DNA from: a virus | Strand: one strand, 5' to 3' | DNA length: 40,812 bases | Virus record (IMG/VR): IMGVR_UViG_3300037452_000123 | Location: 1-40,812 of that record | In this document: positions 1 to 40,812 of the stretch, in pieces | How the letters are laid out: each line of letters starts with the position of its first letter | Numbering within the stretch: position 1 is the stretch's first letter | The notes under the pieces: model-generated | The model's input: the letters and a program-made list of their open reading frames with translations, nothing else | Told to the model about the DNA's origin: nothing | Database searches by the model: none | Program-made: the position numbers and the translations under genes

Positions 1-2
1 CT

Positions 3-425
3 AATACCGCAGAAACTTGGCAATTAATTGACGAGGCAAATGGTAGATCAACGCCTGGAATGGACAGAGAACTGTTTGCTTTTTGCGAGCGCCTAATCGC
101 CCTTGCCCGCCAGCAGCAGGACCGCGCACCACGGGGAGAGGCGGTTGCGTGCTATGCCTCTTACGGCGAAGATGGAAACTTGTTCATACCACCAGACGGC
201 AACGGTCACTTCCCTCTGTACGGAGCCGCTGCCATTCATCAACTTGAAGAAGAAAACGCGACTCTGCGAAAGGGGCTGAACGCAGCGCGCAACGGACACA
301 GCATCTTAGCGGCATTAGATCGAATGCTCACGGCAGAAAGGAAACTTGCTGAACTTGCCGCCCCCTCCGCTTCTATAGATGCAGCGCAGCCAGCGCAATC
401 AATACCACAGGAGGGGCAGCCGTAA
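3..425 (+). CDS. Hypothetical protein, 5' end cut by window edge
   Basis: The reading frame is open from the first bases, so the gene starts outside the window. The same 55 bases recur at 39998-40052, where they follow GGAGGAGGT and ATG-ACT. The native start is therefore almost certainly that ATG, giving a protein of about 142 residues that begins MTNTAETWQLIDEANGRSTP. The first internal Met is at base 60. The middle contains a DGNLFIPPDGNG-like stretch, followed by a charged, helix-prone segment (QLEEENATLRKGLN), probably a short coiled coil. The tail is rich in Ala and Pro. I do not recognise a family. It lies just upstream of the ssDNA-binding protein gene in the early operon, so it is probably an accessory early protein. 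Confidence 0.7.
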   Translation, partial: NTAETWQLIDEANGRSTPGMDRELFAFCERLIALARQQQDRAPRGEAVACYASYGEDGNLFIPPDGNGHFPLYGAAAIHQLEEENATLRKGLNAARNGHSILAALDRMLTAERKLAELAAPSASIDAAQPAQSIPQEGQP

Positions 426-478
426 AAAACCGCACCAGCCGGCCGCTGGGGATCGTTGATAGTGAATGGAAATTGAAA

Positions 479-1027
479 ATGAAGATCCAACTGCAAAACG
501 CAAGGCTCGCATTTCCCAAGCTCTTCAAGGCTGAACAGGTCAACGGCGAGGGCAAGCCCGCCTTCTCCTGCGCATTCCTGCTGCACGCCGATGACCCGCA
601 AGTCGATGCAATCAACGACATGATCGAAAAGCTCGCCGAGGAAAAATGGGAGAAGAAGTTCAAACCCATCCTCGCGGCGATCCGCGGCAAGGATCACGTC
701 TGCCTGCACAACGGCGACACCAAGGCCGACCTCGAAGGTTACGCCGGCAATTGGTTCATCAACGCCCGTGCCTACACCAAGCCGCTCATCTTGGACCGCG
801 ACGCGCGCACCATTCTCACCGAAGACAGCGGGCGGCCCTATGGCGGGTGCTACGTGAACGCCAGCATCGAACTGTGGGCGCAAGATAACCAGTGGGGCAA
901 GCGCATCAACGCGACGCTGCGCGGCGTGCAGTACCGGCGAGACGGGGATGCGTTCGCGGGCGGCGCACCGGCTACGATGGATGAGTTTTCTGATCTATCT
1001 GAGCAAGGCGAAACGGACCTTGCGTGA
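479..1027 (+). CDS. Enc34-type ssDNA-binding protein (DUF2815)
   Basis: The 182-residue protein opens MKIQLQNARLAFPKLFKA and continues with GKPAFSCAFLLHADDPQ, the typical start of the DUF2815 family, whose member in phage Enc34 binds single-stranded DNA. It would coat ssDNA at the replication fork. I chose ATG 479, with GGA eight bases upstream. A TTG at 473 in the same frame would add two residues. The gene overlaps the polymerase gene by a GTGA junction, so the two are probably translationally coupled. Family membership is recognised from sequence. The role in this phage is inferred from the family and from its place beside the polymerase. Confidence 0.85.
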   Translation: MKIQLQNARLAFPKLFKAEQVNGEGKPAFSCAFLLHADDPQVDAINDMIEKLAEEKWEKKFKPILAAIRGKDHVCLHNGDTKADLEGYAGNWFINARAYTKPLILDRDARTILTEDSGRPYGGCYVNASIELWAQDNQWGKRINATLRGVQYRRDGDAFAGGAPATMDEFSDLSEQGETDLA

Positions 1028-3057
1028 AGCTTTTTTGTGACGTAGAAACGCGGTGTCGACTGAACTTGAAAACAGTCAGCACCGCGCGCTATCTCGAAGA
1101 GGTCGAGATGGCGCTGCTCACTTGGGCGGTCGATGAGGGTCCGGTGCAGTTGGAAATTACGCTGGGCGGTATCGGTGCATCCGGCCACTTCGATGCAGCG
1201 ATGGCGCAAGCCGACACCATCGTTGCGCACAATTCAATGTTCGACCGCGGCGTGCTCACCAAATATGGATACGAAGCGTCTTTAGAAAAATGGTACTGCA
1301 CGCTCGCGCAAGCACACCGGCACGGCCTGCCTGGTGCGTTGGACAAGCTCTGCGATATCTTCAACGTTCCTGCCGACCAGGCCAAGCTCAAAGCCGGCCA
1401 CGCGGCGATGCTGCTCTTTTGCAAGCCGCAAAAAGATGGCACGTGGGCGACTGCTGAAACGCACCCCGACCAGTGGGCGGTCTACCTCGAGTACGCCAAA
1501 CTCGATATCTCGGCGATGCGCGCGGTCCACAAGCTGATGCCGCGTTGGAACGATGGTATCGAAGCCCCTGTTCGGCTCCTTGACCAGCGCATCAACGAGC
1601 GCGGGTTCTGTGTCGACACTGAGCTCGCATCCAAGGCCGTCACGCAGCTGGCACGGGTCAAGAAGGACCTGGCCGAACAAACTGCATTCGCTACTGGGGG
1701 TGCTGTTAGTTCAGCCACCCAGGTGGACAAGCTCATCAAATACATCCTGGCTGAGTACGGTGTTGACCTCCCCAACTGCCAGGCCGATACGTTGGAGCGC
1801 CGGCTACAGGACCACGATCTACCCGATCCCGTGCGCGAGTTACTCGCCCTGCGCCAGGCGAGCTCCAAGACTTCCACGGGCAAGTACGCAGCGCTCTTGA
1901 AATCCGTGAGCTCGGACGGCCGGCTGCGCCAGACCATGACCTACTGCGGGGCGCCGCGCACGGGCCGATGGGCCGGCAAAGTCTTCCAGCCGCACAACCT
2001 CCCAAGACGGACCATGCCGGCCGCCGAGGTCGAATTTGGCATCGCCAGCATCCTGGCTGACACGGTAGACCTGGTTATGGAGCAATCCGTTCCCGGAGTG
2101 TGCAGCAACGCGATACGCGGTTGCGTGGTGGCTGCGCCAGGTAAGCGGCTGCTGGTAGCCGACCTCTCCAATATCGAAGGCCGGGTGGTCGCCTGGCTCG
2201 CCGGGGAAGCGTGGAAGTTGGACGCGTTCCGTGCCTACGATGCGGGCACCGGACCGGATCTGTACCGGCTGGCTTTCTCCAAGGCTTTCGCGGCCCTGAT
2301 CGCTAGCGTCACGGACGAGCAGCGTCAGATCGGCAAAGTCATGGAGCTCATGCTGGGCTTTGGCGGCGGGGTGGGTGCGTTCTTGACGGGGGCCGCTACC
2401 TACGGGATCGATCTGGATGTGATGGCCGGCAAAGCCTGGCCTTCGATACCGCTCAAGGTAAAGTTGGACGCGCAAGCCTGGTGGGAGAAGAGCGTGCAGG
2501 CCAAGAAGACCTATGGGCTAACCCAACAGACCTTTTGCGCCTGTGACGGGCTAAAGCGTCTGTGGCGCCTGGCGCACCCCAAGATCGAAGCGTATTGGTA
2601 TGCGGTCGAGGATGCGGTGCGCATGGCCATGGAAACGCAAAAGACGCAAGTCGTGGGGCAAGTCAAGTTCATCCGCGCCGGCTCCTGGCTCAAGATCACG
2701 CTGCCCAGCGGTCGGGAACTTTGCTATCCGGGGCTGCAGTGGCGTGGCGACAAGATCACCTATATGGGGCAGAGCCCGTACACCCGCACCTGGGGTCGGA
2801 TCGCTACCTATGGAGGCAAGCTCGTCGAAAATATCACCCAGGCCGTGGCGCGTGACGTGCTCGCCGCGGGGATGCTGCTTGCCGATCGCCAGGGCTACGA
2901 AATAGTTTTGCATGTGCACGACGAAATTGTGGCTGAGGCAGGGGAAGATAAAACACTGCAAGGTCTTATCGATTGTTTAGTTACCAGCAGGCGATGGACC
3001 GAGGGGCTACCGCTGGCGGCTAAGGGATTTGAATGCACACGCTACAAGAAAGATTAG
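1024..3057 (+). CDS. Family A DNA polymerase with 3'-5' exonuclease
   Basis: The 677-residue protein has an N-terminal DnaQ/Klenow-like exonuclease: Exo I DVET (D6, E8), Exo II HNSMFDR (D74) and Exo III YAKLD (Y157, D161). The C-terminal polymerase domain has motif A VADLSNIEGR (D380), a motif B helix around RQIGKVMELMLGFGGG, and motif C HVHDE (D633). All the expected catalytic carboxylates are present, so it should be an active proofreading replicase. Start is GTG 1024, overlapping the stop of the ssDNA-binding gene. It lacks the 5'-nuclease domain of bacterial Pol I, as is normal in phages of this type. It would act with the ssDNA-binding protein, the SNF2-like helicase and the primase/VirE protein at 34.1-36.4 kb. 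Confidence 0.95.
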   Translation: MKLFCDVETRCRLNLKTVSTARYLEEVEMALLTWAVDEGPVQLEITLGGIGASGHFDAAMAQADTIVAHNSMFDRGVLTKYGYEASLEKWYCTLAQAHRHGLPGALDKLCDIFNVPADQAKLKAGHAAMLLFCKPQKDGTWATAETHPDQWAVYLEYAKLDISAMRAVHKLMPRWNDGIEAPVRLLDQRINERGFCVDTELASKAVTQLARVKKDLAEQTAFATGGAVSSATQVDKLIKYILAEYGVDLPNCQADTLERRLQDHDLPDPVRELLALRQASSKTSTGKYAALLKSVSSDGRLRQTMTYCGAPRTGRWAGKVFQPHNLPRRTMPAAEVEFGIASILADTVDLVMEQSVPGVCSNAIRGCVVAAPGKRLLVADLSNIEGRVVAWLAGEAWKLDAFRAYDAGTGPDLYRLAFSKAFAALIASVTDEQRQIGKVMELMLGFGGGVGAFLTGAATYGIDLDVMAGKAWPSIPLKVKLDAQAWWEKSVQAKKTYGLTQQTFCACDGLKRLWRLAHPKIEAYWYAVEDAVRMAMETQKTQVVGQVKFIRAGSWLKITLPSGRELCYPGLQWRGDKITYMGQSPYTRTWGRIATYGGKLVENITQAVARDVLAAGMLLADRQGYEIVLHVHDEIVAEAGEDKTLQGLIDCLVTSRRWTEGLPLAAKGFECTRYKKD

Positions 3058-3320
3058 GAAGCCAGGAAGTGAAGCCCAGCCAGATCCTTCGACTTGCGGC
3101 AGAGATAGCGGACCTGCACGACTGCGGCGCGTGCAGTGCAATTTCGAGTGCAGCGCGGACGCGTGCCATGTGCATAGGCCCTATGGAATATCTAAGCTTA
3201 TTCGCCAACGGCAGTACGTACTTTTGGGGCATCCCGGTACTTTGCAGTCCAGAAGACAAACTCGCCCGCATCCTTGGCCTGCTGTTGGCTGCTGATATTG
3301 CACAGAGTGAGGGGAAATGA
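3033..3320 (+). CDS. Hypothetical protein, 95 aa
   Basis: The start ATG 3033 has AAGGGA seven bases upstream and overlaps the end of the polymerase gene by 25 bases. A GTG at 3069 is a shorter alternative. The product has a helical N-terminal part (ILRLAAEIADLH), a small Cys pair (HDCGAC) and a hydrophobic centre. I recognise no family. Its position inside the replication operon, coupled to the polymerase and ending just before the DHH gene, suggests an early accessory role, but nothing in the sequence says which. Confidence 0.7.
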   Translation: MHTLQERLGSQEVKPSQILRLAAEIADLHDCGACSAISSAARTRAMCIGPMEYLSLFANGSTYFWGIPVLCSPEDKLARILGLLLAADIAQSEGK

Positions 3321-3321
3321 G

Positions 3322-4143
3322 ATGAGCACAATTTGTATTTACCACGGCAATTGCGCGGACGGGTTCGGAGCGGCTTGGGTTGTTCGTAAGGCGCTCCGTG
3401 ATATTGAATTTCACGCTGGCGTTTACCAGAACCCTCCGCCGGACGTTACCGGTAAGCAGGTAATCCTAGTCGATTTCAGCTACAAGCGAGCGGTCATGGA
3501 GCAGATTCGCCGCCAAGCTGTTGGCCGCGTTCTTGTCCTTGACCACCATAAGACGGCGGAAGCCGAACTGGTAGACCTGGAAGGCGTCGAAACGGTGTTT
3601 GACATGAACCGTTCAGGCGCGCGCATCGCATGGGACTATTTTTTTCCTGGGTCGGAGCCGCCGCAACTGCTATTGCATATTGAAGACCGCGATTTATGGA
3701 GGTTCAATCTGCCATTCACGCGCGAGATTCAGGCGAATGTGTTCTCCTACCCATACGACTTCGATGCCTGGGACGAACTGATGTCGCGGCCAGTAGAGGA
3801 ACTGATTACTGCCGGAAGTGCTATTGAACGTAAGCACTTCAAAGACATTAACGAATTGCTTGGCGTCGTCACGCGGCCAATGCGTATCGGCGGATTCGAA
3901 ATCAACTGCGCCAATCTGCCCTACACGTTAACGAGTGACGCTGGCCACGAGCTGGCGAAAGGGAAGCCCTTCGGCGCCTGCTACTGGGACACGCCGGAAG
4001 GTCGGGTTTTCAGTCTACGGTCCACTGATGAAGGTGAGGACGTATCGACCATCGCCAAGCAATACGGAGGAGGCGGCCATCGCAATGCTTCGGGTTTCCG
4101 CGTGAGCTATGAACAGGCAAAAGCGTTTGAGGTTTTGACATGA
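3322..4143 (+). CDS. DHH/DHHA1 family phosphoesterase
   Basis: Starting at ATG 3322 (SD GAGGGGAA upstream), the 273-residue protein shows the metal-binding motifs of the DHH superfamily: HGNCADGF near the N terminus (D13), a DFSYK strand (D51), LDHHKT (D74-H75-H76), and the C-terminal DHHA1 signature GGGGHRNASGF (H253). Members are Mn-dependent phosphoesterases such as NrnA/NrnB (nanoRNA and pAp hydrolysis) and RecJ-type exonucleases. The small size and domain order resemble NrnB-like proteins more than full RecJ. A phage could use it to degrade short oligonucleotides or dinucleotide signals; that is inference. The reading frame extends further upstream, but the SD supports 3322. Confidence 0.9.
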   Translation: MSTICIYHGNCADGFGAAWVVRKALRDIEFHAGVYQNPPPDVTGKQVILVDFSYKRAVMEQIRRQAVGRVLVLDHHKTAEAELVDLEGVETVFDMNRSGARIAWDYFFPGSEPPQLLLHIEDRDLWRFNLPFTREIQANVFSYPYDFDAWDELMSRPVEELITAGSAIERKHFKDINELLGVVTRPMRIGGFEINCANLPYTLTSDAGHELAKGKPFGACYWDTPEGRVFSLRSTDEGEDVSTIAKQYGGGGHRNASGFRVSYEQAKAFEVLT

Positions 4144-4340
4144 CCACAAAAGACGACGGCGGACCAGCGTTTCCAGTTCTCATGGGGGCGGCATGGCATG
4201 GTATCAGCGTGCGCGATTACTTTGCGGGGAAGGCGCTGGAGGGAGCCGCAGGAAATCCGAGTGTTGGTGGTAGTCCGAAGGAATTTGCGGAGTCTGCTTA
4301 TATCTATGCCGACGCCATGCTCGAAGCGAGGAAGCTATGA
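4140..4340 (+). CDS. Small conserved phage protein (DGGPAFP type)
   Basis: This 66-residue protein overlaps the DHH gene by ATGA. It has a pattern seen in many small phage proteins: DGGPAFP near the start, then GISVRDYFAGKAL and a helical end (SAYIYADAMLEARK). The function of such proteins is not known to me. ATGA junctions on both sides place it firmly in the early operon and support it as a real gene despite its size. Confidence 0.75.
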   Translation: MTTKDDGGPAFPVLMGAAWHGISVRDYFAGKALEGAAGNPSVGGSPKEFAESAYIYADAMLEARKL

Positions 4341-4513
4341 ATGACACACAGGTGCCGTTTCAGATGCGGATAGATCCGCAACCAGAAGATGCAGGTTACT
4401 CGGTCGTAATCGTGTTCGCGCCGGAATTGACCTATGCGGCTGCTCAAGATCAATGTACGTGGATATCCGAGCAGTTACACCAACTCGGATGGGAATGTGG
4501 GAGAAACCAATGA
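4337..4513 (+). CDS. Small hypothetical protein, 58 aa
   Basis: The start ATG 4337 overlaps the previous stop (ATGA) and the stop at 4511-4513 overlaps the next start (ATGA). The product begins MNDTQVPFQMRIDPQPED and has a hydrophobic strand (YSVVIVFAPEL) and a charged C-terminal helix with WISEQLHQLGWECG. I recognise no family. The continuous chain of four-base overlaps is the main support for it being translated. Confidence 0.65.
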   Translation: MNDTQVPFQMRIDPQPEDAGYSVVIVFAPELTYAAAQDQCTWISEQLHQLGWECGRNQ

Positions 4514-4950
4514 GCGCATTTATGAACTTCGCCAACCATGCTGAAAAAGTTTTGGTGCGAGAGTTGGTCGAGAAACGAGAACTAGAAGAAAAAAATACCA
4601 AGTTAGTGTTCGCTCTGGAAGCCGCCGAGCGCAAGTGCCGGGAGCTAGAGGCGGAGAAGGATGGCGCGTACCTTGAGCGCAACCAAGTGGTAGCGGCGCT
4701 GTCGAAATGCTTTCCTTCTGGAACGGCGCGCACTGCAATTGAAGGGTGGTCCGAGGACTGGCATGGATGCGTTTACATACTCTTACCGACAGGGCAGGCT
4801 TCATGGCACTACCACGACTCGCAGGCGTACTTGTTCGCGCATCTGCCTCCCTATCGTGGAAGTTGGGACGGGCACGACACACCAGAAAAGTATCGTCGAC
4901 TCGCAGCCCTCGCATCCACAACCGAAGCGGCAGGGAAGGGGGAGGTATGA
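4510..4950 (+). CDS. Hypothetical protein with N-terminal coiled coil, 146 aa
   Basis: ATG 4510 has GGGAG six bases upstream and lies in the ATGA chain. Residues from about 10 to 60 are highly charged and heptad-like (LVEKRELEEKNTKLVF, ERKCRELEAEKDG), a likely coiled coil. The C-terminal half carries the motifs QASWHYHD, LFAHLPPY and DGHDTPEKYRRL, a domain seen at the end of many small phage proteins of unknown function. It is probably a fusion of a variable helical part with this conserved tail. No catalytic motif is apparent. Confidence 0.8.
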   Translation: MSAFMNFANHAEKVLVRELVEKRELEEKNTKLVFALEAAERKCRELEAEKDGAYLERNQVVAALSKCFPSGTARTAIEGWSEDWHGCVYILLPTGQASWHYHDSQAYLFAHLPPYRGSWDGHDTPEKYRRLAALASTTEAAGKGEV

Positions 4951-5117
4951 GTAAGCACAAGAAGGCAAGGATCCAGCCAGGCAAAAAAGAATTCCTTTCG
5001 AAAGAAGTGGCCGAAATGATCGTGCCTGACGATCTTCCAGACGGCGCGTACTTCGCGATGATGGAGGAATTGACCGGATGCGACATCGCGGACCTGTACG
5101 GGGACGACATACTATGA
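4947..5117 (+). CDS. Small hypothetical protein, 56 aa
   Basis: ATG 4947 overlaps the previous stop and follows AAGGGGGAGG. The product starts with a basic stretch (MSKHKKARIQPGKKEF) and ends acidic (GCDIADLYGDDIL), with a helical middle (AYFAMMEEL). The charge asymmetry is striking in so short a protein, but I recognise no family. It sits between two coupled early genes. Confidence 0.65.
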   Translation: MSKHKKARIQPGKKEFLSKEVAEMIVPDDLPDGAYFAMMEELTGCDIADLYGDDIL

Positions 5118-5173
5118 CCACCACAACCGACAAACTGCGCGCGTTGAAAGAGCAGTCTTCGGTCGATAACTAG
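5114..5173 (+). CDS. Possible 19-aa peptide
   Basis: An ATGA overlap with the preceding gene opens a very short frame (MTTTTDKLRALKEQSSVDN) ending at TAG two bases before the ATG of the VRR-NUC gene. It may serve only to carry ribosomes to that gene, whose own SD is weak. There is no similarity to judge from, so this is a suggestion. Confidence 0.3.
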   Translation: MTTTTDKLRALKEQSSVDN

Positions 5174-5175
5174 GC

Positions 5176-5466
5176 ATGGGCACGCTTGAACGTGTTATCG
5201 AGAACTACGCCAACCAGCAAATCGAAAAAGCTGGTGGTTGGATGCTCAAATTCGTCTCCCCTGGCGAACGCGGGGTGCCCGATGACATAGCGCTGTGGAG
5301 CATAGGCGATTTTGATTTTATAGAATTCAAGCAAGAAGACGCTAAGCCCACACCGCAGCAAGAAGAGATTCACACCGAACTCCGCCGCCGAGGGTTCGCC
5401 GTCGTCATTTTGCGCTCTAAGGTGCAAGTCGATGAATATGTCCGAAATCGCACCGCGCGAATTTAG
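5176..5466 (+). CDS. VRR-NUC domain nuclease
   Basis: The 96-residue single-domain protein matches the VRR-NUC fold of the PD-(D/E)XK superfamily: an N-terminal helix with ENYANQQIEKAGGWMLKF, the conserved GVPDDI (catalytic Asp region), the FIEFK strand (E-x-K) and QQEEIHTELRRRG helix followed by AVVILRS. Stand-alone VRR-NUC proteins in phages cut branched or flap DNA and commonly lie next to an SNF2-like helicase, as here, where the genes overlap by 35 bases. A role in resolving replication or recombination intermediates is inferred from family and neighbour. Confidence 0.9.
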   Translation: MGTLERVIENYANQQIEKAGGWMLKFVSPGERGVPDDIALWSIGDFDFIEFKQEDAKPTPQQEEIHTELRRRGFAVVILRSKVQVDEYVRNRTARI

Positions 5467-6814
5467 GCTCTACCAGCCCCCCGCAATCCAATTCCTGCAC
5501 GAGCACGCGCGTTGCAATCTTTTTTCGGGTATGGGTACAGGCAAAACTGTGATGGTGCTCACCTACCTGTCGGGGATCATGGAACTTCCCGCCCTGGTCA
5601 TCGCCCCCTTGCGCGTAGCGCGCAGCGTATGGCCCGAAGAGGTCAAGGCCTGGCCGCACCTGGCCGGGCTGCGCGTTCAGCCGGTGTTGGGTACGCCTGA
5701 GCAGCGCGCGGCGTGCCTGGCGCAGGATGCCGAGGTCTACACGATCAATTACGATAATCTGCCGTGGCTGGTCGAGCACACAGGTGAAGGCGGTTGGTTC
5801 TTTCGCACCGTGGTGGCCGATGAGAGCACGCGTTTGAAGGGCTTCCGGCTCACCCAAGGCGGCAAGCGTGCGCAGGCCCTGGCCCGCATCACCCACTCCA
5901 AGGTGCACTGCTGGGTGAACTTGTCCGGCTTGCCGGCCCCCAACGGCCTGACGGACTTATGGGGGCAGCAGTGGTTCGTGGATGGCGGTGCGGCGCTAGG
6001 CCGATCGTTCTCTGGTTTTCAGAATCGGTGGTTCCAACGCGCGCCAGGCGGCGGGCAGTATGCGCCGATCGTGCCCCTGGCGCACGCGCAAACGCAGATC
6101 GAAGCGGCGATGCGGCCCACCACGCTCTCGATACTGGCGCGCGACTACTTCAACATTGCGGAGCCGATCGTCACCGATGTGTGGGTGGACCTGCCCTTAC
6201 CTGCGCGTGTGCAGTACAAGCGCATGGCCAAGGATTTTTTCACTCAGCTGGAGAAGGGCGTGGTGTCGGCGGCCACCAGCGCGGTCAAATCGAACAAGCT
6301 ACTGCAGATGGCCAACGGCGCGGCCTATCACGAAGATGGTTCTTACAGCTGGGTGCACGATGAGAAAATCGAGGCTTTGCGATCCGTTGTGGAGGAGGCA
6401 GCGGGGGCTCCCGTGTTCGTCGCCTACCAATTCCGTTCCGATCTGGAGCGTATTCAAAAAGCCTTCCCGCAGGTTCGCGTATTGGACCGCACGGACAAAA
6501 AGGTTGAGAAAGATTGGAACGCTGGCCGTGTACCGCTACTGTTGGCCCATCCCAAATCCGCTGGGCACGGGTTGAACTTGCAACACGGCGGCAACATCCT
6601 GGTCTACTTCGGGGAGTCGTGGAATCTGGAAGATACTGAGCAGATTCTTGAACGAATAGGTCCGGTGCGCCAGATGCAGGCGGGGCTCAACCGACCGGTG
6701 TTCGTTTATCACTTGATGGCGCGTAACACGCTCGATACTGCGGTGCGCGCGCGGCGCGATTCGAAGATGAGCGTTGTGGAGTCCTTGCTGCAGGCGATGA
6801 AGGAGGAGCTATGA
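5432..6814 (+). CDS. SNF2-like superfamily 2 DNA helicase/translocase
   Basis: The 460-residue protein has a Walker A loop SGMGTGKT (K38), motif Ia-like VIAPLRVARSVW, a DEAH-like box VADEST (D130, E131) with RLKG following, motif III-like WVNLSGLPAPN, and a motif V/VI region AHPKSAGHGLNLQ with ERIGPVRQMQ. This is the compact phage SNF2 ATPase that typically follows a VRR-NUC gene. It probably remodels or unwinds DNA in replication or recombination. ATG 5432 is followed by a second in-frame ATG at 5438; neither has a clear SD, consistent with coupling to the overlapping nuclease gene. Confidence 0.9.
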   Translation: MNMSEIAPREFRLYQPPAIQFLHEHARCNLFSGMGTGKTVMVLTYLSGIMELPALVIAPLRVARSVWPEEVKAWPHLAGLRVQPVLGTPEQRAACLAQDAEVYTINYDNLPWLVEHTGEGGWFFRTVVADESTRLKGFRLTQGGKRAQALARITHSKVHCWVNLSGLPAPNGLTDLWGQQWFVDGGAALGRSFSGFQNRWFQRAPGGGQYAPIVPLAHAQTQIEAAMRPTTLSILARDYFNIAEPIVTDVWVDLPLPARVQYKRMAKDFFTQLEKGVVSAATSAVKSNKLLQMANGAAYHEDGSYSWVHDEKIEALRSVVEEAAGAPVFVAYQFRSDLERIQKAFPQVRVLDRTDKKVEKDWNAGRVPLLLAHPKSAGHGLNLQHGGNILVYFGESWNLEDTEQILERIGPVRQMQAGLNRPVFVYHLMARNTLDTAVRARRDSKMSVVESLLQAMKEEL

Positions 6815-7008
6815 ATTTTTTCGAAGTGCCGTTTCGTTGGGTAATCTACATCGCCGTGGCCATGGCAATCTTCTGTCGGGTGTGGCTCTTCCCGCATTGG
6901 GATCGGCAGATGGAAGAGCAATTCAAAAACACGCGCGATACGCTGCACTCGCAAAATGAGCGTATGGTTGCCGGTAGCGTCAAAGCAAATGAGGAGAGCA
7001 AACCATGA
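6811..7008 (+). CDS. Small single-pass membrane protein, 65 aa
   Basis: This gene has one of the best SDs in the early operon (AAGGAGGAG) and overlaps the helicase stop by ATGA. Residues 9 to 27 (RWVIYIAVAMAIFCRVWLF) form one predicted membrane segment, followed by a charged helix (DRQMEEQFKNTRDTLHSQ). It is the last clear plus-strand gene before the convergent late operon. The function is unknown; a membrane-associated early protein is as far as the sequence allows. Confidence 0.7.
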   Translation: MNFFEVPFRWVIYIAVAMAIFCRVWLFPHWDRQMEEQFKNTRDTLHSQNERMVAGSVKANEESKP

Positions 7009-7082
7009 AGGTGACAGCACGTATGCGCCACATTCGATTAATTCTGACTATCGGGTGCCTGCGCCTGGCTCGGCGCTCGTAG
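7005..7082 (+). CDS. Possible 25-aa peptide at end of early operon
   Basis: A short frame (MKVTARMRHIRLILTIG then a basic end) overlaps the previous stop by ATGA. It runs into the 3' end of the convergent minus-strand gene that stops at 7048. It is basic with a hydrophobic core. There is no independent support beyond the overlap. Confidence 0.25.
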   Translation: MKVTARMRHIRLILTIGCLRLARRS

Positions 7083-7284
7083 TTAAAAGTTCTCGCCACA
7101 CATAGCCAGCCGAAGGTCCACGCCAGTGGCACATCGCCGCGCGGTCTGCCGCCGGGGACCAGTTGCACCAAAATTCCCCTGTCCATTTGGCGAATCGCTG
7201 TTCCAACTGGACAAGCACCAGGTACACACCAGGCTCCGACGGCAGGATGTCGGCTTCTCGCCAGCCGTTAAGAGAAGTGGACAT
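7048..7284 (-). CDS. Hypothetical phage protein, 78 aa
   Basis: This is the last gene of the leftward late operon. The product has the layout of small phage proteins with GWREADILPSEPGVYLVLV, then a strand, EFWCNWSP and an aromatic end (MCHWRGPSAGYVWREL). It starts at ATG 7284, inside the last codons of the preceding gene. Proteins of this pattern are common in phages without a known role. It faces the early operon tail to tail. Confidence 0.65.
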   Translation of the reverse strand: MSTSLNGWREADILPSEPGVYLVLVQLEQRFAKWTGEFWCNWSPAADRAAMCHWRGPSAGYVWRELLTTSAEPGAGTR

Positions 7285-7708
7285 GGTTCAAGGCGTACGT
7301 AATCAGCACTACGACGACCCCGCCACCGGACCCGTACACCGCCAGCCTTCCGTTTAAATTGGCCTGCCATCTCTCCAGCGCCAGAACGTGATCCTGCACT
7401 TCCTTGGTCAGCCGTTCGAGCAAGGAGATGCGCCTGGCGAGCTCGGAATCTGTGCCCTGCAGGCTGTTCCCCGCACTGGCAAGGCGCCCCACGCTGGCGC
7501 GGATCGTTTCAAGCGTGGCCGCGGTCTTGGATTGCTCGTAAACGAGCGAGTGGATACGTTCGACCACGGTAGCCAGCAAAGCGCGAGGGTCGCGCGGATC
7601 GCTACTGGCAGGGGGCTCCGAAACCGGAACCGTATTGACTTCCAGGCCAATCGGACGCGGGCGGTAACTATCGCCTAGCCCATCTTCGAAGTCGTCTTGT
7701 GCACCCAT
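7268..7708 (-). CDS. Membrane-anchored coiled-coil protein, holin candidate
   Basis: From ATG 7708 the product is 146 residues: a Pro-rich N-terminal part, a long charged helical part (roughly residues 50 to 110, with LLATVVERIHSLVYEQSK and LERLTKEVQDHVLALERW), and one C-terminal hydrophobic segment (AVYGSGGGVVVVLITYAL). A single C-terminal membrane anchor after a coiled coil occurs in some lysis-cassette proteins. Its position next to the spanins supports a lysis or membrane role, but this is inference. The frame extends upstream to an ATG at 7783 inside the Rz gene; neither start has a clear SD. Confidence 0.6.
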   Translation of the reverse strand: MGAQDDFEDGLGDSYRPRPIGLEVNTVPVSEPPASSDPRDPRALLATVVERIHSLVYEQSKTAATLETIRASVGRLASAGNSLQGTDSELARRISLLERLTKEVQDHVLALERWQANLNGRLAVYGSGGGVVVVLITYALNHVHFS

Positions 7709-7760
7709 CCGCTGACAATACGGGATTGCCAGCCGCCAATTGCTTGAAAATGCCCACCTT

Positions 7761-8288
7761 TTAGGGGGCTTTTGGCCCAGCATTGATCATCGCGCGGGCG
7801 GCGTCGTAGCTGGCAATGCAGGCGTCGAGCCGGGAGAGGTTGCGCTCGAAGGCGCCCCTGTTGACTTCGCAGGCGGCGAGTACGGCACCAGCGTCCACAC
7901 TTCCGCCTGCCGGATATCGGAGTCCAACGCCGGAATCTTGGGCCACGCTGCTACCGCCTGCATTGGCAGGGCTGATGAGCATCCCGATATCAGCAATAGG
8001 GACAGAGCACTTGGCCATGCGAATTTTCGGCAGATTTGCATAATCGCTCCGGGATTTGTTGAGGTCGGATTCGAGCGTGGCGGAACGCATGTCTGCGGCG
8101 TCCTGCGCGGCCTGGGTGATCTTCTCGCCGGCCGCCATGGATACTTGCACCATCCGGGCCGATTCGAGCGCATCGGCCGTTTCCTGGGCCGCTACAGCGT
8201 CAGCATCCTGGTGGGCACGGTAGGCATAGGCCCCGCAGACTGAGGCGAGCCACACGACCGCTATACCGCCTGCAAAGTATGGATTCAT
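7761..8288 (-). CDS. Rz: i-spanin (Rz-like)
   Basis: The 175-residue protein has an N-terminal membrane segment (FAGGIAVVWLASVCGAYAY, about residues 5 to 23) and a periplasmic helical part (AQETADALESARMVQVS, AAQDAADMRSATLESDL). Another frame inside the gene encodes an Rz1-like lipoprotein, the classic embedded spanin arrangement. Spanins link inner and outer membranes and fuse them at the end of lysis, so this points to a Gram-negative host. Sequence similarity to lambda Rz is not evident; the call rests on topology, the nested gene and the neighbouring endolysin. Confidence 0.75.
   Translation of the reverse strand: MNPYFAGGIAVVWLASVCGAYAYRAHQDADAVAAQETADALESARMVQVSMAAGEKITQAAQDAADMRSATLESDLNKSRSDYANLPKIRMAKCSVPIADIGMLISPANAGGSSVAQDSGVGLRYPAGGSVDAGAVLAACEVNRGAFERNLSRLDACIASYDAARAMINAGPKAP
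7787..8041 (-). CDS. Rz1: o-spanin (Rz1-like lipoprotein), nested in Rz
   Basis: This 84-residue protein is read in a different frame entirely within the Rz gene. It starts MQICRKFAWPSALSLLLISG and continues CSS, a short lipoprotein signal with lipobox L-I-S-G-C (Cys at residue 21). The C-terminal part is rich in Pro, Ser and Ala (YSPPAKS, PALPATTPPAR), as in Rz1 proteins. The start is ATG 8041. The mature lipoprotein would sit in the outer membrane and meet the i-spanin in the periplasm. Confidence 0.75.
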   Translation of the reverse strand: MQICRKFAWPSALSLLLISGCSSALPMQAVAAWPKIPALDSDIRQAEVWTLVPYSPPAKSTGAPSSATSPGSTPALPATTPPAR

Positions 8289-8291
8289 GGT

Positions 8292-8471
8292 TCAGACGAT
8301 CAGGTCTCGCAATGCTTTTGCCCACTCGGCCGGCATGCCTTTTTCTTCCATGGTCTTGGCTGCGTTGTATAGCACTTCGCGCTCAACGTCGCGGGCGAAA
8401 GTCATTACATCCCCGCCTTGGAAATTATGGCGTGCCCACAGTCTGTGCAATTCAAACTCCGTGAGCACCAC
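8292..8471 (-). CDS. Small hypothetical protein, 59 aa
   Basis: I chose GTG 8471 because the minus strand carries GGGGGGAGGG seven bases upstream and the preceding gene stops at 8473. A longer frame to 8516 would overlap that gene and lacks this SD. The product is soluble and helical, with EFELHRLWARHNFQGGD and EKGMPAEWAKALRDLIV. I recognise no family. It lies between a holin candidate and the i-spanin gene. Confidence 0.6.
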   Translation of the reverse strand: MVLTEFELHRLWARHNFQGGDVMTFARDVEREVLYNAAKTMEEKGMPAEWAKALRDLIV

Positions 8472-8472
8472 G

Positions 8473-8790
8473 TCATGGCCCTCCCCCCGATCGGCCGTCC
8501 CGTATGCGCTGGGCACCTGAGAGCGCGACCAAGCCGGTAGCTAATCCTCCCATGTAAACGGCGAAATTGAAACTGCCTTCTGTGGTGTTCATCCACTGGA
8601 GAACAAAATCGACTATCTCTAGGAGAACTCCTACCAGAAAGCCAAATCCACCGATCAACTCGACAAGTTCAAATGTCCTGTCATCCGGGCCGGTGAGGGC
8701 ATAGCGGAAGACCCGCGACATCAGCGGTTCACGGCGCTCATCCTCGGGACCGCGAACGACGACCGACTCAGGCTGCGTCGGATCCGGCAT
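8473..8790 (-). CDS. Holin-like membrane protein, 105 aa
   Basis: From ATG 8790 (AGGA nine bases upstream) the product has a charged N-terminal part, a long hydrophobic segment (ELIGGFGFLVGVLLEIVDFV) and a second one (FAVYMGGLATGLVALSG), then a basic tail (RIRDGRSGG). Two membrane segments and a short charged C terminus, directly after the endolysin gene and overlapping it by 23 bases, fit a class II holin. A TTG at 8808 is a longer alternative start. No family signature is visible; the call is by topology and place. Confidence 0.6.
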   Translation of the reverse strand: MPDPTQPESVVVRGPEDERREPLMSRVFRYALTGPDDRTFELVELIGGFGFLVGVLLEIVDFVLQWMNTTEGSFNFAVYMGGLATGLVALSGAQRIRDGRSGGGP

Positions 8791-9250
8791 AGTCAAGATC
8801 CTGGGCAACGCGGTTCATCCAGCCCGTTCCGAATGTCGGAAAGGTTGAAAGTTTGGTGTAGTAACGGATTTTTGCGGCCGGGAATTGCACCTGAAAATGC
8901 CATGAATTTGCATTGGCGAGTGCCTGCTGTGAAATTGGTCCCCAATTTCCATCTGGCGCGACGTCGAGCACGCTCTGAGCTACGCGGATTGCAGTGCCGA
9001 CACCAGCATTAACAGCGAAGTCGAGCAGCTGATAGCCAATGGCCGGCGCCTGGAGATCGAGTTGCATCTTGTCCCAGAAGTCGCGCTTGTAAATAGCTGC
9101 GGCTTGGTCGCGCGTGAGATTGGCAATATCGACATCTGGATAGGCGTGCTTGCTGATGCCGAAATTCGTCTCGCCACCAGGATCAGCTGGATTGTTCACG
9201 TAGCCACCTTCGTTGGCGAGGACTCGAGCAATGACGTCATCAAAATTCAT
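8768..9250 (-). CDS. Endolysin, glycoside hydrolase family 108
   Basis: The 160-residue protein has the GH108 signature: ANEGGYVNNPADPGGETNFGIS with the catalytic Glu at residue 14, followed by the helical body (LTRDQAAAIYKRDFWDKM, YQLLDFAVNAGVGTA) and the C-terminal peptidoglycan-binding region (GNWGPISQQAL, RIRYYTKLS-like). These enzymes cleave the glycan strands of peptidoglycan. There is no signal peptide, so release would need a holin, for which a candidate follows immediately. The start ATG 9250 overlaps the preceding gene by ATGA. Confidence 0.93.
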   Translation of the reverse strand: MNFDDVIARVLANEGGYVNNPADPGGETNFGISKHAYPDVDIANLTRDQAAAIYKRDFWDKMQLDLQAPAIGYQLLDFAVNAGVGTAIRVAQSVLDVAPDGNWGPISQQALANANSWHFQVQFPAAKIRYYTKLSTFPTFGTGWMNRVAQDLDYAGSDAA

Positions 9251-9519
9251 GGCTTCACCACATTAAAAGGCCGGCAATCCGAGCATGACCGCACGAACGT
9301 TGCCCGGTTCATGTTCTGCAACAGATGCTTGCGCAGACCCTGCGCGTGGATGTCGTTATCGCCAAAGGACTCCCAATCTTCTCGGCTGATATCGATCTTG
9401 TAGTGCGTTCCCGGTCTGCCGGCGCTGACCGTGAAAAAGCAGATGTAGTCAAAATGCGCTGATGTCACGTAGTCAACGAAAATTGACGCATCAGCCGGCA
9501 CGTTGAAAGGTGGTGACAT
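9247..9519 (-). CDS. Hypothetical protein, 90 aa
   Basis: This soluble protein has aromatic-rich strands (HFDYICFFTV) and HYKIDISREDWESFGDN, followed by a short helix. It lies between the tailspike region and the endolysin, with ATGA overlap into the endolysin. I recognise no family. It could be a tailspike chaperone or a lysis accessory, but nothing in the sequence decides between them. Confidence 0.6.
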   Translation of the reverse strand: MSPPFNVPADASIFVDYVTSAHFDYICFFTVSAGRPGTHYKIDISREDWESFGDNDIHAQGLRKHLLQNMNRATFVRSCSDCRPFNVVKP

Positions 9520-9716
9520 TATTTGTCTTCACAATCTTCTTCGTGCAATTGCCGCTCTTCCGGCGTCCACGGTTGAGGCGGTTGCGCAGGATTTTGAGGG
9601 ACTTCGCCGTTTTCGAATGTGTATCTATCCGAAGATAGAAACAGCCGGGGATCCGACGTTACTGATGAAAACCATGAAGTCCCTTGTGCCGCCCGCTGCG
9701 ATTGTGTTGGTTCCAA
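9519..9716 (-). CDS. Small Pro/acidic protein overlapping tailspike end
   Basis: This frame has no ATG. A TTG at 9716 lies ten bases after AGGAG on the minus strand and is the best start I can see, giving 65 residues and overlapping the tailspike gene by 92 bases in another frame. The C-terminal half (NPAQPPQPWTPEER, HEEDCEDK) looks like real protein, and its TAA overlaps the ATG of the next gene. Start and reality are both uncertain. Confidence 0.4.
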   Translation of the reverse strand: MEPTQSQRAAQGTSWFSSVTSDPRLFLSSDRYTFENGEVPQNPAQPPQPWTPEERQLHEEDCEDK

Positions 9717-11733
9717 TTGGCGTTACTCCTGAACCACCGAGAATGGTTAACACTCCAGAGTTGAAATTCATTATCTTGACCTGAAAAAACATACCAGAAA
9801 ACGCCCCTGGAATCGCGGCAATTATATTCGCCGCCGTGTCCGTAGTGTCCGATACTGTAGTCGCGCCCGCGTGCGATATTGCTTGTCCGAGAAGCTGCGC
9901 GGCAGTAAGTGTCACGCCAGCAGCATTTGATATAGCGAGGTAATTGCCAAGCATTGATTGGAACGATCTAATTGCTCCAACATAAACCCCACCGTCATGG
10001 GAAACGGTATTGAGTTTTCCTTGGTCAATAATTGCGGCACCGGAAAACCCGCTAATCGAACCAACTTGTATTTGGTGACCAGTACTGCCGGCTTGCAGGA
10101 CTACACCGTATTGAATGGTTGCGCTAATTGGCGTAATAGAGCCAATCTGCGTAATTGAGTCGGACCCGAAGCTGTTGAACCCGGATGTCGTCAAACCTTT
10201 CGGGGTGATCTTCCCAATGCGATAAATGTTCGACGACAGGTTTGTCTGATTGGTGGCGCTCACCCCTTCCTGCACACCAGAACTAATTACGTGGTGAATA
10301 TCGGCTATATCGACAATGTTGTTTGCCCAAACTGTGCCGGCCGCAGGATTCAATATCTCCAATCCAATTGACGCAACTCCTGGGCTTCCGGTTCCGCCGC
10401 TCGCATTTAACTCTAAAAATTTCCACTTGTTACCAATCACATTCGCAATAGAAGGATCGATCTGAATACAGGCTGTTGGGGCTCCGCCAGTGCAAGCTAT
10501 AGACCCGATCATGATATTGCTGTCAATTATCGTGGTTAGCGTGTCAACCGGGATTGTCGTTTGCGGTTTGAACTGAACAGCCGCGCTGTTTCCTTGGTAA
10601 ACAATCTCTCCGGTCAGCGAAAAATTAACTTCCATCATGGAATCGAATGAAACTCCAATGCCCGTCACTGCTGCACTAAACTCGATGTGCACGCCTTCAA
10701 AATTAACGCGCATCGAACGAAGCGGGGGGAATGAAATGCCCGTGGTGCAATTGAGCAATCCATAATCTGCGGAGTGACTTGTGCCGCCGCCGCCAACATA
10801 CAAATTCCATCCGTTTGTAGTGGCATAGTTTATGCACTCTTGGATGCCACTCGTAGTTGAAGCGGAGATGTTGATACTGGAACCATCAGGAGCGAATGCA
10901 GCATAAGTCGATGTACTGCCGAACACTGGCATCAGTCGAACCGTTCCAACCAAGCCGTTAAGCGCGGTGGCAGCATTCGTAGCGATAGCCCCAGTACCAG
11001 GAGTCGTAAACCCTACGTTTGTCGCACCCGTTGCCGAGCCAATGTTATTGAGTTGCGCCTGAACGGTCGTGCCAGAGTTATAGGTCGTCGGAGGTATCCC
11101 AACGTACGACGCGCCGGTAGCTGATCCGATGTTATTGAATTGCCCCTGCACCGTAGTAGCGGGGTTGTTCAACGTAGCTGTCACCGGCATGAGCGCCGCG
11201 TTATTACTGATGCTCAAATGCCAACGGCTGCCATCGGCGGCTACTAACACCGTCGTGCCGTTATCGGCCATCATGAATTGCGACGTAACCGTGGCCGGTG
11301 CGCTCAGGTTATAAGTGCCCACTCCGCCAGCACCCGTGCCCAAGGATGTGATCGTGCCGATAGTCGCGCCCGTGTCCGATCGGCTGATAAATTGGCCTAC
11401 AGCCAACGCACCGGTGGCCACGCTTGTGACGGTGAGCACCGACCCCGATACCGACCCGACGTAGTACGCGCCACTTGTCGTATCCGTGGGGGTGTAGTTA
11501 TAAAAACCCCCGCCACCATCGTTGATCGTGGTGTAGCCCTGGGTCTGCACCGAAGGTGGCGGCAAGACCGTAGTGTTGAAGTAGTTCTGCGCGCGTAACT
11601 GCTGCACATTGAGCAGCACCGGAACGCTGATGGGAATGTAAGGCGCCTCGCCCGAGATGGTGACACCGAGCAGCTGACCCGTGGGGGGATTAAAAACCCC
11701 CCATATGCGTTGGATGAGGTTCTGTGCGGCCAC
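9625..11733 (-). CDS. Tailspike/tail fibre with beta-helix body
   Basis: The 702-residue protein (GTG start) has an N-terminal part that begins AAQNLIQRIWGVFNPPTG, a likely virion-binding region, then Gly/Thr/Ser-rich beta segments. Two imperfect copies of a TVQ-x-Q-x-NNIGSATGA module occur at about residues 190 to 240. After GIQECINYATTNGWNLYVGGG comes a long stretch of short strands typical of a right-handed parallel beta-helix, as in pectate-lyase-like tailspikes. It is the only large fibre-like gene near the lysis end and is the best candidate for receptor binding and surface polysaccharide recognition. Depolymerase activity cannot be judged from the sequence. Confidence 0.75.
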   Translation of the reverse strand: MAAQNLIQRIWGVFNPPTGQLLGVTISGEAPYIPISVPVLLNVQQLRAQNYFNTTVLPPPSVQTQGYTTINDGGGGFYNYTPTDTTSGAYYVGSVSGSVLTVTSVATGALAVGQFISRSDTGATIGTITSLGTGAGGVGTYNLSAPATVTSQFMMADNGTTVLVAADGSRWHLSISNNAALMPVTATLNNPATTVQGQFNNIGSATGASYVGIPPTTYNSGTTVQAQLNNIGSATGATNVGFTTPGTGAIATNAATALNGLVGTVRLMPVFGSTSTYAAFAPDGSSINISASTTSGIQECINYATTNGWNLYVGGGGTSHSADYGLLNCTTGISFPPLRSMRVNFEGVHIEFSAAVTGIGVSFDSMMEVNFSLTGEIVYQGNSAAVQFKPQTTIPVDTLTTIIDSNIMIGSIACTGGAPTACIQIDPSIANVIGNKWKFLELNASGGTGSPGVASIGLEILNPAAGTVWANNIVDIADIHHVISSGVQEGVSATNQTNLSSNIYRIGKITPKGLTTSGFNSFGSDSITQIGSITPISATIQYGVVLQAGSTGHQIQVGSISGFSGAAIIDQGKLNTVSHDGGVYVGAIRSFQSMLGNYLAISNAAGVTLTAAQLLGQAISHAGATTVSDTTDTAANIIAAIPGAFSGMFFQVKIMNFNSGVLTILGGSGVTPIGTNTIAAGGTRDFMVFISNVGSPAVSIFG

Positions 11734-11736
11734 CAG

Positions 11737-12132
11737 TTAATCCAGTGCGTAGCCGTAGACGAAAAGGTCAGCGGTGCACGCAGCAGTTGAACCCGTGGTG
11801 AGTGACAGGTAGAGCGTCCCCGTCGATTCGAGCACCGAAGTCACTCCGATCACGGCGGGCACGATGATCCCGCTGGCTAGCGTCACCCATGATTGCGCAG
11901 CTGCTACCAGCGCATTACCACCTTTGGCCGCAGCGTCGTACAACCCGCCCGCGCACACCACGCTCGCCCCACCACTCTTCCACGCCGCGCAAACGTCCAG
12001 AATGCGGTACTTGGTACCACCGAACACCTTGGTAAGCACCTGGTCAGTCGTCAGCTGGAAGTTCAAACCCCGGCCAACAAACAGCATCTGCCCCAATCCT
12101 GCGGGACTCAACGACGCCGCGCGCATCACCAC
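11737..12132 (-). CDS. Virion-associated beta protein, 131 aa
   Basis: The start is GTG 12132 (AAGGGG seven bases upstream) or ATG 12126. The protein is rich in Ala, Gly and small beta-prone residues (LNFQLTTDQVLTKVFGG, GTLYLSLTTGSTAACTADLFVYGYALD). It shares style with the neighbouring 106-residue protein and may be a small tail or decoration protein. No family is recognised. Confidence 0.6.
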   Translation of the reverse strand: MVMRAASLSPAGLGQMLFVGRGLNFQLTTDQVLTKVFGGTKYRILDVCAAWKSGGASVVCAGGLYDAAAKGGNALVAAAQSWVTLASGIIVPAVIGVTSVLESTGTLYLSLTTGSTAACTADLFVYGYALD

Positions 12133-12133
12133 G

Positions 12134-12454
12134 TCAGACCCCTTCGCCGGAGGTCACGTACAGTGTAGAGCCGGTCGATGCAGCGATCGCTGATATCTGC
12201 GGATTCGGGGGCAGGGTGAAGGTCTCCGCCGTATTGGGCAGCAACGGTATGCCGTTGGCTGCCGTTGCAACCGGTGCGGCTTGCCCTTGCCCAGCGGCAA
12301 GAAAAAACACCGTCTGCGTACCCACGTTAGCGATGCGAAAGTTCACCATACGCGCCGCTGTATCAACGACAGGCACTGCTTGGGCTGCCGCCGTTACGGC
12401 CAGGTTAACCGTAGTGGTAGGCAGGTAAGGCGCAAAAGGCGTGAAGAGGGCCAT
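12134..12454 (-). CDS. Virion-associated beta protein, 106 aa
   Basis: The product has a compact beta pattern: TTTVNLAVTAAAQAVPV, RMVNFRIANVGTQTVFFLAAG, ETFTLPPNPQISAIAAST and a C-terminal TLYVTSGEGV. This resembles small decoration or tail proteins with an Ig-like sandwich. It directly precedes the 131-residue protein. The function is inferred only from composition and its place in the virion operon. Confidence 0.6.
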   Translation of the reverse strand: MALFTPFAPYLPTTTVNLAVTAAAQAVPVVDTAARMVNFRIANVGTQTVFFLAAGQGQAAPVATAANGIPLLPNTAETFTLPPNPQISAIAASTGSTLYVTSGEGV

Positions 12455-12455
12455 G

Positions 12456-12794
12456 TCACTTGTCCGTCTTCAGGTGTCCGACGCGCTTCTTCGTGGACGG
12501 GTGGATCGGCGCGGCGATCTGCTCCGCGTAGTCGGGTTCGGGACCGTTAAAATCGGCTGCCCGTCCCGCGGGTTTTTGGATGGGCGAGCGATTCGGGTTA
12601 AACATTTCGTGCTGCCCGTGCGTTTGCGCAGACAAGGGTGGGCTGCGCCGCTCGCGCCCGGGCAGAGGGAAGCGCGCGTCGAAAGTTTCCCCAGGCCCCA
12701 TTATCGGGTCCGCGTTGGACGTACTCGCGTTCTCGTCGAAGCGATGCACCATGCGCGTCGGGCGCTTGAAAATCTCGCGCTTAATTGTGGTCAT
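12456..12794 (-). CDS. Hypothetical basic/Pro-rich protein, 112 aa
   Basis: The protein appears disordered and hydrophilic, beginning MTTIKREIFKRPTRMVHRFDE and rich in Pro, Arg and Asn (PLPGRERRSPPLSAQ, MFNPNRSPIQKPAGR, HPSTKKRVGHLK). It has no membrane segment or known domain. It overlaps the upstream membrane-protein gene by ATGA. It may be a small internal or connector component. Confidence 0.55.
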   Translation of the reverse strand: MTTIKREIFKRPTRMVHRFDENASTSNADPIMGPGETFDARFPLPGRERRSPPLSAQTHGQHEMFNPNRSPIQKPAGRAADFNGPEPDYAEQIAAPIHPSTKKRVGHLKTDK

Positions 12795-13042
12795 TGGCTA
12801 ACTCCTGAACGCGGCCGCAAGTAGATGAGGCACCAGGCTGCGACCGCAAAAAGCGTGGCCCCTGCCACGCGGATCCAACTCTCCGTCTCCAACGCCCAGC
12901 CAAAAAGCCCGGCGTCGAGCAGCAAAGCCAGAATGGTAAGTGCTTGCGACGATAACACCCGGATGCCGAGGTTCACAAGGCCAGCTAACTGGCTCAAGCG
13001 TGCCTCCTGGGTAGCAATGTTCGAAGCTTCACTTTGGTTCAT
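12791..13042 (-). CDS. Two-pass membrane protein, 83 aa
   Basis: A short helical N terminus (NQSEASNIATQEARLSQLAG) precedes two hydrophobic segments (ALTILALLLDAGLFGWAL and VAGATLFAVAAWCLIYL) and a basic tail. The size and topology fit a holin or antiholin, but the gene sits among virion genes about 4 kb from the endolysin. It could instead act in DNA ejection. The genes on both sides overlap it by ATGA. Confidence 0.6.
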   Translation of the reverse strand: MNQSEASNIATQEARLSQLAGLVNLGIRVLSSQALTILALLLDAGLFGWALETESWIRVAGATLFAVAAWCLIYLRPRSGVSQ

Positions 13043-13260
13043 AAGTCGGCCGGGTCGAACCCGCTCCCTTCATCTTTTATGTGGTGTTTCACTTTTTCCC
13101 AACTCACTGCCTGGGCGATTATTTTCACCGCCACATCATCGGGAATCGCCAGATCCTTCTCGCCGGTGGTTGGATTCTTTTTCTCTTTGATCCGCCGAAG
13201 CATCATCGATATGGCGCTTTCGATCTTCTGGTTTGGCGTTTCGGGTTTTGGTTTGGTCAA
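13039..13260 (-). CDS. Small hypothetical protein, 73 aa
   Basis: A charged, helical protein with a KIESAISMMLRRIKEKKNP helix and DDVAVKIIAQAVSWEKVKHHI. Both ends have ATGA overlaps. I recognise no family. Being coupled to a large internal virion protein upstream, it may be a small partner of the ejection proteins. Confidence 0.6.
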   Translation of the reverse strand: MTKPKPETPNQKIESAISMMLRRIKEKKNPTTGEKDLAIPDDVAVKIIAQAVSWEKVKHHIKDEGSGFDPADL

Positions 13261-14825
13261 GGTGCCGTCCCTGGTTGTTCTTTCATGCGCTCTTGCATCC
13301 GATCGAGCATCTTGCGTCCGCCCAGGGATTTGGCCAGAGAAGGGGCCAGCCGGTTGTACACATTGGCCAGCCCGTAGACTCCACCCGCAGCCGCAGCAGC
13401 GCCTGGATTAAGCGACCCGGCAGTTATGGCCCCTGCGGCGCCCAGTGTCTTGTAGGCCATCTCCCGCTCTGCGGTAACGCTTGACGAGGGCTCCTGAACA
13501 AAGCGCTTGCCGATTCGCGCTACATCGGCCATCTCCCCGCCCTGGCCACGCGCCATAAGCCGTTGCTTGCCTTTGCTGTTGGTCATTTGCGTGAAGACCG
13601 CCGAAGGAGAGATGTCTCCTGTTGCGGATTTGGCCACGACGGGCTCCAATGCGATCGCGTTTGCATACTGCCGGCGGGCCTCCTCAAAACGGGGTAAATC
13701 CTTGGCGCTGATACTGCGCTGCATGGCGCGCATGACATCGCGTTGCAAGCCGGTAAGAGTGTTGCGCAGATCGCCGTTTTGAGTAGAACGAATTTGTGCG
13801 GTGATGCGGGTATTCCACTCGCGCCAGGCTTTACCTTCGATAGTGCCGTCCGGTTTGACCTTCTCCAATATATCGTTGACGTGACCGTTGAGCACCTTGT
13901 CCACATCAGGGGTAGCGAACTTTTGCGCCTCCTCGATATGAGTCAGAATTTGGTCTTCTAAAGCAGTGTTCATTGGAAGGTTATAACGACCTGCTATTTC
14001 CCCGATAGCCTTGCCCGAGCCGTCGATGGCTTTGCTGAAAATCTCCGGGGTGAGCTTGGGGGCCTCGGGGTCGGCACCGATTTGCTTCATGACGGCTTTG
14101 TTGAAGGCCGTTGCCCGCTCACCGGCTTTGCCTCCCGACAAAGGCACTTTCTCGAGCGCATCCCCAGCTAGCCGCACCAGCTGGTTATCGGTGAGCATAT
14201 CCGGGCGCAGGGGGATGCCTAGCTCCTGCGCCTTTTGCGCGAGCTTGGCCACCGCAGGATCTACCGAAGGCAAGCCAGCCTTGACCGCGCCTTTGGCCGC
14301 ACCGGCTGCCCGCCCCACAGCCGGCGCTGCGCCGCGCATCGCTGCGCCGATCGCGCCAGCTTCGGGCAGGATCGGCGGGAGCTCGCCCAGCACATTACCC
14401 ACTTTATTAACGTAGTCTTTCCCCGTTTCCGTTTTGGGGGAGTAGGTATTCGCTTCGGACACTCGGTCGTAGGCGTGTCCGAAATCTTCGTCGCCGATCG
14501 CGCGGTGGCCCAAGGCCGCACCAAGGCCCTGCGCCGCCCCAAACGGTGCGGTAGCAGCGCTCAACGCCGCTTCCCCTGCACCGGTAGCCATCTCGCCCAA
14601 CCCAGGGCTCTCAGGCGCGGGTTCGAGCGCATCAGCGCTCAGCGCTTCGGGGGTAGGGATATCACCCTTGGTACGCGGGAACGCCGGATTGGGTTCAGCA
14701 GGCGCGGGCGGGCCCGCGGCTAGCTGCTTTTGCAACACTCCGTACGCCTGCTCGGGCGTCGCCCCTGGCGGGCCGCTCACCGTGTACTTCTTCCCCTCGG
14801 GGGACGTAAAGGTGAAATCGGGCAT
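13257..14825 (-). CDS. Internal virion protein (DNA ejection type), 522 aa
   Basis: The N terminus (PDFTFTSPEGKKYTVSGPPG, then ATPEQAYGVLQKQL) is a motif common at the start of phage internal proteins. Then follow Ala/Gly-rich amphipathic and hydrophobic helices (AIGAAMRGAAPAVGRAAGAA), a soluble helical domain with many charged residues (EEARRQYANAIALEP), and a C-terminal Ala/Gly-rich hydrophobic stretch (AAGAITAGSLNPGAAAAAGG). This fits a pilot or ejection protein released with DNA to span the cell envelope. It heads a block of three such genes. The role is inferred from composition and order. Confidence 0.7.
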   Translation of the reverse strand: MPDFTFTSPEGKKYTVSGPPGATPEQAYGVLQKQLAAGPPAPAEPNPAFPRTKGDIPTPEALSADALEPAPESPGLGEMATGAGEAALSAATAPFGAAQGLGAALGHRAIGDEDFGHAYDRVSEANTYSPKTETGKDYVNKVGNVLGELPPILPEAGAIGAAMRGAAPAVGRAAGAAKGAVKAGLPSVDPAVAKLAQKAQELGIPLRPDMLTDNQLVRLAGDALEKVPLSGGKAGERATAFNKAVMKQIGADPEAPKLTPEIFSKAIDGSGKAIGEIAGRYNLPMNTALEDQILTHIEEAQKFATPDVDKVLNGHVNDILEKVKPDGTIEGKAWREWNTRITAQIRSTQNGDLRNTLTGLQRDVMRAMQRSISAKDLPRFEEARRQYANAIALEPVVAKSATGDISPSAVFTQMTNSKGKQRLMARGQGGEMADVARIGKRFVQEPSSSVTAEREMAYKTLGAAGAITAGSLNPGAAAAAGGVYGLANVYNRLAPSLAKSLGGRKMLDRMQERMKEQPGTAP

Positions 14826-16249
14826 CAGTGCGCCTGTACGGACCAGCCTGCTGGAATTGCGCCAGGGGCGGCCGCGCTGGGCGCACCGCTGCCGGCCGGG
14901 AGCGGCGCAGCGATGTCCTGGGCCAGCTGGGTCTGGATCTGCTTCAAGGCGTCGTGCATCGCTTTTATGTCATTGTTGATGCCGGCGATCGCCCCTTTCA
15001 AACGCCCCACCGGCATGTCGCCGTTGAGGATCTGATTGCCAAGCTCACCCGAAGAGACGTGCATCTGCGCGTTGCTCATCGGCATGGTCACCGAGATGAT
15101 GTGCTCGCGGTTCAAGGCCGTCGCTTCGGTGAAGAGTTGCTGCAAAGAGGGGTCGTCCCCGAACTTGCGCTTGAGATCGTTGATCGTCACATTAGCCCAC
15201 TGGCTGCCGGTGGGCGCCGTTTTCTTGGCCAAGGCGATGACGTCAGGCTCAAGTTTTTGCAATGCTAGGGTGGAGCGCTCCACCCCTGCCAGGCGTCGGG
15301 TGGTGTCATTCAGGGCCGTTTTGTCAGCCTTGACTTCGGCCTGCTTCACGTACTGTTCGGCTCCCGTGTTGCCGTTGGCGACAAGCTTATCGGTCAGGGC
15401 TTTGGAGACTGCCCGGATATCGGCCTTGCTGGTGTACGAACTCAAGCCCGCGTAGGCCGCGTGTTCGTCCCTGACCCCGATATCGGCGCGCCGCGCGATG
15501 TCATCAGAGGTGAGCGTCACAACGTTGCTCTGCGCAGTCCGGGTGGTTTTGGAACGCTCGTTTTGCGCTTCCACCGTGTGGTCATTGATGACGTGGCGCT
15601 CTTCGGCCTGGTAGAGCGCCTGCTGGTGGGCGTGCAGCTGCTCCCACATTTTGTCGATCGAGCGCTGGCTGGCAGCCTCGCGCATATCCTGCCGGTCGTA
15701 CTTGGCCGCGGCGATCTTGTAGCGCTGGATCTGCTCGTTGATCGTGGCGTTGCGGTCCGAAAGGATGTGCTCGAACTCGTCATTGGCCTGTTTTTCCTTG
15801 GCCTGGGCTTCCTTGAATTTGGTCTGGTAGTCGGCGTATTCCTTCTGCGCCTTGGCCTCGTTACCGTCCAGATACCCCTTCAACGCGCCGTTGAGGCTCG
15901 CCGAGGCGCCCATCCAATTGCCCTTGGACGCCACCCCGCCGATGAGCGCCATGCCGATGAGGGCCATCGATAACCCCTGGTAGTCCTTGGCATCAATGAC
16001 CGGCTTAGGCTTGAATTCGGGCATGGCTTGCGGCGCGGGGCGCGTCGGCAAGGGCTGGGCCATCGTGGCGTCCAACTGCTTGTCCAGCGGCGCCATGCCC
16101 GTTTCACGTGAAACACCCGTGGCAGTGGTGGTTGCGTCCTGCGCGGCCTGGCGCGCGGTCACCGCCGCCTCCTCGTTTTGCAGGTTCTTTTGCCAATCGG
16201 GCACCACCGGATCGGCGGGTAGCGTGCTGGGGACCCCCGTCGTAGTCAC
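14825..16249 (-). CDS. Internal virion protein with coiled coil, carries parS-like site
   Basis: This 474-residue protein starts at GTG 16249 after a GGGGGG SD. Residues from about 100 to 220 are strongly helical and charged (EAKAQKEYADYQTKFKEAQ, KEKQANDEFEHILSDR), a long coiled coil. A short hydrophobic region (LSMALIGMALIGGVASKG) precedes it. It is probably one of three internal or ejection proteins. Codons 45 to 51 (GVSRETG) coincide with an almost perfect bacterial parS palindrome at 16100-16115, described separately. It overlaps the next gene by ATGA. Confidence 0.7.
   Translation of the reverse strand: MTTTGVPSTLPADPVVPDWQKNLQNEEAAVTARQAAQDATTTATGVSRETGMAPLDKQLDATMAQPLPTRPAPQAMPEFKPKPVIDAKDYQGLSMALIGMALIGGVASKGNWMGASASLNGALKGYLDGNEAKAQKEYADYQTKFKEAQAKEKQANDEFEHILSDRNATINEQIQRYKIAAAKYDRQDMREAASQRSIDKMWEQLHAHQQALYQAEERHVINDHTVEAQNERSKTTRTAQSNVVTLTSDDIARRADIGVRDEHAAYAGLSSYTSKADIRAVSKALTDKLVANGNTGAEQYVKQAEVKADKTALNDTTRRLAGVERSTLALQKLEPDVIALAKKTAPTGSQWANVTINDLKRKFGDDPSLQQLFTEATALNREHIISVTMPMSNAQMHVSSGELGNQILNGDMPVGRLKGAIAGINNDIKAMHDALKQIQTQLAQDIAAPLPAGSGAPSAAAPGAIPAGWSVQAH
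16100..16115. promoter_or_regulatory. parS-like ParB-binding palindrome
   Basis: The plus strand reads CGTTTCACGTGAAACA. The bacterial chromosomal parS consensus is TGTTTCACGTGAAACA, so 15 of 16 positions match and the 14-bp core GTTTCACGTGAAAC is exact. On the minus strand the single mismatch falls at the last base. It lies inside a coding region for an internal virion protein. The sequence match is direct; that ParB of the host binds it is inference from established knowledge of chromosomal ParB sites. Confidence 0.7.
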
Positions 16250-16251
16250 GC

Positions 16252-16413
16252 CTACCCCCCTACCAAACGCTTTTGACGTTTTTCAGCTTCCTTCGGCTGA
16301 AAGAGCATCATGGGAATCAATTCGGAAACGGACAACCCTAAGCGAGCCGCCTGTATCTTCACCGCCCGAGCGATTTCAGGCGGTAGGAACATCGAAACTT
16401 TTTGTTTTTTCAT
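16252..16413 (-). CDS. Ribbon-helix-helix protein, 53 aa
   Basis: The start ATG 16413 overlaps the preceding stop by ATGA and the stop lies just before the GTG of the internal virion protein. The product begins MKKQKVSMFLPPEIARAVKI and continues AARLGLSVSELIPMML: a short beta strand followed by two helices, the CopG/Arc ribbon-helix-helix pattern, with a basic C-terminal tail. Such proteins are dimeric DNA-binding repressors. A regulator within the virion operon is unusual; it could control late genes or bind packaged DNA. Confidence 0.7.
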   Translation of the reverse strand: MKKQKVSMFLPPEIARAVKIQAARLGLSVSELIPMMLFQPKEAEKRQKRLVGG

Positions 16414-17513
16414 CCACGACTCGAAAGCAAAAGCGCCAATTCAGCGGTCTGCATCGCCTGCTGCTGAGCCTGCTGGGACTGACCCAGCTGCATATTGGCT
16501 ATCGAACCCAAGGTAGCGTTGCTGCCCGTGAGCTCGGAGACCGCATTGCTCACGTTCTGCTGCTGGGCTTGGGCGTACAGCTGCTGGCGCTGGGTTTCCA
16601 GCGTTTGGGTGAGGCTGTCGATCTGCTGCTGCACCACCATGCCCGACTGGCCGCTATTGGCCGCATTTTGCTTCAAGGCTTCGGTTTGCTGCTGCAACTG
16701 CTGGTTGATCGAGGCATCGATCGACGCCTTTTGCCCGGCCCATTCAGGCGTATTGGTTCCCCCAGACTGGATTATGGCCTGGGCCTGGTTGGCCCCTGCA
16801 GTGGAAGTGCCCAGTGCCGTTTTCGCAGCGCCGGGCAGCTGCGGTGTGGACAGGGCGTTCAAGGCCGATAGGCCTAACAGCCCCTCGGTAGGCAGGTTCT
16901 TGGGGTTGGTCGCCCAATCCATCAAGCCGCTGCCCGCGCCGCCGGCTGTGGTCGGCGCCGTGGTGTCGATCGTGGTGGCCGCGCCGCCAAATCCACCCCC
17001 GGCCGGCGCTGTTGAAGCCGTGCCCAGGGAGGGATCGAAGCCGATTCCCGCGCCCGAGGCGGCATTGGGGATGCCGGCAGAAGCGGGCGCTCCAACCCCG
17101 AAAGTCCCCGCTGTGCTGGCGCCTAGCGGCGTAGCCGAACCGGCTCCCGTGGCGGGTAGGAAACTTACGCCATCAGCAGCCAACTGCGACGCGCCAGCGC
17201 CAGTAGCGTCAAGACCCCCCGCTGCGATGGCGCTATTGGCGTTGGCAGAAAGCCCGGCCGCGGCGTCAGCGGGCAAGGCACTACTGCCGCCAGCTATGGC
17301 GCTATCGGCAAAGGCCGAGGTCCCGGCGGCAGCGCTCGCGCTCAAACCCGCATCAGCTACCACACCAGCACCTACCCCCGCGCCGACGCCGCCGGCGGCT
17401 GTGGCGCCTGCCACATCTATAGCGGGTATGGCCGTCAAAGTAGCATCCGCAGCCGCGGCGGAATCAGCCCCTATCGCCAGGTCAGCCGCACCCACGCCAG
17501 CTTCAACTGCCAT
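16410..17513 (-). CDS. Ala/Gly-rich internal virion protein, 367 aa
   Basis: About the first 230 residues are extremely rich in Ala, Gly, Ser and Thr (ATAAGGVGAGVGAGVVADAG is typical), with low complexity. The C-terminal 120 residues are Gln-rich and helical (SINQQLQQQTEALKQNAA, QIDSLTQTLETQRQQLYAQA), a likely coiled coil. Gln-rich helical ends of this kind occur in ejection proteins next to head-tail genes. It lies first in the three-gene block of internal proteins. The start ATG 17513 lies within the end of the acetyltransferase gene. Confidence 0.65.
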   Translation of the reverse strand: MAVEAGVGAADLAIGADSAAAADATLTAIPAIDVAGATAAGGVGAGVGAGVVADAGLSASAAAGTSAFADSAIAGGSSALPADAAAGLSANANSAIAAGGLDATGAGASQLAADGVSFLPATGAGSATPLGASTAGTFGVGAPASAGIPNAASGAGIGFDPSLGTASTAPAGGGFGGAATTIDTTAPTTAGGAGSGLMDWATNPKNLPTEGLLGLSALNALSTPQLPGAAKTALGTSTAGANQAQAIIQSGGTNTPEWAGQKASIDASINQQLQQQTEALKQNAANSGQSGMVVQQQIDSLTQTLETQRQQLYAQAQQQNVSNAVSELTGSNATLGSIANMQLGQSQQAQQQAMQTAELALLLSSRG

Positions 17514-17973
17514 TGTCTTCCCCCAGCCATTTCCACCAAGAGGCTTCGACGTGCTCGTAGCCGCAGTATTGGGCCATCCGGCCCCAATTGTAGGACTCTT
17601 TGATGTGCAAAACCGAGAGCTTTACCTCCCGCCGGCGCAGGTCGTCCGCAGCGAAATTGAGGATCATGCGCCCCACCATCGCCCCTCTCAAGCTCTTGGC
17701 AACATAAATCACATCGTTGCGGGCAATCGCCATCCGGTAGTGCAGATTGCGCGGTTGGATGATCCACGAACCGTAGCCTATGAGCTTGCCATCCTCGCGC
17801 GCGGTGTAAATCACCAGCAGCCCGATCTGCTCCAAGCGCCGGTACCCATCGTGATCGATATCGAGCGCGATCTGGTCCTTCCTCCAAGCCACTTCTTCGT
17901 AGTGAGCCGCCAGCAACGGCAAACCCTCATCGATGCACTGGTCGTATTTTTCGATTTGAACCGTGACCGTCAT
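17503..17973 (-). CDS. GNAT-family acetyltransferase
   Basis: The 156-residue protein has the GNAT order of elements: an N-terminal helix pair, GLLVIYTAREDGKLIGYGSW (strands beta 2 to 4), DVIYVAKSLRGAMVGRMIL (beta 4 and the acetyl-CoA pyrophosphate loop, R-G-A-M-V-G instead of Q/R-x-x-G-x-G/A) and a C-terminal part with ESYNWGRMAQYCGYEHVE. GNAT proteins of this form recur among virion genes of short-tailed phages. They transfer acetyl groups from acetyl-CoA; the substrate here is not known. ATGA overlap with the upstream gene ties it to the virion operon. Confidence 0.85.
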   Translation of the reverse strand: MTVTVQIEKYDQCIDEGLPLLAAHYEEVAWRKDQIALDIDHDGYRRLEQIGLLVIYTAREDGKLIGYGSWIIQPRNLHYRMAIARNDVIYVAKSLRGAMVGRMILNFAADDLRRREVKLSVLHIKESYNWGRMAQYCGYEHVEASWWKWLGEDNGS

Positions 17974-18362
17974 GCGAGCACCGTGTCTTGGGAATCGTGC
18001 AAGCTGATGTGGTCATACATCCACCCGTAAAATTGATCGGGATAGCGAAAATCCACATTGGACAACTCCACCGGCGTGGTCACGCCAATTGCTACCAATT
18101 CGGCCTGATGCAGCCGGTCATGAGCCTGGAGCCAGGCGAAGATACGCGGCGTCATCTGCCCATCTTCGCCTTGCTCCATGGCCAGTGCCCAATCCTCGGC
18201 CGCGCCGGGGTCCACCAGATCGAAGAGCGGTGGCTGAACGTGGAATAGTTTCTGCAAATTAACCGCATAGTGCTGGTGGGCAATGGCGTGGTCTTGAAAG
18301 AACACCATTAACGCTTCGCGGTTGCCAAAAGGCATCAGCGCATCAACATCGAGTTGGCTCAT
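17970..18362 (-). CDS. Hypothetical protein of virion operon, 130 aa
   Basis: I start it at ATG 18362 (MSQLDVDALMPFGNREALM), because upstream codons run into the nozzle-like gene. It is soluble and helical, rich in His and aromatic residues (FFQDHAIAHQHYAVNLQKL, YGWMYDHISLHD). Proteins of this size with a similar pattern often lie next to the phage GNAT gene. No catalytic motif is obvious. Confidence 0.65.
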   Translation of the reverse strand: MSQLDVDALMPFGNREALMVFFQDHAIAHQHYAVNLQKLFHVQPPLFDLVDPGAAEDWALAMEQGEDGQMTPRIFAWLQAHDRLHQAELVAIGVTTPVELSNVDFRYPDQFYGWMYDHISLHDSQDTVLA

Positions 18363-18366
18363 GCGC

Positions 18367-20376
18367 TTACCACGGCGTCGTCGCACGATACTGCTCAGCC
18401 AGGAGGGAGTAAGTGATATCGGTCTGCTGCCCAATCACCGACATGCCGTAAAATTTACCGCCCATTGTCGAAGCCGCTCCCATAAGCAGTGTGTAAGTCG
18501 AAGTTGGCGCCACGGCAGCGTTGATAGCCGGCACCAACTCCGCAATCTTTTCATTGTCCGTAGTCACCGTCAACGCTTTGTTAACGCTCGTCGAGAACAA
18601 CACCCCCACAGCAGCCAGGATCACTTCTTTGTCGAGCATCGGGGAGTCGCCGTCCCACAACTTCGTCCGCACCAGCGAGAGAATTGTCGTGTTATTGGCT
18701 GCGAACAACTCGTAGAGCGCACCCGTAGTTGAAAAAGCGTGCAACGTCTGGGTGCCGTTAGCTGGTATGGACGTGAAAAACGCCACGTCGAACCCTGGAT
18801 ATGTGAAGAACCATTTGCCTTTGAAAAAGCACACCACCAGCGTGCGCGTGGTGTTCGTCCCGTAGAGCGTGGTAAAGCTGTCCACGATTCGAAACGTCCA
18901 ACACATGCACAAATTACCGGCGATGGTGGCCGACGAAGCAACCAAGCCACCAACGAAAACCCCGGGTGCAAAAAGCCCGTCGAGGTCATCGGATATCTTT
19001 TGCGGCGTCGCGCCCGAGAGCGAATAGATGCCGTACTTGTTGGCGAACATCAGGCTGCGGTAGTACGGGAACACCGAATTGGGGTAACTCGTGCCCACGC
19101 TGGTGGTGATGTTCACCCGCGCGAAGCTTGTCACCCCAGCGGTGACCTGCACGTTAGAAAGTGTGTCGATCGAGTCATCGCCAAAGATGTAGAGGAAACC
19201 CCCCATGCTTGCCAGCGCGGTGATCGCGTTGTGCAGGTACGAGTCCGAAATGGTCAGCTGTCCGCCCGCACCGCCGAAATAAGTGTATGAACTCACATCG
19301 GTGTACGTGAGACTCTTGCCCGATCCGACCCACACCCGCCCGGCATAGGCAGCGATGGTGGTACCGGTCAGGTTCCCACTGGTGACGAGCGTTGCCGTGC
19401 TGAACGCAAACGTGTGCCAGGTGCCCCCGGAAAAATACTGCAATCCGCCGGTGGCTCCCGTGGTGTAGCCGTTACCGCTGGCCGTGATGACATAGCTAGC
19501 AATGCTGAAAAAAAGATTGGCCGTCGCGCCGGTACCGTTGCCGCCGGAAAGCGGCGCGGGGAAAGGAGTGCCATTGACAATTTGGCCACCCGCAGCGGTC
19601 AGCTGAATCGAGCCGACACTGGTAAGGGTGATACCCGTGATCGTCCCGCCGCCGCCGATCGTGGCAACCGTGATCTGGGGGAGCGTCGTATACGCCACCG
19701 TACCGGGGGTGTAGCTCAGAACATCGCCCACCGAATAGCCCGTGCCGGCGGCAACGATGGTGGCGCTGGACAGATATAAATTGGCCGTGATCGCGCCGCC
19801 CGAGCCTGCGCCCACCGGCGAGACGAACGTCCGGTATTGGATCTGGCTCGTGATGCTGGGCGCAGTGGCCAAGCTAACGCTGAACAAGCCGTAGGTGAGG
19901 CTCGTAAGAGTGAGCGCCGCGCTGACGTTGAAATCCCAATAGCCTTTGACCGGATCGATTATCAGAATGCCAGGGGTGCCGCTAAAAGAAGCGTAGGCAA
20001 TTGCCACCGGATTAGTGAAGGTAGCCGGCGCCGCAAACTGCGTACTCACGTAAGTGGTATCGGGTATGTAGGTGGCCGAACCATCCGAGAGAAACGTGAA
20101 GATGTAATCGACGCCGCCGATATTGGCCGTGGTCTCGAAGAGCACCGTAGGGACGTAGGTGACCCCCTTGTAAGAGGCTGCATTGGTGACCGCGAGGTTG
20201 CCGGGCGAGATCGGCATCGCGTTCTCCAACCACGCGAATTGATCGTCGCGGATGGACTGCCGGGGGGCGGTTACGTTCACCCCGCCAAAAGCGCGAAATA
20301 CCTGGTCAACCTCAGTTATCTCGCCCTTGTGCCGTGGGTCGGCCTTGGCATTGATCGGGGAGGCGCCCGTTGCCAC
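18367..20376 (-). CDS. Tail nozzle-like virion protein, 669 aa
   Basis: The protein opens with FRAFGGVNVTAPRQSIRDDQFAWLENAMPI in pieces and is all-beta after that. Its C-terminal half has repeats reminiscent of a propeller (RVWVGSGKSLTYTD, GFLYIFGDDSIDTLSNVQVT, YYRSLMFANKYGIYSLSG), as in P22 gp10-like nozzle/stabilisation proteins. Residues of about 185 to 300 instead carry a Gly-rich module (AAGTGYSVGD, GGGGTITGITLTSVG, ASGNGYTTGA) also found in the next two structural genes. It starts at GTG 20376. Placement after the head-tail adaptor supports a nozzle or tail-hub role; the gp10 comparison is inference. Confidence 0.65.
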   Translation of the reverse strand: MATGASPINAKADPRHKGEITEVDQVFRAFGGVNVTAPRQSIRDDQFAWLENAMPISPGNLAVTNAASYKGVTYVPTVLFETTANIGGVDYIFTFLSDGSATYIPDTTYVSTQFAAPATFTNPVAIAYASFSGTPGILIIDPVKGYWDFNVSAALTLTSLTYGLFSVSLATAPSITSQIQYRTFVSPVGAGSGGAITANLYLSSATIVAAGTGYSVGDVLSYTPGTVAYTTLPQITVATIGGGGTITGITLTSVGSIQLTAAGGQIVNGTPFPAPLSGGNGTGATANLFFSIASYVITASGNGYTTGATGGLQYFSGGTWHTFAFSTATLVTSGNLTGTTIAAYAGRVWVGSGKSLTYTDVSSYTYFGGAGGQLTISDSYLHNAITALASMGGFLYIFGDDSIDTLSNVQVTAGVTSFARVNITTSVGTSYPNSVFPYYRSLMFANKYGIYSLSGATPQKISDDLDGLFAPGVFVGGLVASSATIAGNLCMCWTFRIVDSFTTLYGTNTTRTLVVCFFKGKWFFTYPGFDVAFFTSIPANGTQTLHAFSTTGALYELFAANNTTILSLVRTKLWDGDSPMLDKEVILAAVGVLFSTSVNKALTVTTDNEKIAELVPAINAAVAPTSTYTLLMGAASTMGGKFYGMSVIGQQTDITYSLLAEQYRATTPW

Positions 20377-20379
20377 GGA

Positions 20380-21237
20380 TCAACCCGCCGCGGCGGCGTA
20401 GATGTTGGGTATGCGGCCGGTGTAGGCCGCGCAATCCTCGAGCATCTTGTTGCGATACTGGCCCAGGAATGATTCGGCTTCGCCAAAGCTCTGGCTATTG
20501 AACTTGGCCGTGTGGGCAGCGTAGAACTTGATCGAATCCTGCATCACGATCGGTATGGGGTCGTTGGTCACATAGTCGGCCAAGTCCGTGGGTAGGATGA
20601 TCGTGTCCCATTCGACCGGGTAGGACTGGTCGGGGGGTGGGCCGAGGTAAGTTTGCGATTGCCCGTAAGTCGCCCACATCACTGGCTGGCGGGTGTAGCT
20701 GGCCGCTAGCCATTGACGCATCAGCGCAGAGAGGATACGAAACGCACGCCATTCCAAGGAGTAGCGCTGCGACCCCCAGACGATGCTGGTGTTGAGGATA
20801 TCGAAGGTGTTGGCGCTCAAGATTCCGAAGGAGAGGCTAGCGCCCGAACCGGTGGCGTCCGTGATGAGATACGAAGGGACAGAGGTGTAGCCGCTTCCGA
20901 AGTTTGTGAAATTGATTGCGTTGACCGCGCCCCCACTCACCCCCAACGTGGCGGCTACACCACTGCCCCCTCCCCCGCCCGAAAACGCGATCGTCGGCGC
21001 GGTGTAGTTCGCCCCGCCCGCATTGATGACGCCCCCCGTGATTTGGCCGAAGGTGTACGCCTCCTGGGCCTGGGTTACGAACGCCTGCTGCAAGGTGCGC
21101 AGGCACCCCGTATCCTTGACGAGTTTGCGACGCGCCTCGTTTATGTACCGGTCAAGCTGCGGAATCGTCCACTTGGTGTTATTAAGGTCATGCAGGAGGT
21201 CGGCTACCTGCACTTCGTAGGTCGAGAGCAGCGTCAT
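20380..21237 (-). CDS. Head-tail adaptor with inserted beta domain
   Basis: The N terminus (VADLLHDLNNTKWTIPQLDRY, INEARRKLVKDTG) is typical of phage adaptor proteins that bind under the portal (P22 gp4-like), and the C-terminal two thirds (RAFRILSALMRQWLAASY, DSIKFYAAHTAKFNSQSFG) supply the expected helices. Between them, about residues 62 to 135, sits a Gly-rich beta module (INAGGANYTAPTIAFSGGGG, FTNFGSGYTSVPSY). It interrupts the adaptor fold and looks like an inserted decoration. Start ATG 21237. The adaptor call is by recognition of the helical ends and gene order. Confidence 0.75.
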   Translation of the reverse strand: MTLLSTYEVQVADLLHDLNNTKWTIPQLDRYINEARRKLVKDTGCLRTLQQAFVTQAQEAYTFGQITGGVINAGGANYTAPTIAFSGGGGGSGVAATLGVSGGAVNAINFTNFGSGYTSVPSYLITDATGSGASLSFGILSANTFDILNTSIVWGSQRYSLEWRAFRILSALMRQWLAASYTRQPVMWATYGQSQTYLGPPPDQSYPVEWDTIILPTDLADYVTNDPIPIVMQDSIKFYAAHTAKFNSQSFGEAESFLGQYRNKMLEDCAAYTGRIPNIYAAAAG

Positions 21238-21240
21238 GCA

Positions 21241-21582
21241 TCACGCAATCTCGAGCCCGTCATCGGACGCGGTTTCCTCCGCGGCCCCAACCACCTCTTC
21301 GACCATCACCGCGCGGGTGAAGACGAACCGGGACAGGCGCTGTACACCGGTAGGGTCTTCCTCAAAGCGCTTGGTCTCCTTGTTGAGCCGCATGGCCCAG
21401 CCCAGGCGAACCAACGTTTCGGATTTGTCCTTGAGACCGTAGCCGAACATGTGGCGCGCGGCATCGATCGGGATCTGGGTCTTCTCACCAGGCGGGAAAG
21501 AATAATCCTCCCCGTCGAAACGATCTTCGTGATAAAAATCGTTGGTGTTCTTGACGAAAATAATGCTGTCGCTGTGTGGCAT
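21241..21582 (-). CDS. Conserved virion-region protein, 113 aa
   Basis: The product has SIIFVKNTNDFYHEDRFDGE, FPPGEKTQIPIDAARHMFGYG and LVRLGWAMRLNKETKRFEED, a pattern I associate with a conserved small protein between capsid and adaptor genes in podovirus-like phages. It may be a head-completion or connector protein. No enzyme motif is visible and the exact role is unknown. Confidence 0.7.
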   Translation of the reverse strand: MPHSDSIIFVKNTNDFYHEDRFDGEDYSFPPGEKTQIPIDAARHMFGYGLKDKSETLVRLGWAMRLNKETKRFEEDPTGVQRLSRFVFTRAVMVEEVVGAAEETASDDGLEIA

Positions 21583-21607
21583 AGGTCAACTCTGCCTTCC
21601 GGGGTGC

Positions 21608-21949
21608 CTAACGGTTGATCTGGCCAGGCGACGCCGGCTCGAACTCACCGGGCGACGCTGGGTTCGGTTCGTTTGATTCGACAACCAGACTGTCCTCCCC
21701 CGCGACAGGCTCCGGCGCGCGCTCTTCCTGCGTAGCTGCGGTTTCCTTGGCCGTGTCGAGCTCCGTCTTTTTCACCTTCACGGTCACCGACGCGGCTTTG
21801 GGAATTTCCTGGATAACCGTGGCGTGAATGGACGTGCCCTCAAACAGGTGCTTGACCTTGGCCCAGTCACCGGCGAGGAACTCCACAATCACGTGCTCGC
21901 CGGCATCGATTTGCTGCGAGGCGCGATCGAAAACGTCTTTGAGGCTCAT
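21608..21949 (-). CDS. Hypothetical protein, 113 aa
   Basis: A small folded N-terminal part (SLKDVFDRASQQIDAGEHVI, VEFLAGDWAKVKHLFEG) and a strand-rich middle (ASVTVKVKKTELD) are followed by an acidic, Pro-rich, probably disordered tail (ERAPEPVAGEDSLVVESNEP). It is in the head gene block. I recognise no family. Confidence 0.6.
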   Translation of the reverse strand: MSLKDVFDRASQQIDAGEHVIVEFLAGDWAKVKHLFEGTSIHATVIQEIPKAASVTVKVKKTELDTAKETAATQEERAPEPVAGEDSLVVESNEPNPASPGEFEPASPGQINR

Positions 21950-21958
21950 GAGCGCACC

Positions 21959-23224
21959 TTAGATCGATATGAAGAGCAGTGAATCGGATGCGCCGCCCAC
22001 GTTAGCGGTTATCGCCGCCGCCGTGCTGGCCGCAGCACCCGCGGAGAAGGCAGCGTAGAGCGGTATCGCCTGGAAGTTCACCCCGCCAAAAGGGCCTGCC
22101 AGAGTCGGAATGCCCGTCGTGGCCGCCACGTTCAAAGGTGGCGGTACGGGAATTGAAAGGGCTTTGTCCAGAATCGGATTGGTGTTGGCCGCCGAACCGG
22201 CGACGATACCGCCGAACACAATGCCGCCCGCGCCTACGTAGCCCACGCCAGCCGTACCGGTTGTGAAACTCGTGATCGTGAAATTCATGATCGCGGTCGC
22301 CGTCGGAGCCGGATTGCTGGTGCCGCCGTAAGCGAAAGTCGGCACAGCGGTCAAGGCCGTACCGGGGAAAGTCGGCCACATGGCCATAACCGTACCGCTG
22401 CCGACCTGGCCGGCGTTGGCCGCGATCCATCCGAGCAGCGCGCCGCCGCCCGTGGTGTCGCCGTAAGCGTTGACCACCGTGATGCCGGGCAGGCCCAGCA
22501 GACCAGCGCCCTGCTGCGTGACCGTGATCGAGTTGATCGCACCGGCCGATATCGTGCAGATCGCTTCGGGCAGGATGTAGGGCTGCTGACCCTGGTTCGG
22601 GGGCGGCGTGAAGACAAGGAGCGGCGCGGCCAGGTAGTTCGACCCGCCCGACGCCGTGAAGGAAGTGCCCGTACCACCGAAGACCGGATTGTTCTGGTAG
22701 ACCGTACCGGTCAGGCTGATCGTGGTGTTGATGGCGCCGCCCACGATGGCGTTCCACAGGCTCCCGCCCGCGCTGGGTGTGATCGTGAAGATCGCATTGC
22801 CCAGCGTAGTGATGCCATTGACGATATTGATGGCCGCGCGGCTCTGGTTGTAGCCGAAAAAGCCATTCGTGCCGCCCGAACCGGCAGCCGTGACCAGCGC
22901 CCCCACCGGGCAGCCCGTCGAATTGATGATGCGGTAGTTGATGCCATCGCTTGATACCGGCACCAGCTGCATCGGGCCGATGTTCACGTTGCGCCAGTAC
23001 TGCAGCCCCGCGTCATAGACCTGCAGCGTGGTGTATTGGCCCAGCTGCAAAACGTACTGCCCGGAGAGCGTGTTGCCGGCGTTCAATTGCGGCGCCGCCA
23101 CGGCGCCGAACGCCCCGACAAGCCCCTGGCCGGCCGGAACGGCAAACACCGCGCCAGCAGGCATGGCAATAGGGAGCGTTACCGCCAACAGGGCCGAACC
23201 CGCGCCAATTTTGTTCTGTCCCAT
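21959..23224 (-). CDS. Gly-rich beta structural protein (decoration/head fibre candidate)
   Basis: The 421-residue protein is next to the major capsid gene. It is rich in Gly, Ala, Thr and Asn. Early on it has a pattern common in phage capsid-associated proteins (GQYVLQLGQYTTLQVYDAGL, QYWRNVNIGPMQLVPVSSDG). The rest is a string of Gly-rich strands that includes the same module as the adaptor and nozzle proteins (SFTASGGSNYLAAPLLVFTP, AICTISAGAINSITVTQQGA). It is probably a capsid decoration or head fibre protein. Start ATG 23224. Confidence 0.65.
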   Translation of the reverse strand: MGQNKIGAGSALLAVTLPIAMPAGAVFAVPAGQGLVGAFGAVAAPQLNAGNTLSGQYVLQLGQYTTLQVYDAGLQYWRNVNIGPMQLVPVSSDGINYRIINSTGCPVGALVTAAGSGGTNGFFGYNQSRAAINIVNGITTLGNAIFTITPSAGGSLWNAIVGGAINTTISLTGTVYQNNPVFGGTGTSFTASGGSNYLAAPLLVFTPPPNQGQQPYILPEAICTISAGAINSITVTQQGAGLLGLPGITVVNAYGDTTGGGALLGWIAANAGQVGSGTVMAMWPTFPGTALTAVPTFAYGGTSNPAPTATAIMNFTITSFTTGTAGVGYVGAGGIVFGGIVAGSAANTNPILDKALSIPVPPPLNVAATTGIPTLAGPFGGVNFQAIPLYAAFSAGAAASTAAAITANVGGASDSLLFISI

Positions 23225-23234
23225 GTCCGTTTCC

Positions 23235-24242
23235 TCAGATCACGACGAAGGTGAAGCCCGTGACCACCGTGCATACCTTGGGCTTGGCAAGCACGAGCTC
23301 GAGCAAGGAGAGTATCGCGCCGATGTAACCGATCTGCCAGTTGGAGAGCGTGGATTCAAAACCCGTGAAGGCAAAAGCCGCGCGCTCGTGGATATAAAAA
23401 GCCATGTACCCGGTGTTCAGCAGATACATCGTGCCCTCGGGGCAGTAGGGGTCCATGTAGACCGGCACCCCCGAGACCATCAGCGCGCGAAACGCGCTTC
23501 TGGCTCCCCAAGGCTCATCGTCGAACCCCTTCTCCGGGGTGATGACATAGCTCTCGTTGGGTAGGTAATCGTTTTGCAGCGTCTGCCAGGTGGCCGGCCC
23601 CATCACCCCGAAGGTTGGGAGCTCGCCACCGTTCTTGAACGTGCCGGTGATGTACTGGGCAACCAGCGCGCGCGTCGGATTGACCGAACCGGCGGCGTAG
23701 CGCTTGGCTTTTAACCAAGTCTGGATCGTGCGCGACTGGCCGCCGTAGGAAACGGCATTGGTGCCGTCGTCGACAGCCGCCGGCAGACCGATAACTTGCT
23801 GCGTATTGGTGATGTTGTTGTAGAGCGCGGTGGCCACGCCATCGCAGTACACATTACCCGCGTCATTCATGCGGGCTGCGAGCAACGGAATTATTTCGTG
23901 GCTGTCCTGGATCAACCCCTCGAAACCCACGTAGGGAATCGGGATAACCGCAGCCTTGAGGTCGAATTCGAGGTTCGTAACCCCCGGCTGCACGGACGGC
24001 TGGGAGAACGAACCATCGTAGCCGACCCACTGCATGTTGACGAACTGACTGCCCTGAGCCGGTATCGTGACGGAGGACACGCCGCCGGATGCAGGCTGGC
24101 TGTTGGCAATGAGCGCCGCGGTGAGCGGACTCGTGTTGTAAATTTGGACAACGAGTTTCTTGACGAAAGCCCGTCGCACCACATACTGCAACTCCGTGCC
24201 AAGCGCGCCCGACGGAATTACACCTTGACCAAGAATCGGCAT
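23235..24242 (-). CDS. Major capsid protein (HK97-fold type)
   Basis: This 335-residue protein has one of the strongest SDs of the late operon (GGAG seven bases before ATG 24242). It lies immediately after a scaffold-like gene. It has an N-terminal arm, a long beta segment (SQPSVQPGVTNLEFDLKAAV), a helix region with ARMNDAGNVYCDGVATALYN, and a C-terminal part with RALMVSGVPVYMDPYCPEGT and YLLNTGYMAFYIHERAAFAF, in line with HK97-fold coat proteins of short-tailed phages. The fold call is inference; position and expression signal support the identity. Confidence 0.8.
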   Translation of the reverse strand: MPILGQGVIPSGALGTELQYVVRRAFVKKLVVQIYNTSPLTAALIANSQPASGGVSSVTIPAQGSQFVNMQWVGYDGSFSQPSVQPGVTNLEFDLKAAVIPIPYVGFEGLIQDSHEIIPLLAARMNDAGNVYCDGVATALYNNITNTQQVIGLPAAVDDGTNAVSYGGQSRTIQTWLKAKRYAAGSVNPTRALVAQYITGTFKNGGELPTFGVMGPATWQTLQNDYLPNESYVITPEKGFDDEPWGARSAFRALMVSGVPVYMDPYCPEGTMYLLNTGYMAFYIHERAAFAFTGFESTLSNWQIGYIGAILSLLELVLAKPKVCTVVTGFTFVVI

Positions 24243-24267
24243 GTCACTTCTCCGTGTTCCGTATGCC

Positions 24268-24290
24268 GCTCCCGCCGGTCAATCGGGAGC
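24268..24290 (-). other. Hairpin in the scaffold-capsid intergenic region
   Basis: A perfect 7-bp inverted repeat (GCTCCCG and CGGGAGC) with a nine-base loop lies in the 59-bp gap upstream of the capsid gene SD. There is no T-run, so it is not a standard terminator. It could be an RNA-processing or stability element that helps capsid mRNA outlast its neighbours. Confidence 0.4.
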
Positions 24291-24301
24291 CAAGTTTATT
24301 G

Positions 24302-24877
24302 TTACGTTTTGGCGCCCACCACTTCATTCCACGCTGCGTAAGCCTCGTTCAAAGCGATCTTGTCCAGGGCCTGCTTATTGCCTATGCCGCCCTTCCAAAT
24401 GTCTTTTTCCGGCATCTCGAACACCGGGGGTTTGGCTCCGATATGCGTGGGCACCGCCGAAGTCTTGCTCGCGGCAAAGACGCGCGAGGCCGCATCGTAG
24501 CCCGGGATGCGCACGTTGGCGTCCTCGGTCGTCATGAGCTTCTGGACTTCGAGCATTTCGTCATCGGTGAGCTTGTACTTTTCCTTGGCCTGCGCGCGCT
24601 GGCGCTCCAAGCGCTCCCGCACGTCGCGCTCGAGCATCCCTTGCTCGAGCTTAGCAATGCGCGCATCGCGCGCCTCGAGTTCAGGCTTCAGAGCATCGCG
24701 GGCGTCAATCTCGGGGATGATACGGGTGGGTTCGGCTTGCTTTACCAGGCGCAGGAAAGCTTCGCGCGTGGCTGGATTCTTGGAGAGGGTTTCCGTGAGG
24801 GCTGCCTGGCCCTGCCAGGAACGGGCAGTAGCCATCAGCTGGTCGGTTGTGAGGTCTTCGAGCGATTTGACGGTCAT
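24302..24877 (-). CDS. Scaffold-like protein, 191 aa
   Basis: The protein is almost entirely helical and charged. The centre (ARDALKPELEARDARIAKLE, RDVRERLERQRAQAKEKYKL) is a clear coiled coil; the N terminus contains DLTTDQLMATARSWQGQAAL. It sits directly upstream of the major capsid gene, the usual place of the scaffold. Length is within the common range for scaffolds. Function is inferred from the coiled coil and order. Confidence 0.7.
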   Translation of the reverse strand: MTVKSLEDLTTDQLMATARSWQGQAALTETLSKNPATREAFLRLVKQAEPTRIIPEIDARDALKPELEARDARIAKLEQGMLERDVRERLERQRAQAKEKYKLTDDEMLEVQKLMTTEDANVRIPGYDAASRVFAASKTSAVPTHIGAKPPVFEMPEKDIWKGGIGNKQALDKIALNEAYAAWNEVVGAKT

Positions 24878-24923
24878 ATGGGGATCCCGTATCGGTCAAC
24901 TACAGGTTATCGATGCCCTCGAA

Positions 24924-25106
24924 TCAGCCGCGTCCGCCATTGGGCTTGGAAATCGTTAACGGATTTTTTTGCGCGATGCGCGAGGGCTTGTCCAGGCCGC
25001 CGTGCTCGGCATAACGCGGCGGGTTGATGATCTGGCCGTTCTCTTTTTGCGGATCGGTGGGTTTGCGCAACCCATCGGTTGAAGGTTCGAGGTAGCGGTT
25101 GGCCAT
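24924..25106 (-). CDS. Small hydrophilic protein, 60 aa
   Basis: This short basic, Pro/Asn-rich protein opens MANRYLEPSTDGLRKPTDPQ and ends KNPLTISKPNGGRG. It appears disordered. It lies between a Pro/Gly-rich protein and the scaffold, only one base from the previous stop, so it is probably co-translated. No family is recognised. Confidence 0.55.
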   Translation of the reverse strand: MANRYLEPSTDGLRKPTDPQKENGQIINPPRYAEHGGLDKPSRIAQKNPLTISKPNGGRG

Positions 25107-25107
25107 G

Positions 25108-25581
25108 TCAAACTCCTTGCGGTGCTGGTTGCTGCTGCGGGGGCTTATTGCCCTGACTCATCTGCTGCAAAATCTGGCGCTGCACATCGGTGCCTCCGCC
25201 CATCTGCGGAAGTTGCCGCACCATCTTGAGAACTTCGGCCGGCACCAGGTCGGACGAATCCTTGCGCGACGCCAGTGTACCCAAAATGGTAAGCGCTCGC
25301 ATTATTTTCTGCCCCTCCTTGCTCTCGGCCCCGAAAACGGGCAACGCTTCCTCGAGCATATTGAGGGAAATGTGAATGTTGGTCATGGCCGCGGCCTTCA
25401 AGCCCTCCTTCTCCTGGGGCTGAGCCATAGGCGCCGCCGCAGGGGACGCCATGCCGGCGCCCGGCGAGCCGCCGGGTGGTGCACCACCAGGCGGCGGGGC
25501 GGGCTGAGCGCCACCAGGGGGGCCTCCGGCACCACCGCCGGCACCCATCATCTGCTGCATGACCTCCGGGGGGACGCTCAC
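25108..25581 (-). CDS. Gly/Pro-rich protein with helical C terminus, 157 aa
   Basis: I place the start at GTG 25581, which overlaps the stop of the preceding micro-ORF (GTGA). The longer open frame to 25782 would add 67 residues of Arg/Ser-rich sequence that overlap better-supported small ORFs. The first part is low-complexity Gly/Pro/Ala (GAGGGAGGPPGGAQPAPPPG). The second is a helical domain (IHISLNMLEEALPVFGAESK, KIMRALTILGTLASRK) with PAEVLKMVRQLPQMGGG at its end. Such layout is seen in small proteins between portal and scaffold. Function unknown. Confidence 0.6.
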   Translation of the reverse strand: MSVPPEVMQQMMGAGGGAGGPPGGAQPAPPPGGAPPGGSPGAGMASPAAAPMAQPQEKEGLKAAAMTNIHISLNMLEEALPVFGAESKEGQKIMRALTILGTLASRKDSSDLVPAEVLKMVRQLPQMGGGTDVQRQILQQMSQGNKPPQQQPAPQGV

Positions 25582-25721
25582 CGGCGGACCATGCGCCCCG
25601 GCGCGCGCGCAACCGGGCGCGCTGTCGCGGCGGGGCGCAGCGCGGGACCGGGTGAGCGCACCGTCGGCGGACGAGCTTGAATGCGCGCAGGCAGGGCGAT
25701 AGGAGCCGCTCGCGTTGCCAT
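25578..25721 (-). CDS. Arg/Pro-rich small ORF, 47 aa
   Basis: ATG 25721 overlaps the preceding stop by one base (TGATG) and its own TGA overlaps the next GTG. The product starts MATRAAPIALPARIQARPPT and is rich in Arg, Pro and Ala to the end (ARPVARAPGRMVRR), with no acidic residue. Coupling on both sides suggests translation. In a GC-rich stretch such a composition can also arise by chance, so the call is tentative. Confidence 0.4.
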   Translation of the reverse strand: MATRAAPIALPARIQARPPTVRSPGPALRPAATARPVARAPGRMVRR

Positions 25722-25804
25722 CAACGGCTCGGGCTTTTTTTCTTGCGTTGTTTGTTGCGCGCGTACTTGCCGCCGCCGCCACGCGTTCGTGCCGGAAGTG
25801 CCAC
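25721..25804 (-). CDS. Basic micro-ORF, 27 aa
   Basis: GTG 25804 is preceded by AGGAGA with a good spacing. The product begins (M)ALPARTRGGGGKYARNKQR and ends KKKSPSR: a Gly linker followed by a nucleic-acid-binding-like basic tail. The good SD and the TGATG junction with the next ORF support translation. ALPAR recurs in the following ORF. No family is known to me. Confidence 0.5.
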   Translation of the reverse strand: MALPARTRGGGGKYARNKQRKKKSPSR

Positions 25805-25816
25805 GGGGGTCTCCTG

Positions 25817-25882
25817 CTAGCGTCTGCGCGTGCGCGCGCCTTTGAGGCGAGCCGGGCGCGCGGGTGGGTTGACCTGGTTCAT
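25817..25882 (-). CDS. Basic micro-ORF, 21 aa
   Basis: ATG 25882 opens a 21-codon frame starting MNQVNPPARPARLK and ending GARTRRR. Its start is 13 bases after the previous stop, and its stop is 12 bases before the next start. The SD region is poor and could fold (AGGGG/CCCCT). It is included because it fits a chain of basic micro-ORFs without gaps. Confidence 0.35.
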   Translation of the reverse strand: MNQVNPPARPARLKGARTRRR

Positions 25883-25895
25883 CAGGGGGTGACCC

Positions 25896-25949
25896 CTACT
25901 TGCGTCTGTGGCGGCGCCGGGCGCGCGCCATGTGGCCTGCTTCATTCAT
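25896..25949 (-). CDS. Arg-rich micro-ORF, 17 aa (MARARRRHRRK)
   Basis: ATG 25949 has AAGGA at six to seven bases. The peptide is MNEAGHMARARRRHRRK. Its last 11 residues repeat the plan of the 11-residue ORF at 26025-26060 (MARHRRRHKRK), with mostly synonymous codon differences between the two. That suggests selection on the peptide. It would bind nucleic acid through charge; any role is a guess. Confidence 0.5.
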   Translation of the reverse strand: MNEAGHMARARRRHRRK

Positions 25950-25966
25950 AGATTTTCCTTGGGGAT

Positions 25967-26003
25967 GAAAAATTGGGGCAAGGTGGTTATGCCACCCACC
26001 CCC
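25967..26003 (-). terminator. Terminator-like hairpin inside micro-ORF chain
   Basis: On the minus strand GGGG-GTG-GGTGG-CATAA-CCACC-TTG-CCCC forms a nine-pair stem with one 3x3 internal loop, followed by AATTTTT. It lies between the two MAR-x-RRRH-x-RK ORFs and could reduce transcription from the portal gene into scaffold and capsid genes. Confidence 0.5.
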
Positions 26004-26024
26004 AAAAGCTCAGCTGCGCAAGAC

Positions 26025-26060
26025 TTACTTGCGCTTGTGACGACGCCGATGACGGGCCAT
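26025..26060 (-). CDS. Arg-rich micro-ORF, 11 aa (MARHRRRHKRK)
   Basis: ATG 26060 is preceded by AAGGAGA with ideal spacing, and the frame ends after 11 codons: MARHRRRHKRK. Nine of eleven residues are His, Arg or Lys. A close copy occurs 75 bases downstream at 25896-25949. The strong SD is hard to explain if nothing is translated here. Confidence 0.5.
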   Translation of the reverse strand: MARHRRRHKRK

Positions 26061-26127
26061 AGTCTTCTCCTTCGTTAAAAGGCGGCCACCTGATTACGGG
26101 CAAGCAGCCACACCCGGATCAACTTGT

Positions 26128-26274
26128 CTACGAGTCCCGACTCTTAGAGCGCGAGTGACTCGAACGTTTCATCTTAGTCGCCGGGAAGCGACCCTTGGGG
26201 TTGCGGTTGAAGTTGCGCTTGTACGCGCCACCCGGAGTGTCCTTGGTGCCGCGCTTGGTGCCTTCATCAGCCAT
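26128..26274 (-). CDS. Small basic protein, 48 aa
   Basis: ATG 26274 follows the portal stop by two bases, with AAGGG upstream. The product begins MADEGTKRGTKDTPGGAYKR and ends in an Arg/Ser tail (MKRSSHSRSKSRDS), with NFNRNPKGRFPATK between. It is basic, Gly/Asn-rich and probably disordered, protamine-like in composition. It is the first of six basic small ORFs after the portal gene. No family is recognised. Confidence 0.65.
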   Translation of the reverse strand: MADEGTKRGTKDTPGGAYKRNFNRNPKGRFPATKMKRSSHSRSKSRDS

Positions 26275-26276
26275 AG

Positions 26277-27983
26277 TCATTTCCCTTTACCGTGGTGAGA
26301 TGCCGTGTGCGGATCCTGACCCGCTGCGGCGGCCATCTGCGCCTGCTTTTGCTCTTGCGCTTCAATCTTTTTGAGCCGTTCCTTAAGCATTTGTACCCCC
26401 GGAGGGTCGTACATGTCAAGCAAAGTCTCCCGGTCGATCGCGTGCGCCTCGAATAGCTGGATCGCATCATGCTTGCGATCCTCGACGAAGATCGGTGAAG
26501 AAGAATGGGCATCGACCTTGACTTCGAAGTCTTTGGTGAACTGCTCGGCAGTGAAAATCAACTCCTTGCCCATGGCGTCAGCTTTGAAGCGCTGCGGACT
26601 CTCCTCCTGGACGTTGCGCAGCATCAAGCTGGCAATGTCCTCAGCTGCCTCTTCGGCAACAATTGCGCGTTCTTTAGGCCGCGAGGAGCCCAAACGCGCC
26701 ATCAAGTCCGCCTGGCCGCGGGAGCGCACGCCCGGCTCACCCTTGCCCTGGAGCACGTGACCGATGCCGGCAATGTCGTCGAACATCTGATCGATCTGGG
26801 CGACCTCAGCGAACACATCGGCGGGCATCTGCGGAGCCAAGGACTCAATCTTACCCCCCGGCATGGCCGCCGAGAGGAAGCCCCCGGGAGAATTCAACGC
26901 CGCGAACTTTTCTTCAGCGATGCCGCCCATGCCTACGCCGTACTTGGGCGGCTTCAATTGCTTGGCCAGCAACTCGCGGATCTGGTAGACGCGCTCGGTG
27001 CGCCAATCCTGCAGCCAGGCCAGGCGTGCGGTAAAAGAGTCGCCCCAAAAATAATCGTAGAGGTTGTGCTCAGGGCGCACCACCACGAAGTGCGGCGCCC
27101 CCGCGATCCCGACGCGCGATGCCGGCCGATCGTAGATCGTCACCCCCGGCGCGGCGATGCTCGCCAGCTGATAATCCCTCAAGTCGTCGTCGTACACGTA
27201 AAGGTCGCACATATCGATCAAATCGGCCTCGACCTTGGGGCCATAGCTGTACTGCACGCTCCCGCGCCCGGTCATACCCCCCTCGATGTAGGACGAACTG
27301 CCGGTGCCCTGGCCGGTAGCAATCGACCCGGCAATACCGTCGACAGGGCCCCCGATGATGAGCCGGTTGAGCCCTTCGGAAAAGGGCTTTGTGCCGTCCG
27401 TTGACCCCCGGCTACCGGCGCGAGCCATGATGCCGCCCTTGCGCGGGTTACCCTCGAGCATGGATTCTAATTGCGTCCTGGTGATCGTGTAGCACATGCA
27501 ATAAGCTTCCTGGTCGGTGAGCTCTATCACATCTTCCCGCAGCACCCCGAACTGGTGAGGCTCCACGAGATACGTGCGAATCATCTTGTTGGCGCGACTC
27601 CACTGCACCTTCATGAGCATGGAGCCGAATACGAACGACCATTTGAGCGCCAGGCCAAAGCGCAGGTGCGTGCCGCTCATGCGCCACTGATCGGTTACCT
27701 CGCGAGCAATCGGCACCGCCTTGTACACATCCTCTGGGTCGGCCGTTTCCCCTAAGTGAATGGAGAAGCGCACCGCATCAGGGGAGTAAATGAAAGAAGA
27801 GAGCGTATCGATCGTGGAGCCGATCTTGTTGTAGGGCGCCCCCTCCTTGGAAGCGGCGCCGAACAGGTAGTAGTTGCGCAAGGAATTGTAAAAAGCAAAA
27901 CGCTCCTGCCGGCTCGCCAAACACTGGCGCGTGAGCTCGTCGTAGAACTGCTGACGTTCAACCGGCCCTTTGGGGATCTTCAC
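26277..27983 (-). CDS. Portal protein
   Basis: The 568-residue protein lies two genes downstream of the terminase region and is followed by the scaffold/capsid block. Its N terminus (RQQFYDELTRQCLASRQERF, YLFGAASKEGAPYNKIGSTI) and the central SSFIYSPDAVRFSIHLGE and LKWSFVFGSMLMKVQW match portal proteins of short-tailed phages. The long C-terminal part includes DQMFDDIAGIGHVLQGKG, ERAIVAEEAAEDIASLMLRN and a final helix rich in Lys, Glu and Gln. Twelve copies would form the DNA channel at one capsid vertex. Start ATG 27983. Confidence 0.9.
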   Translation of the reverse strand: MKIPKGPVERQQFYDELTRQCLASRQERFAFYNSLRNYYLFGAASKEGAPYNKIGSTIDTLSSFIYSPDAVRFSIHLGETADPEDVYKAVPIAREVTDQWRMSGTHLRFGLALKWSFVFGSMLMKVQWSRANKMIRTYLVEPHQFGVLREDVIELTDQEAYCMCYTITRTQLESMLEGNPRKGGIMARAGSRGSTDGTKPFSEGLNRLIIGGPVDGIAGSIATGQGTGSSSYIEGGMTGRGSVQYSYGPKVEADLIDMCDLYVYDDDLRDYQLASIAAPGVTIYDRPASRVGIAGAPHFVVVRPEHNLYDYFWGDSFTARLAWLQDWRTERVYQIRELLAKQLKPPKYGVGMGGIAEEKFAALNSPGGFLSAAMPGGKIESLAPQMPADVFAEVAQIDQMFDDIAGIGHVLQGKGEPGVRSRGQADLMARLGSSRPKERAIVAEEAAEDIASLMLRNVQEESPQRFKADAMGKELIFTAEQFTKDFEVKVDAHSSSPIFVEDRKHDAIQLFEAHAIDRETLLDMYDPPGVQMLKERLKKIEAQEQKQAQMAAAAGQDPHTASHHGKGK

Positions 27984-28463
27984 TTAGGCAGCCTTGGGCG
28001 GGCCGTCGCCATGGACCCCGGTGCGCTCAGCCCGCGGCACCGCGCGGGCCGTGATGCCGCTGCTGGCCGCGGCGCGCATTCCGTTTAATTTGCCCGGCGC
28101 GGTGAGCGTGTCGCCCGCTGGCGTGGTAACGGTGATGTCCTTTTGCGCGCTCTGCTGCAAAGCGGCAAAAGACACGCCGGGCAGTTTCTTTTGCACGGCC
28201 TCGGCGCCCCACAACACCGCATCCCCACCCTTGCCGCCGTGGGCGGCCTCGCCAGCGCGCGCCGAGCGAAAGTTCGATAGACCCATACCCTCGGCGCTCT
28301 TGCGAATGCCGGCGTCGAAGCGTTTGGTCTTGTCCGAGATGTGCCCGGGCGCGCGCAAAAAAACCTTGGTCACTGCGGAGGAATCGCAACCAAGGGCGGG
28401 GCAGATTGCATGGCTGCCCTCAAACCCACCGTGACGCGCGCATTTGAAATCGTGCAGGATCAT
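27984..28463 (-). CDS. Zinc-ribbon-like virion-region protein, 159 aa
   Basis: ATG 28463 overlaps the previous stop (ATGA); two GTG codons just upstream are alternatives. The N terminus is MILHDFKCARHGGFEG followed by CPALGC: Cys/His pairs typical of a small zinc ribbon as found in many phage proteins between terminase and portal. The middle (KRFDAGIRKSAEGMGLSNFR) is a recurrent motif in these proteins. The C-terminal part is basic and low-complexity. Role unknown; one base separates its end from the portal gene. Confidence 0.7.
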   Translation of the reverse strand: MILHDFKCARHGGFEGSHAICPALGCDSSAVTKVFLRAPGHISDKTKRFDAGIRKSAEGMGLSNFRSARAGEAAHGGKGGDAVLWGAEAVQKKLPGVSFAALQQSAQKDITVTTPAGDTLTAPGKLNGMRAAASSGITARAVPRAERTGVHGDGPPKAA

Positions 28464-29137
28464 CACCACGCCGGTATGTTGCGTATGGTTCCGTTGTCAT
28501 TGATCGGAATCCATTTGGTTGGGTTGCCCGCCGTGGGGCCATTGGTCAGGGTCGCGGCCTGCGCGGCCGCGTTATTGGTAAGCGCCACGTTGGTGGCCAG
28601 CAGCTGCGCGTTGCCCAGCGTCATGATGCCGGTGGTCAGATCGACGGCGAACACCTGGTTGAAAGTACCCGGTGCGGTGCCCGCCGCGCCGGAAGCGCAC
28701 GAATACATCTTGTAGATCGGCGCGTTGGTGCCCACGCCCTCGGTGAACACCATCAGCGCGCAGGGGCCGGTGTCGTCCCGAGGCAGGAAATTACCGTTGG
28801 CGTCCAGGCCGACGTTGTGGCTCCAGTACTTCATGACCAGGTCACCGGCCAGCGCATAGAGCGCACCCGAGGTCAAGACGGAATTGGAGCCCTCGCGAAA
28901 CGGGGACGTGTCGCGGCTGATGACCTGCTGGTCTCCCGAAGCGGGCAACATACCGGTACTGTTCATCGGGAACACCCCGCCGGCAGGGTTGTTCAAGCCC
29001 GTGGTGTTGCCGCTGGCGTCCGTGGCCAAGGTGGGCACCCCTATCGTGGGACCGCCCGTATTGACGGGCTGGTGACCCACCACAACGCCAGCGGCGTTGA
29101 TGACCCAGCGAATCATTACCTGGACAGGATTGGCCAT
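28463..29137 (-). CDS. Beta-rich structural protein, 224 aa
   Basis: The protein begins MANPVQVMIRWVINAAGVVVG and contains Gly/Asn/Thr-rich strands (TLATDASGNTTGLNNPAGGV, DANGNFLPRDDTGPCALMVF) and a C-terminal AAQAATLTNGPTAGNPTKWI. The ASGNTTGL style is found in phage tail and fibre proteins. It may be a minor head or fibre component. It is coupled to the zinc-ribbon-like gene by ATGA. Confidence 0.65.
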   Translation of the reverse strand: MANPVQVMIRWVINAAGVVVGHQPVNTGGPTIGVPTLATDASGNTTGLNNPAGGVFPMNSTGMLPASGDQQVISRDTSPFREGSNSVLTSGALYALAGDLVMKYWSHNVGLDANGNFLPRDDTGPCALMVFTEGVGTNAPIYKMYSCASGAAGTAPGTFNQVFAVDLTTGIMTLGNAQLLATNVALTNNAAAQAATLTNGPTAGNPTKWIPINDNGTIRNIPAW

Positions 29138-29497
29138 TTACAGTCTCCTCAAACGCGGCGTGGGGCCGGTGAGGTCGATGCAAAAGACGGGCATGGTGCG
29201 CGCGGCCGGTTCGACCGGCGCCGCTTTGCTCCTGTGCGCTACGCCTTTGACCACGGCCAAGTCCCCTCGATCCACCGCACCGAACATGATCGACAGCGAA
29301 CGCTGGTCAAGGGCTGTCAGCTGGCTCTGGCCCCGGGCGATGCGCCGCACCAATGCCGGGCTGCGCCCAATATAGCGCGCAACATCCGAGATGTGCAACA
29401 CGGTCGAGTCCGCAACGCCCCCGGCGCCGTGCAGCAGCGCGGCCAGGCGACGGATCAACTCCTGCTGGGGGAGCGTGGGCGCTGGGGTGAAGGTCAA
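29138..29497 (-). CDS. Helix-turn-helix protein next to terminase, 119 aa
   Basis: Residues from about 35 to 75 (HISDVARYIGRSPALVRRIA, RGQSQLTALDQRSLSIMFGA) form a helix-turn-helix with IGRSPALVRRIARG as the likely recognition unit. The N terminus is helical (QQELIRRLAALLHGAGGVAD). It follows terL by seven bases. It could be a small terminase-like DNA-binding subunit placed downstream of terL, or a late regulator; the sequence does not decide. Confidence 0.6.
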   Translation of the reverse strand: MTFTPAPTLPQQELIRRLAALLHGAGGVADSTVLHISDVARYIGRSPALVRRIARGQSQLTALDQRSLSIMFGAVDRGDLAVVKGVAHRSKAAPVEPAARTMPVFCIDLTGPTPRLRRL

Positions 29498-29504
29498 CGC
29501 GAGC

Positions 29505-31307
29505 TCATCGCAAGCCCCGAAACCCTATCCCCTGGCGGCGCAGGTAGGCGAGCACGTTGGTCTCCACCGGGCTTTTTTGGCGAATCTCCTCCGGGGGGCG
29601 ATTCTCGCGCGCATAGGTGCGATTGTTGGCCTGGAGTTCCAACATCAGCTGGTCATTCCAAGCCATCACCGCGATGCACATCGCCACCACCATATCGTCC
29701 TTGGCCCGGCCTTCGCCGCCGATCTGATCGCCCTGCCGGTGGATGTTGCGAAACTGGGAGAGGCATTCGGGGGAGTTGATGCCGAGCATATCGCGCTCGA
29801 AGTAGGAGCGCGCCGTGGAGAACATGCGGATCTTCTCCTTGGCGTTGGTCTGCCACTGCAGCGCGTAGGAGCCCATCAGGCTATCCTGTTTACGCCAGAG
29901 GTAATCGCGAATATTGCCCACCACATCCATCGGCCCCTTGCGGGGGTCGCCGGCGCGCATCGTGCCGACCATGCGCTTCAAATTGTTGAGCTCATTGAAC
30001 ACCGCACCACCCGGGCCTTGCATCTCCAGGGCGAGGATGGTGTTGCCGTAAAAGCCCGCGAGGTGAGCGATCACCCAGGCGAACTGGGCCTCGGTCCACT
30101 CGGCCGTGTGCACTTCGACGGCCTGCTCCACCCGGTCGGCATAGCAGCGAAAGATGCACACCGCGAACTCGTCAGCCCATTCGGAGGATCCATAAGCCGG
30201 GTCTGCACCAAGGGCGTAGTAGCCCGGGGTCTGCGGCGTGCCATCGGCCGCACGGTCCTTAACAGGCCACTCCCACACGGAGACCTCGGCATTGGCCTCG
30301 GAGGTCTCGATGAACTCGGTGTCTTCGAAGTTCAGGCCGAACTTATAGCGAAAGAACAAGCGATCGCGGGTTATAGCTTTCTGATACGCCGCGTTGGTGC
30401 GCTCGGAAGAGAAGAATTTGGATCCTGATAGCTGGAACGCATAGTTCTCCGTGGGCGGCATCTCCTGCAGAGCCATCTGCTCGTCGCCCTTGCACTGCTC
30501 GGTCACGTACCAGCGCCACCAGGCCAATTGCTCGGGCGTGATTTCAAAACCGTAGAGCTCGAAGACCTCACCCATCCACACCCGCTCATCGGTGGTGGGC
30601 TCGCCGTCCCAATACTCGGCGAACTCGATCGAGTTGCGATCCTTTTGGTAGAGCTCATTCCTCCACCAACCAATGAAGATCGCCTTTTGCGTCTGGGATT
30701 TTTTAGCGACCTCCCACATCTCGTAGAACATGTTGAAGCCGCGCGCCGTGGACTCAAATATGTAGAGCCGGTCGGGGTTGACTTGCGCCAGCGTGTTCAT
30801 GAGGGAAGTGAACCCCTCCTCGTCACCCCAGCTGGAGCACTCGGTGGCGTGCAGGAAGTTGACTGCCTTGCCGCGGCCCAGGTTGCCTTGCTTTCGCAAG
30901 CCGGCCACGAGATAGACCAACCGGGATTTGTTCGCCAGGATCAGCTGCGTGCGATTGTGCTTGTCCTGCTCGGGCTTCTTGTTGTTGGGCAAAGACTCCA
31001 TGTACTGATCAAGGTAAGAACGGAAGAGCTCGCGATTCTCATCGGTGTCCGTGACCACGGCGCCTTGCATACCCCCGTGGCGGAAGAGCCAGTAAAGATC
31101 GAGTGCAAGAGAGATGGTCGACACCCCCATCTGCCGGCCCTTGAGCACGACGAAGGTGTGCACGTCGCGCTCCAACCCCTCGGCTATCTCCTCAATGAAA
31201 TAGCGCTGCGAGCCCAGCCAGGTGAGTGGCTTGGGGCCCTTCTCCTTCGAATCGATTTGCAGCAGTTTGCAGAACGCTTCGAAGCGCGCGACGGAGAACT
31301 TTTCCAC
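29505..31307 (-). CDS. terL: Terminase large subunit
   Basis: The 600-residue protein has the ATPase motifs LKGRQMGVST (residues 55 to 64, Walker A-like) and VNFLHATECSSWG (Walker B with catalytic Glu), an ESTARGFN coupling motif, and a C-terminal RNase H-like nuclease with ALGADPAYG, ILALEMQGPGGAVFNEL and KDDMVVAMCIAVMAW as the three acidic sites. It packages DNA through the portal and cuts concatemers. No small terminase is obvious; candidates are the two genes upstream and the HTH protein downstream. Confidence 0.95.
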   Translation of the reverse strand: MEKFSVARFEAFCKLLQIDSKEKGPKPLTWLGSQRYFIEEIAEGLERDVHTFVVLKGRQMGVSTISLALDLYWLFRHGGMQGAVVTDTDENRELFRSYLDQYMESLPNNKKPEQDKHNRTQLILANKSRLVYLVAGLRKQGNLGRGKAVNFLHATECSSWGDEEGFTSLMNTLAQVNPDRLYIFESTARGFNMFYEMWEVAKKSQTQKAIFIGWWRNELYQKDRNSIEFAEYWDGEPTTDERVWMGEVFELYGFEITPEQLAWWRWYVTEQCKGDEQMALQEMPPTENYAFQLSGSKFFSSERTNAAYQKAITRDRLFFRYKFGLNFEDTEFIETSEANAEVSVWEWPVKDRAADGTPQTPGYYALGADPAYGSSEWADEFAVCIFRCYADRVEQAVEVHTAEWTEAQFAWVIAHLAGFYGNTILALEMQGPGGAVFNELNNLKRMVGTMRAGDPRKGPMDVVGNIRDYLWRKQDSLMGSYALQWQTNAKEKIRMFSTARSYFERDMLGINSPECLSQFRNIHRQGDQIGGEGRAKDDMVVAMCIAVMAWNDQLMLELQANNRTYARENRPPEEIRQKSPVETNVLAYLRRQGIGFRGLR

Positions 31308-31323
31308 CAGGGGTGGGCGGGCG

Positions 31324-31536
31324 TTAACCCACCTTCACAAACTCAAAGCGGCTGCGCACGAAATTCTGGAAGTAGGACCCTGGTGAAGTCGCGGCCAGCA
31401 GCGCGTCGTACTCCTCGACCGGCACGCCGCTATAGCGATACACCGAGCCGCCCTCGAACTCGACTTCGAGCTGGCGCCGGCGCTCGTCGTACCCGACGCT
31501 TTTGAGATTGCTCGAATCAACAACCTGGCGATCCAT
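31324..31536 (-). CDS. KTSC domain protein, 70 aa
   Basis: This protein is one KTSC domain: VVDSSNLKSVGYDERRRQLE, then EFEGGSVYRYSGVPVEEYDA and GSYFQNFVRS. These domains occur fused to enzymes or alone in phages. Their role is not settled, although RNA or nucleotide binding has been suggested. Here it directly precedes terL in the late operon. Confidence 0.85.
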   Translation of the reverse strand: MDRQVVDSSNLKSVGYDERRRQLEVEFEGGSVYRYSGVPVEEYDALLAATSPGSYFQNFVRSRFEFVKVG

Positions 31537-31544
31537 GGCCGTGG

Positions 31545-32060
31545 CTACTCGGCCGTGTCATCTTTAGGTGGAAGCGGGAACGCCAGCTGCTCGCCGTTGA
31601 GCGCATCGCTCACGGCGCGAGCCGCGGCGCGCTGCGGCGGCATCTCGAACACATTGCCGGCCGCGTCGCGGGGGTTAGGTGGCGCATTAGCGCCCGGCGG
31701 CGTCATCACCCGCGGCGCGGCCGCGGCCTGGAAAAAGTTGGCCATCATCTGCTGGTACATCTGCGCCTTGACGTTGCGTTCGATATGCGCGCGCAGCCCT
31801 GCGGGGAGCTCGCTGTCGTCGGGCAGCAGCTCGACCCAGCCGCGCGCCTCGCCTTGCTCGAAGAGGGAACTGGCTAACTCGAGCGCATTGGTGGCGAGCA
31901 TCGCCGCGCTGGGTGTCTGACCGGTGGCGTCGCGCGCGGCGCTGTAGAGCGGGGACTTCAAGAACTCCACGGCCAGGCGCAGCCGCAGGTCCATCTCGCA
32001 ACCGTTCTCGTAAGCGCTCAGGGGATTCTGGTGGTAACGGATGCTGGCGTGCTCGCTCAT
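31545..32060 (-). CDS. Hypothetical protein upstream of terL, 171 aa
   Basis: I start at ATG 32060 (ATGA overlap with the preceding gene) rather than at the frame opening 32072. The N-terminal half is helical (EMDLRLRLAVEFLKSPLYSA, AAMLATNALELASSLFEQGE) and the C-terminal half is Ala/Pro-rich with a helix in between (HIERNVKAQMYQQMMANFFQ). Its place before terL makes it one small-terminase candidate, but it lacks a visible DNA-binding motif. Confidence 0.65.
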   Translation of the reverse strand: MSEHASIRYHQNPLSAYENGCEMDLRLRLAVEFLKSPLYSAARDATGQTPSAAMLATNALELASSLFEQGEARGWVELLPDDSELPAGLRAHIERNVKAQMYQQMMANFFQAAAAPRVMTPPGANAPPNPRDAAGNVFEMPPQRAAARAVSDALNGEQLAFPLPPKDDTAE

Positions 32061-32344
32061 GCGGTTCTCCAAACTTTACAACGCTTGCCGTCGATTTTGC
32101 GAACGGCGTAACACTGGTTTTTATTTCCCGGTTTTTGCCGGTAGCGCCAAATCGCCGAACGCACCACCTGGTCCGGCCGATTCAATGTCATCGCGTCGCC
32201 TACCTCCAGCAGATGGAAACCATACGCCGGTTCGGGCGTTCGAGGCTTGGGTACGTCAGGGGCCAGGCGCTCAATGGTGCGCTCGATCGGCACCCCGTAA
32301 CGACCGAAAGGCTTATGGACCCATCTAGAGTGTGTTTCCGCCAT
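32057..32344 (-). CDS. Hypothetical protein, first late gene, 95 aa
   Basis: This basic protein has HKPFGRYGVPIERTIERLAP and a C-terminal segment (NRPDQVVRSAIWRYRQKPGN, KIDGKRCKVWRTA) shaped like small phage DNA-binding proteins with a final strand VWR. ATG 32344 has no SD of its own; an 11-codon ORF with a good SD ends directly before it, suggesting coupling. It is another candidate for the small terminase role. Confidence 0.65.
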   Translation of the reverse strand: MAETHSRWVHKPFGRYGVPIERTIERLAPDVPKPRTPEPAYGFHLLEVGDAMTLNRPDQVVRSAIWRYRQKPGNKNQCYAVRKIDGKRCKVWRTA

Positions 32345-32380
32345 TTAAATCAATAGTTTACTTACCACACGAACGCTCAT
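32345..32380 (-). CDS. Putative leader peptide of late operon, 11 aa
   Basis: GGAG stands seven bases before ATG 32380. The peptide is MSVRVVSKLLI and its TAA abuts the ATG at 32344 with no gap. Since the first late gene has no SD, ribosomes may reach it by reinitiation. The conclusion is from position only. Confidence 0.4.
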   Translation of the reverse strand: MSVRVVSKLLI

Positions 32381-32617
32381 AGTAACACTCCAACATACGG
32401 ACTTGCGAACGCTTTTTGGATTTTGTTTTAGGTGGGGGATGTGAGGGTCCCCGAATTTCGCGGCGCTGGACCCAATGGATTGTTTAAATTTCGGGGGCGA
32501 AAATAGTGAAAAGAAGACAAAAATCCATACCGCAACCCCCTGACAGCGCCGTCAACCGCGTACCAGCAGCCGCCAGACCGACCATCACAAACCCAATAGT
32601 CCATTTAATCAATGACT

Positions 32618-32653
32618 TACACAGTGTACTTCTGAAAATAACCATTTTCAGAA
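32618..32653. repeat. Palindrome pair (11-bp and 10+10-bp)
   Basis: TACACAGTGTA (32618-32628) is an odd palindrome. Directly after it TTCTGAAAAT and ATTTTCAGAA (32630-32653) form a perfect 10-bp inverted repeat around AACC. No T-run follows. The pairing of two dyads side by side looks like an operator. Confidence 0.6.
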
Positions 32654-32774
32654 ATGTATGGTTTACGCCACAACAGCGCGAAGCGAAAGCTACTGTCTGA
32701 TTTACGCAACACGCGGCTCGTGCGCCCCACCCTTCGGAAAACCATAAAGCATATTGCTGCTTATAAATTACTCA

Positions 32775-32814
32775 AACGCAAGATTCTTGCGTTCTTGCGC
32801 AAGAATCTTGCGTT
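32775..32814. repeat. 17-bp perfect inverted repeat
   Basis: AACGCAAGATTCTTGCG and CGCAAGAATCTTGCGTT flank TTCTTG. Each arm contains its own small palindrome CAAGA-W-TCTTG, so the site can be read as two operator half-sets or as one large cruciform. It is the longest perfect dyad I found in the window. Confidence 0.65.
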
Positions 32815-32904
32815 CTGCTATGTCCCCTATTTACAAACCATATTCCAGTCCGATAACATCGCTACAACAAGCAAATGATTAATACAAACCAAAAGGACCG
32901 CGCC

Positions 32905-32961
32905 ATGGATACCCGCCAGCAAGAGCTAGACGAAGCCCGCCGCAACTCCCCTTTGCTCTGA
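32905..32961 (+). CDS. Putative leader peptide, 18 aa
   Basis: ATG 32905 has AAAAGGA at good spacing. The peptide is MDTRQQELDEARRNSPLL. It is followed within ten bases by a hairpin (32969-32992) and further dyads. It resembles a leader of an attenuated unit, but no run of one amino acid is present. It may also be a remnant of a lost gene. Confidence 0.4.
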   Translation: MDTRQQELDEARRNSPLL

Positions 32962-32968
32962 CGCAAGC

Positions 32969-33034
32969 CAGGTGGCAGCGTGCTGCTACCTGACGTGCGC
33001 CAGTACTGGCAACGTCGCACGGGCCGATAGCCCG
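32969..33034 (+). other. Three dyads in a putative 5' leader
   Basis: CAGGTGGCAGC/GCTGCTACCTG (32969-32992, one mismatched pair), the perfect palindrome GCCAGTACTGGC (32999-33010), and CGGGC/GCCCG (33020-33034) follow one another between the 18-aa ORF and ATG 33058. They would give a strongly structured RNA leader. Confidence 0.5.
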
Positions 33035-33057
33035 CTAAACCCTGAAAGGCTTTTCAA

Positions 33058-33120
33058 ATGTCCACCCTCATGCAAGCTTCCGAACAATGGCGCAACCGTC
33101 CCGCCCTTTGGCCGTTATGA
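33058..33120 (+). pseudogene. 20-codon ORF, possible DUF932 gene remnant
   Basis: ATG 33058 begins MSTLMQASEQWRNRPALWPL and stops. The opening with a W-x-x-RP element is like the N terminus of DUF932-type phage/plasmid proteins as I remember them, so this may be the broken start of such a gene. The SD (AAAGG) lies in a small dyad TGAAA/TTTCA. Its TGA overlaps the next ATG. Confidence 0.3.
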
Positions 33121-33305
33121 AGACCCTGACGTCACCCCCCGCACCTGGTCAAACCCGGACCATCCCCAAATCGCTCCAGGACGCGCTAAGGCAGCGCGTC
33201 CCCTTCTCCTGGCTGCCTACAGCGGACCGGCGCGGGACGCTCGCCCTGGACCGCCGTATGGCAGCCCGGCAAGGCTTTGTTGACCGCCGCAAGCCCACCC
33301 CGTGA
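33117..33305 (+). CDS. Small hypothetical protein, 62 aa
   Basis: ATG 33117 overlaps the stop of the preceding ORF (TTATGA). The product is basic: TIPKSLQDALRQRVPFSWLP, TADRRGTLALDRRMAARQG and FVDRRKPTP. It ends just before a strong terminator. The combination of coupling and terminator supports a small transcription unit. Family unknown. Confidence 0.5.
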   Translation: MKTLTSPPAPGQTRTIPKSLQDALRQRVPFSWLPTADRRGTLALDRRMAARQGFVDRRKPTP

Positions 33306-33327
33306 CCAGGTGCGAGCTCACCCAACC

Positions 33328-33358
33328 AAAACGGCGCCTTCGGGCGCCGTTTGCTTTT
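33328..33358. terminator. Rho-independent terminator
   Basis: A 10-bp stem with core ACGGCGCC/GGCGCCGT around the stable tetraloop TTCG is followed on the plus strand by TTGCTTTT. It ends the 32.9-33.3 kb unit. On the minus strand it follows the gene stopping at 33386 and has TTTTGG after the stem, so it may work in both directions. Confidence 0.85.
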
Positions 33359-33385
33359 AGGCAAAGTTACTGGCGCCCGGCAGTT

Positions 33386-33553
33386 TCAATGCACCATGCC
33401 ACCAGACAGTGACCCGGCGCGCCCTAGCGCTTCGGCGATGGCAATCAGGATCACGGCCAGGTACAAAATCGGCATGGTCCGCACCTGCGACAAAATCGCG
33501 ATGATGACCGCGCCAACGATCAACACGAATTCGATTCCGAAAAGAATGTTCAC
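33386..33553 (-). CDS. Two-pass small membrane protein, 55 aa
   Basis: GTG 33553 is preceded by AAGGGGAGA at good spacing. The product opens (M)NILFGIEFVLIVGAVIIAI and has a second hydrophobic segment (MPILYLAVILIAIAEAL) before a short tail. The function is unknown; a small holin-like or superinfection-exclusion protein is possible. It is the last gene of the leftward unit that begins at 36.7 kb. Confidence 0.6.
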   Translation of the reverse strand: MNILFGIEFVLIVGAVIIAILSQVRTMPILYLAVILIAIAEALGRAGSLSGGMVH

Positions 33554-33625
33554 GGGGTCTCCCCTTTGCAGTAACCCCCGGACCCTAACGCGGGGCTGGA
33601 GCGTGGTCTGTGCGGTAGGCAGCGG

Positions 33626-33952
33626 TCAAGCCAATTCATGCCCCGGCCGCTGGCCGAAAATCAGCCAGCACGCCGTGCGCAGCCCTTTGCTCATGTTCCC
33701 GTGTCCAAGGTGCACCGCAATGTCTACTGTCCTGTGATCCAGACTCAAACCGACCAACTTGAGCTCCCCGTCCCGTTCAAAACGCGGACAGCCTTGAATC
33801 GTCAACGACGCCTGGCACGCAATCCGCAACCCCAGACTCATGTTGCCATTACCGAGGAGGCGGGCGCGCGAGCGCGTAATTTCATCGAGGCGCGCACTCC
33901 TTTGCTTACCGGTCGCCTTCCCCCAAGTACCCCAAAGTGATTTCTTGCGCAT
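33626..33952 (-). CDS. Hypothetical protein with duplicated GNMS motif, 108 aa
   Basis: A basic N terminus (MRKKSLWGTWGKATGKQRSA) is followed by two related halves: LLGNGNMSLGLRIACQASL and HLGHGNMSKGLRTACWLIF. The two copies of G-x-GNMS-x-GLR-x-AC, separated by about 50 residues, suggest an internal duplication. The segment between contains LVGLSLDHRTVDIAV. No known family. The region upstream is AT-rich and holds dyads that may regulate it. Confidence 0.6.
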   Translation of the reverse strand: MRKKSLWGTWGKATGKQRSARLDEITRSRARLLGNGNMSLGLRIACQASLTIQGCPRFERDGELKLVGLSLDHRTVDIAVHLGHGNMSKGLRTACWLIFGQRPGHELA

Positions 33953-33955
33953 GAT

Positions 33956-34108
33956 CCTGTCTACCTGTCTACGCTGCCGTGGGGGGTGAAACCCCTAGCC
34001 ATTGTATATAGTACTCTCTTAATATCCCCCTGTTACAAATTCACTATATACTTCCATTCTAAACTTTCTAATCTCATATATAAATAGTAGACAGAGAAGA
34101 CAACCTAA
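33956..34108. promoter_or_regulatory. AT-rich spacer with dyads
   Basis: CCTGTCTA occurs twice in tandem at 33956-33971; its core TGTCTAC recurs inverted at 34087-34093 and again at 34209-34215. GTATATAGT (34004-34012) and ACTATATAC (34043-34051) form a perfect 9-bp inverted repeat. The strong AT bias stands out from the GC-rich genes on each side. It may be a promoter/operator region for the gene starting at 33952, or an origin. Confidence 0.45.
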
Positions 34109-36445
34109 TTATTTTGACCAATATTTGAAGCTTTTCCGATCATCGTCCTTACCTACGTGTTTTTGAAAACCAAGCCTTCGCAATATATTCGCTACGCGCA
34201 CCTGATTTTGTCTACCCACCGTCCGAGGATCGTAGCCAAGCGCGTTCTGCAAAACCCCTTCCAAAGTGATTTTTTCGGAAGTTTCCGTGACGAATTTGCG
34301 CACTGCATCAAAGCCGATTTCCTCCATTTCGAAGGTCTCGTGCTCGTCCTGTGCCAAACGCTCCGCGTCAGCCCAAGCGACCCCTCCCTGCTCAAAAAGG
34401 TACGCGCCTTCAGCCCAAAGTTGATCCCGATCCCGCGCGATGCGCTCTGCTTCCCCCCACTGCACCGTCACCGGTAGCCAACGGCGGTTGCCCGTGGCGT
34501 CCGACAGGAAGTCGTCCCGGTTGGTCGATCCGATCATCAGGAAGCGCCGCGGCACGGTTATCGCGATTTCCTCATACTTCGGGGTCCACCGATCCGCGCG
34601 CTGGGTCACCCAGGCGTTGACCGCTTCGTGGTCTCGTGCGCCAAGGCCGCGCAACTCCACCAATTCGGCCACCAGGCAGCCGCGCAGGCGCCGGGATAGC
34701 TCTGCATCCCGTTCGGCCAGATCGAGCGTCGTGAACGCTTCTGGTACCGGTGCCAGGGCTTCTATTGCGCTGCTCTTCCTCTTACCCTGCTGCGACGAAT
34801 GCAGGATCACCACCATATCCGCTTTGACCCCTGGCACCAGCGCGCGGCCGGCCAAGGCGGTCCACAAGTAGGTGGACACTGCGCGCGAGTAAGCACTCGG
34901 CGCCGCGGCAAATTGAGTTTCCAGGAAGGACTCAACCCGGCTTACCCCATCCCACACCAACCCCCGCACCCAATCCGCAGCTGAGTCGAACGCATTCTCC
35001 TTACCCACCAGCGCCACGGCATCGCGCAGCAATTCCCGTCCCATCGGCTCGAAACCGCGACGTTCTAGCTCCACCCGCGTGCGCAGGTAATCCTCATTGC
35101 GCCAAGGCACTAACACCCCGGCCAGCTGCCCAGCGCCACCCCCGTTCCCGCTCCACGGCGCCCACATGAGCTCCTGGCGGAAGTGATCCCAGGCGATCCG
35201 GCGCCACCAGCCGGGTGTCTGCAGCGCGCGCACCAGGTTCGAAGCGGTGGCCTGCCAACCCTTCTTGGATCGGGTCAGCCCGCTCCCGGGCCCCCCAGCG
35301 CCCGCCCAAGCCGCTGTAGGGTCCGCGTCATCACTGCCCAGGCCCAGGACTCCATTACCGCTCCGAGCAGAGCCCCCGTCAACACGGCCGCCGCTATCAG
35401 CAACCACAACGGCAAAGTCAGACGCGAAGCTTTGCTCATACCCCACTGCTTCAAGAAACGCTGCATCACTCCTCCCTGCGCAGTGCGCGTGCAAGCATTC
35501 GAAATGGCCCTGCTCATACCCGCCGGTACCGGCCAGGAACCAGGCTGTTGCGCTGGCCCCCGTATCTACGGTGTGGGTGTCTTCCCAGGGACAGGCAACG
35601 AAGAGCCGTCGCTCGTCTCGGCTGCCTTCGACGACCCACCCCCGGCGCTCGAGCCATATTCCGACTGGATCGGCACGGGTATGCTCGCTGGCGCGAAGCC
35701 CGCGCTGTGGTCCGCTGGTATCGAGGTCTGACCCCCGATCGTGTCCGTTGGCAACGGCCACAACCGGTCGAACCACTCCTCGTCGTGCGGGTTCATTCTC
35801 AAATGCTCGGCTCTGAGCAATGCCCGGTACGCCAAACTCTCGCTCGAGCTCGGCCCAGGCTGACTCGAATCGCTCGGCGCTGATGTTTGGGAATTTGTTT
35901 GGTAGCCCTCCTTCCCAAAAATATCGACCACCGGCAGGGTGCGTTCCGGCGGCGACGAACTGCTGGCCATCGGCAAGGAATTCGATTGCGCCTCCCCCGC
36001 GAACAGCGATGACGCGCTTTTTCCAATTGCCAGGCTCCAACTCAAATGCAAGCCCGACTCGGGCACTGCCGGGGCGCGCGCGCACAGGTAACACACCGAG
36101 CAGTACACCAAGGCGGGCACGGATCTTTGCGCACCCTCCTGGATTCGAAATATCAAGGTCGAGGAACCGGATAGATCGTGTACGCAGGCAGAATCCGAGG
36201 TCATCGTCTTTACTCCATTTGTCGATCATTGAAGGGTGAACGGCGATTGTCGTCCAGTGCGCAATACCCACGGCCAGGCGCTGCGCGTTGTATTTGCTCG
36301 GCACCTTGCCGATGGTCTTTAACTGGCTCTCCGGTGCTATTTTTGCGTTGGGGTTTGATACAACGGGCAGCATCTCGCCACCCAGCCCCAACCACAGAGA
36401 AAAGTGATTCCACTCCTCGGCCGAGGCCCCGTAGCGTTGCGTCAT
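34109..36445 (-). CDS. Primase-polymerase-like/VirE helicase fusion, 778 aa
   Basis: The N-terminal third resembles the bifunctional primase-polymerase fold: CLRTRSIRFLDLDIS with D96 and D98, and AAGTHPAGGRYFWEG later. A Cys/His element (VACPWEDTH, FECLHAHC) lies in the middle, like those of phage primases. The C-terminal third is a VirE-family ATPase: ILHSSQQGKRKSS is the Walker A position (about residue 550), and RRFLMIGSTNRDDFLSDATG with NRRWLPV is the family signature. The P-loop is unusual, SQQGKRKS instead of GxxGxGKS. It would prime and unwind for the family A polymerase. It is coded opposite to the polymerase operon. Confidence 0.85.
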   Translation of the reverse strand: MTQRYGASAEEWNHFSLWLGLGGEMLPVVSNPNAKIAPESQLKTIGKVPSKYNAQRLAVGIAHWTTIAVHPSMIDKWSKDDDLGFCLRTRSIRFLDLDISNPGGCAKIRARLGVLLGVLPVRARPGSARVGLAFELEPGNWKKRVIAVRGGGAIEFLADGQQFVAAGTHPAGGRYFWEGGLPNKFPNISAERFESAWAELEREFGVPGIAQSRAFENEPARRGVVRPVVAVANGHDRGSDLDTSGPQRGLRASEHTRADPVGIWLERRGWVVEGSRDERRLFVACPWEDTHTVDTGASATAWFLAGTGGYEQGHFECLHAHCAGRSDAAFLEAVGYEQSFASDFAVVVADSGGRVDGGSARSGNGVLGLGSDDADPTAAWAGAGGPGSGLTRSKKGWQATASNLVRALQTPGWWRRIAWDHFRQELMWAPWSGNGGGAGQLAGVLVPWRNEDYLRTRVELERRGFEPMGRELLRDAVALVGKENAFDSAADWVRGLVWDGVSRVESFLETQFAAAPSAYSRAVSTYLWTALAGRALVPGVKADMVVILHSSQQGKRKSSAIEALAPVPEAFTTLDLAERDAELSRRLRGCLVAELVELRGLGARDHEAVNAWVTQRADRWTPKYEEIAITVPRRFLMIGSTNRDDFLSDATGNRRWLPVTVQWGEAERIARDRDQLWAEGAYLFEQGGVAWADAERLAQDEHETFEMEEIGFDAVRKFVTETSEKITLEGVLQNALGYDPRTVGRQNQVRVANILRRLGFQKHVGKDDDRKSFKYWSK

Positions 36446-36447
36446 GG

Positions 36448-36708
36448 TCAGCGCGCCAGATCAAGCCAGCCCGAGGCCACCTTCAGGCGCCTCTCAAAAT
36501 CGCGGGCATTGGTCTCCGATATGGTGCGCACCGGGGAAGGCCCTATCAGCTGGCTGATGTATTGGGGCGAGACACCCAGGTGGAACGCGAGCGCGGCAAA
36601 ATTGCCGCCGAATACGTGGGAAGCGGCCAGGCGCAGGTTCGCCCGGCGTGTTTCGTAGACTTCGGTCAGCGCGCTGATTTTGGCGCGGCGCTCTTTCTTG
36701 CTAAGCAT
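36448..36708 (-). CDS. Helix-turn-helix regulator, 86 aa
   Basis: The product has a helical N-terminal part (SKKERRAKISALTEVYETRR) and a HTH (NFAALAFHLGVSPQYISQLI) followed by a conserved tail (SETNARDFERRLKVASGWLD), a pattern common in Cro/CI-like phage regulators. ATG 36708 has AAAGGA upstream. One arm of a 10-bp inverted repeat overlaps its start codon. It is first in the leftward operon with the primase/VirE gene and faces the rightward early operon, the right place for a switch protein. Confidence 0.8.
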   Translation of the reverse strand: MLSKKERRAKISALTEVYETRRANLRLAASHVFGGNFAALAFHLGVSPQYISQLIGPSPVRTISETNARDFERRLKVASGWLDLAR

Positions 36709-36769
36709 TTGCTTGTCCTTTTGGCTCTTTCACCTTCGGTGCTTGACAAGAGGCTAAATCAAATGCTTA
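36702..36769. promoter_or_regulatory. Nested inverted repeats in divergent control region
   Basis: TAAGCATTTG (36702-36711) and CAAATGCTTA (36760-36769) are a perfect 10-bp inverted repeat; within it CTTGTC (36712-36717) and GACAAG (36745-36750) form a second one. The left arm covers the start of the HTH gene and the right arm touches the -10 of the rightward promoter. This arrangement fits autoregulation and repression by the HTH protein, which is inference. Confidence 0.6.
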
Positions 36770-36772
36770 AAT
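36743..36772 (+). promoter_or_regulatory. Sigma70-like promoter of rightward operon
   Basis: TTGACA (36743-36748), an 18-bp spacer and TTAAAT (36767-36772) lie about 40 bases before ATG 36813. The -35 is a perfect consensus. It would drive the AT-hook gene and the following early genes. Confidence 0.6.
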
Positions 36773-36812
36773 TGCGCAAGTGCTCCCCACAACCAACCAG
36801 AAGGAAATTCAA

Positions 36813-37250
36813 ATGAGTTTGGAAGATAAAATCGCGGCGCTGACCCTTGCCGTCGAGTCCCTGACCCACGCCGTGACGTTGAGCCTGCCCGCCGCGACGG
36901 GGTCGGGTGGTGGGGAGGACAAGCCTACGCTTGCCAACGCAAACCTGCAAACCAATGCGCAAACCAAGCCGGTCGGACGACCGCGCAAGGAGCCACCCCC
37001 GGCAGCGGTGCCTCCCACCCCGCAGGTTCAAGCAGCAAGTGAGCCCTCGCCAACCAAGGCCACCCCGGGCTTCGAATACGACGACTTGCGCGTGCTTATT
37101 AATCAACTGGCGCAGACCAAGGGGCGCGACGTGGCCCTGGCCGTTCTGGCCAAGTTCGGGGTGAGCTCGGGCAAGGAGTTGAAAGTCGAACAGTATGCGG
37201 CCTGCGCCGAGGCGATCGTGTCGGCAACGAATGCCAAGGATCTGGCGTAG
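36813..37250 (+). CDS. AT-hook protein, 145 aa
   Basis: ATG 36813 has AAGGAA upstream. The N terminus is a helix (MSLEDKIAALTLAVESLTHA). The centre contains KPVGRPRKEPPP, a canonical AT-hook (GRP core between basic residues) for minor-groove binding. The C-terminal domain (YDDLRVLINQLAQTKGRDVA, LAVLAKFGVSSGKELKVEQY) has a helical pattern seen in some phage DNA-binding proteins. It is the first gene of the rightward early operon, so it may organise DNA or regulate early transcription. Confidence 0.75.
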   Translation: MSLEDKIAALTLAVESLTHAVTLSLPAATGSGGGEDKPTLANANLQTNAQTKPVGRPRKEPPPAAVPPTPQVQAASEPSPTKATPGFEYDDLRVLINQLAQTKGRDVALAVLAKFGVSSGKELKVEQYAACAEAIVSATNAKDLA

Positions 37251-37252
37251 CT

Positions 37253-37906
37253 ATGAAGTACGAACTGACCGCCGAGACCAAGGTTGCCTTTGGGGTTACC
37301 TTTCATCGCATCAAAGCGCTGATCGACATTTCGATTTGGGGTGTCGTCAAAGGCGATCTCGGCGGTTGGGTTCAGAAGGTCGAGAATCTTGACCAAGACA
37401 CCAACGCGTGGGTTTCCGGCGACGCGCGGGTTTTCGGCGACGCGCGGGTTTTCGGCGACGCGCGGGTTTCCGGCGACGCGTGGGTTTTCGGCGACGCGCG
37501 GGTTTTCGGCGACGCGCGGGTTTCCGGCGACGCGTGGGTTTTCGGCGACGCGCTGGTTTTCGGCGACGCGCGGGTTTTCGGCGACGCGCGGGTTTCCGGC
37601 GACGCGTGGGTTTTCGGCGACGCGCGGGTTTCCGGCGACGCGCGGGTTTTCGGCGACGCGCGGGTTTCCGGCATGGAAGCACTTTGTGCCTTCGTAGGCT
37701 TTGGTTCCGCCTTCCGACAAACCACCGCCTACCTAGACGCCAAGATGAAAATCCGAGTGTCCTGCGGGTGCTTCACCGGCACGGTGGAAGAATTCCGCGC
37801 GCAGATCATTGAGACGCATGGCAGCGATTCAAAGAACGGCAAGCTCTACCTGGGCATGGTCAATATGATCGAAGTGCGCTTAGGAAATGTGGAGATACCC
37901 AAATGA
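37253..37906 (+). CDS. Left-handed beta-helix hexapeptide-repeat protein, 217 aa
   Basis: The N terminus (MKYELTAETKVAFGVTFHRI, then KGDLGGWVQKVENL) is the conserved cap of a phage family with GDA hexapeptide repeats. Residues 52 to about 141 are 15 units of A-R/W/L-V-F/S-G-D, which should fold as a left-handed parallel beta-helix. The C-terminal part has a small domain (KIRVSCGCFTGTVEEFRAQI). The repeats are 18-bp copies in the DNA. The family's role is unknown to me. It is three bases from the preceding gene and overlaps the next by ATGA. Confidence 0.85.
   Translation: MKYELTAETKVAFGVTFHRIKALIDISIWGVVKGDLGGWVQKVENLDQDTNAWVSGDARVFGDARVFGDARVSGDAWVFGDARVFGDARVSGDAWVFGDALVFGDARVFGDARVSGDAWVFGDARVSGDARVFGDARVSGMEALCAFVGFGSAFRQTTAYLDAKMKIRVSCGCFTGTVEEFRAQIIETHGSDSKNGKLYLGMVNMIEVRLGNVEIPK
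37406..37675 (+). repeat. 18-bp tandem repeats, 15 units
   Basis: Tandem copies of an 18-base unit such as GACGCGCGGGTTTTCGGC, varying mainly at TTTTC/TTTCC and CGCGG/CGTGG. Each unit codes for one hexapeptide of the beta-helix. Variants recur in order, suggesting that blocks of three to four units were duplicated together. Copy number is probably unstable. Confidence 0.9.
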
Positions 37907-38175
37907 GCGAACAAGATCCCTACGTGCCGACCAAGGAGTTCGAGAAGGTCTATCGAATCGGTACGCAATACACCGTCAAGGCAACAGCTAAGCTCGCGGG
38001 GATCTTGCAGACAACGATTCAAGCGCGTTTCGAATGGCGACCGAATTTCCCCGGGTTGAAGTTACTCAGCCAGGTCGAGCGCGGCGACTACATCGCCGCC
38101 AGCCATGATTTTTCCCAATCCATTGCCCGCTACTACGATATCGATGTTGGCGAATTTGAAATAGGTGAAGTATGA
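37903..38175 (+). CDS. Hypothetical protein, 90 aa
   Basis: A soluble protein with KEFEKVYRIGTQYTVKATAK, LQTTIQARFEWRPNFPGLKL and an acidic end (YYDIDVGEFEIGEV). ATGA overlaps link it to both neighbours, the beta-helix gene and the DUF2800 nuclease gene. No family recognised. Confidence 0.65.
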   Translation: MSEQDPYVPTKEFEKVYRIGTQYTVKATAKLAGILQTTIQARFEWRPNFPGLKLLSQVERGDYIAASHDFSQSIARYYDIDVGEFEIGEV

Positions 38176-39515
38176 GCACAGGCCACGCGCAATGCAGCCC
38201 GAGTGGATATGACAGGTGGAGTGTCTGCGCCGGCTCGGTCGCACTCGAAGCCAACGAGCCGGACAGCACCAGCAAGTACGCTGATGAGGGCACCGCGGCG
38301 CACTTCCTGGGGTCCACCTGTTTGACGACAAAAAAGCAACCGGCAGATTTTCTCGGGCGCGAAATCGTTGTCAACAGCAATGGCGCAGCCTTCGCCGATA
38401 TGATTGACGAAGGTAGTGAATTCGAGACAACCGGTGGCACACCGTCCACGTTCGAAGTCAATGATGAGATGGTGCGTGCGATAGCGCTCTACGTGAACAG
38501 CGTGCGCGATCGGGTGGAGCACTTCCGCTTGGCCGGTGCCCTCGAAGTGATCCTGCTGGTGGAGCAACGCCTATCCATCGAACCGATCACCGGCGAGCGC
38601 AACGCTTTCGGCACGTCGGATGCGATCATCATCGCGCGCTTTGCCGAGTATTCGGTGATCGAGTCCGACGATTTGAAATACGGCATGGGTGTGGAGGTCG
38701 ATGCCAAAGAGAACGGCCAGCTGATGATCTATGCGCTGGCTGGCGTTTTAAAATACAACGCGCTGCACGAGTTCCGCGACGTGATCCTGCGCATCCACCA
38801 GCCCCGCCTTTACGATGAGCCCAAGGAGTGGCAGTTACCCCTCGCACAGTTGTACGAGTTCGGCAACCTGGTTGCCGAACGCGCCGGCTTGGCCCTGCAG
38901 ATTTTGAAAGACGGCCCGGCTACCGCGATGGGCCACCTGGTTGCAGGGGATGCGCAATGCAAATTTTGCCGTGCCAAGTACAAGTGCCCCGAGGTCATCA
39001 ACATGGTGCACAAGTCCGTGTTCGGTGACTTTGTACCGGTTGATGAACCAACGCCTGAACCGGTGACTGCGGAGATCTTTACAGGGCCGGCGGTCGAGTT
39101 CGAAGCCCTGCTACCGGTCTTCATGAACCGCGTTTCCCTGATCGAAGATTGGTGCCTGTCGATCCGCGCCAAGGTCGAAGAGTTGCTGCTGGCCGGCAAG
39201 GATGTGACCGGCTACAAGCTCGTGCAAGGGCGCAAGGGCGCGCGCAGCTGGACCGATGAGGAGATGGTGCAGACGAGACTGCTGACCGCTGGCACCCACC
39301 CAGCAGTGTTCTACCGGCCGCGCCAGCTGAGGACGCCCGCCGATCTGGAAAAGGCGCTTGCCAAGACCGCCCCGCAGGCGTGGGAGGCGCTGCAGGGGCT
39401 GATCGAGCAAAAAGAGGGCAAACCTTCGGTCGCGCCGGCGTCGGATAAGCGCGCTGCCTGGTCGCCCGTCACCACGTCAGAATTCAAGTCGTTCGATTCG
39501 GAGGGGTTGGCGTGA
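38172..39515 (+). CDS. DUF2800 PD-(D/E)XK nuclease
   Basis: The 447-residue protein starts with CSPSGYDRWSVCAGSVALE, the usual DUF2800 opening, and ADEGTAAHFLG. The RecB/Cas4-like nuclease core is GTSDAIII (D), VIESDDLKYGMGVEVDA (D and K) and NGQLMIYAL (Q-x-x-x-Y). A Cys cluster follows (AQCKFCRAKYKCPE), suggesting an iron-sulfur or zinc site as in Cas4-like proteins. The C-terminal part is helical. In related phages this gene precedes the DUF2815 ssDNA-binding gene; here only small genes and the window ends lie between. It probably processes recombination or replication ends. Confidence 0.9.
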   Translation: MSTGHAQCSPSGYDRWSVCAGSVALEANEPDSTSKYADEGTAAHFLGSTCLTTKKQPADFLGREIVVNSNGAAFADMIDEGSEFETTGGTPSTFEVNDEMVRAIALYVNSVRDRVEHFRLAGALEVILLVEQRLSIEPITGERNAFGTSDAIIIARFAEYSVIESDDLKYGMGVEVDAKENGQLMIYALAGVLKYNALHEFRDVILRIHQPRLYDEPKEWQLPLAQLYEFGNLVAERAGLALQILKDGPATAMGHLVAGDAQCKFCRAKYKCPEVINMVHKSVFGDFVPVDEPTPEPVTAEIFTGPAVEFEALLPVFMNRVSLIEDWCLSIRAKVEELLLAGKDVTGYKLVQGRKGARSWTDEEMVQTRLLTAGTHPAVFYRPRQLRTPADLEKALAKTAPQAWEALQGLIEQKEGKPSVAPASDKRAAWSPVTTSEFKSFDSEGLA

Positions 39516-39516
39516 A

Positions 39517-39536
39517 TTCCCCAATACCTGGAGAGC
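39517..39536 (+). repeat. Intergenic repeat motif, copy 1
   Basis: TTCCCCAATACCTGGAGAGC follows the DUF2800 stop codon by one base. It differs by one base from copies 2 and 3. It contains the SD-like GGAGAGC, although the next gene starts about 30 bases later with a separate AAGGAG. Confidence 0.75.
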
Positions 39537-39567
39537 GGGCGGAGGTAGTAGCAAAGGAGATGAAGAA

Positions 39568-39747
39568 ATGAGCACGCACTCGCTCCACGAGGCCGATCCG
39601 CTTACCGAGCGGCTTGTTGCAGCTTGGATGGGTGTTCTCGATCAACCAAGGTTTGATAACCTGACTGTCGCCCAAATTCTCGGCGTGATTGAGTTGTGCA
39701 AGTATGCAATTATTCACCAGACACCGGTTCACAAGAACAAGCCATGA
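39568..39747 (+). CDS. Small hypothetical protein, 59 aa
   Basis: ATG 39568 has AAGGAG upstream. The product starts MSTHSLHEADPLTERLVAAW and is helical (DNLTVAQILGVIELCKYAII), ending HQTPVHKNKP. The stop lies inside the repeated 30-bp element at 39741-39770. No family recognised. Confidence 0.6.
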   Translation: MSTHSLHEADPLTERLVAAWMGVLDQPRFDNLTVAQILGVIELCKYAIIHQTPVHKNKP

Positions 39748-39770
39748 CTTCCCCAATACCCGGAGAGCAA
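39741..39770 (+). repeat. Intergenic repeat motif, copy 2
   Basis: This 30-bp element, with core TTCCCCAATACCCGGAGAGC, is identical to 40050-40079. It includes the end of one gene (CCATGA) and supplies the SD GGAGAGC for GTG 39773. Confidence 0.85.
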
Positions 39771-40052
39771 AAGTGAGCGAAGATCCGAAAGACGAAGCGC
39801 TGCGGCTGGCGAAAGGATATCGCGTGCGTTGCCAATGCGCGTTTGGAGAGATTCGTGAAAACGTCGTTTGGGCGGACTGCGGGGACGTGGTTCTGGTTTG
39901 CTCGTCAGAGCAGTTTGAGCATCTTCAAGCGGGGCATCAATCTCCTATGCCCATAGGATTCCGAAAAAGAGATGTCTCTCCAATGGAGGAGGTATGACTA
40001 ATACCGCAGAAACTTGGCAATTAATTGACGAGGCAAATGGTAGATCAACGCC
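39752..40052 (+). repeat. 301-bp segment repeated at the window ends
   Basis: Bases 39752-39850 recur at 40714-40812 (the end of the window) and bases 39998-40052 recur at 1-55 (the start). If the map is circular, a second copy spans the junction, with its middle 147 bases missing from the window. The repeat contains the small gene 39773-39997 and the first 55 bases of the next. Confidence 0.6.
39773..39997 (+). CDS. Small hypothetical protein, 74 aa
   Basis: GTG 39773 is four bases after GGAGAGC. The product reads (M)SEDPKDEALRLAKGYRVR then CQCAFGEIRENVVWADCGDV, VLVCSSEQFEHLQAGHQSPM: small, with four Cys that could bind metal. It ends with an ATGA overlap into a truncated gene copy. Its first 26 codons are repeated at the right end of the window. 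No family recognised. Confidence 0.65.
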   Translation: MSEDPKDEALRLAKGYRVRCQCAFGEIRENVVWADCGDVVLVCSSEQFEHLQAGHQSPMPIGFRKRDVSPMEEV

Positions 40053-40056
40053 ATGA
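39994..40056 (+). pseudogene. Truncated copy of the gene at the window start
   Basis: ATG 39994 with GGAGGAGG upstream opens MTNTAETWQLIDEANGRSTP and stops where repeat copy 3 begins. The same sequence from codon 2 opens the gene at 3-425, which continues for about 120 further residues. This copy has therefore lost all but its first 20 codons, apparently by recombination at the repeat. Confidence 0.65.
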
Positions 40057-40079
40057 CTTCCCCAATACCCGGAGAGCAA
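40050..40079 (+). repeat. Intergenic repeat motif, copy 3
   Basis: Identical to 39741-39770. It truncates the ORF at 39994 and supplies the SD (GGAGAGC, four bases before GTG 40082) of the methyltransferase-like gene. Confidence 0.85.
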
Positions 40080-40081
40080 CC

Positions 40082-40738
40082 GTGATAGCTGCGTTATTCG
40101 TCGAAACTGACGGATGCTATTTCGGTCTTCCGAACGTCGATCCATGGGACGAGAAACGCGACGCTAGGCTATACGCTGGTCCGTATCCGGTCATCGCGCA
40201 TCCGCCGTGCCAGCGCTGGGGCCGATTCTGGCATGGCAGCACGCGCAAGCCGCATCAATTCAAGCTCGGGGATGATGGCGGGTGTTTTAACAAGGCGATA
40301 CGCGCGGTTCAGGAATACGGGGGAGTGCTCGAACATCCGGCCGATTCGCATGCCTGGGACGCGTTCCATTTGCCAAAGCCGAAACGCTTCGCCGGATGGC
40401 TGGAAATTACAGGCTGTGTCCTGGTTAAAGCGTCTGGAAAACAGGCTACAGCCTGGACTTGTTACGTCGAGCAGGGCCATTACGGCCACGCTAGCCGCAA
40501 GCCAACATGGTTGTTCTACGTCGGCCGCCAGGCGCCCCCGGCGCTTAACTGGACGCGCGGCGAGCAACGCCTGCACCCTGTCGCGCTTACCAAGCATGGC
40601 TATGAGAAAGCCAGGCGCATCGGCATGACCGCAATGGTCGGCGGCAAGGACAAGACGAAGATCCGCAACGCAACGCCGATACCGTTCCGCGATCTGCTGA
40701 TTTCGATTGTGAACCCAATACCCGGAGAGCAAAAGTGA
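40082..40738 (+). CDS. C5 cytosine methyltransferase-like protein, 218 aa
   Basis: GTG 40082 follows repeat copy 3. The protein has FVETDGCYFGLPNVDPWDEK, then YPVIAHPPCQRWGRFWHGS, where PPCQ is the catalytic loop motif of DNA cytosine-5 methyltransferases. YGGVLEHPADSHAWDAF resembles the following ENV-like motif, and ATPIPFRDLLISIV the C-terminal motif X region. The N-terminal SAM motif F-x-G-x-G is not obvious, so it may be a short or divergent phage variant. Methylation could protect phage DNA from restriction. The C terminus is encoded by repeat copy 4 (NPIPGEQK). Confidence 0.65.
   Translation: MIAALFVETDGCYFGLPNVDPWDEKRDARLYAGPYPVIAHPPCQRWGRFWHGSTRKPHQFKLGDDGGCFNKAIRAVQEYGGVLEHPADSHAWDAFHLPKPKRFAGWLEITGCVLVKASGKQATAWTCYVEQGHYGHASRKPTWLFYVGRQAPPALNWTRGEQRLHPVALTKHGYEKARRIGMTAMVGGKDKTKIRNATPIPFRDLLISIVNPIPGEQK
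40714..40730 (+). repeat. Intergenic repeat motif, copy 4 (core)
   Basis: CCCAATACCCGGAGAGC recurs here, but within the last codons of the methyltransferase-like gene. It gives the SD for GTG 40735, whose gene is a second copy of the one at 39773. Confidence 0.8.
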
Positions 40739-40812
40739 GCGAAGATCCGAAAGACGAAGCGCTGCGGCTGGCGAAAGGATATCGCGTGCGTTGCCAATGC
40801 GCGTTTGGAGAG
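40735..40812 (+). CDS. Partial second copy of the 74-aa gene
   Basis: The first 26 codons are identical to those of 39773-39997 and are cut by the window end. GTG 40735 overlaps the preceding stop (GTGA). If the map is circular the gene continues as in the first copy and leads into the gene at the window start. Confidence 0.6.
   Translation, partial: MSEDPKDEALRLAKGYRVRCQCAFGE

Follow-up and report, generated by a model that had tools for sequence, protein, structure and literature searches.

Conserved micro-ORFs for strongly basic peptides, and an RNA pseudoknot ahead of one of them, behind the portal gene of an uncultured phage group

Does the gap that separates this phage's portal gene from the next larger gene hold a set of very small genes, or only chance arginine-rich reading frames? 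The stretch of DNA analysed (here "the window") is a 40,812-base IMG/VR virus record, read at full length. Reading on from the portal gene, the original prediction had proposed a chain of six basic micro-ORFs of 48, 11, 17, 21, 27 and 47 codons; all are present on the minus strand with these lengths (Table 1), and their net charges (K+R minus D+E) are, from ORF1 to ORF6, +10, +7, +6, +7, +10 and +10. The Shine-Dalgarno (SD) sequences claimed for at least three of them can be read ahead of ORF2, ORF3 and ORF5, and the overlaps said to join the end of the chain to the next gene are likewise there.

The chain and its neighbors

Table 1. Features of the portal region of the window (positions on the 40,812-base record)
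Feature	Position	Strand	Product	Remark
Next gene	25108..25581	(-)	157 aa	GTGA-coupled to ORF6
ORF6	25578..25721	(-)	47 aa, MATRAAPIALPARIQARPPTVRSPGPALRPAATARPVARAPGRMVRR	TGATG-coupled to ORF5
ORF5	25721..25804	(-)	27 aa, MALPARTRGGGGKYARNKQRKKKSPSR	GTG start; SD AGGAG
ORF4	25817..25882	(-)	21 aa, MNQVNPPARPARLKGARTRRR	Without a clear SD of its own
ORF3	25896..25949	(-)	17 aa, MNEAGHMARARRRHRRK	SD AAGGA
ORF2	26025..26060	(-)	11 aa, MARHRRRHKRK	Best conserved of the six micro-genes
SD of ORF2	26067..26072	(-)		AAGGAG, read from the sequence
H-type RNA pseudoknot	26082..26116	(-)		Between ORF1 and ORF2
ORF1	26128..26274	(-)	48 aa, MADEGTKRGTKDTPGGAYKRNFNRNPKGRFPATKMKRSSHSRSKSRDS	Post-portal basic peptide
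Portal protein gene	26277..27983	(-)	568 aa	Directly upstream of the micro-ORF chain
Major head protein	23235-24242			phrog_9953, E=2e-23
TerL	29505-31307

The window's own copy of the portal protein had no PHROG match in a profile search; it is identified through its homologues, 15 of 22 aligned sequences matching PHROG portal families (best phrog_1216, 4.5e-15), and a portal annotation is also present in records MW202753 and MW202825. The gene that follows the chain had been labeled a scaffold gene, a label that no family match backs: it is kept in 17 aligned relatives, and its comparison with PHROG gave no informative match. A charged 191-aa gene directly preceding the major capsid gene (24302-24877, minus strand) would seem at least as good a candidate for the scaffold, family searches of the two giving no convincing match for either. 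Scans of the window gap revealed no promoter-like site, and terminator-like sites no commoner than in shuffles; a tRNA and tmRNA search of the whole window found none.

Reading frames kept in relatives

Relatives retrieved with the portal protein as query are 100, 77, 63 and about 33% identical in it; in two circular records from Manatee Spring the figure is about 41%. Every nearer relative that was read has an ORF2-type peptide in the gap between portal and next gene: MARRHRRHKR (L003), MARHKRRHKRK (L004), MARAKRKGRKARK (L011) and MARKARKTRKGRK (L012), with an additional peptide ahead of the ORF2 counterpart in the last two (MRKAYKKTRKTRR, MYKKHKRSRKTRR). Together they belong to a family of 10-15-codon peptides, among them MARKARKGRKARK and MARRGRKGRK, for which at least about 120 homologues linked to the RNA element described below were found, all in this same slot. 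The motif AGGAG recurs in relatives 6-8 nt ahead of the ORF2-type ATG, some loci have tandem micro-ORFs (MAYKSVKRSRRGKRR, MARKARKHKR and MRRKGRKAKR in L205), and what is kept goes beyond basic charge, down to such sequences as RKGRK and RRHKR.

The loci collected by pattern scan are biased by the peptide filter used to find them, so a second sample was drawn through the major capsid protein, with no peptide filter (the best 80 of at least 583 relatives in IMG/VR). Among the 63 of these loci that have a portal and enough sequence, 52 contain an SD-preceded basic micro-ORF (7-20 codons, at least 40% K/R), and many contain two or three in tandem, each copy with its own SD. The other 11 form a sub-clade with short gaps and neither micro-ORFs nor pseudoknot, although in the copies read an ORF of about 50 aa still follows the portal gene; the micro-ORFs are thus dispensable for this head type. 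When gap ORFs of 8-20 codons were taken from the capsid-sampled loci simply as AGGAG followed by ATG, with no composition filter, 47 of 51 distinct sequences had at least 45% K/R. Their pN/pS was 0.46 in frame, against 1.67 and 1.25 in the other two frames, and differences at codon positions 1, 2 and 3 numbered 178, 188 and 382, in pairs picked by nucleotide identity. For ORF2-type peptides by group, pN/pS was about 0.2-0.6, in a set conditioned on a peptide regular expression and hence biased.

These counts bear on the simplest alternative, that the chain is a set of arginine-rich frames arising by chance in GC-rich DNA. The window gap is indeed GC-rich, reaching 73% GC over the 270 nt that surround the next gene's start, but the same peptides are found in relatives whose gaps have about 43% GC, and none of 1000 dinucleotide shuffles of the window gap gave an SD-preceded ORF of 8-20 codons with at least 45% K/R. 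With the cut-off at 50% K/R, 191 micro-ORFs lie in the portal-to-next-gene gap of 143 relatives and one elsewhere, in about 2.5 Mb of strand scanned, and ORF2 is the only such SD-preceded ORF on either strand of the 40.8-kb window. Shuffles, enrichment in the gap and selection specific to one reading frame contradict this explanation, and we attach next to no weight to it. With SD, start and frame all conserved and purifying selection confined to that frame, it is well supported, on comparative sequence grounds, that the micro-ORFs are genuine, un-annotated genes for strongly basic peptides of 10-50 residues in a large group of uncultured phages. The suggestion that annotation had overlooked such genes is borne out by their frames, SDs, position and selection, and the comparison with relatives that the original prediction called for came out with frames conserved rather than lost.

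Records MW202753 (L011 4740-5038) and MW202825 (L012 7779-8039) have hypothetical genes annotated on the reverse strand over the micro-ORF region and omit the micro-ORFs; these reverse-strand ORFs are spurious.

The six ORFs were also compared with relatives one by one, against 2000 shuffles (floor p=0.0005); the matches are the best among 23 candidate peptides, and p is uncorrected for that choice. Every one of them, ORF1 to ORF6, has a counterpart in relatives at p=0.0005. ORF1 has 13 aligned homologous sequences with the core PGHAYKRNFN.xPxGxF...SRSKS and a pN/pS of 0.52, its homologues in L141 and L120 being those that beat all shuffles. ORF3 has two counterparts in L141, MNESGHRGARMRDRKKHR and MINETGHPAREGYKRRSRRK; its C-terminal half resembles ORF2, possibly through duplication. 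Two counterparts of ORF4 in L141 and one in L131 share PARLKGARTxxR, and for ORF5 six homologous peptides from five other loci could be aligned (core RGGGG[KR][YH]A; pN/pS 0.48 with seven aligned), the counterpart in L120 reaching the floor. ORF6, with a single clear counterpart, in L003, is the weakest case among the six. Comparison of ORF1, ORF5 and ORF6 with PHROG profiles gave no family at E<=0.1.

The chain varies in extent and surroundings. In L141, the closest relative by capsid protein, it is even longer than in the window; in L154 and L155 the gap is 1.2-1.8 kb, extra larger genes having been inserted behind the micro-ORFs, ahead of the next gene. The distant relatives L005, L006 and L010 (portal about 32% identical) have a post-portal basic ORF of about 40 codons (MRLRRRRGFTSKDVRQMPPKRKPFERAGERTRMTRRTIRKASR in L005/L006, for example); in L005/L006 two short hydrophobic ORFs come next.

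A pseudoknot ahead of ORF2

What tells most about the locus is an RNA element in the ORF1-ORF2 interval, which the original prediction had not mentioned. In the window and in L003, L004, L011 and L012, the non-coding DNA upstream of the ORF2-type ORF contains the sequence TRTGGCTGC..GTG[GA]CC. The RNA of this interval is predicted to form two interleaved helices. Stem 1 pairs CGGG (26116-26113) with CCCG (26100-26097), and stem 2 pairs GGCTGCT (26109-26103) with GGTGGCC (26090-26084), with a possible extension by two pairs (26102-26101 with 26092-26091); the outer pairs are partly supported. A pattern scan of viral contigs (core, SD and ATGGCNCG) returned at least 120 stretches, nearly all of those listed having the same module, with four chance matches (L100, L101, L111, L125). 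In every match carrying genes of the family, the portal precedes the element and the next gene follows it, all on the same strand.

Pairing and covariation were tested in an alignment of 73 distinct sequences, in which the invariance of TGGCTGC, AGGAG and ATGGC.CG is partly built in, these being fixed parts of the pattern in the core and peptide start. Stem 1 and the 3' half of stem 2 lie outside the pattern, so that the covariation is free of this bias. Of the cells, 93.2% are paired, compared with 85.8+-0.6 in shuffles, and the share falls to 38-66% when the partner is displaced by 1-3 columns; the covariation score of 0.246 (0.098+-0.009 shuffled) was reached in none of 500 shuffles. All 73 sequences keep the pair that closes stem 2, as U-A in 30, C-G in 27, A-U in 8, U-G in 7 and G-C in 1, and four pairs of stem 1 show double changes. 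In mid-stem 2, tandem G-U wobbles (U-G/G-U) are almost invariant. Columns 12 and 39, which also form a stem-2 pair, hold C-A in 21 of the 73 sequences, those of the GTGACC variant. More divergent copies have further compensatory changes: L155 and L154 replace C-G by A-U, and L144 replaces G-U by G-C. A covariance model finds the window copy at E=1.9e-9, with one copy per genome and always in the portal-to-next-gene gap. With covariation in both interleaved helices, a conserved, compact RNA pseudoknot of the H type upstream of ORF2 is well supported as a prediction from aligned sequences. Searches of Rfam 15 with the window and four relatives gave no match at the gathering threshold, and permissive scans gave unrelated sub-threshold matches only.

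Of the 107 rows in a tree of capsid proteins, 82 have the pseudoknot. They fall to either side of the midpoint root, and no more than 6 gains or losses account for the distribution. This fits an old pseudoknot that was lost several times, although the change counts do not separate gain from loss. At all 82 pseudoknot loci of the tree a micro-ORF is present, but the converse fails: micro-ORFs are also found without a detectable pseudoknot, which is accordingly inessential to them.

Since the window pseudoknot begins 11 nt past the ORF1 stop, pseudoknot-stimulated readthrough from ORF1 into ORF2 was considered; it was rejected because in the window another in-frame stop, TGA, comes 6 nt behind that of ORF1, and in L003 a TAG intervenes.

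Possible roles of peptides and pseudoknot

The pseudoknot is never without a micro-ORF behind it, stands between the upstream stop and the SD, and is single-copy in each genome, an arrangement which suggests a cis-acting translational operator for ORF2. The peptide itself may bind this operator, or a different head protein of the phage may; in most copies the pseudoknot ends about 9-12 nt ahead of the SD and leaves it unsequestered. The micro-ORFs of the chain would be late, strongly initiated genes, and their products non-specific polycations that bind nucleic acid and are produced at the same time as the portal and the other proteins of the head. Their task may be in assembling the head or in packaging DNA, by neutralizing charge inside the head or on a portal or head precursor. 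The original prediction had suggested protamine-like neutralization of DNA in the procapsid, RNA binding or help in portal-scaffold nucleation, any of which may apply. We regard this combination, of late polycation micro-genes for head assembly or packaging with the pseudoknot as operator of ORF2, as having about an even chance of being correct; it counts against it that Arg/Lys-rich peptides are compatible with many roles, that one sub-clade of 11 loci does without micro-ORFs, and that others have them with no detectable pseudoknot.

Small basic proteins of phage heads have a precedent in microvirus protein J (phiX174 type), a DNA-packaging protein encoded by a single gene in single-stranded DNA microviruses. 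The micro-ORF products would resemble it in being tiny, very basic and co-produced with phage head proteins; the likeness is one of description, and the phage of the window is a tailed one with double-stranded DNA, terminase and portal, in which several such genes stand in tandem. If the peptides are packaged, they would be an unusual, multi-gene case of DNA-neutralizing peptides in such a phage.

For the operator, gene 32 of T4 and RB69 offers a parallel: a pseudoknot lies 5' of its SD, and gp32 autogenously represses its own translation (PMC535899). The window has the same order, pseudoknot (26116-26082) upstream of SD (26072-26067), and would share with gene 32 a compact structure in a phage mRNA and a product for which nucleic-acid binding is expected. 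Sequence and gene are not those of the ORF2 locus. In T4, moreover, an unstructured UUAAA region of more than 40 nt carries cooperative gp32 (PMC535899), whereas here the spacing from pseudoknot to SD is about 9-12 nt and the product is a peptide of 10-15 residues.

Alternatively, the pseudoknot could be a small-metabolite riboswitch with the peptide as its regulated output, like the cyanobacterial Downstream-peptide and glnA motifs (RF01704/RF01739; peptides of 17-100 aa), which have the same layout of a compact conserved RNA directly upstream of a short conserved peptide ORF and are also known from environmental sequence (PMC2864571). Host range and gene context differ, the context here being head morphogenesis rather than metabolism; the window pseudoknot does not match the RF01704/RF01739 consensus, no Rfam family matched at a useful score, and a core of about 35 nt, nearly all of it helical, leaves scant room for a ligand pocket. 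A riboswitch is for these reasons quite improbable. The pseudoknot resembles, by analogy, both T4 gene 32 operators, in how it would work, and Downstream-peptide RNAs, in layout.

Another possibility is that the peptides work as arginine-rich motifs. Micro-peptides of this length and composition resemble the RNA-binding peptides of that class, and binding to the pseudoknot of their own mRNA could serve either strict autoregulation or antitermination of the lambda N type. That the peptide gene always stands behind the pseudoknot, and that the tandem U-G/G-U pairs of stem 2 are near-invariant, would suggest recognition. On the other hand, many relatives have the same type of peptide without a pseudoknot, so that the RNA cannot be all that it binds; the position of the element is late in the head operon rather than ahead of an early one; and no terminator series was identified. 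The N proteins of lambda and P22, in which an arginine-rich motif meets boxB RNA (PMC11480772), would be comparable in joining a short Arg-rich peptide to an RNA structure in the same transcript, but N is early, longer and an antiterminator acting on a simple hairpin, while here the genes are late and the structure is a pseudoknot. We hold specific binding of this kind to be possible, if somewhat unlikely. A combination of the two, in which the 10-15-residue peptides both recognize the pseudoknot of their own mRNA and serve as head-assembly polycations, their output tuned to free nucleic acid or to head formation, would be a self-contained RNA-peptide module; it is a doubtful proposal, which, if true, would place the peptides among the shortest conserved genes known, in a phage-wide family.

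It could also be that the peptides themselves do nothing, and that the micro-ORFs are leader peptides whose slow translation, through basic codons or nascent chains, shapes the mRNA or couples the next gene. Ten to 15 codons is a typical leader length, and the last ORFs of the window are coupled to the next gene by TGATG and GTGA. The pseudoknot, however, stands before ORF2 and not after it, the ORFs occur as two or three tandem copies each with its own SD, and their sequence is conserved beyond charge (RKGRK, RRHKR). In addition, 64 of 117 low-GC gaps have a promoter-like CTTGAC hexamer at most 260 nt before the next gene, so that translation of the micro-ORFs need not govern that gene. This hexamer often comes after the chain in low-GC relatives, where the micro-genes would close the upstream unit, the window chain being coupled instead; a role as leader only fits less well with such a site, and we judge it unlikely. 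An example from a low-GC relative is the TTGACA promoter-like site after the chain of L011 (4991-5018), with GC-rich hairpins ahead of it.

A literature search of open-licence papers found neither the pseudoknot element nor the peptide family described, although catalogues of small ORFs such as GMSC (down to 9 residues) may contain raw entries for such ORFs. The pseudoknot is a new and well-delimited RNA motif. Ordinary annotation has a size limit above the 10-15 codons of these conserved genes, so that an entire tier of the phage head operon has escaped notice, in a group that is uncultured and, with at least 583 capsid-protein relatives in IMG/VR, abundant.

Some minor observations concern possible hosts and the rest of the window. 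A blastn match to Arthrobacter phage DevitoJr (E=0.1), at the start of a 44-aa gene beside its tape-measure gene, was taken as chance. Seven of the relatives (L133-L139) are contigs of metagenome-assembled genomes from unrelated phyla, the assignments being Beta-, Gamma- and Alphaproteobacteria, Balneolaceae and Chloroflexi. At 36-38 kb, the four larger contigs have the size of a phage, so that they are likely mis-binned phages. Further along the window, 34109-36445 (minus strand) encodes a protein of 778 aa, Prim-Pol-like in its N-terminal domain, which also has a VapE-like helicase domain.

Follow-up and report, generated by a model that had tools for sequence, protein, structure and literature searches.

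At the end of the window, the whole 40,812-nucleotide stretch of viral DNA analyzed here, four copies of a short SD-bearing repeat lie between a DUF2800 exonuclease gene and, once the contig is closed, the gene of an Enc34-type ssDNA-binding protein (SSB). The arrangement is best explained, with somewhat better than even confidence, by start-associated leader repeats at this exonuclease-SSB site combined with the gain or loss of a cassette and a recent partial duplication. There is good evidence that one gene, referred to here as gene C, is a repeat-bounded insertion. A preliminary description of this region as an array of exchangeable cassettes is partly supported, in that one gene shows evidence of being a cassette and the array as a whole does not. 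The proposed structure is probable and the proposed mechanism plausible, and a wide cassette system is unsupported; the leader repeat is real but apparently local and private to this lineage.

The 17-mer CCCCAATACCCGGAGAG is present exactly at 39751 and 40060 and with one mismatch each at 39519 and 40713; allowing up to three mismatches there are four matches in 40.8 kb, against 0.04 expected from shuffled sequences, all within 1.2 kb and none elsewhere. The 16-mer CCCAATACCYGGAGAG starts at 39520, 39752, 40061 and 40714, in every case on the positive strand and at a gene junction, which confirms both the number of copies and the placement given in the preliminary description. The full 20-mer motif is exact in copies 2 and 3 only, copy 1 having T for C and copy 4 lacking TTC, and copies 2 (39741-39770) and 3 (40050-40079) are identical over 30 bp, as had been noted. 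Copies 2, 3 and 4 carry GGAGAG 5 nt upstream of a GTG start, the three cases in which the repeat had been said to supply the SD; for copy 1, the downstream gene carries a separate SD nearer to its start.

Copies 1 to 3 form tiny frames that overlap, by ATGA or GTGA, the stop of the preceding gene and the start of the following one, all on the positive strand. Copy 1 (39512..39571; core 39519-39535, with CCT for CCC) encodes the putative 19-codon frame MNSPIPGERAEVVAKEMKK, which overlaps the exonuclease stop and the start of gene 1. Copy 2 (39744..39776; core 39751-39767), the "empty-site" version, encodes the putative frame MTSPIPGEQK, and copy 3 (40053..40085; core 40060-40076) encodes the putative MTSPIPGEQP and provides the SD for gene C. 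The codons of copy 4 continue the reading frame of gene C and make up its tail, NPIPGEQK; together with the start of a second copy of gene B1 (GTG at 40735), copy 4 occupies 40714..40812 on the positive strand. These features point to a translation-start leader, composed of an SD and a tiny overlapping frame and present in several copies between the exonuclease and SSB genes, with a presumed role in translation. A promoter scan for sigma-70-like sites on the positive strand of 38172-40812 found none, other promoter types being outside the scan. Stem-loop z-scores for copies 1 to 4 were 2.0, -0.5, -0.9 and -1.6, indicating no clear stem-loop, and Rfam (38000-40812) and tRNA scans gave no matches.

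A possible, if doubtful, alternative is that the repeat is a start-associated regulatory element, kept by selection as a translation or protein-binding site, with recombination only incidental to it. The common orientation of all copies at gene starts with an SD fits such an element, and repeats of this kind are described in Cluster K mycobacteriophages (PMC3203893) and Citrobacter phage Mordin (PMC4611695). However, a regulatory repeat is harder to reconcile with only four copies confined to 1.2 kb of a 40.8 kb window, and copies 2 and 4 are not independent of each other since they share a downstream gene, B1.

Both contig ends lie inside the array, as indicated by their overlaps: the last 99 contig bases are identical to 39752-39850, up to the last base, and the first 55 are identical to 39998-40052. 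The large repeat here is not the 17-mer but a 301-bp block (39752..40052, positive strand) that comprises copy 2, gene B1 (first copy 39773..39997, positive strand; 74 aa, no known family) and 20 codons of a gene X, and whose first 99 and last 55 bases are those that recur at the contig end and start, respectively. The preliminary description of a gene cut short after 20 codons is accurate for this frame (39994..40056, positive strand), which stops at the junction with copy 3; however, the same 20 codons (X20) run on in frame into gene X at the contig start, which is whole except for its first four bases (1..425, positive strand, frame 3-425). From the overlaps, the block has two ways in, from gene 1 and from gene C, and two ways out, into copy 3 with gene C and into the whole of X. 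Read as a single path, the block is present twice, around gene C, and closing the contig through it would give the order gene1-[B1-X20]-C-[B1-X]-SSB in a circle of 40,959 bases; leaving out the 962-bp loop would reduce it to 39,997. The duplication was missed in the preliminary description because the contig breaks there.

The array is the spot where the sequence assembly broke. Where repeats break contigs, metaSPAdes and MEGAHIT are described as leaving end sequences of maximum-k length, and the metaSPAdes k list of the authors of COBRA was 21,33,55,77,99 (PMC10914622). Both overlap lengths, 99 and 55, are in this list, suggesting that the contig was assembled with it; a maximum k of 99 would predict an overlap of 99 at the contig start as well, and the 55 bases seen there count against the explanation favored here. 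Repeat arrays at contig ends need checking against assembler overlaps.

The neighborhood of the array lends independent support to the closure. On its left are the exonuclease gene (38172..39515, positive strand; Pfam PF10926, E 7e-79; PHROG 69 exonuclease) and gene 1 (39568..39747, positive strand; 59 aa, no known family), and in the closed contig its right neighbors are the SSB gene (479..1027, positive strand; PF10991, E 3e-38; PHROG 112) and the DNA polymerase A gene (1024..3057, positive strand). Among 82 loci with a related SSB, which were not de-duplicated and include Bordetella phage BPP-1 twice, the exonuclease is directly upstream of the SSB in 79, the other three being without an exonuclease match. 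The gap between alignment ends in those 79 loci is 3-434 bp (median 38), compared with 1,925 bp in the window after closure and 963 bp without the loop. The order in BPP-1 is exonuclease, one small gene, SSB, one small gene and polymerase. Gene 1, B1 and X have no relatives in the loci searched, B1 and X have none among 50,697 phage records, and locus searches with single proteins returned one locus for DUF2800 and none for B1. Elsewhere, the window contains approximately 21 tandem 18-bp units at 37350-37727, in a frame (37253-37906) for a YdcK-type beta-solenoid repeat protein, a perfect 17-bp inverted repeat with a 6-bp spacer at 32775-32814 (AACGCAAGATTCTTGCG / CGCAAGAATCTTGCGTT) that may be an operator or terminator, an SNF2-type helicase frame (5432-6814) and a VapE/Prim-Pol primase frame (34109-36445).

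Copy 2 is a hybrid: its left flank, GCCATGACTTC, is that of copy 3, and its right flank, AAGTGAGCG, with the B1 gene that follows, is that of copy 4, the shared core being 19 bp. Recombination between copies 3 and 4 that removed gene C together with one leader would leave such a product; in the opposite direction, copy 2 would represent the empty site that gene C filled. Starting at GCC, the X20/copy 3 junction has the same sequence as the gene 1/copy 2 junction, and the only occurrences of ATGACTTC in the window are those at copies 2 and 3, which together suggest that a molecule with gene 1 adjoining the leader and gene C probably existed. Gene C would have entered, or may be able to leave, at one leader; a filled site would then be bracketed by two leaders (19 identical bp), and an empty site would keep one. 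In a second event, codon 20 of X may have been joined to the leader before gene C at the 3-bp GCC match, which would produce the order given above with its 301-bp direct repeats, and these in turn would have broken the assembly at both ends. Homologous recombination between the 301-bp repeats could then drop or amplify the 962-bp unit. The order and mechanism of these events, and variation within the population, are inferred. The earlier proposal of integrase-free recombination between the repeat copies remains the best reading for gene C, but the 301-bp block would be a better substrate than a repeat of 17-30 bp.

The loop could instead represent a mixture of strains rather than one genome, which weighs against the favored explanation. 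In such a population, some genomes would carry gene1-B1-X and others gene C, none would carry two copies of B1, and the assembler would have threaded both versions into one contig. In line with such a mixture, each end of the contig terminates within the repeat, and one site is represented in both its empty and its filled version. However, the contig has the X20/copy 3 junction in its interior, and this junction could not be made from gene1-B1-X and gene1-C-B1-X alone, so that some molecule would have to carry it unless it is a chimera, and a mixture of this kind is considered rather unlikely.

Gene C (40082..40738, positive strand) encodes a 218 aa member of phrog_12600 (E 6e-62 against the profile, positions 3-191 of 203), with its conserved part reaching approximately residue 210, ahead of the copy 4 tail, and it has no Pfam match. 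An AlphaFold2 model of the protein is of intermediate confidence (mean pLDDT 69, pTM 0.74). In a PDB search with this model the first 16 matches were cytosine-C5 DNA methyltransferase entries, all of them weak (best E 0.03, TM approximately 0.3), and matches to a viral structure library were likewise weak. The protein contains PPCQ and EHP stretches, which we take to resemble C5-methyltransferase motifs, and any assignment of gene C as a cytosine-C5 DNA methyltransferase would be tentative. A search for phrog_12600 in six host genomes gave no match (0/6) and was uninformative because control genomes gave no match either.

Relatives of gene C are encoded by 466 IMG/VR candidates, the best 80 of which were kept; a second query contributed 80 more loci, on contigs partly shared with the first set, and of 167 gene-C loci, 118 were used, the remainder having a missing flank or one identical to another's. 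In three loci, a phrog_12600 member is found between SD-bearing direct repeats, identical at 30/32 bp in L117, 33/33 bp in L162 and 20/20 bp in L272, and none of these repeats resembles the window leader. The L162 repeat has a terminator-like hairpin and an SD, with a third similar copy at 1314. Using the gene downstream of it as query returned L162 itself and three relatives: L347 and L348, in which an SSB tail, a single leader and the same downstream gene are present and gene C is absent, and L349, which has one leader with no SSB before it. The single leader in L347 and L348, both lacking gene C, supports the view that in L162 the leader was doubled when gene C was inserted, although the upstream SSB of L347 was recognized from its C-terminal tail alone, with no tblastn match, which counts against the favored explanation.

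Across loci, the association of gene C with flanking repeats is suggestive. Own flanks sharing at least 11 nt were found in 8/80 gene-C loci, the window included, compared with 0.46 expected from crossed loci. With the window excluded here and from the scores below, such shared flanks were present at 7/79 gene-C loci, compared with 17/928 of the remaining genes in these loci (p 0.0016). A mismatch-tolerant score of at least 11 was obtained for 8/73 gene-C loci of the first set and 27/1008 other genes (p 0.0016), but this excess was not repeated in the truly new gene-C loci (2/45 against 27/1008, p 0.35). Scores of at least 14 with an SD and both copies at starts, a criterion chosen after the cases had been seen, were found for 3/118 gene-C loci and 4/1008 other genes (p 0.029). 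Leader doubling is present around other genes too, and a survey of SD-bearing 14-mer repeats identified 27 strands of 237 loci, compared with nine when the sequences were read backwards. The excess at gene C is weak and weighs against the favored explanation. Among the loci surveyed, L077 has another start-associated repeat, three consecutive gene starts on its reverse strand (8893, 9168 and 9416) following GCAAGAGGTGAAGCATGA or a near-match, and frames in L271 (3906-4553) and L329 (1377-1694) lie between long direct repeats (scores 51 and 34) and are candidate repeat-bounded phage genes.

A more far-reaching reading is that phrog_12600 is an itinerant phage gene with a dedicated process, independent of integrase, that would repeatedly place it immediately before the start of another gene and duplicate that gene's leader (19-33 bp, SD included) in a manner resembling target-site duplication. 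This is considered unlikely; if true, newcomer and old gene would both keep a ribosome-binding site.

Searches for the repeat itself in other genomes point to a local element. The 16-mer occurs at 22 IMG/VR loci, 11 of which share one other leader (..CGGGAATAA..TATGGAGGA) and 11 of which have other flanks, and the single match per locus amid other flanks indicates no second array. In L006, L008-L012, L015, L018 and L022-L024, a leader CCCAATACCCGGAGAGCGGGAATAA..ATCTATGGAGGA precedes a gene start and contains the window 16-mer, with CGGG directly after it as it is in copy 1, perhaps by chance. A 22-mer of the repeat had no matches in GTDB genomes. The core had nine matches with up to three mismatches in L025-L188, within the 0-24 obtained with 20 shuffled cores and with no same-strand array, and none with up to two mismatches in L189-L261. 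A search for the PIPGE start peptide found none with an ATGA overlap outside the window's own loci. As an array, the repeat is in no other genome searched, in collections that may omit near relatives of the window's record, and this result counts against the favored explanation.

These searches also bear on the idea of a dedicated, integrase-free cassette system that exchanges many small genes through the repeat. The position of the repeats and the hybrid copy 2 would be expected of such a system, but with the array seen in one genome and gene 1, B1 and X lacking relatives in the searched loci, it is very unlikely. The suggestion of exchangeable cassettes with a ready ribosome-binding site is supported for gene C, through the hybrid copy 2 and the L117, L162 and L272 sites, and does not extend to the whole array, much of which is one 301-bp duplication. 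Most improbable is a pure assembly artefact, with the duplicated block absent from every genome, an outcome that the preliminary description had named as refuting: the contig ends do fall in the block, with overlap lengths that are common k values, but copies 1, 2 and 3 have different flanks and, like the X20/copy 3 junction, are internal to the contig.

On the favored explanation of leader repeats with cassette gain and loss, the window holds empty and filled forms of one site in one contig, and L162 with its empty-site relatives, at a different leader, is a second, independent case. How a phage can insert small genes into a tight operon and still leave the following gene active is poorly understood, and a duplicated leader would be a simple solution. 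The array is thus a modest illustration of how small phage genes may come and go with no integrase involved.

Promoter early stem-loops (PeSLs) of T4-type phages were reportedly described by Arbiol et al. 2010 and Comeau et al. 2014. PeSLs are said to mediate gene shuffling (PMC4503421, PMC3950731), and like the window repeat they are repeated stretches at junctions of genes, in their case said to shuffle small genes; the window repeat differs in that its coding strand lacks a promoter-like site and the repeat shows no pronounced stem-loop. The L117, L162 and L272 sites have the same gene family between SD-bearing direct repeats, but their repeat sequences are unrelated to that of the window, and the L162 leader differs further in its hairpin. 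Narrow literature searches found no description of leader doubling around an inserted phage gene. Citrobacter phage Mordin has, upstream of eight genes, a 26-bp start-associated repeat of unknown role that ends in CTGGAGAATCTA (PMC4611695). Both repeats are start-linked with an SD core, but the Mordin genes are those of a Felix O1-like myophage, and the Mordin repeat has no match in the window with up to three mismatches.

Cluster K mycobacteriophages offer a close comparison in their start-associated sequences (SAS), repeats of unknown role that are linked to gene starts and contain an SD core (PMC3203893). The sequence is different: the 13-bp SAS consensus GGGATAGGAGCCC has two window matches with up to two deviations, against 1.07 expected, and none in the array. 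SAS are also present in 11-19 copies over the non-structural genes, compared with four in 1.2 kb here, and the available text of that account reports no link to gene insertion (PMC3203893). Copies 2 to 4 nevertheless share the SAS position near a start, single orientation and SD core, and copy 1 does so in part, because the next gene has its own SD. Like SAS, the window repeat is short, asymmetric, mostly in one orientation, beside start codons, built on an SD core and associated with non-structural genes only (PMC3203893).
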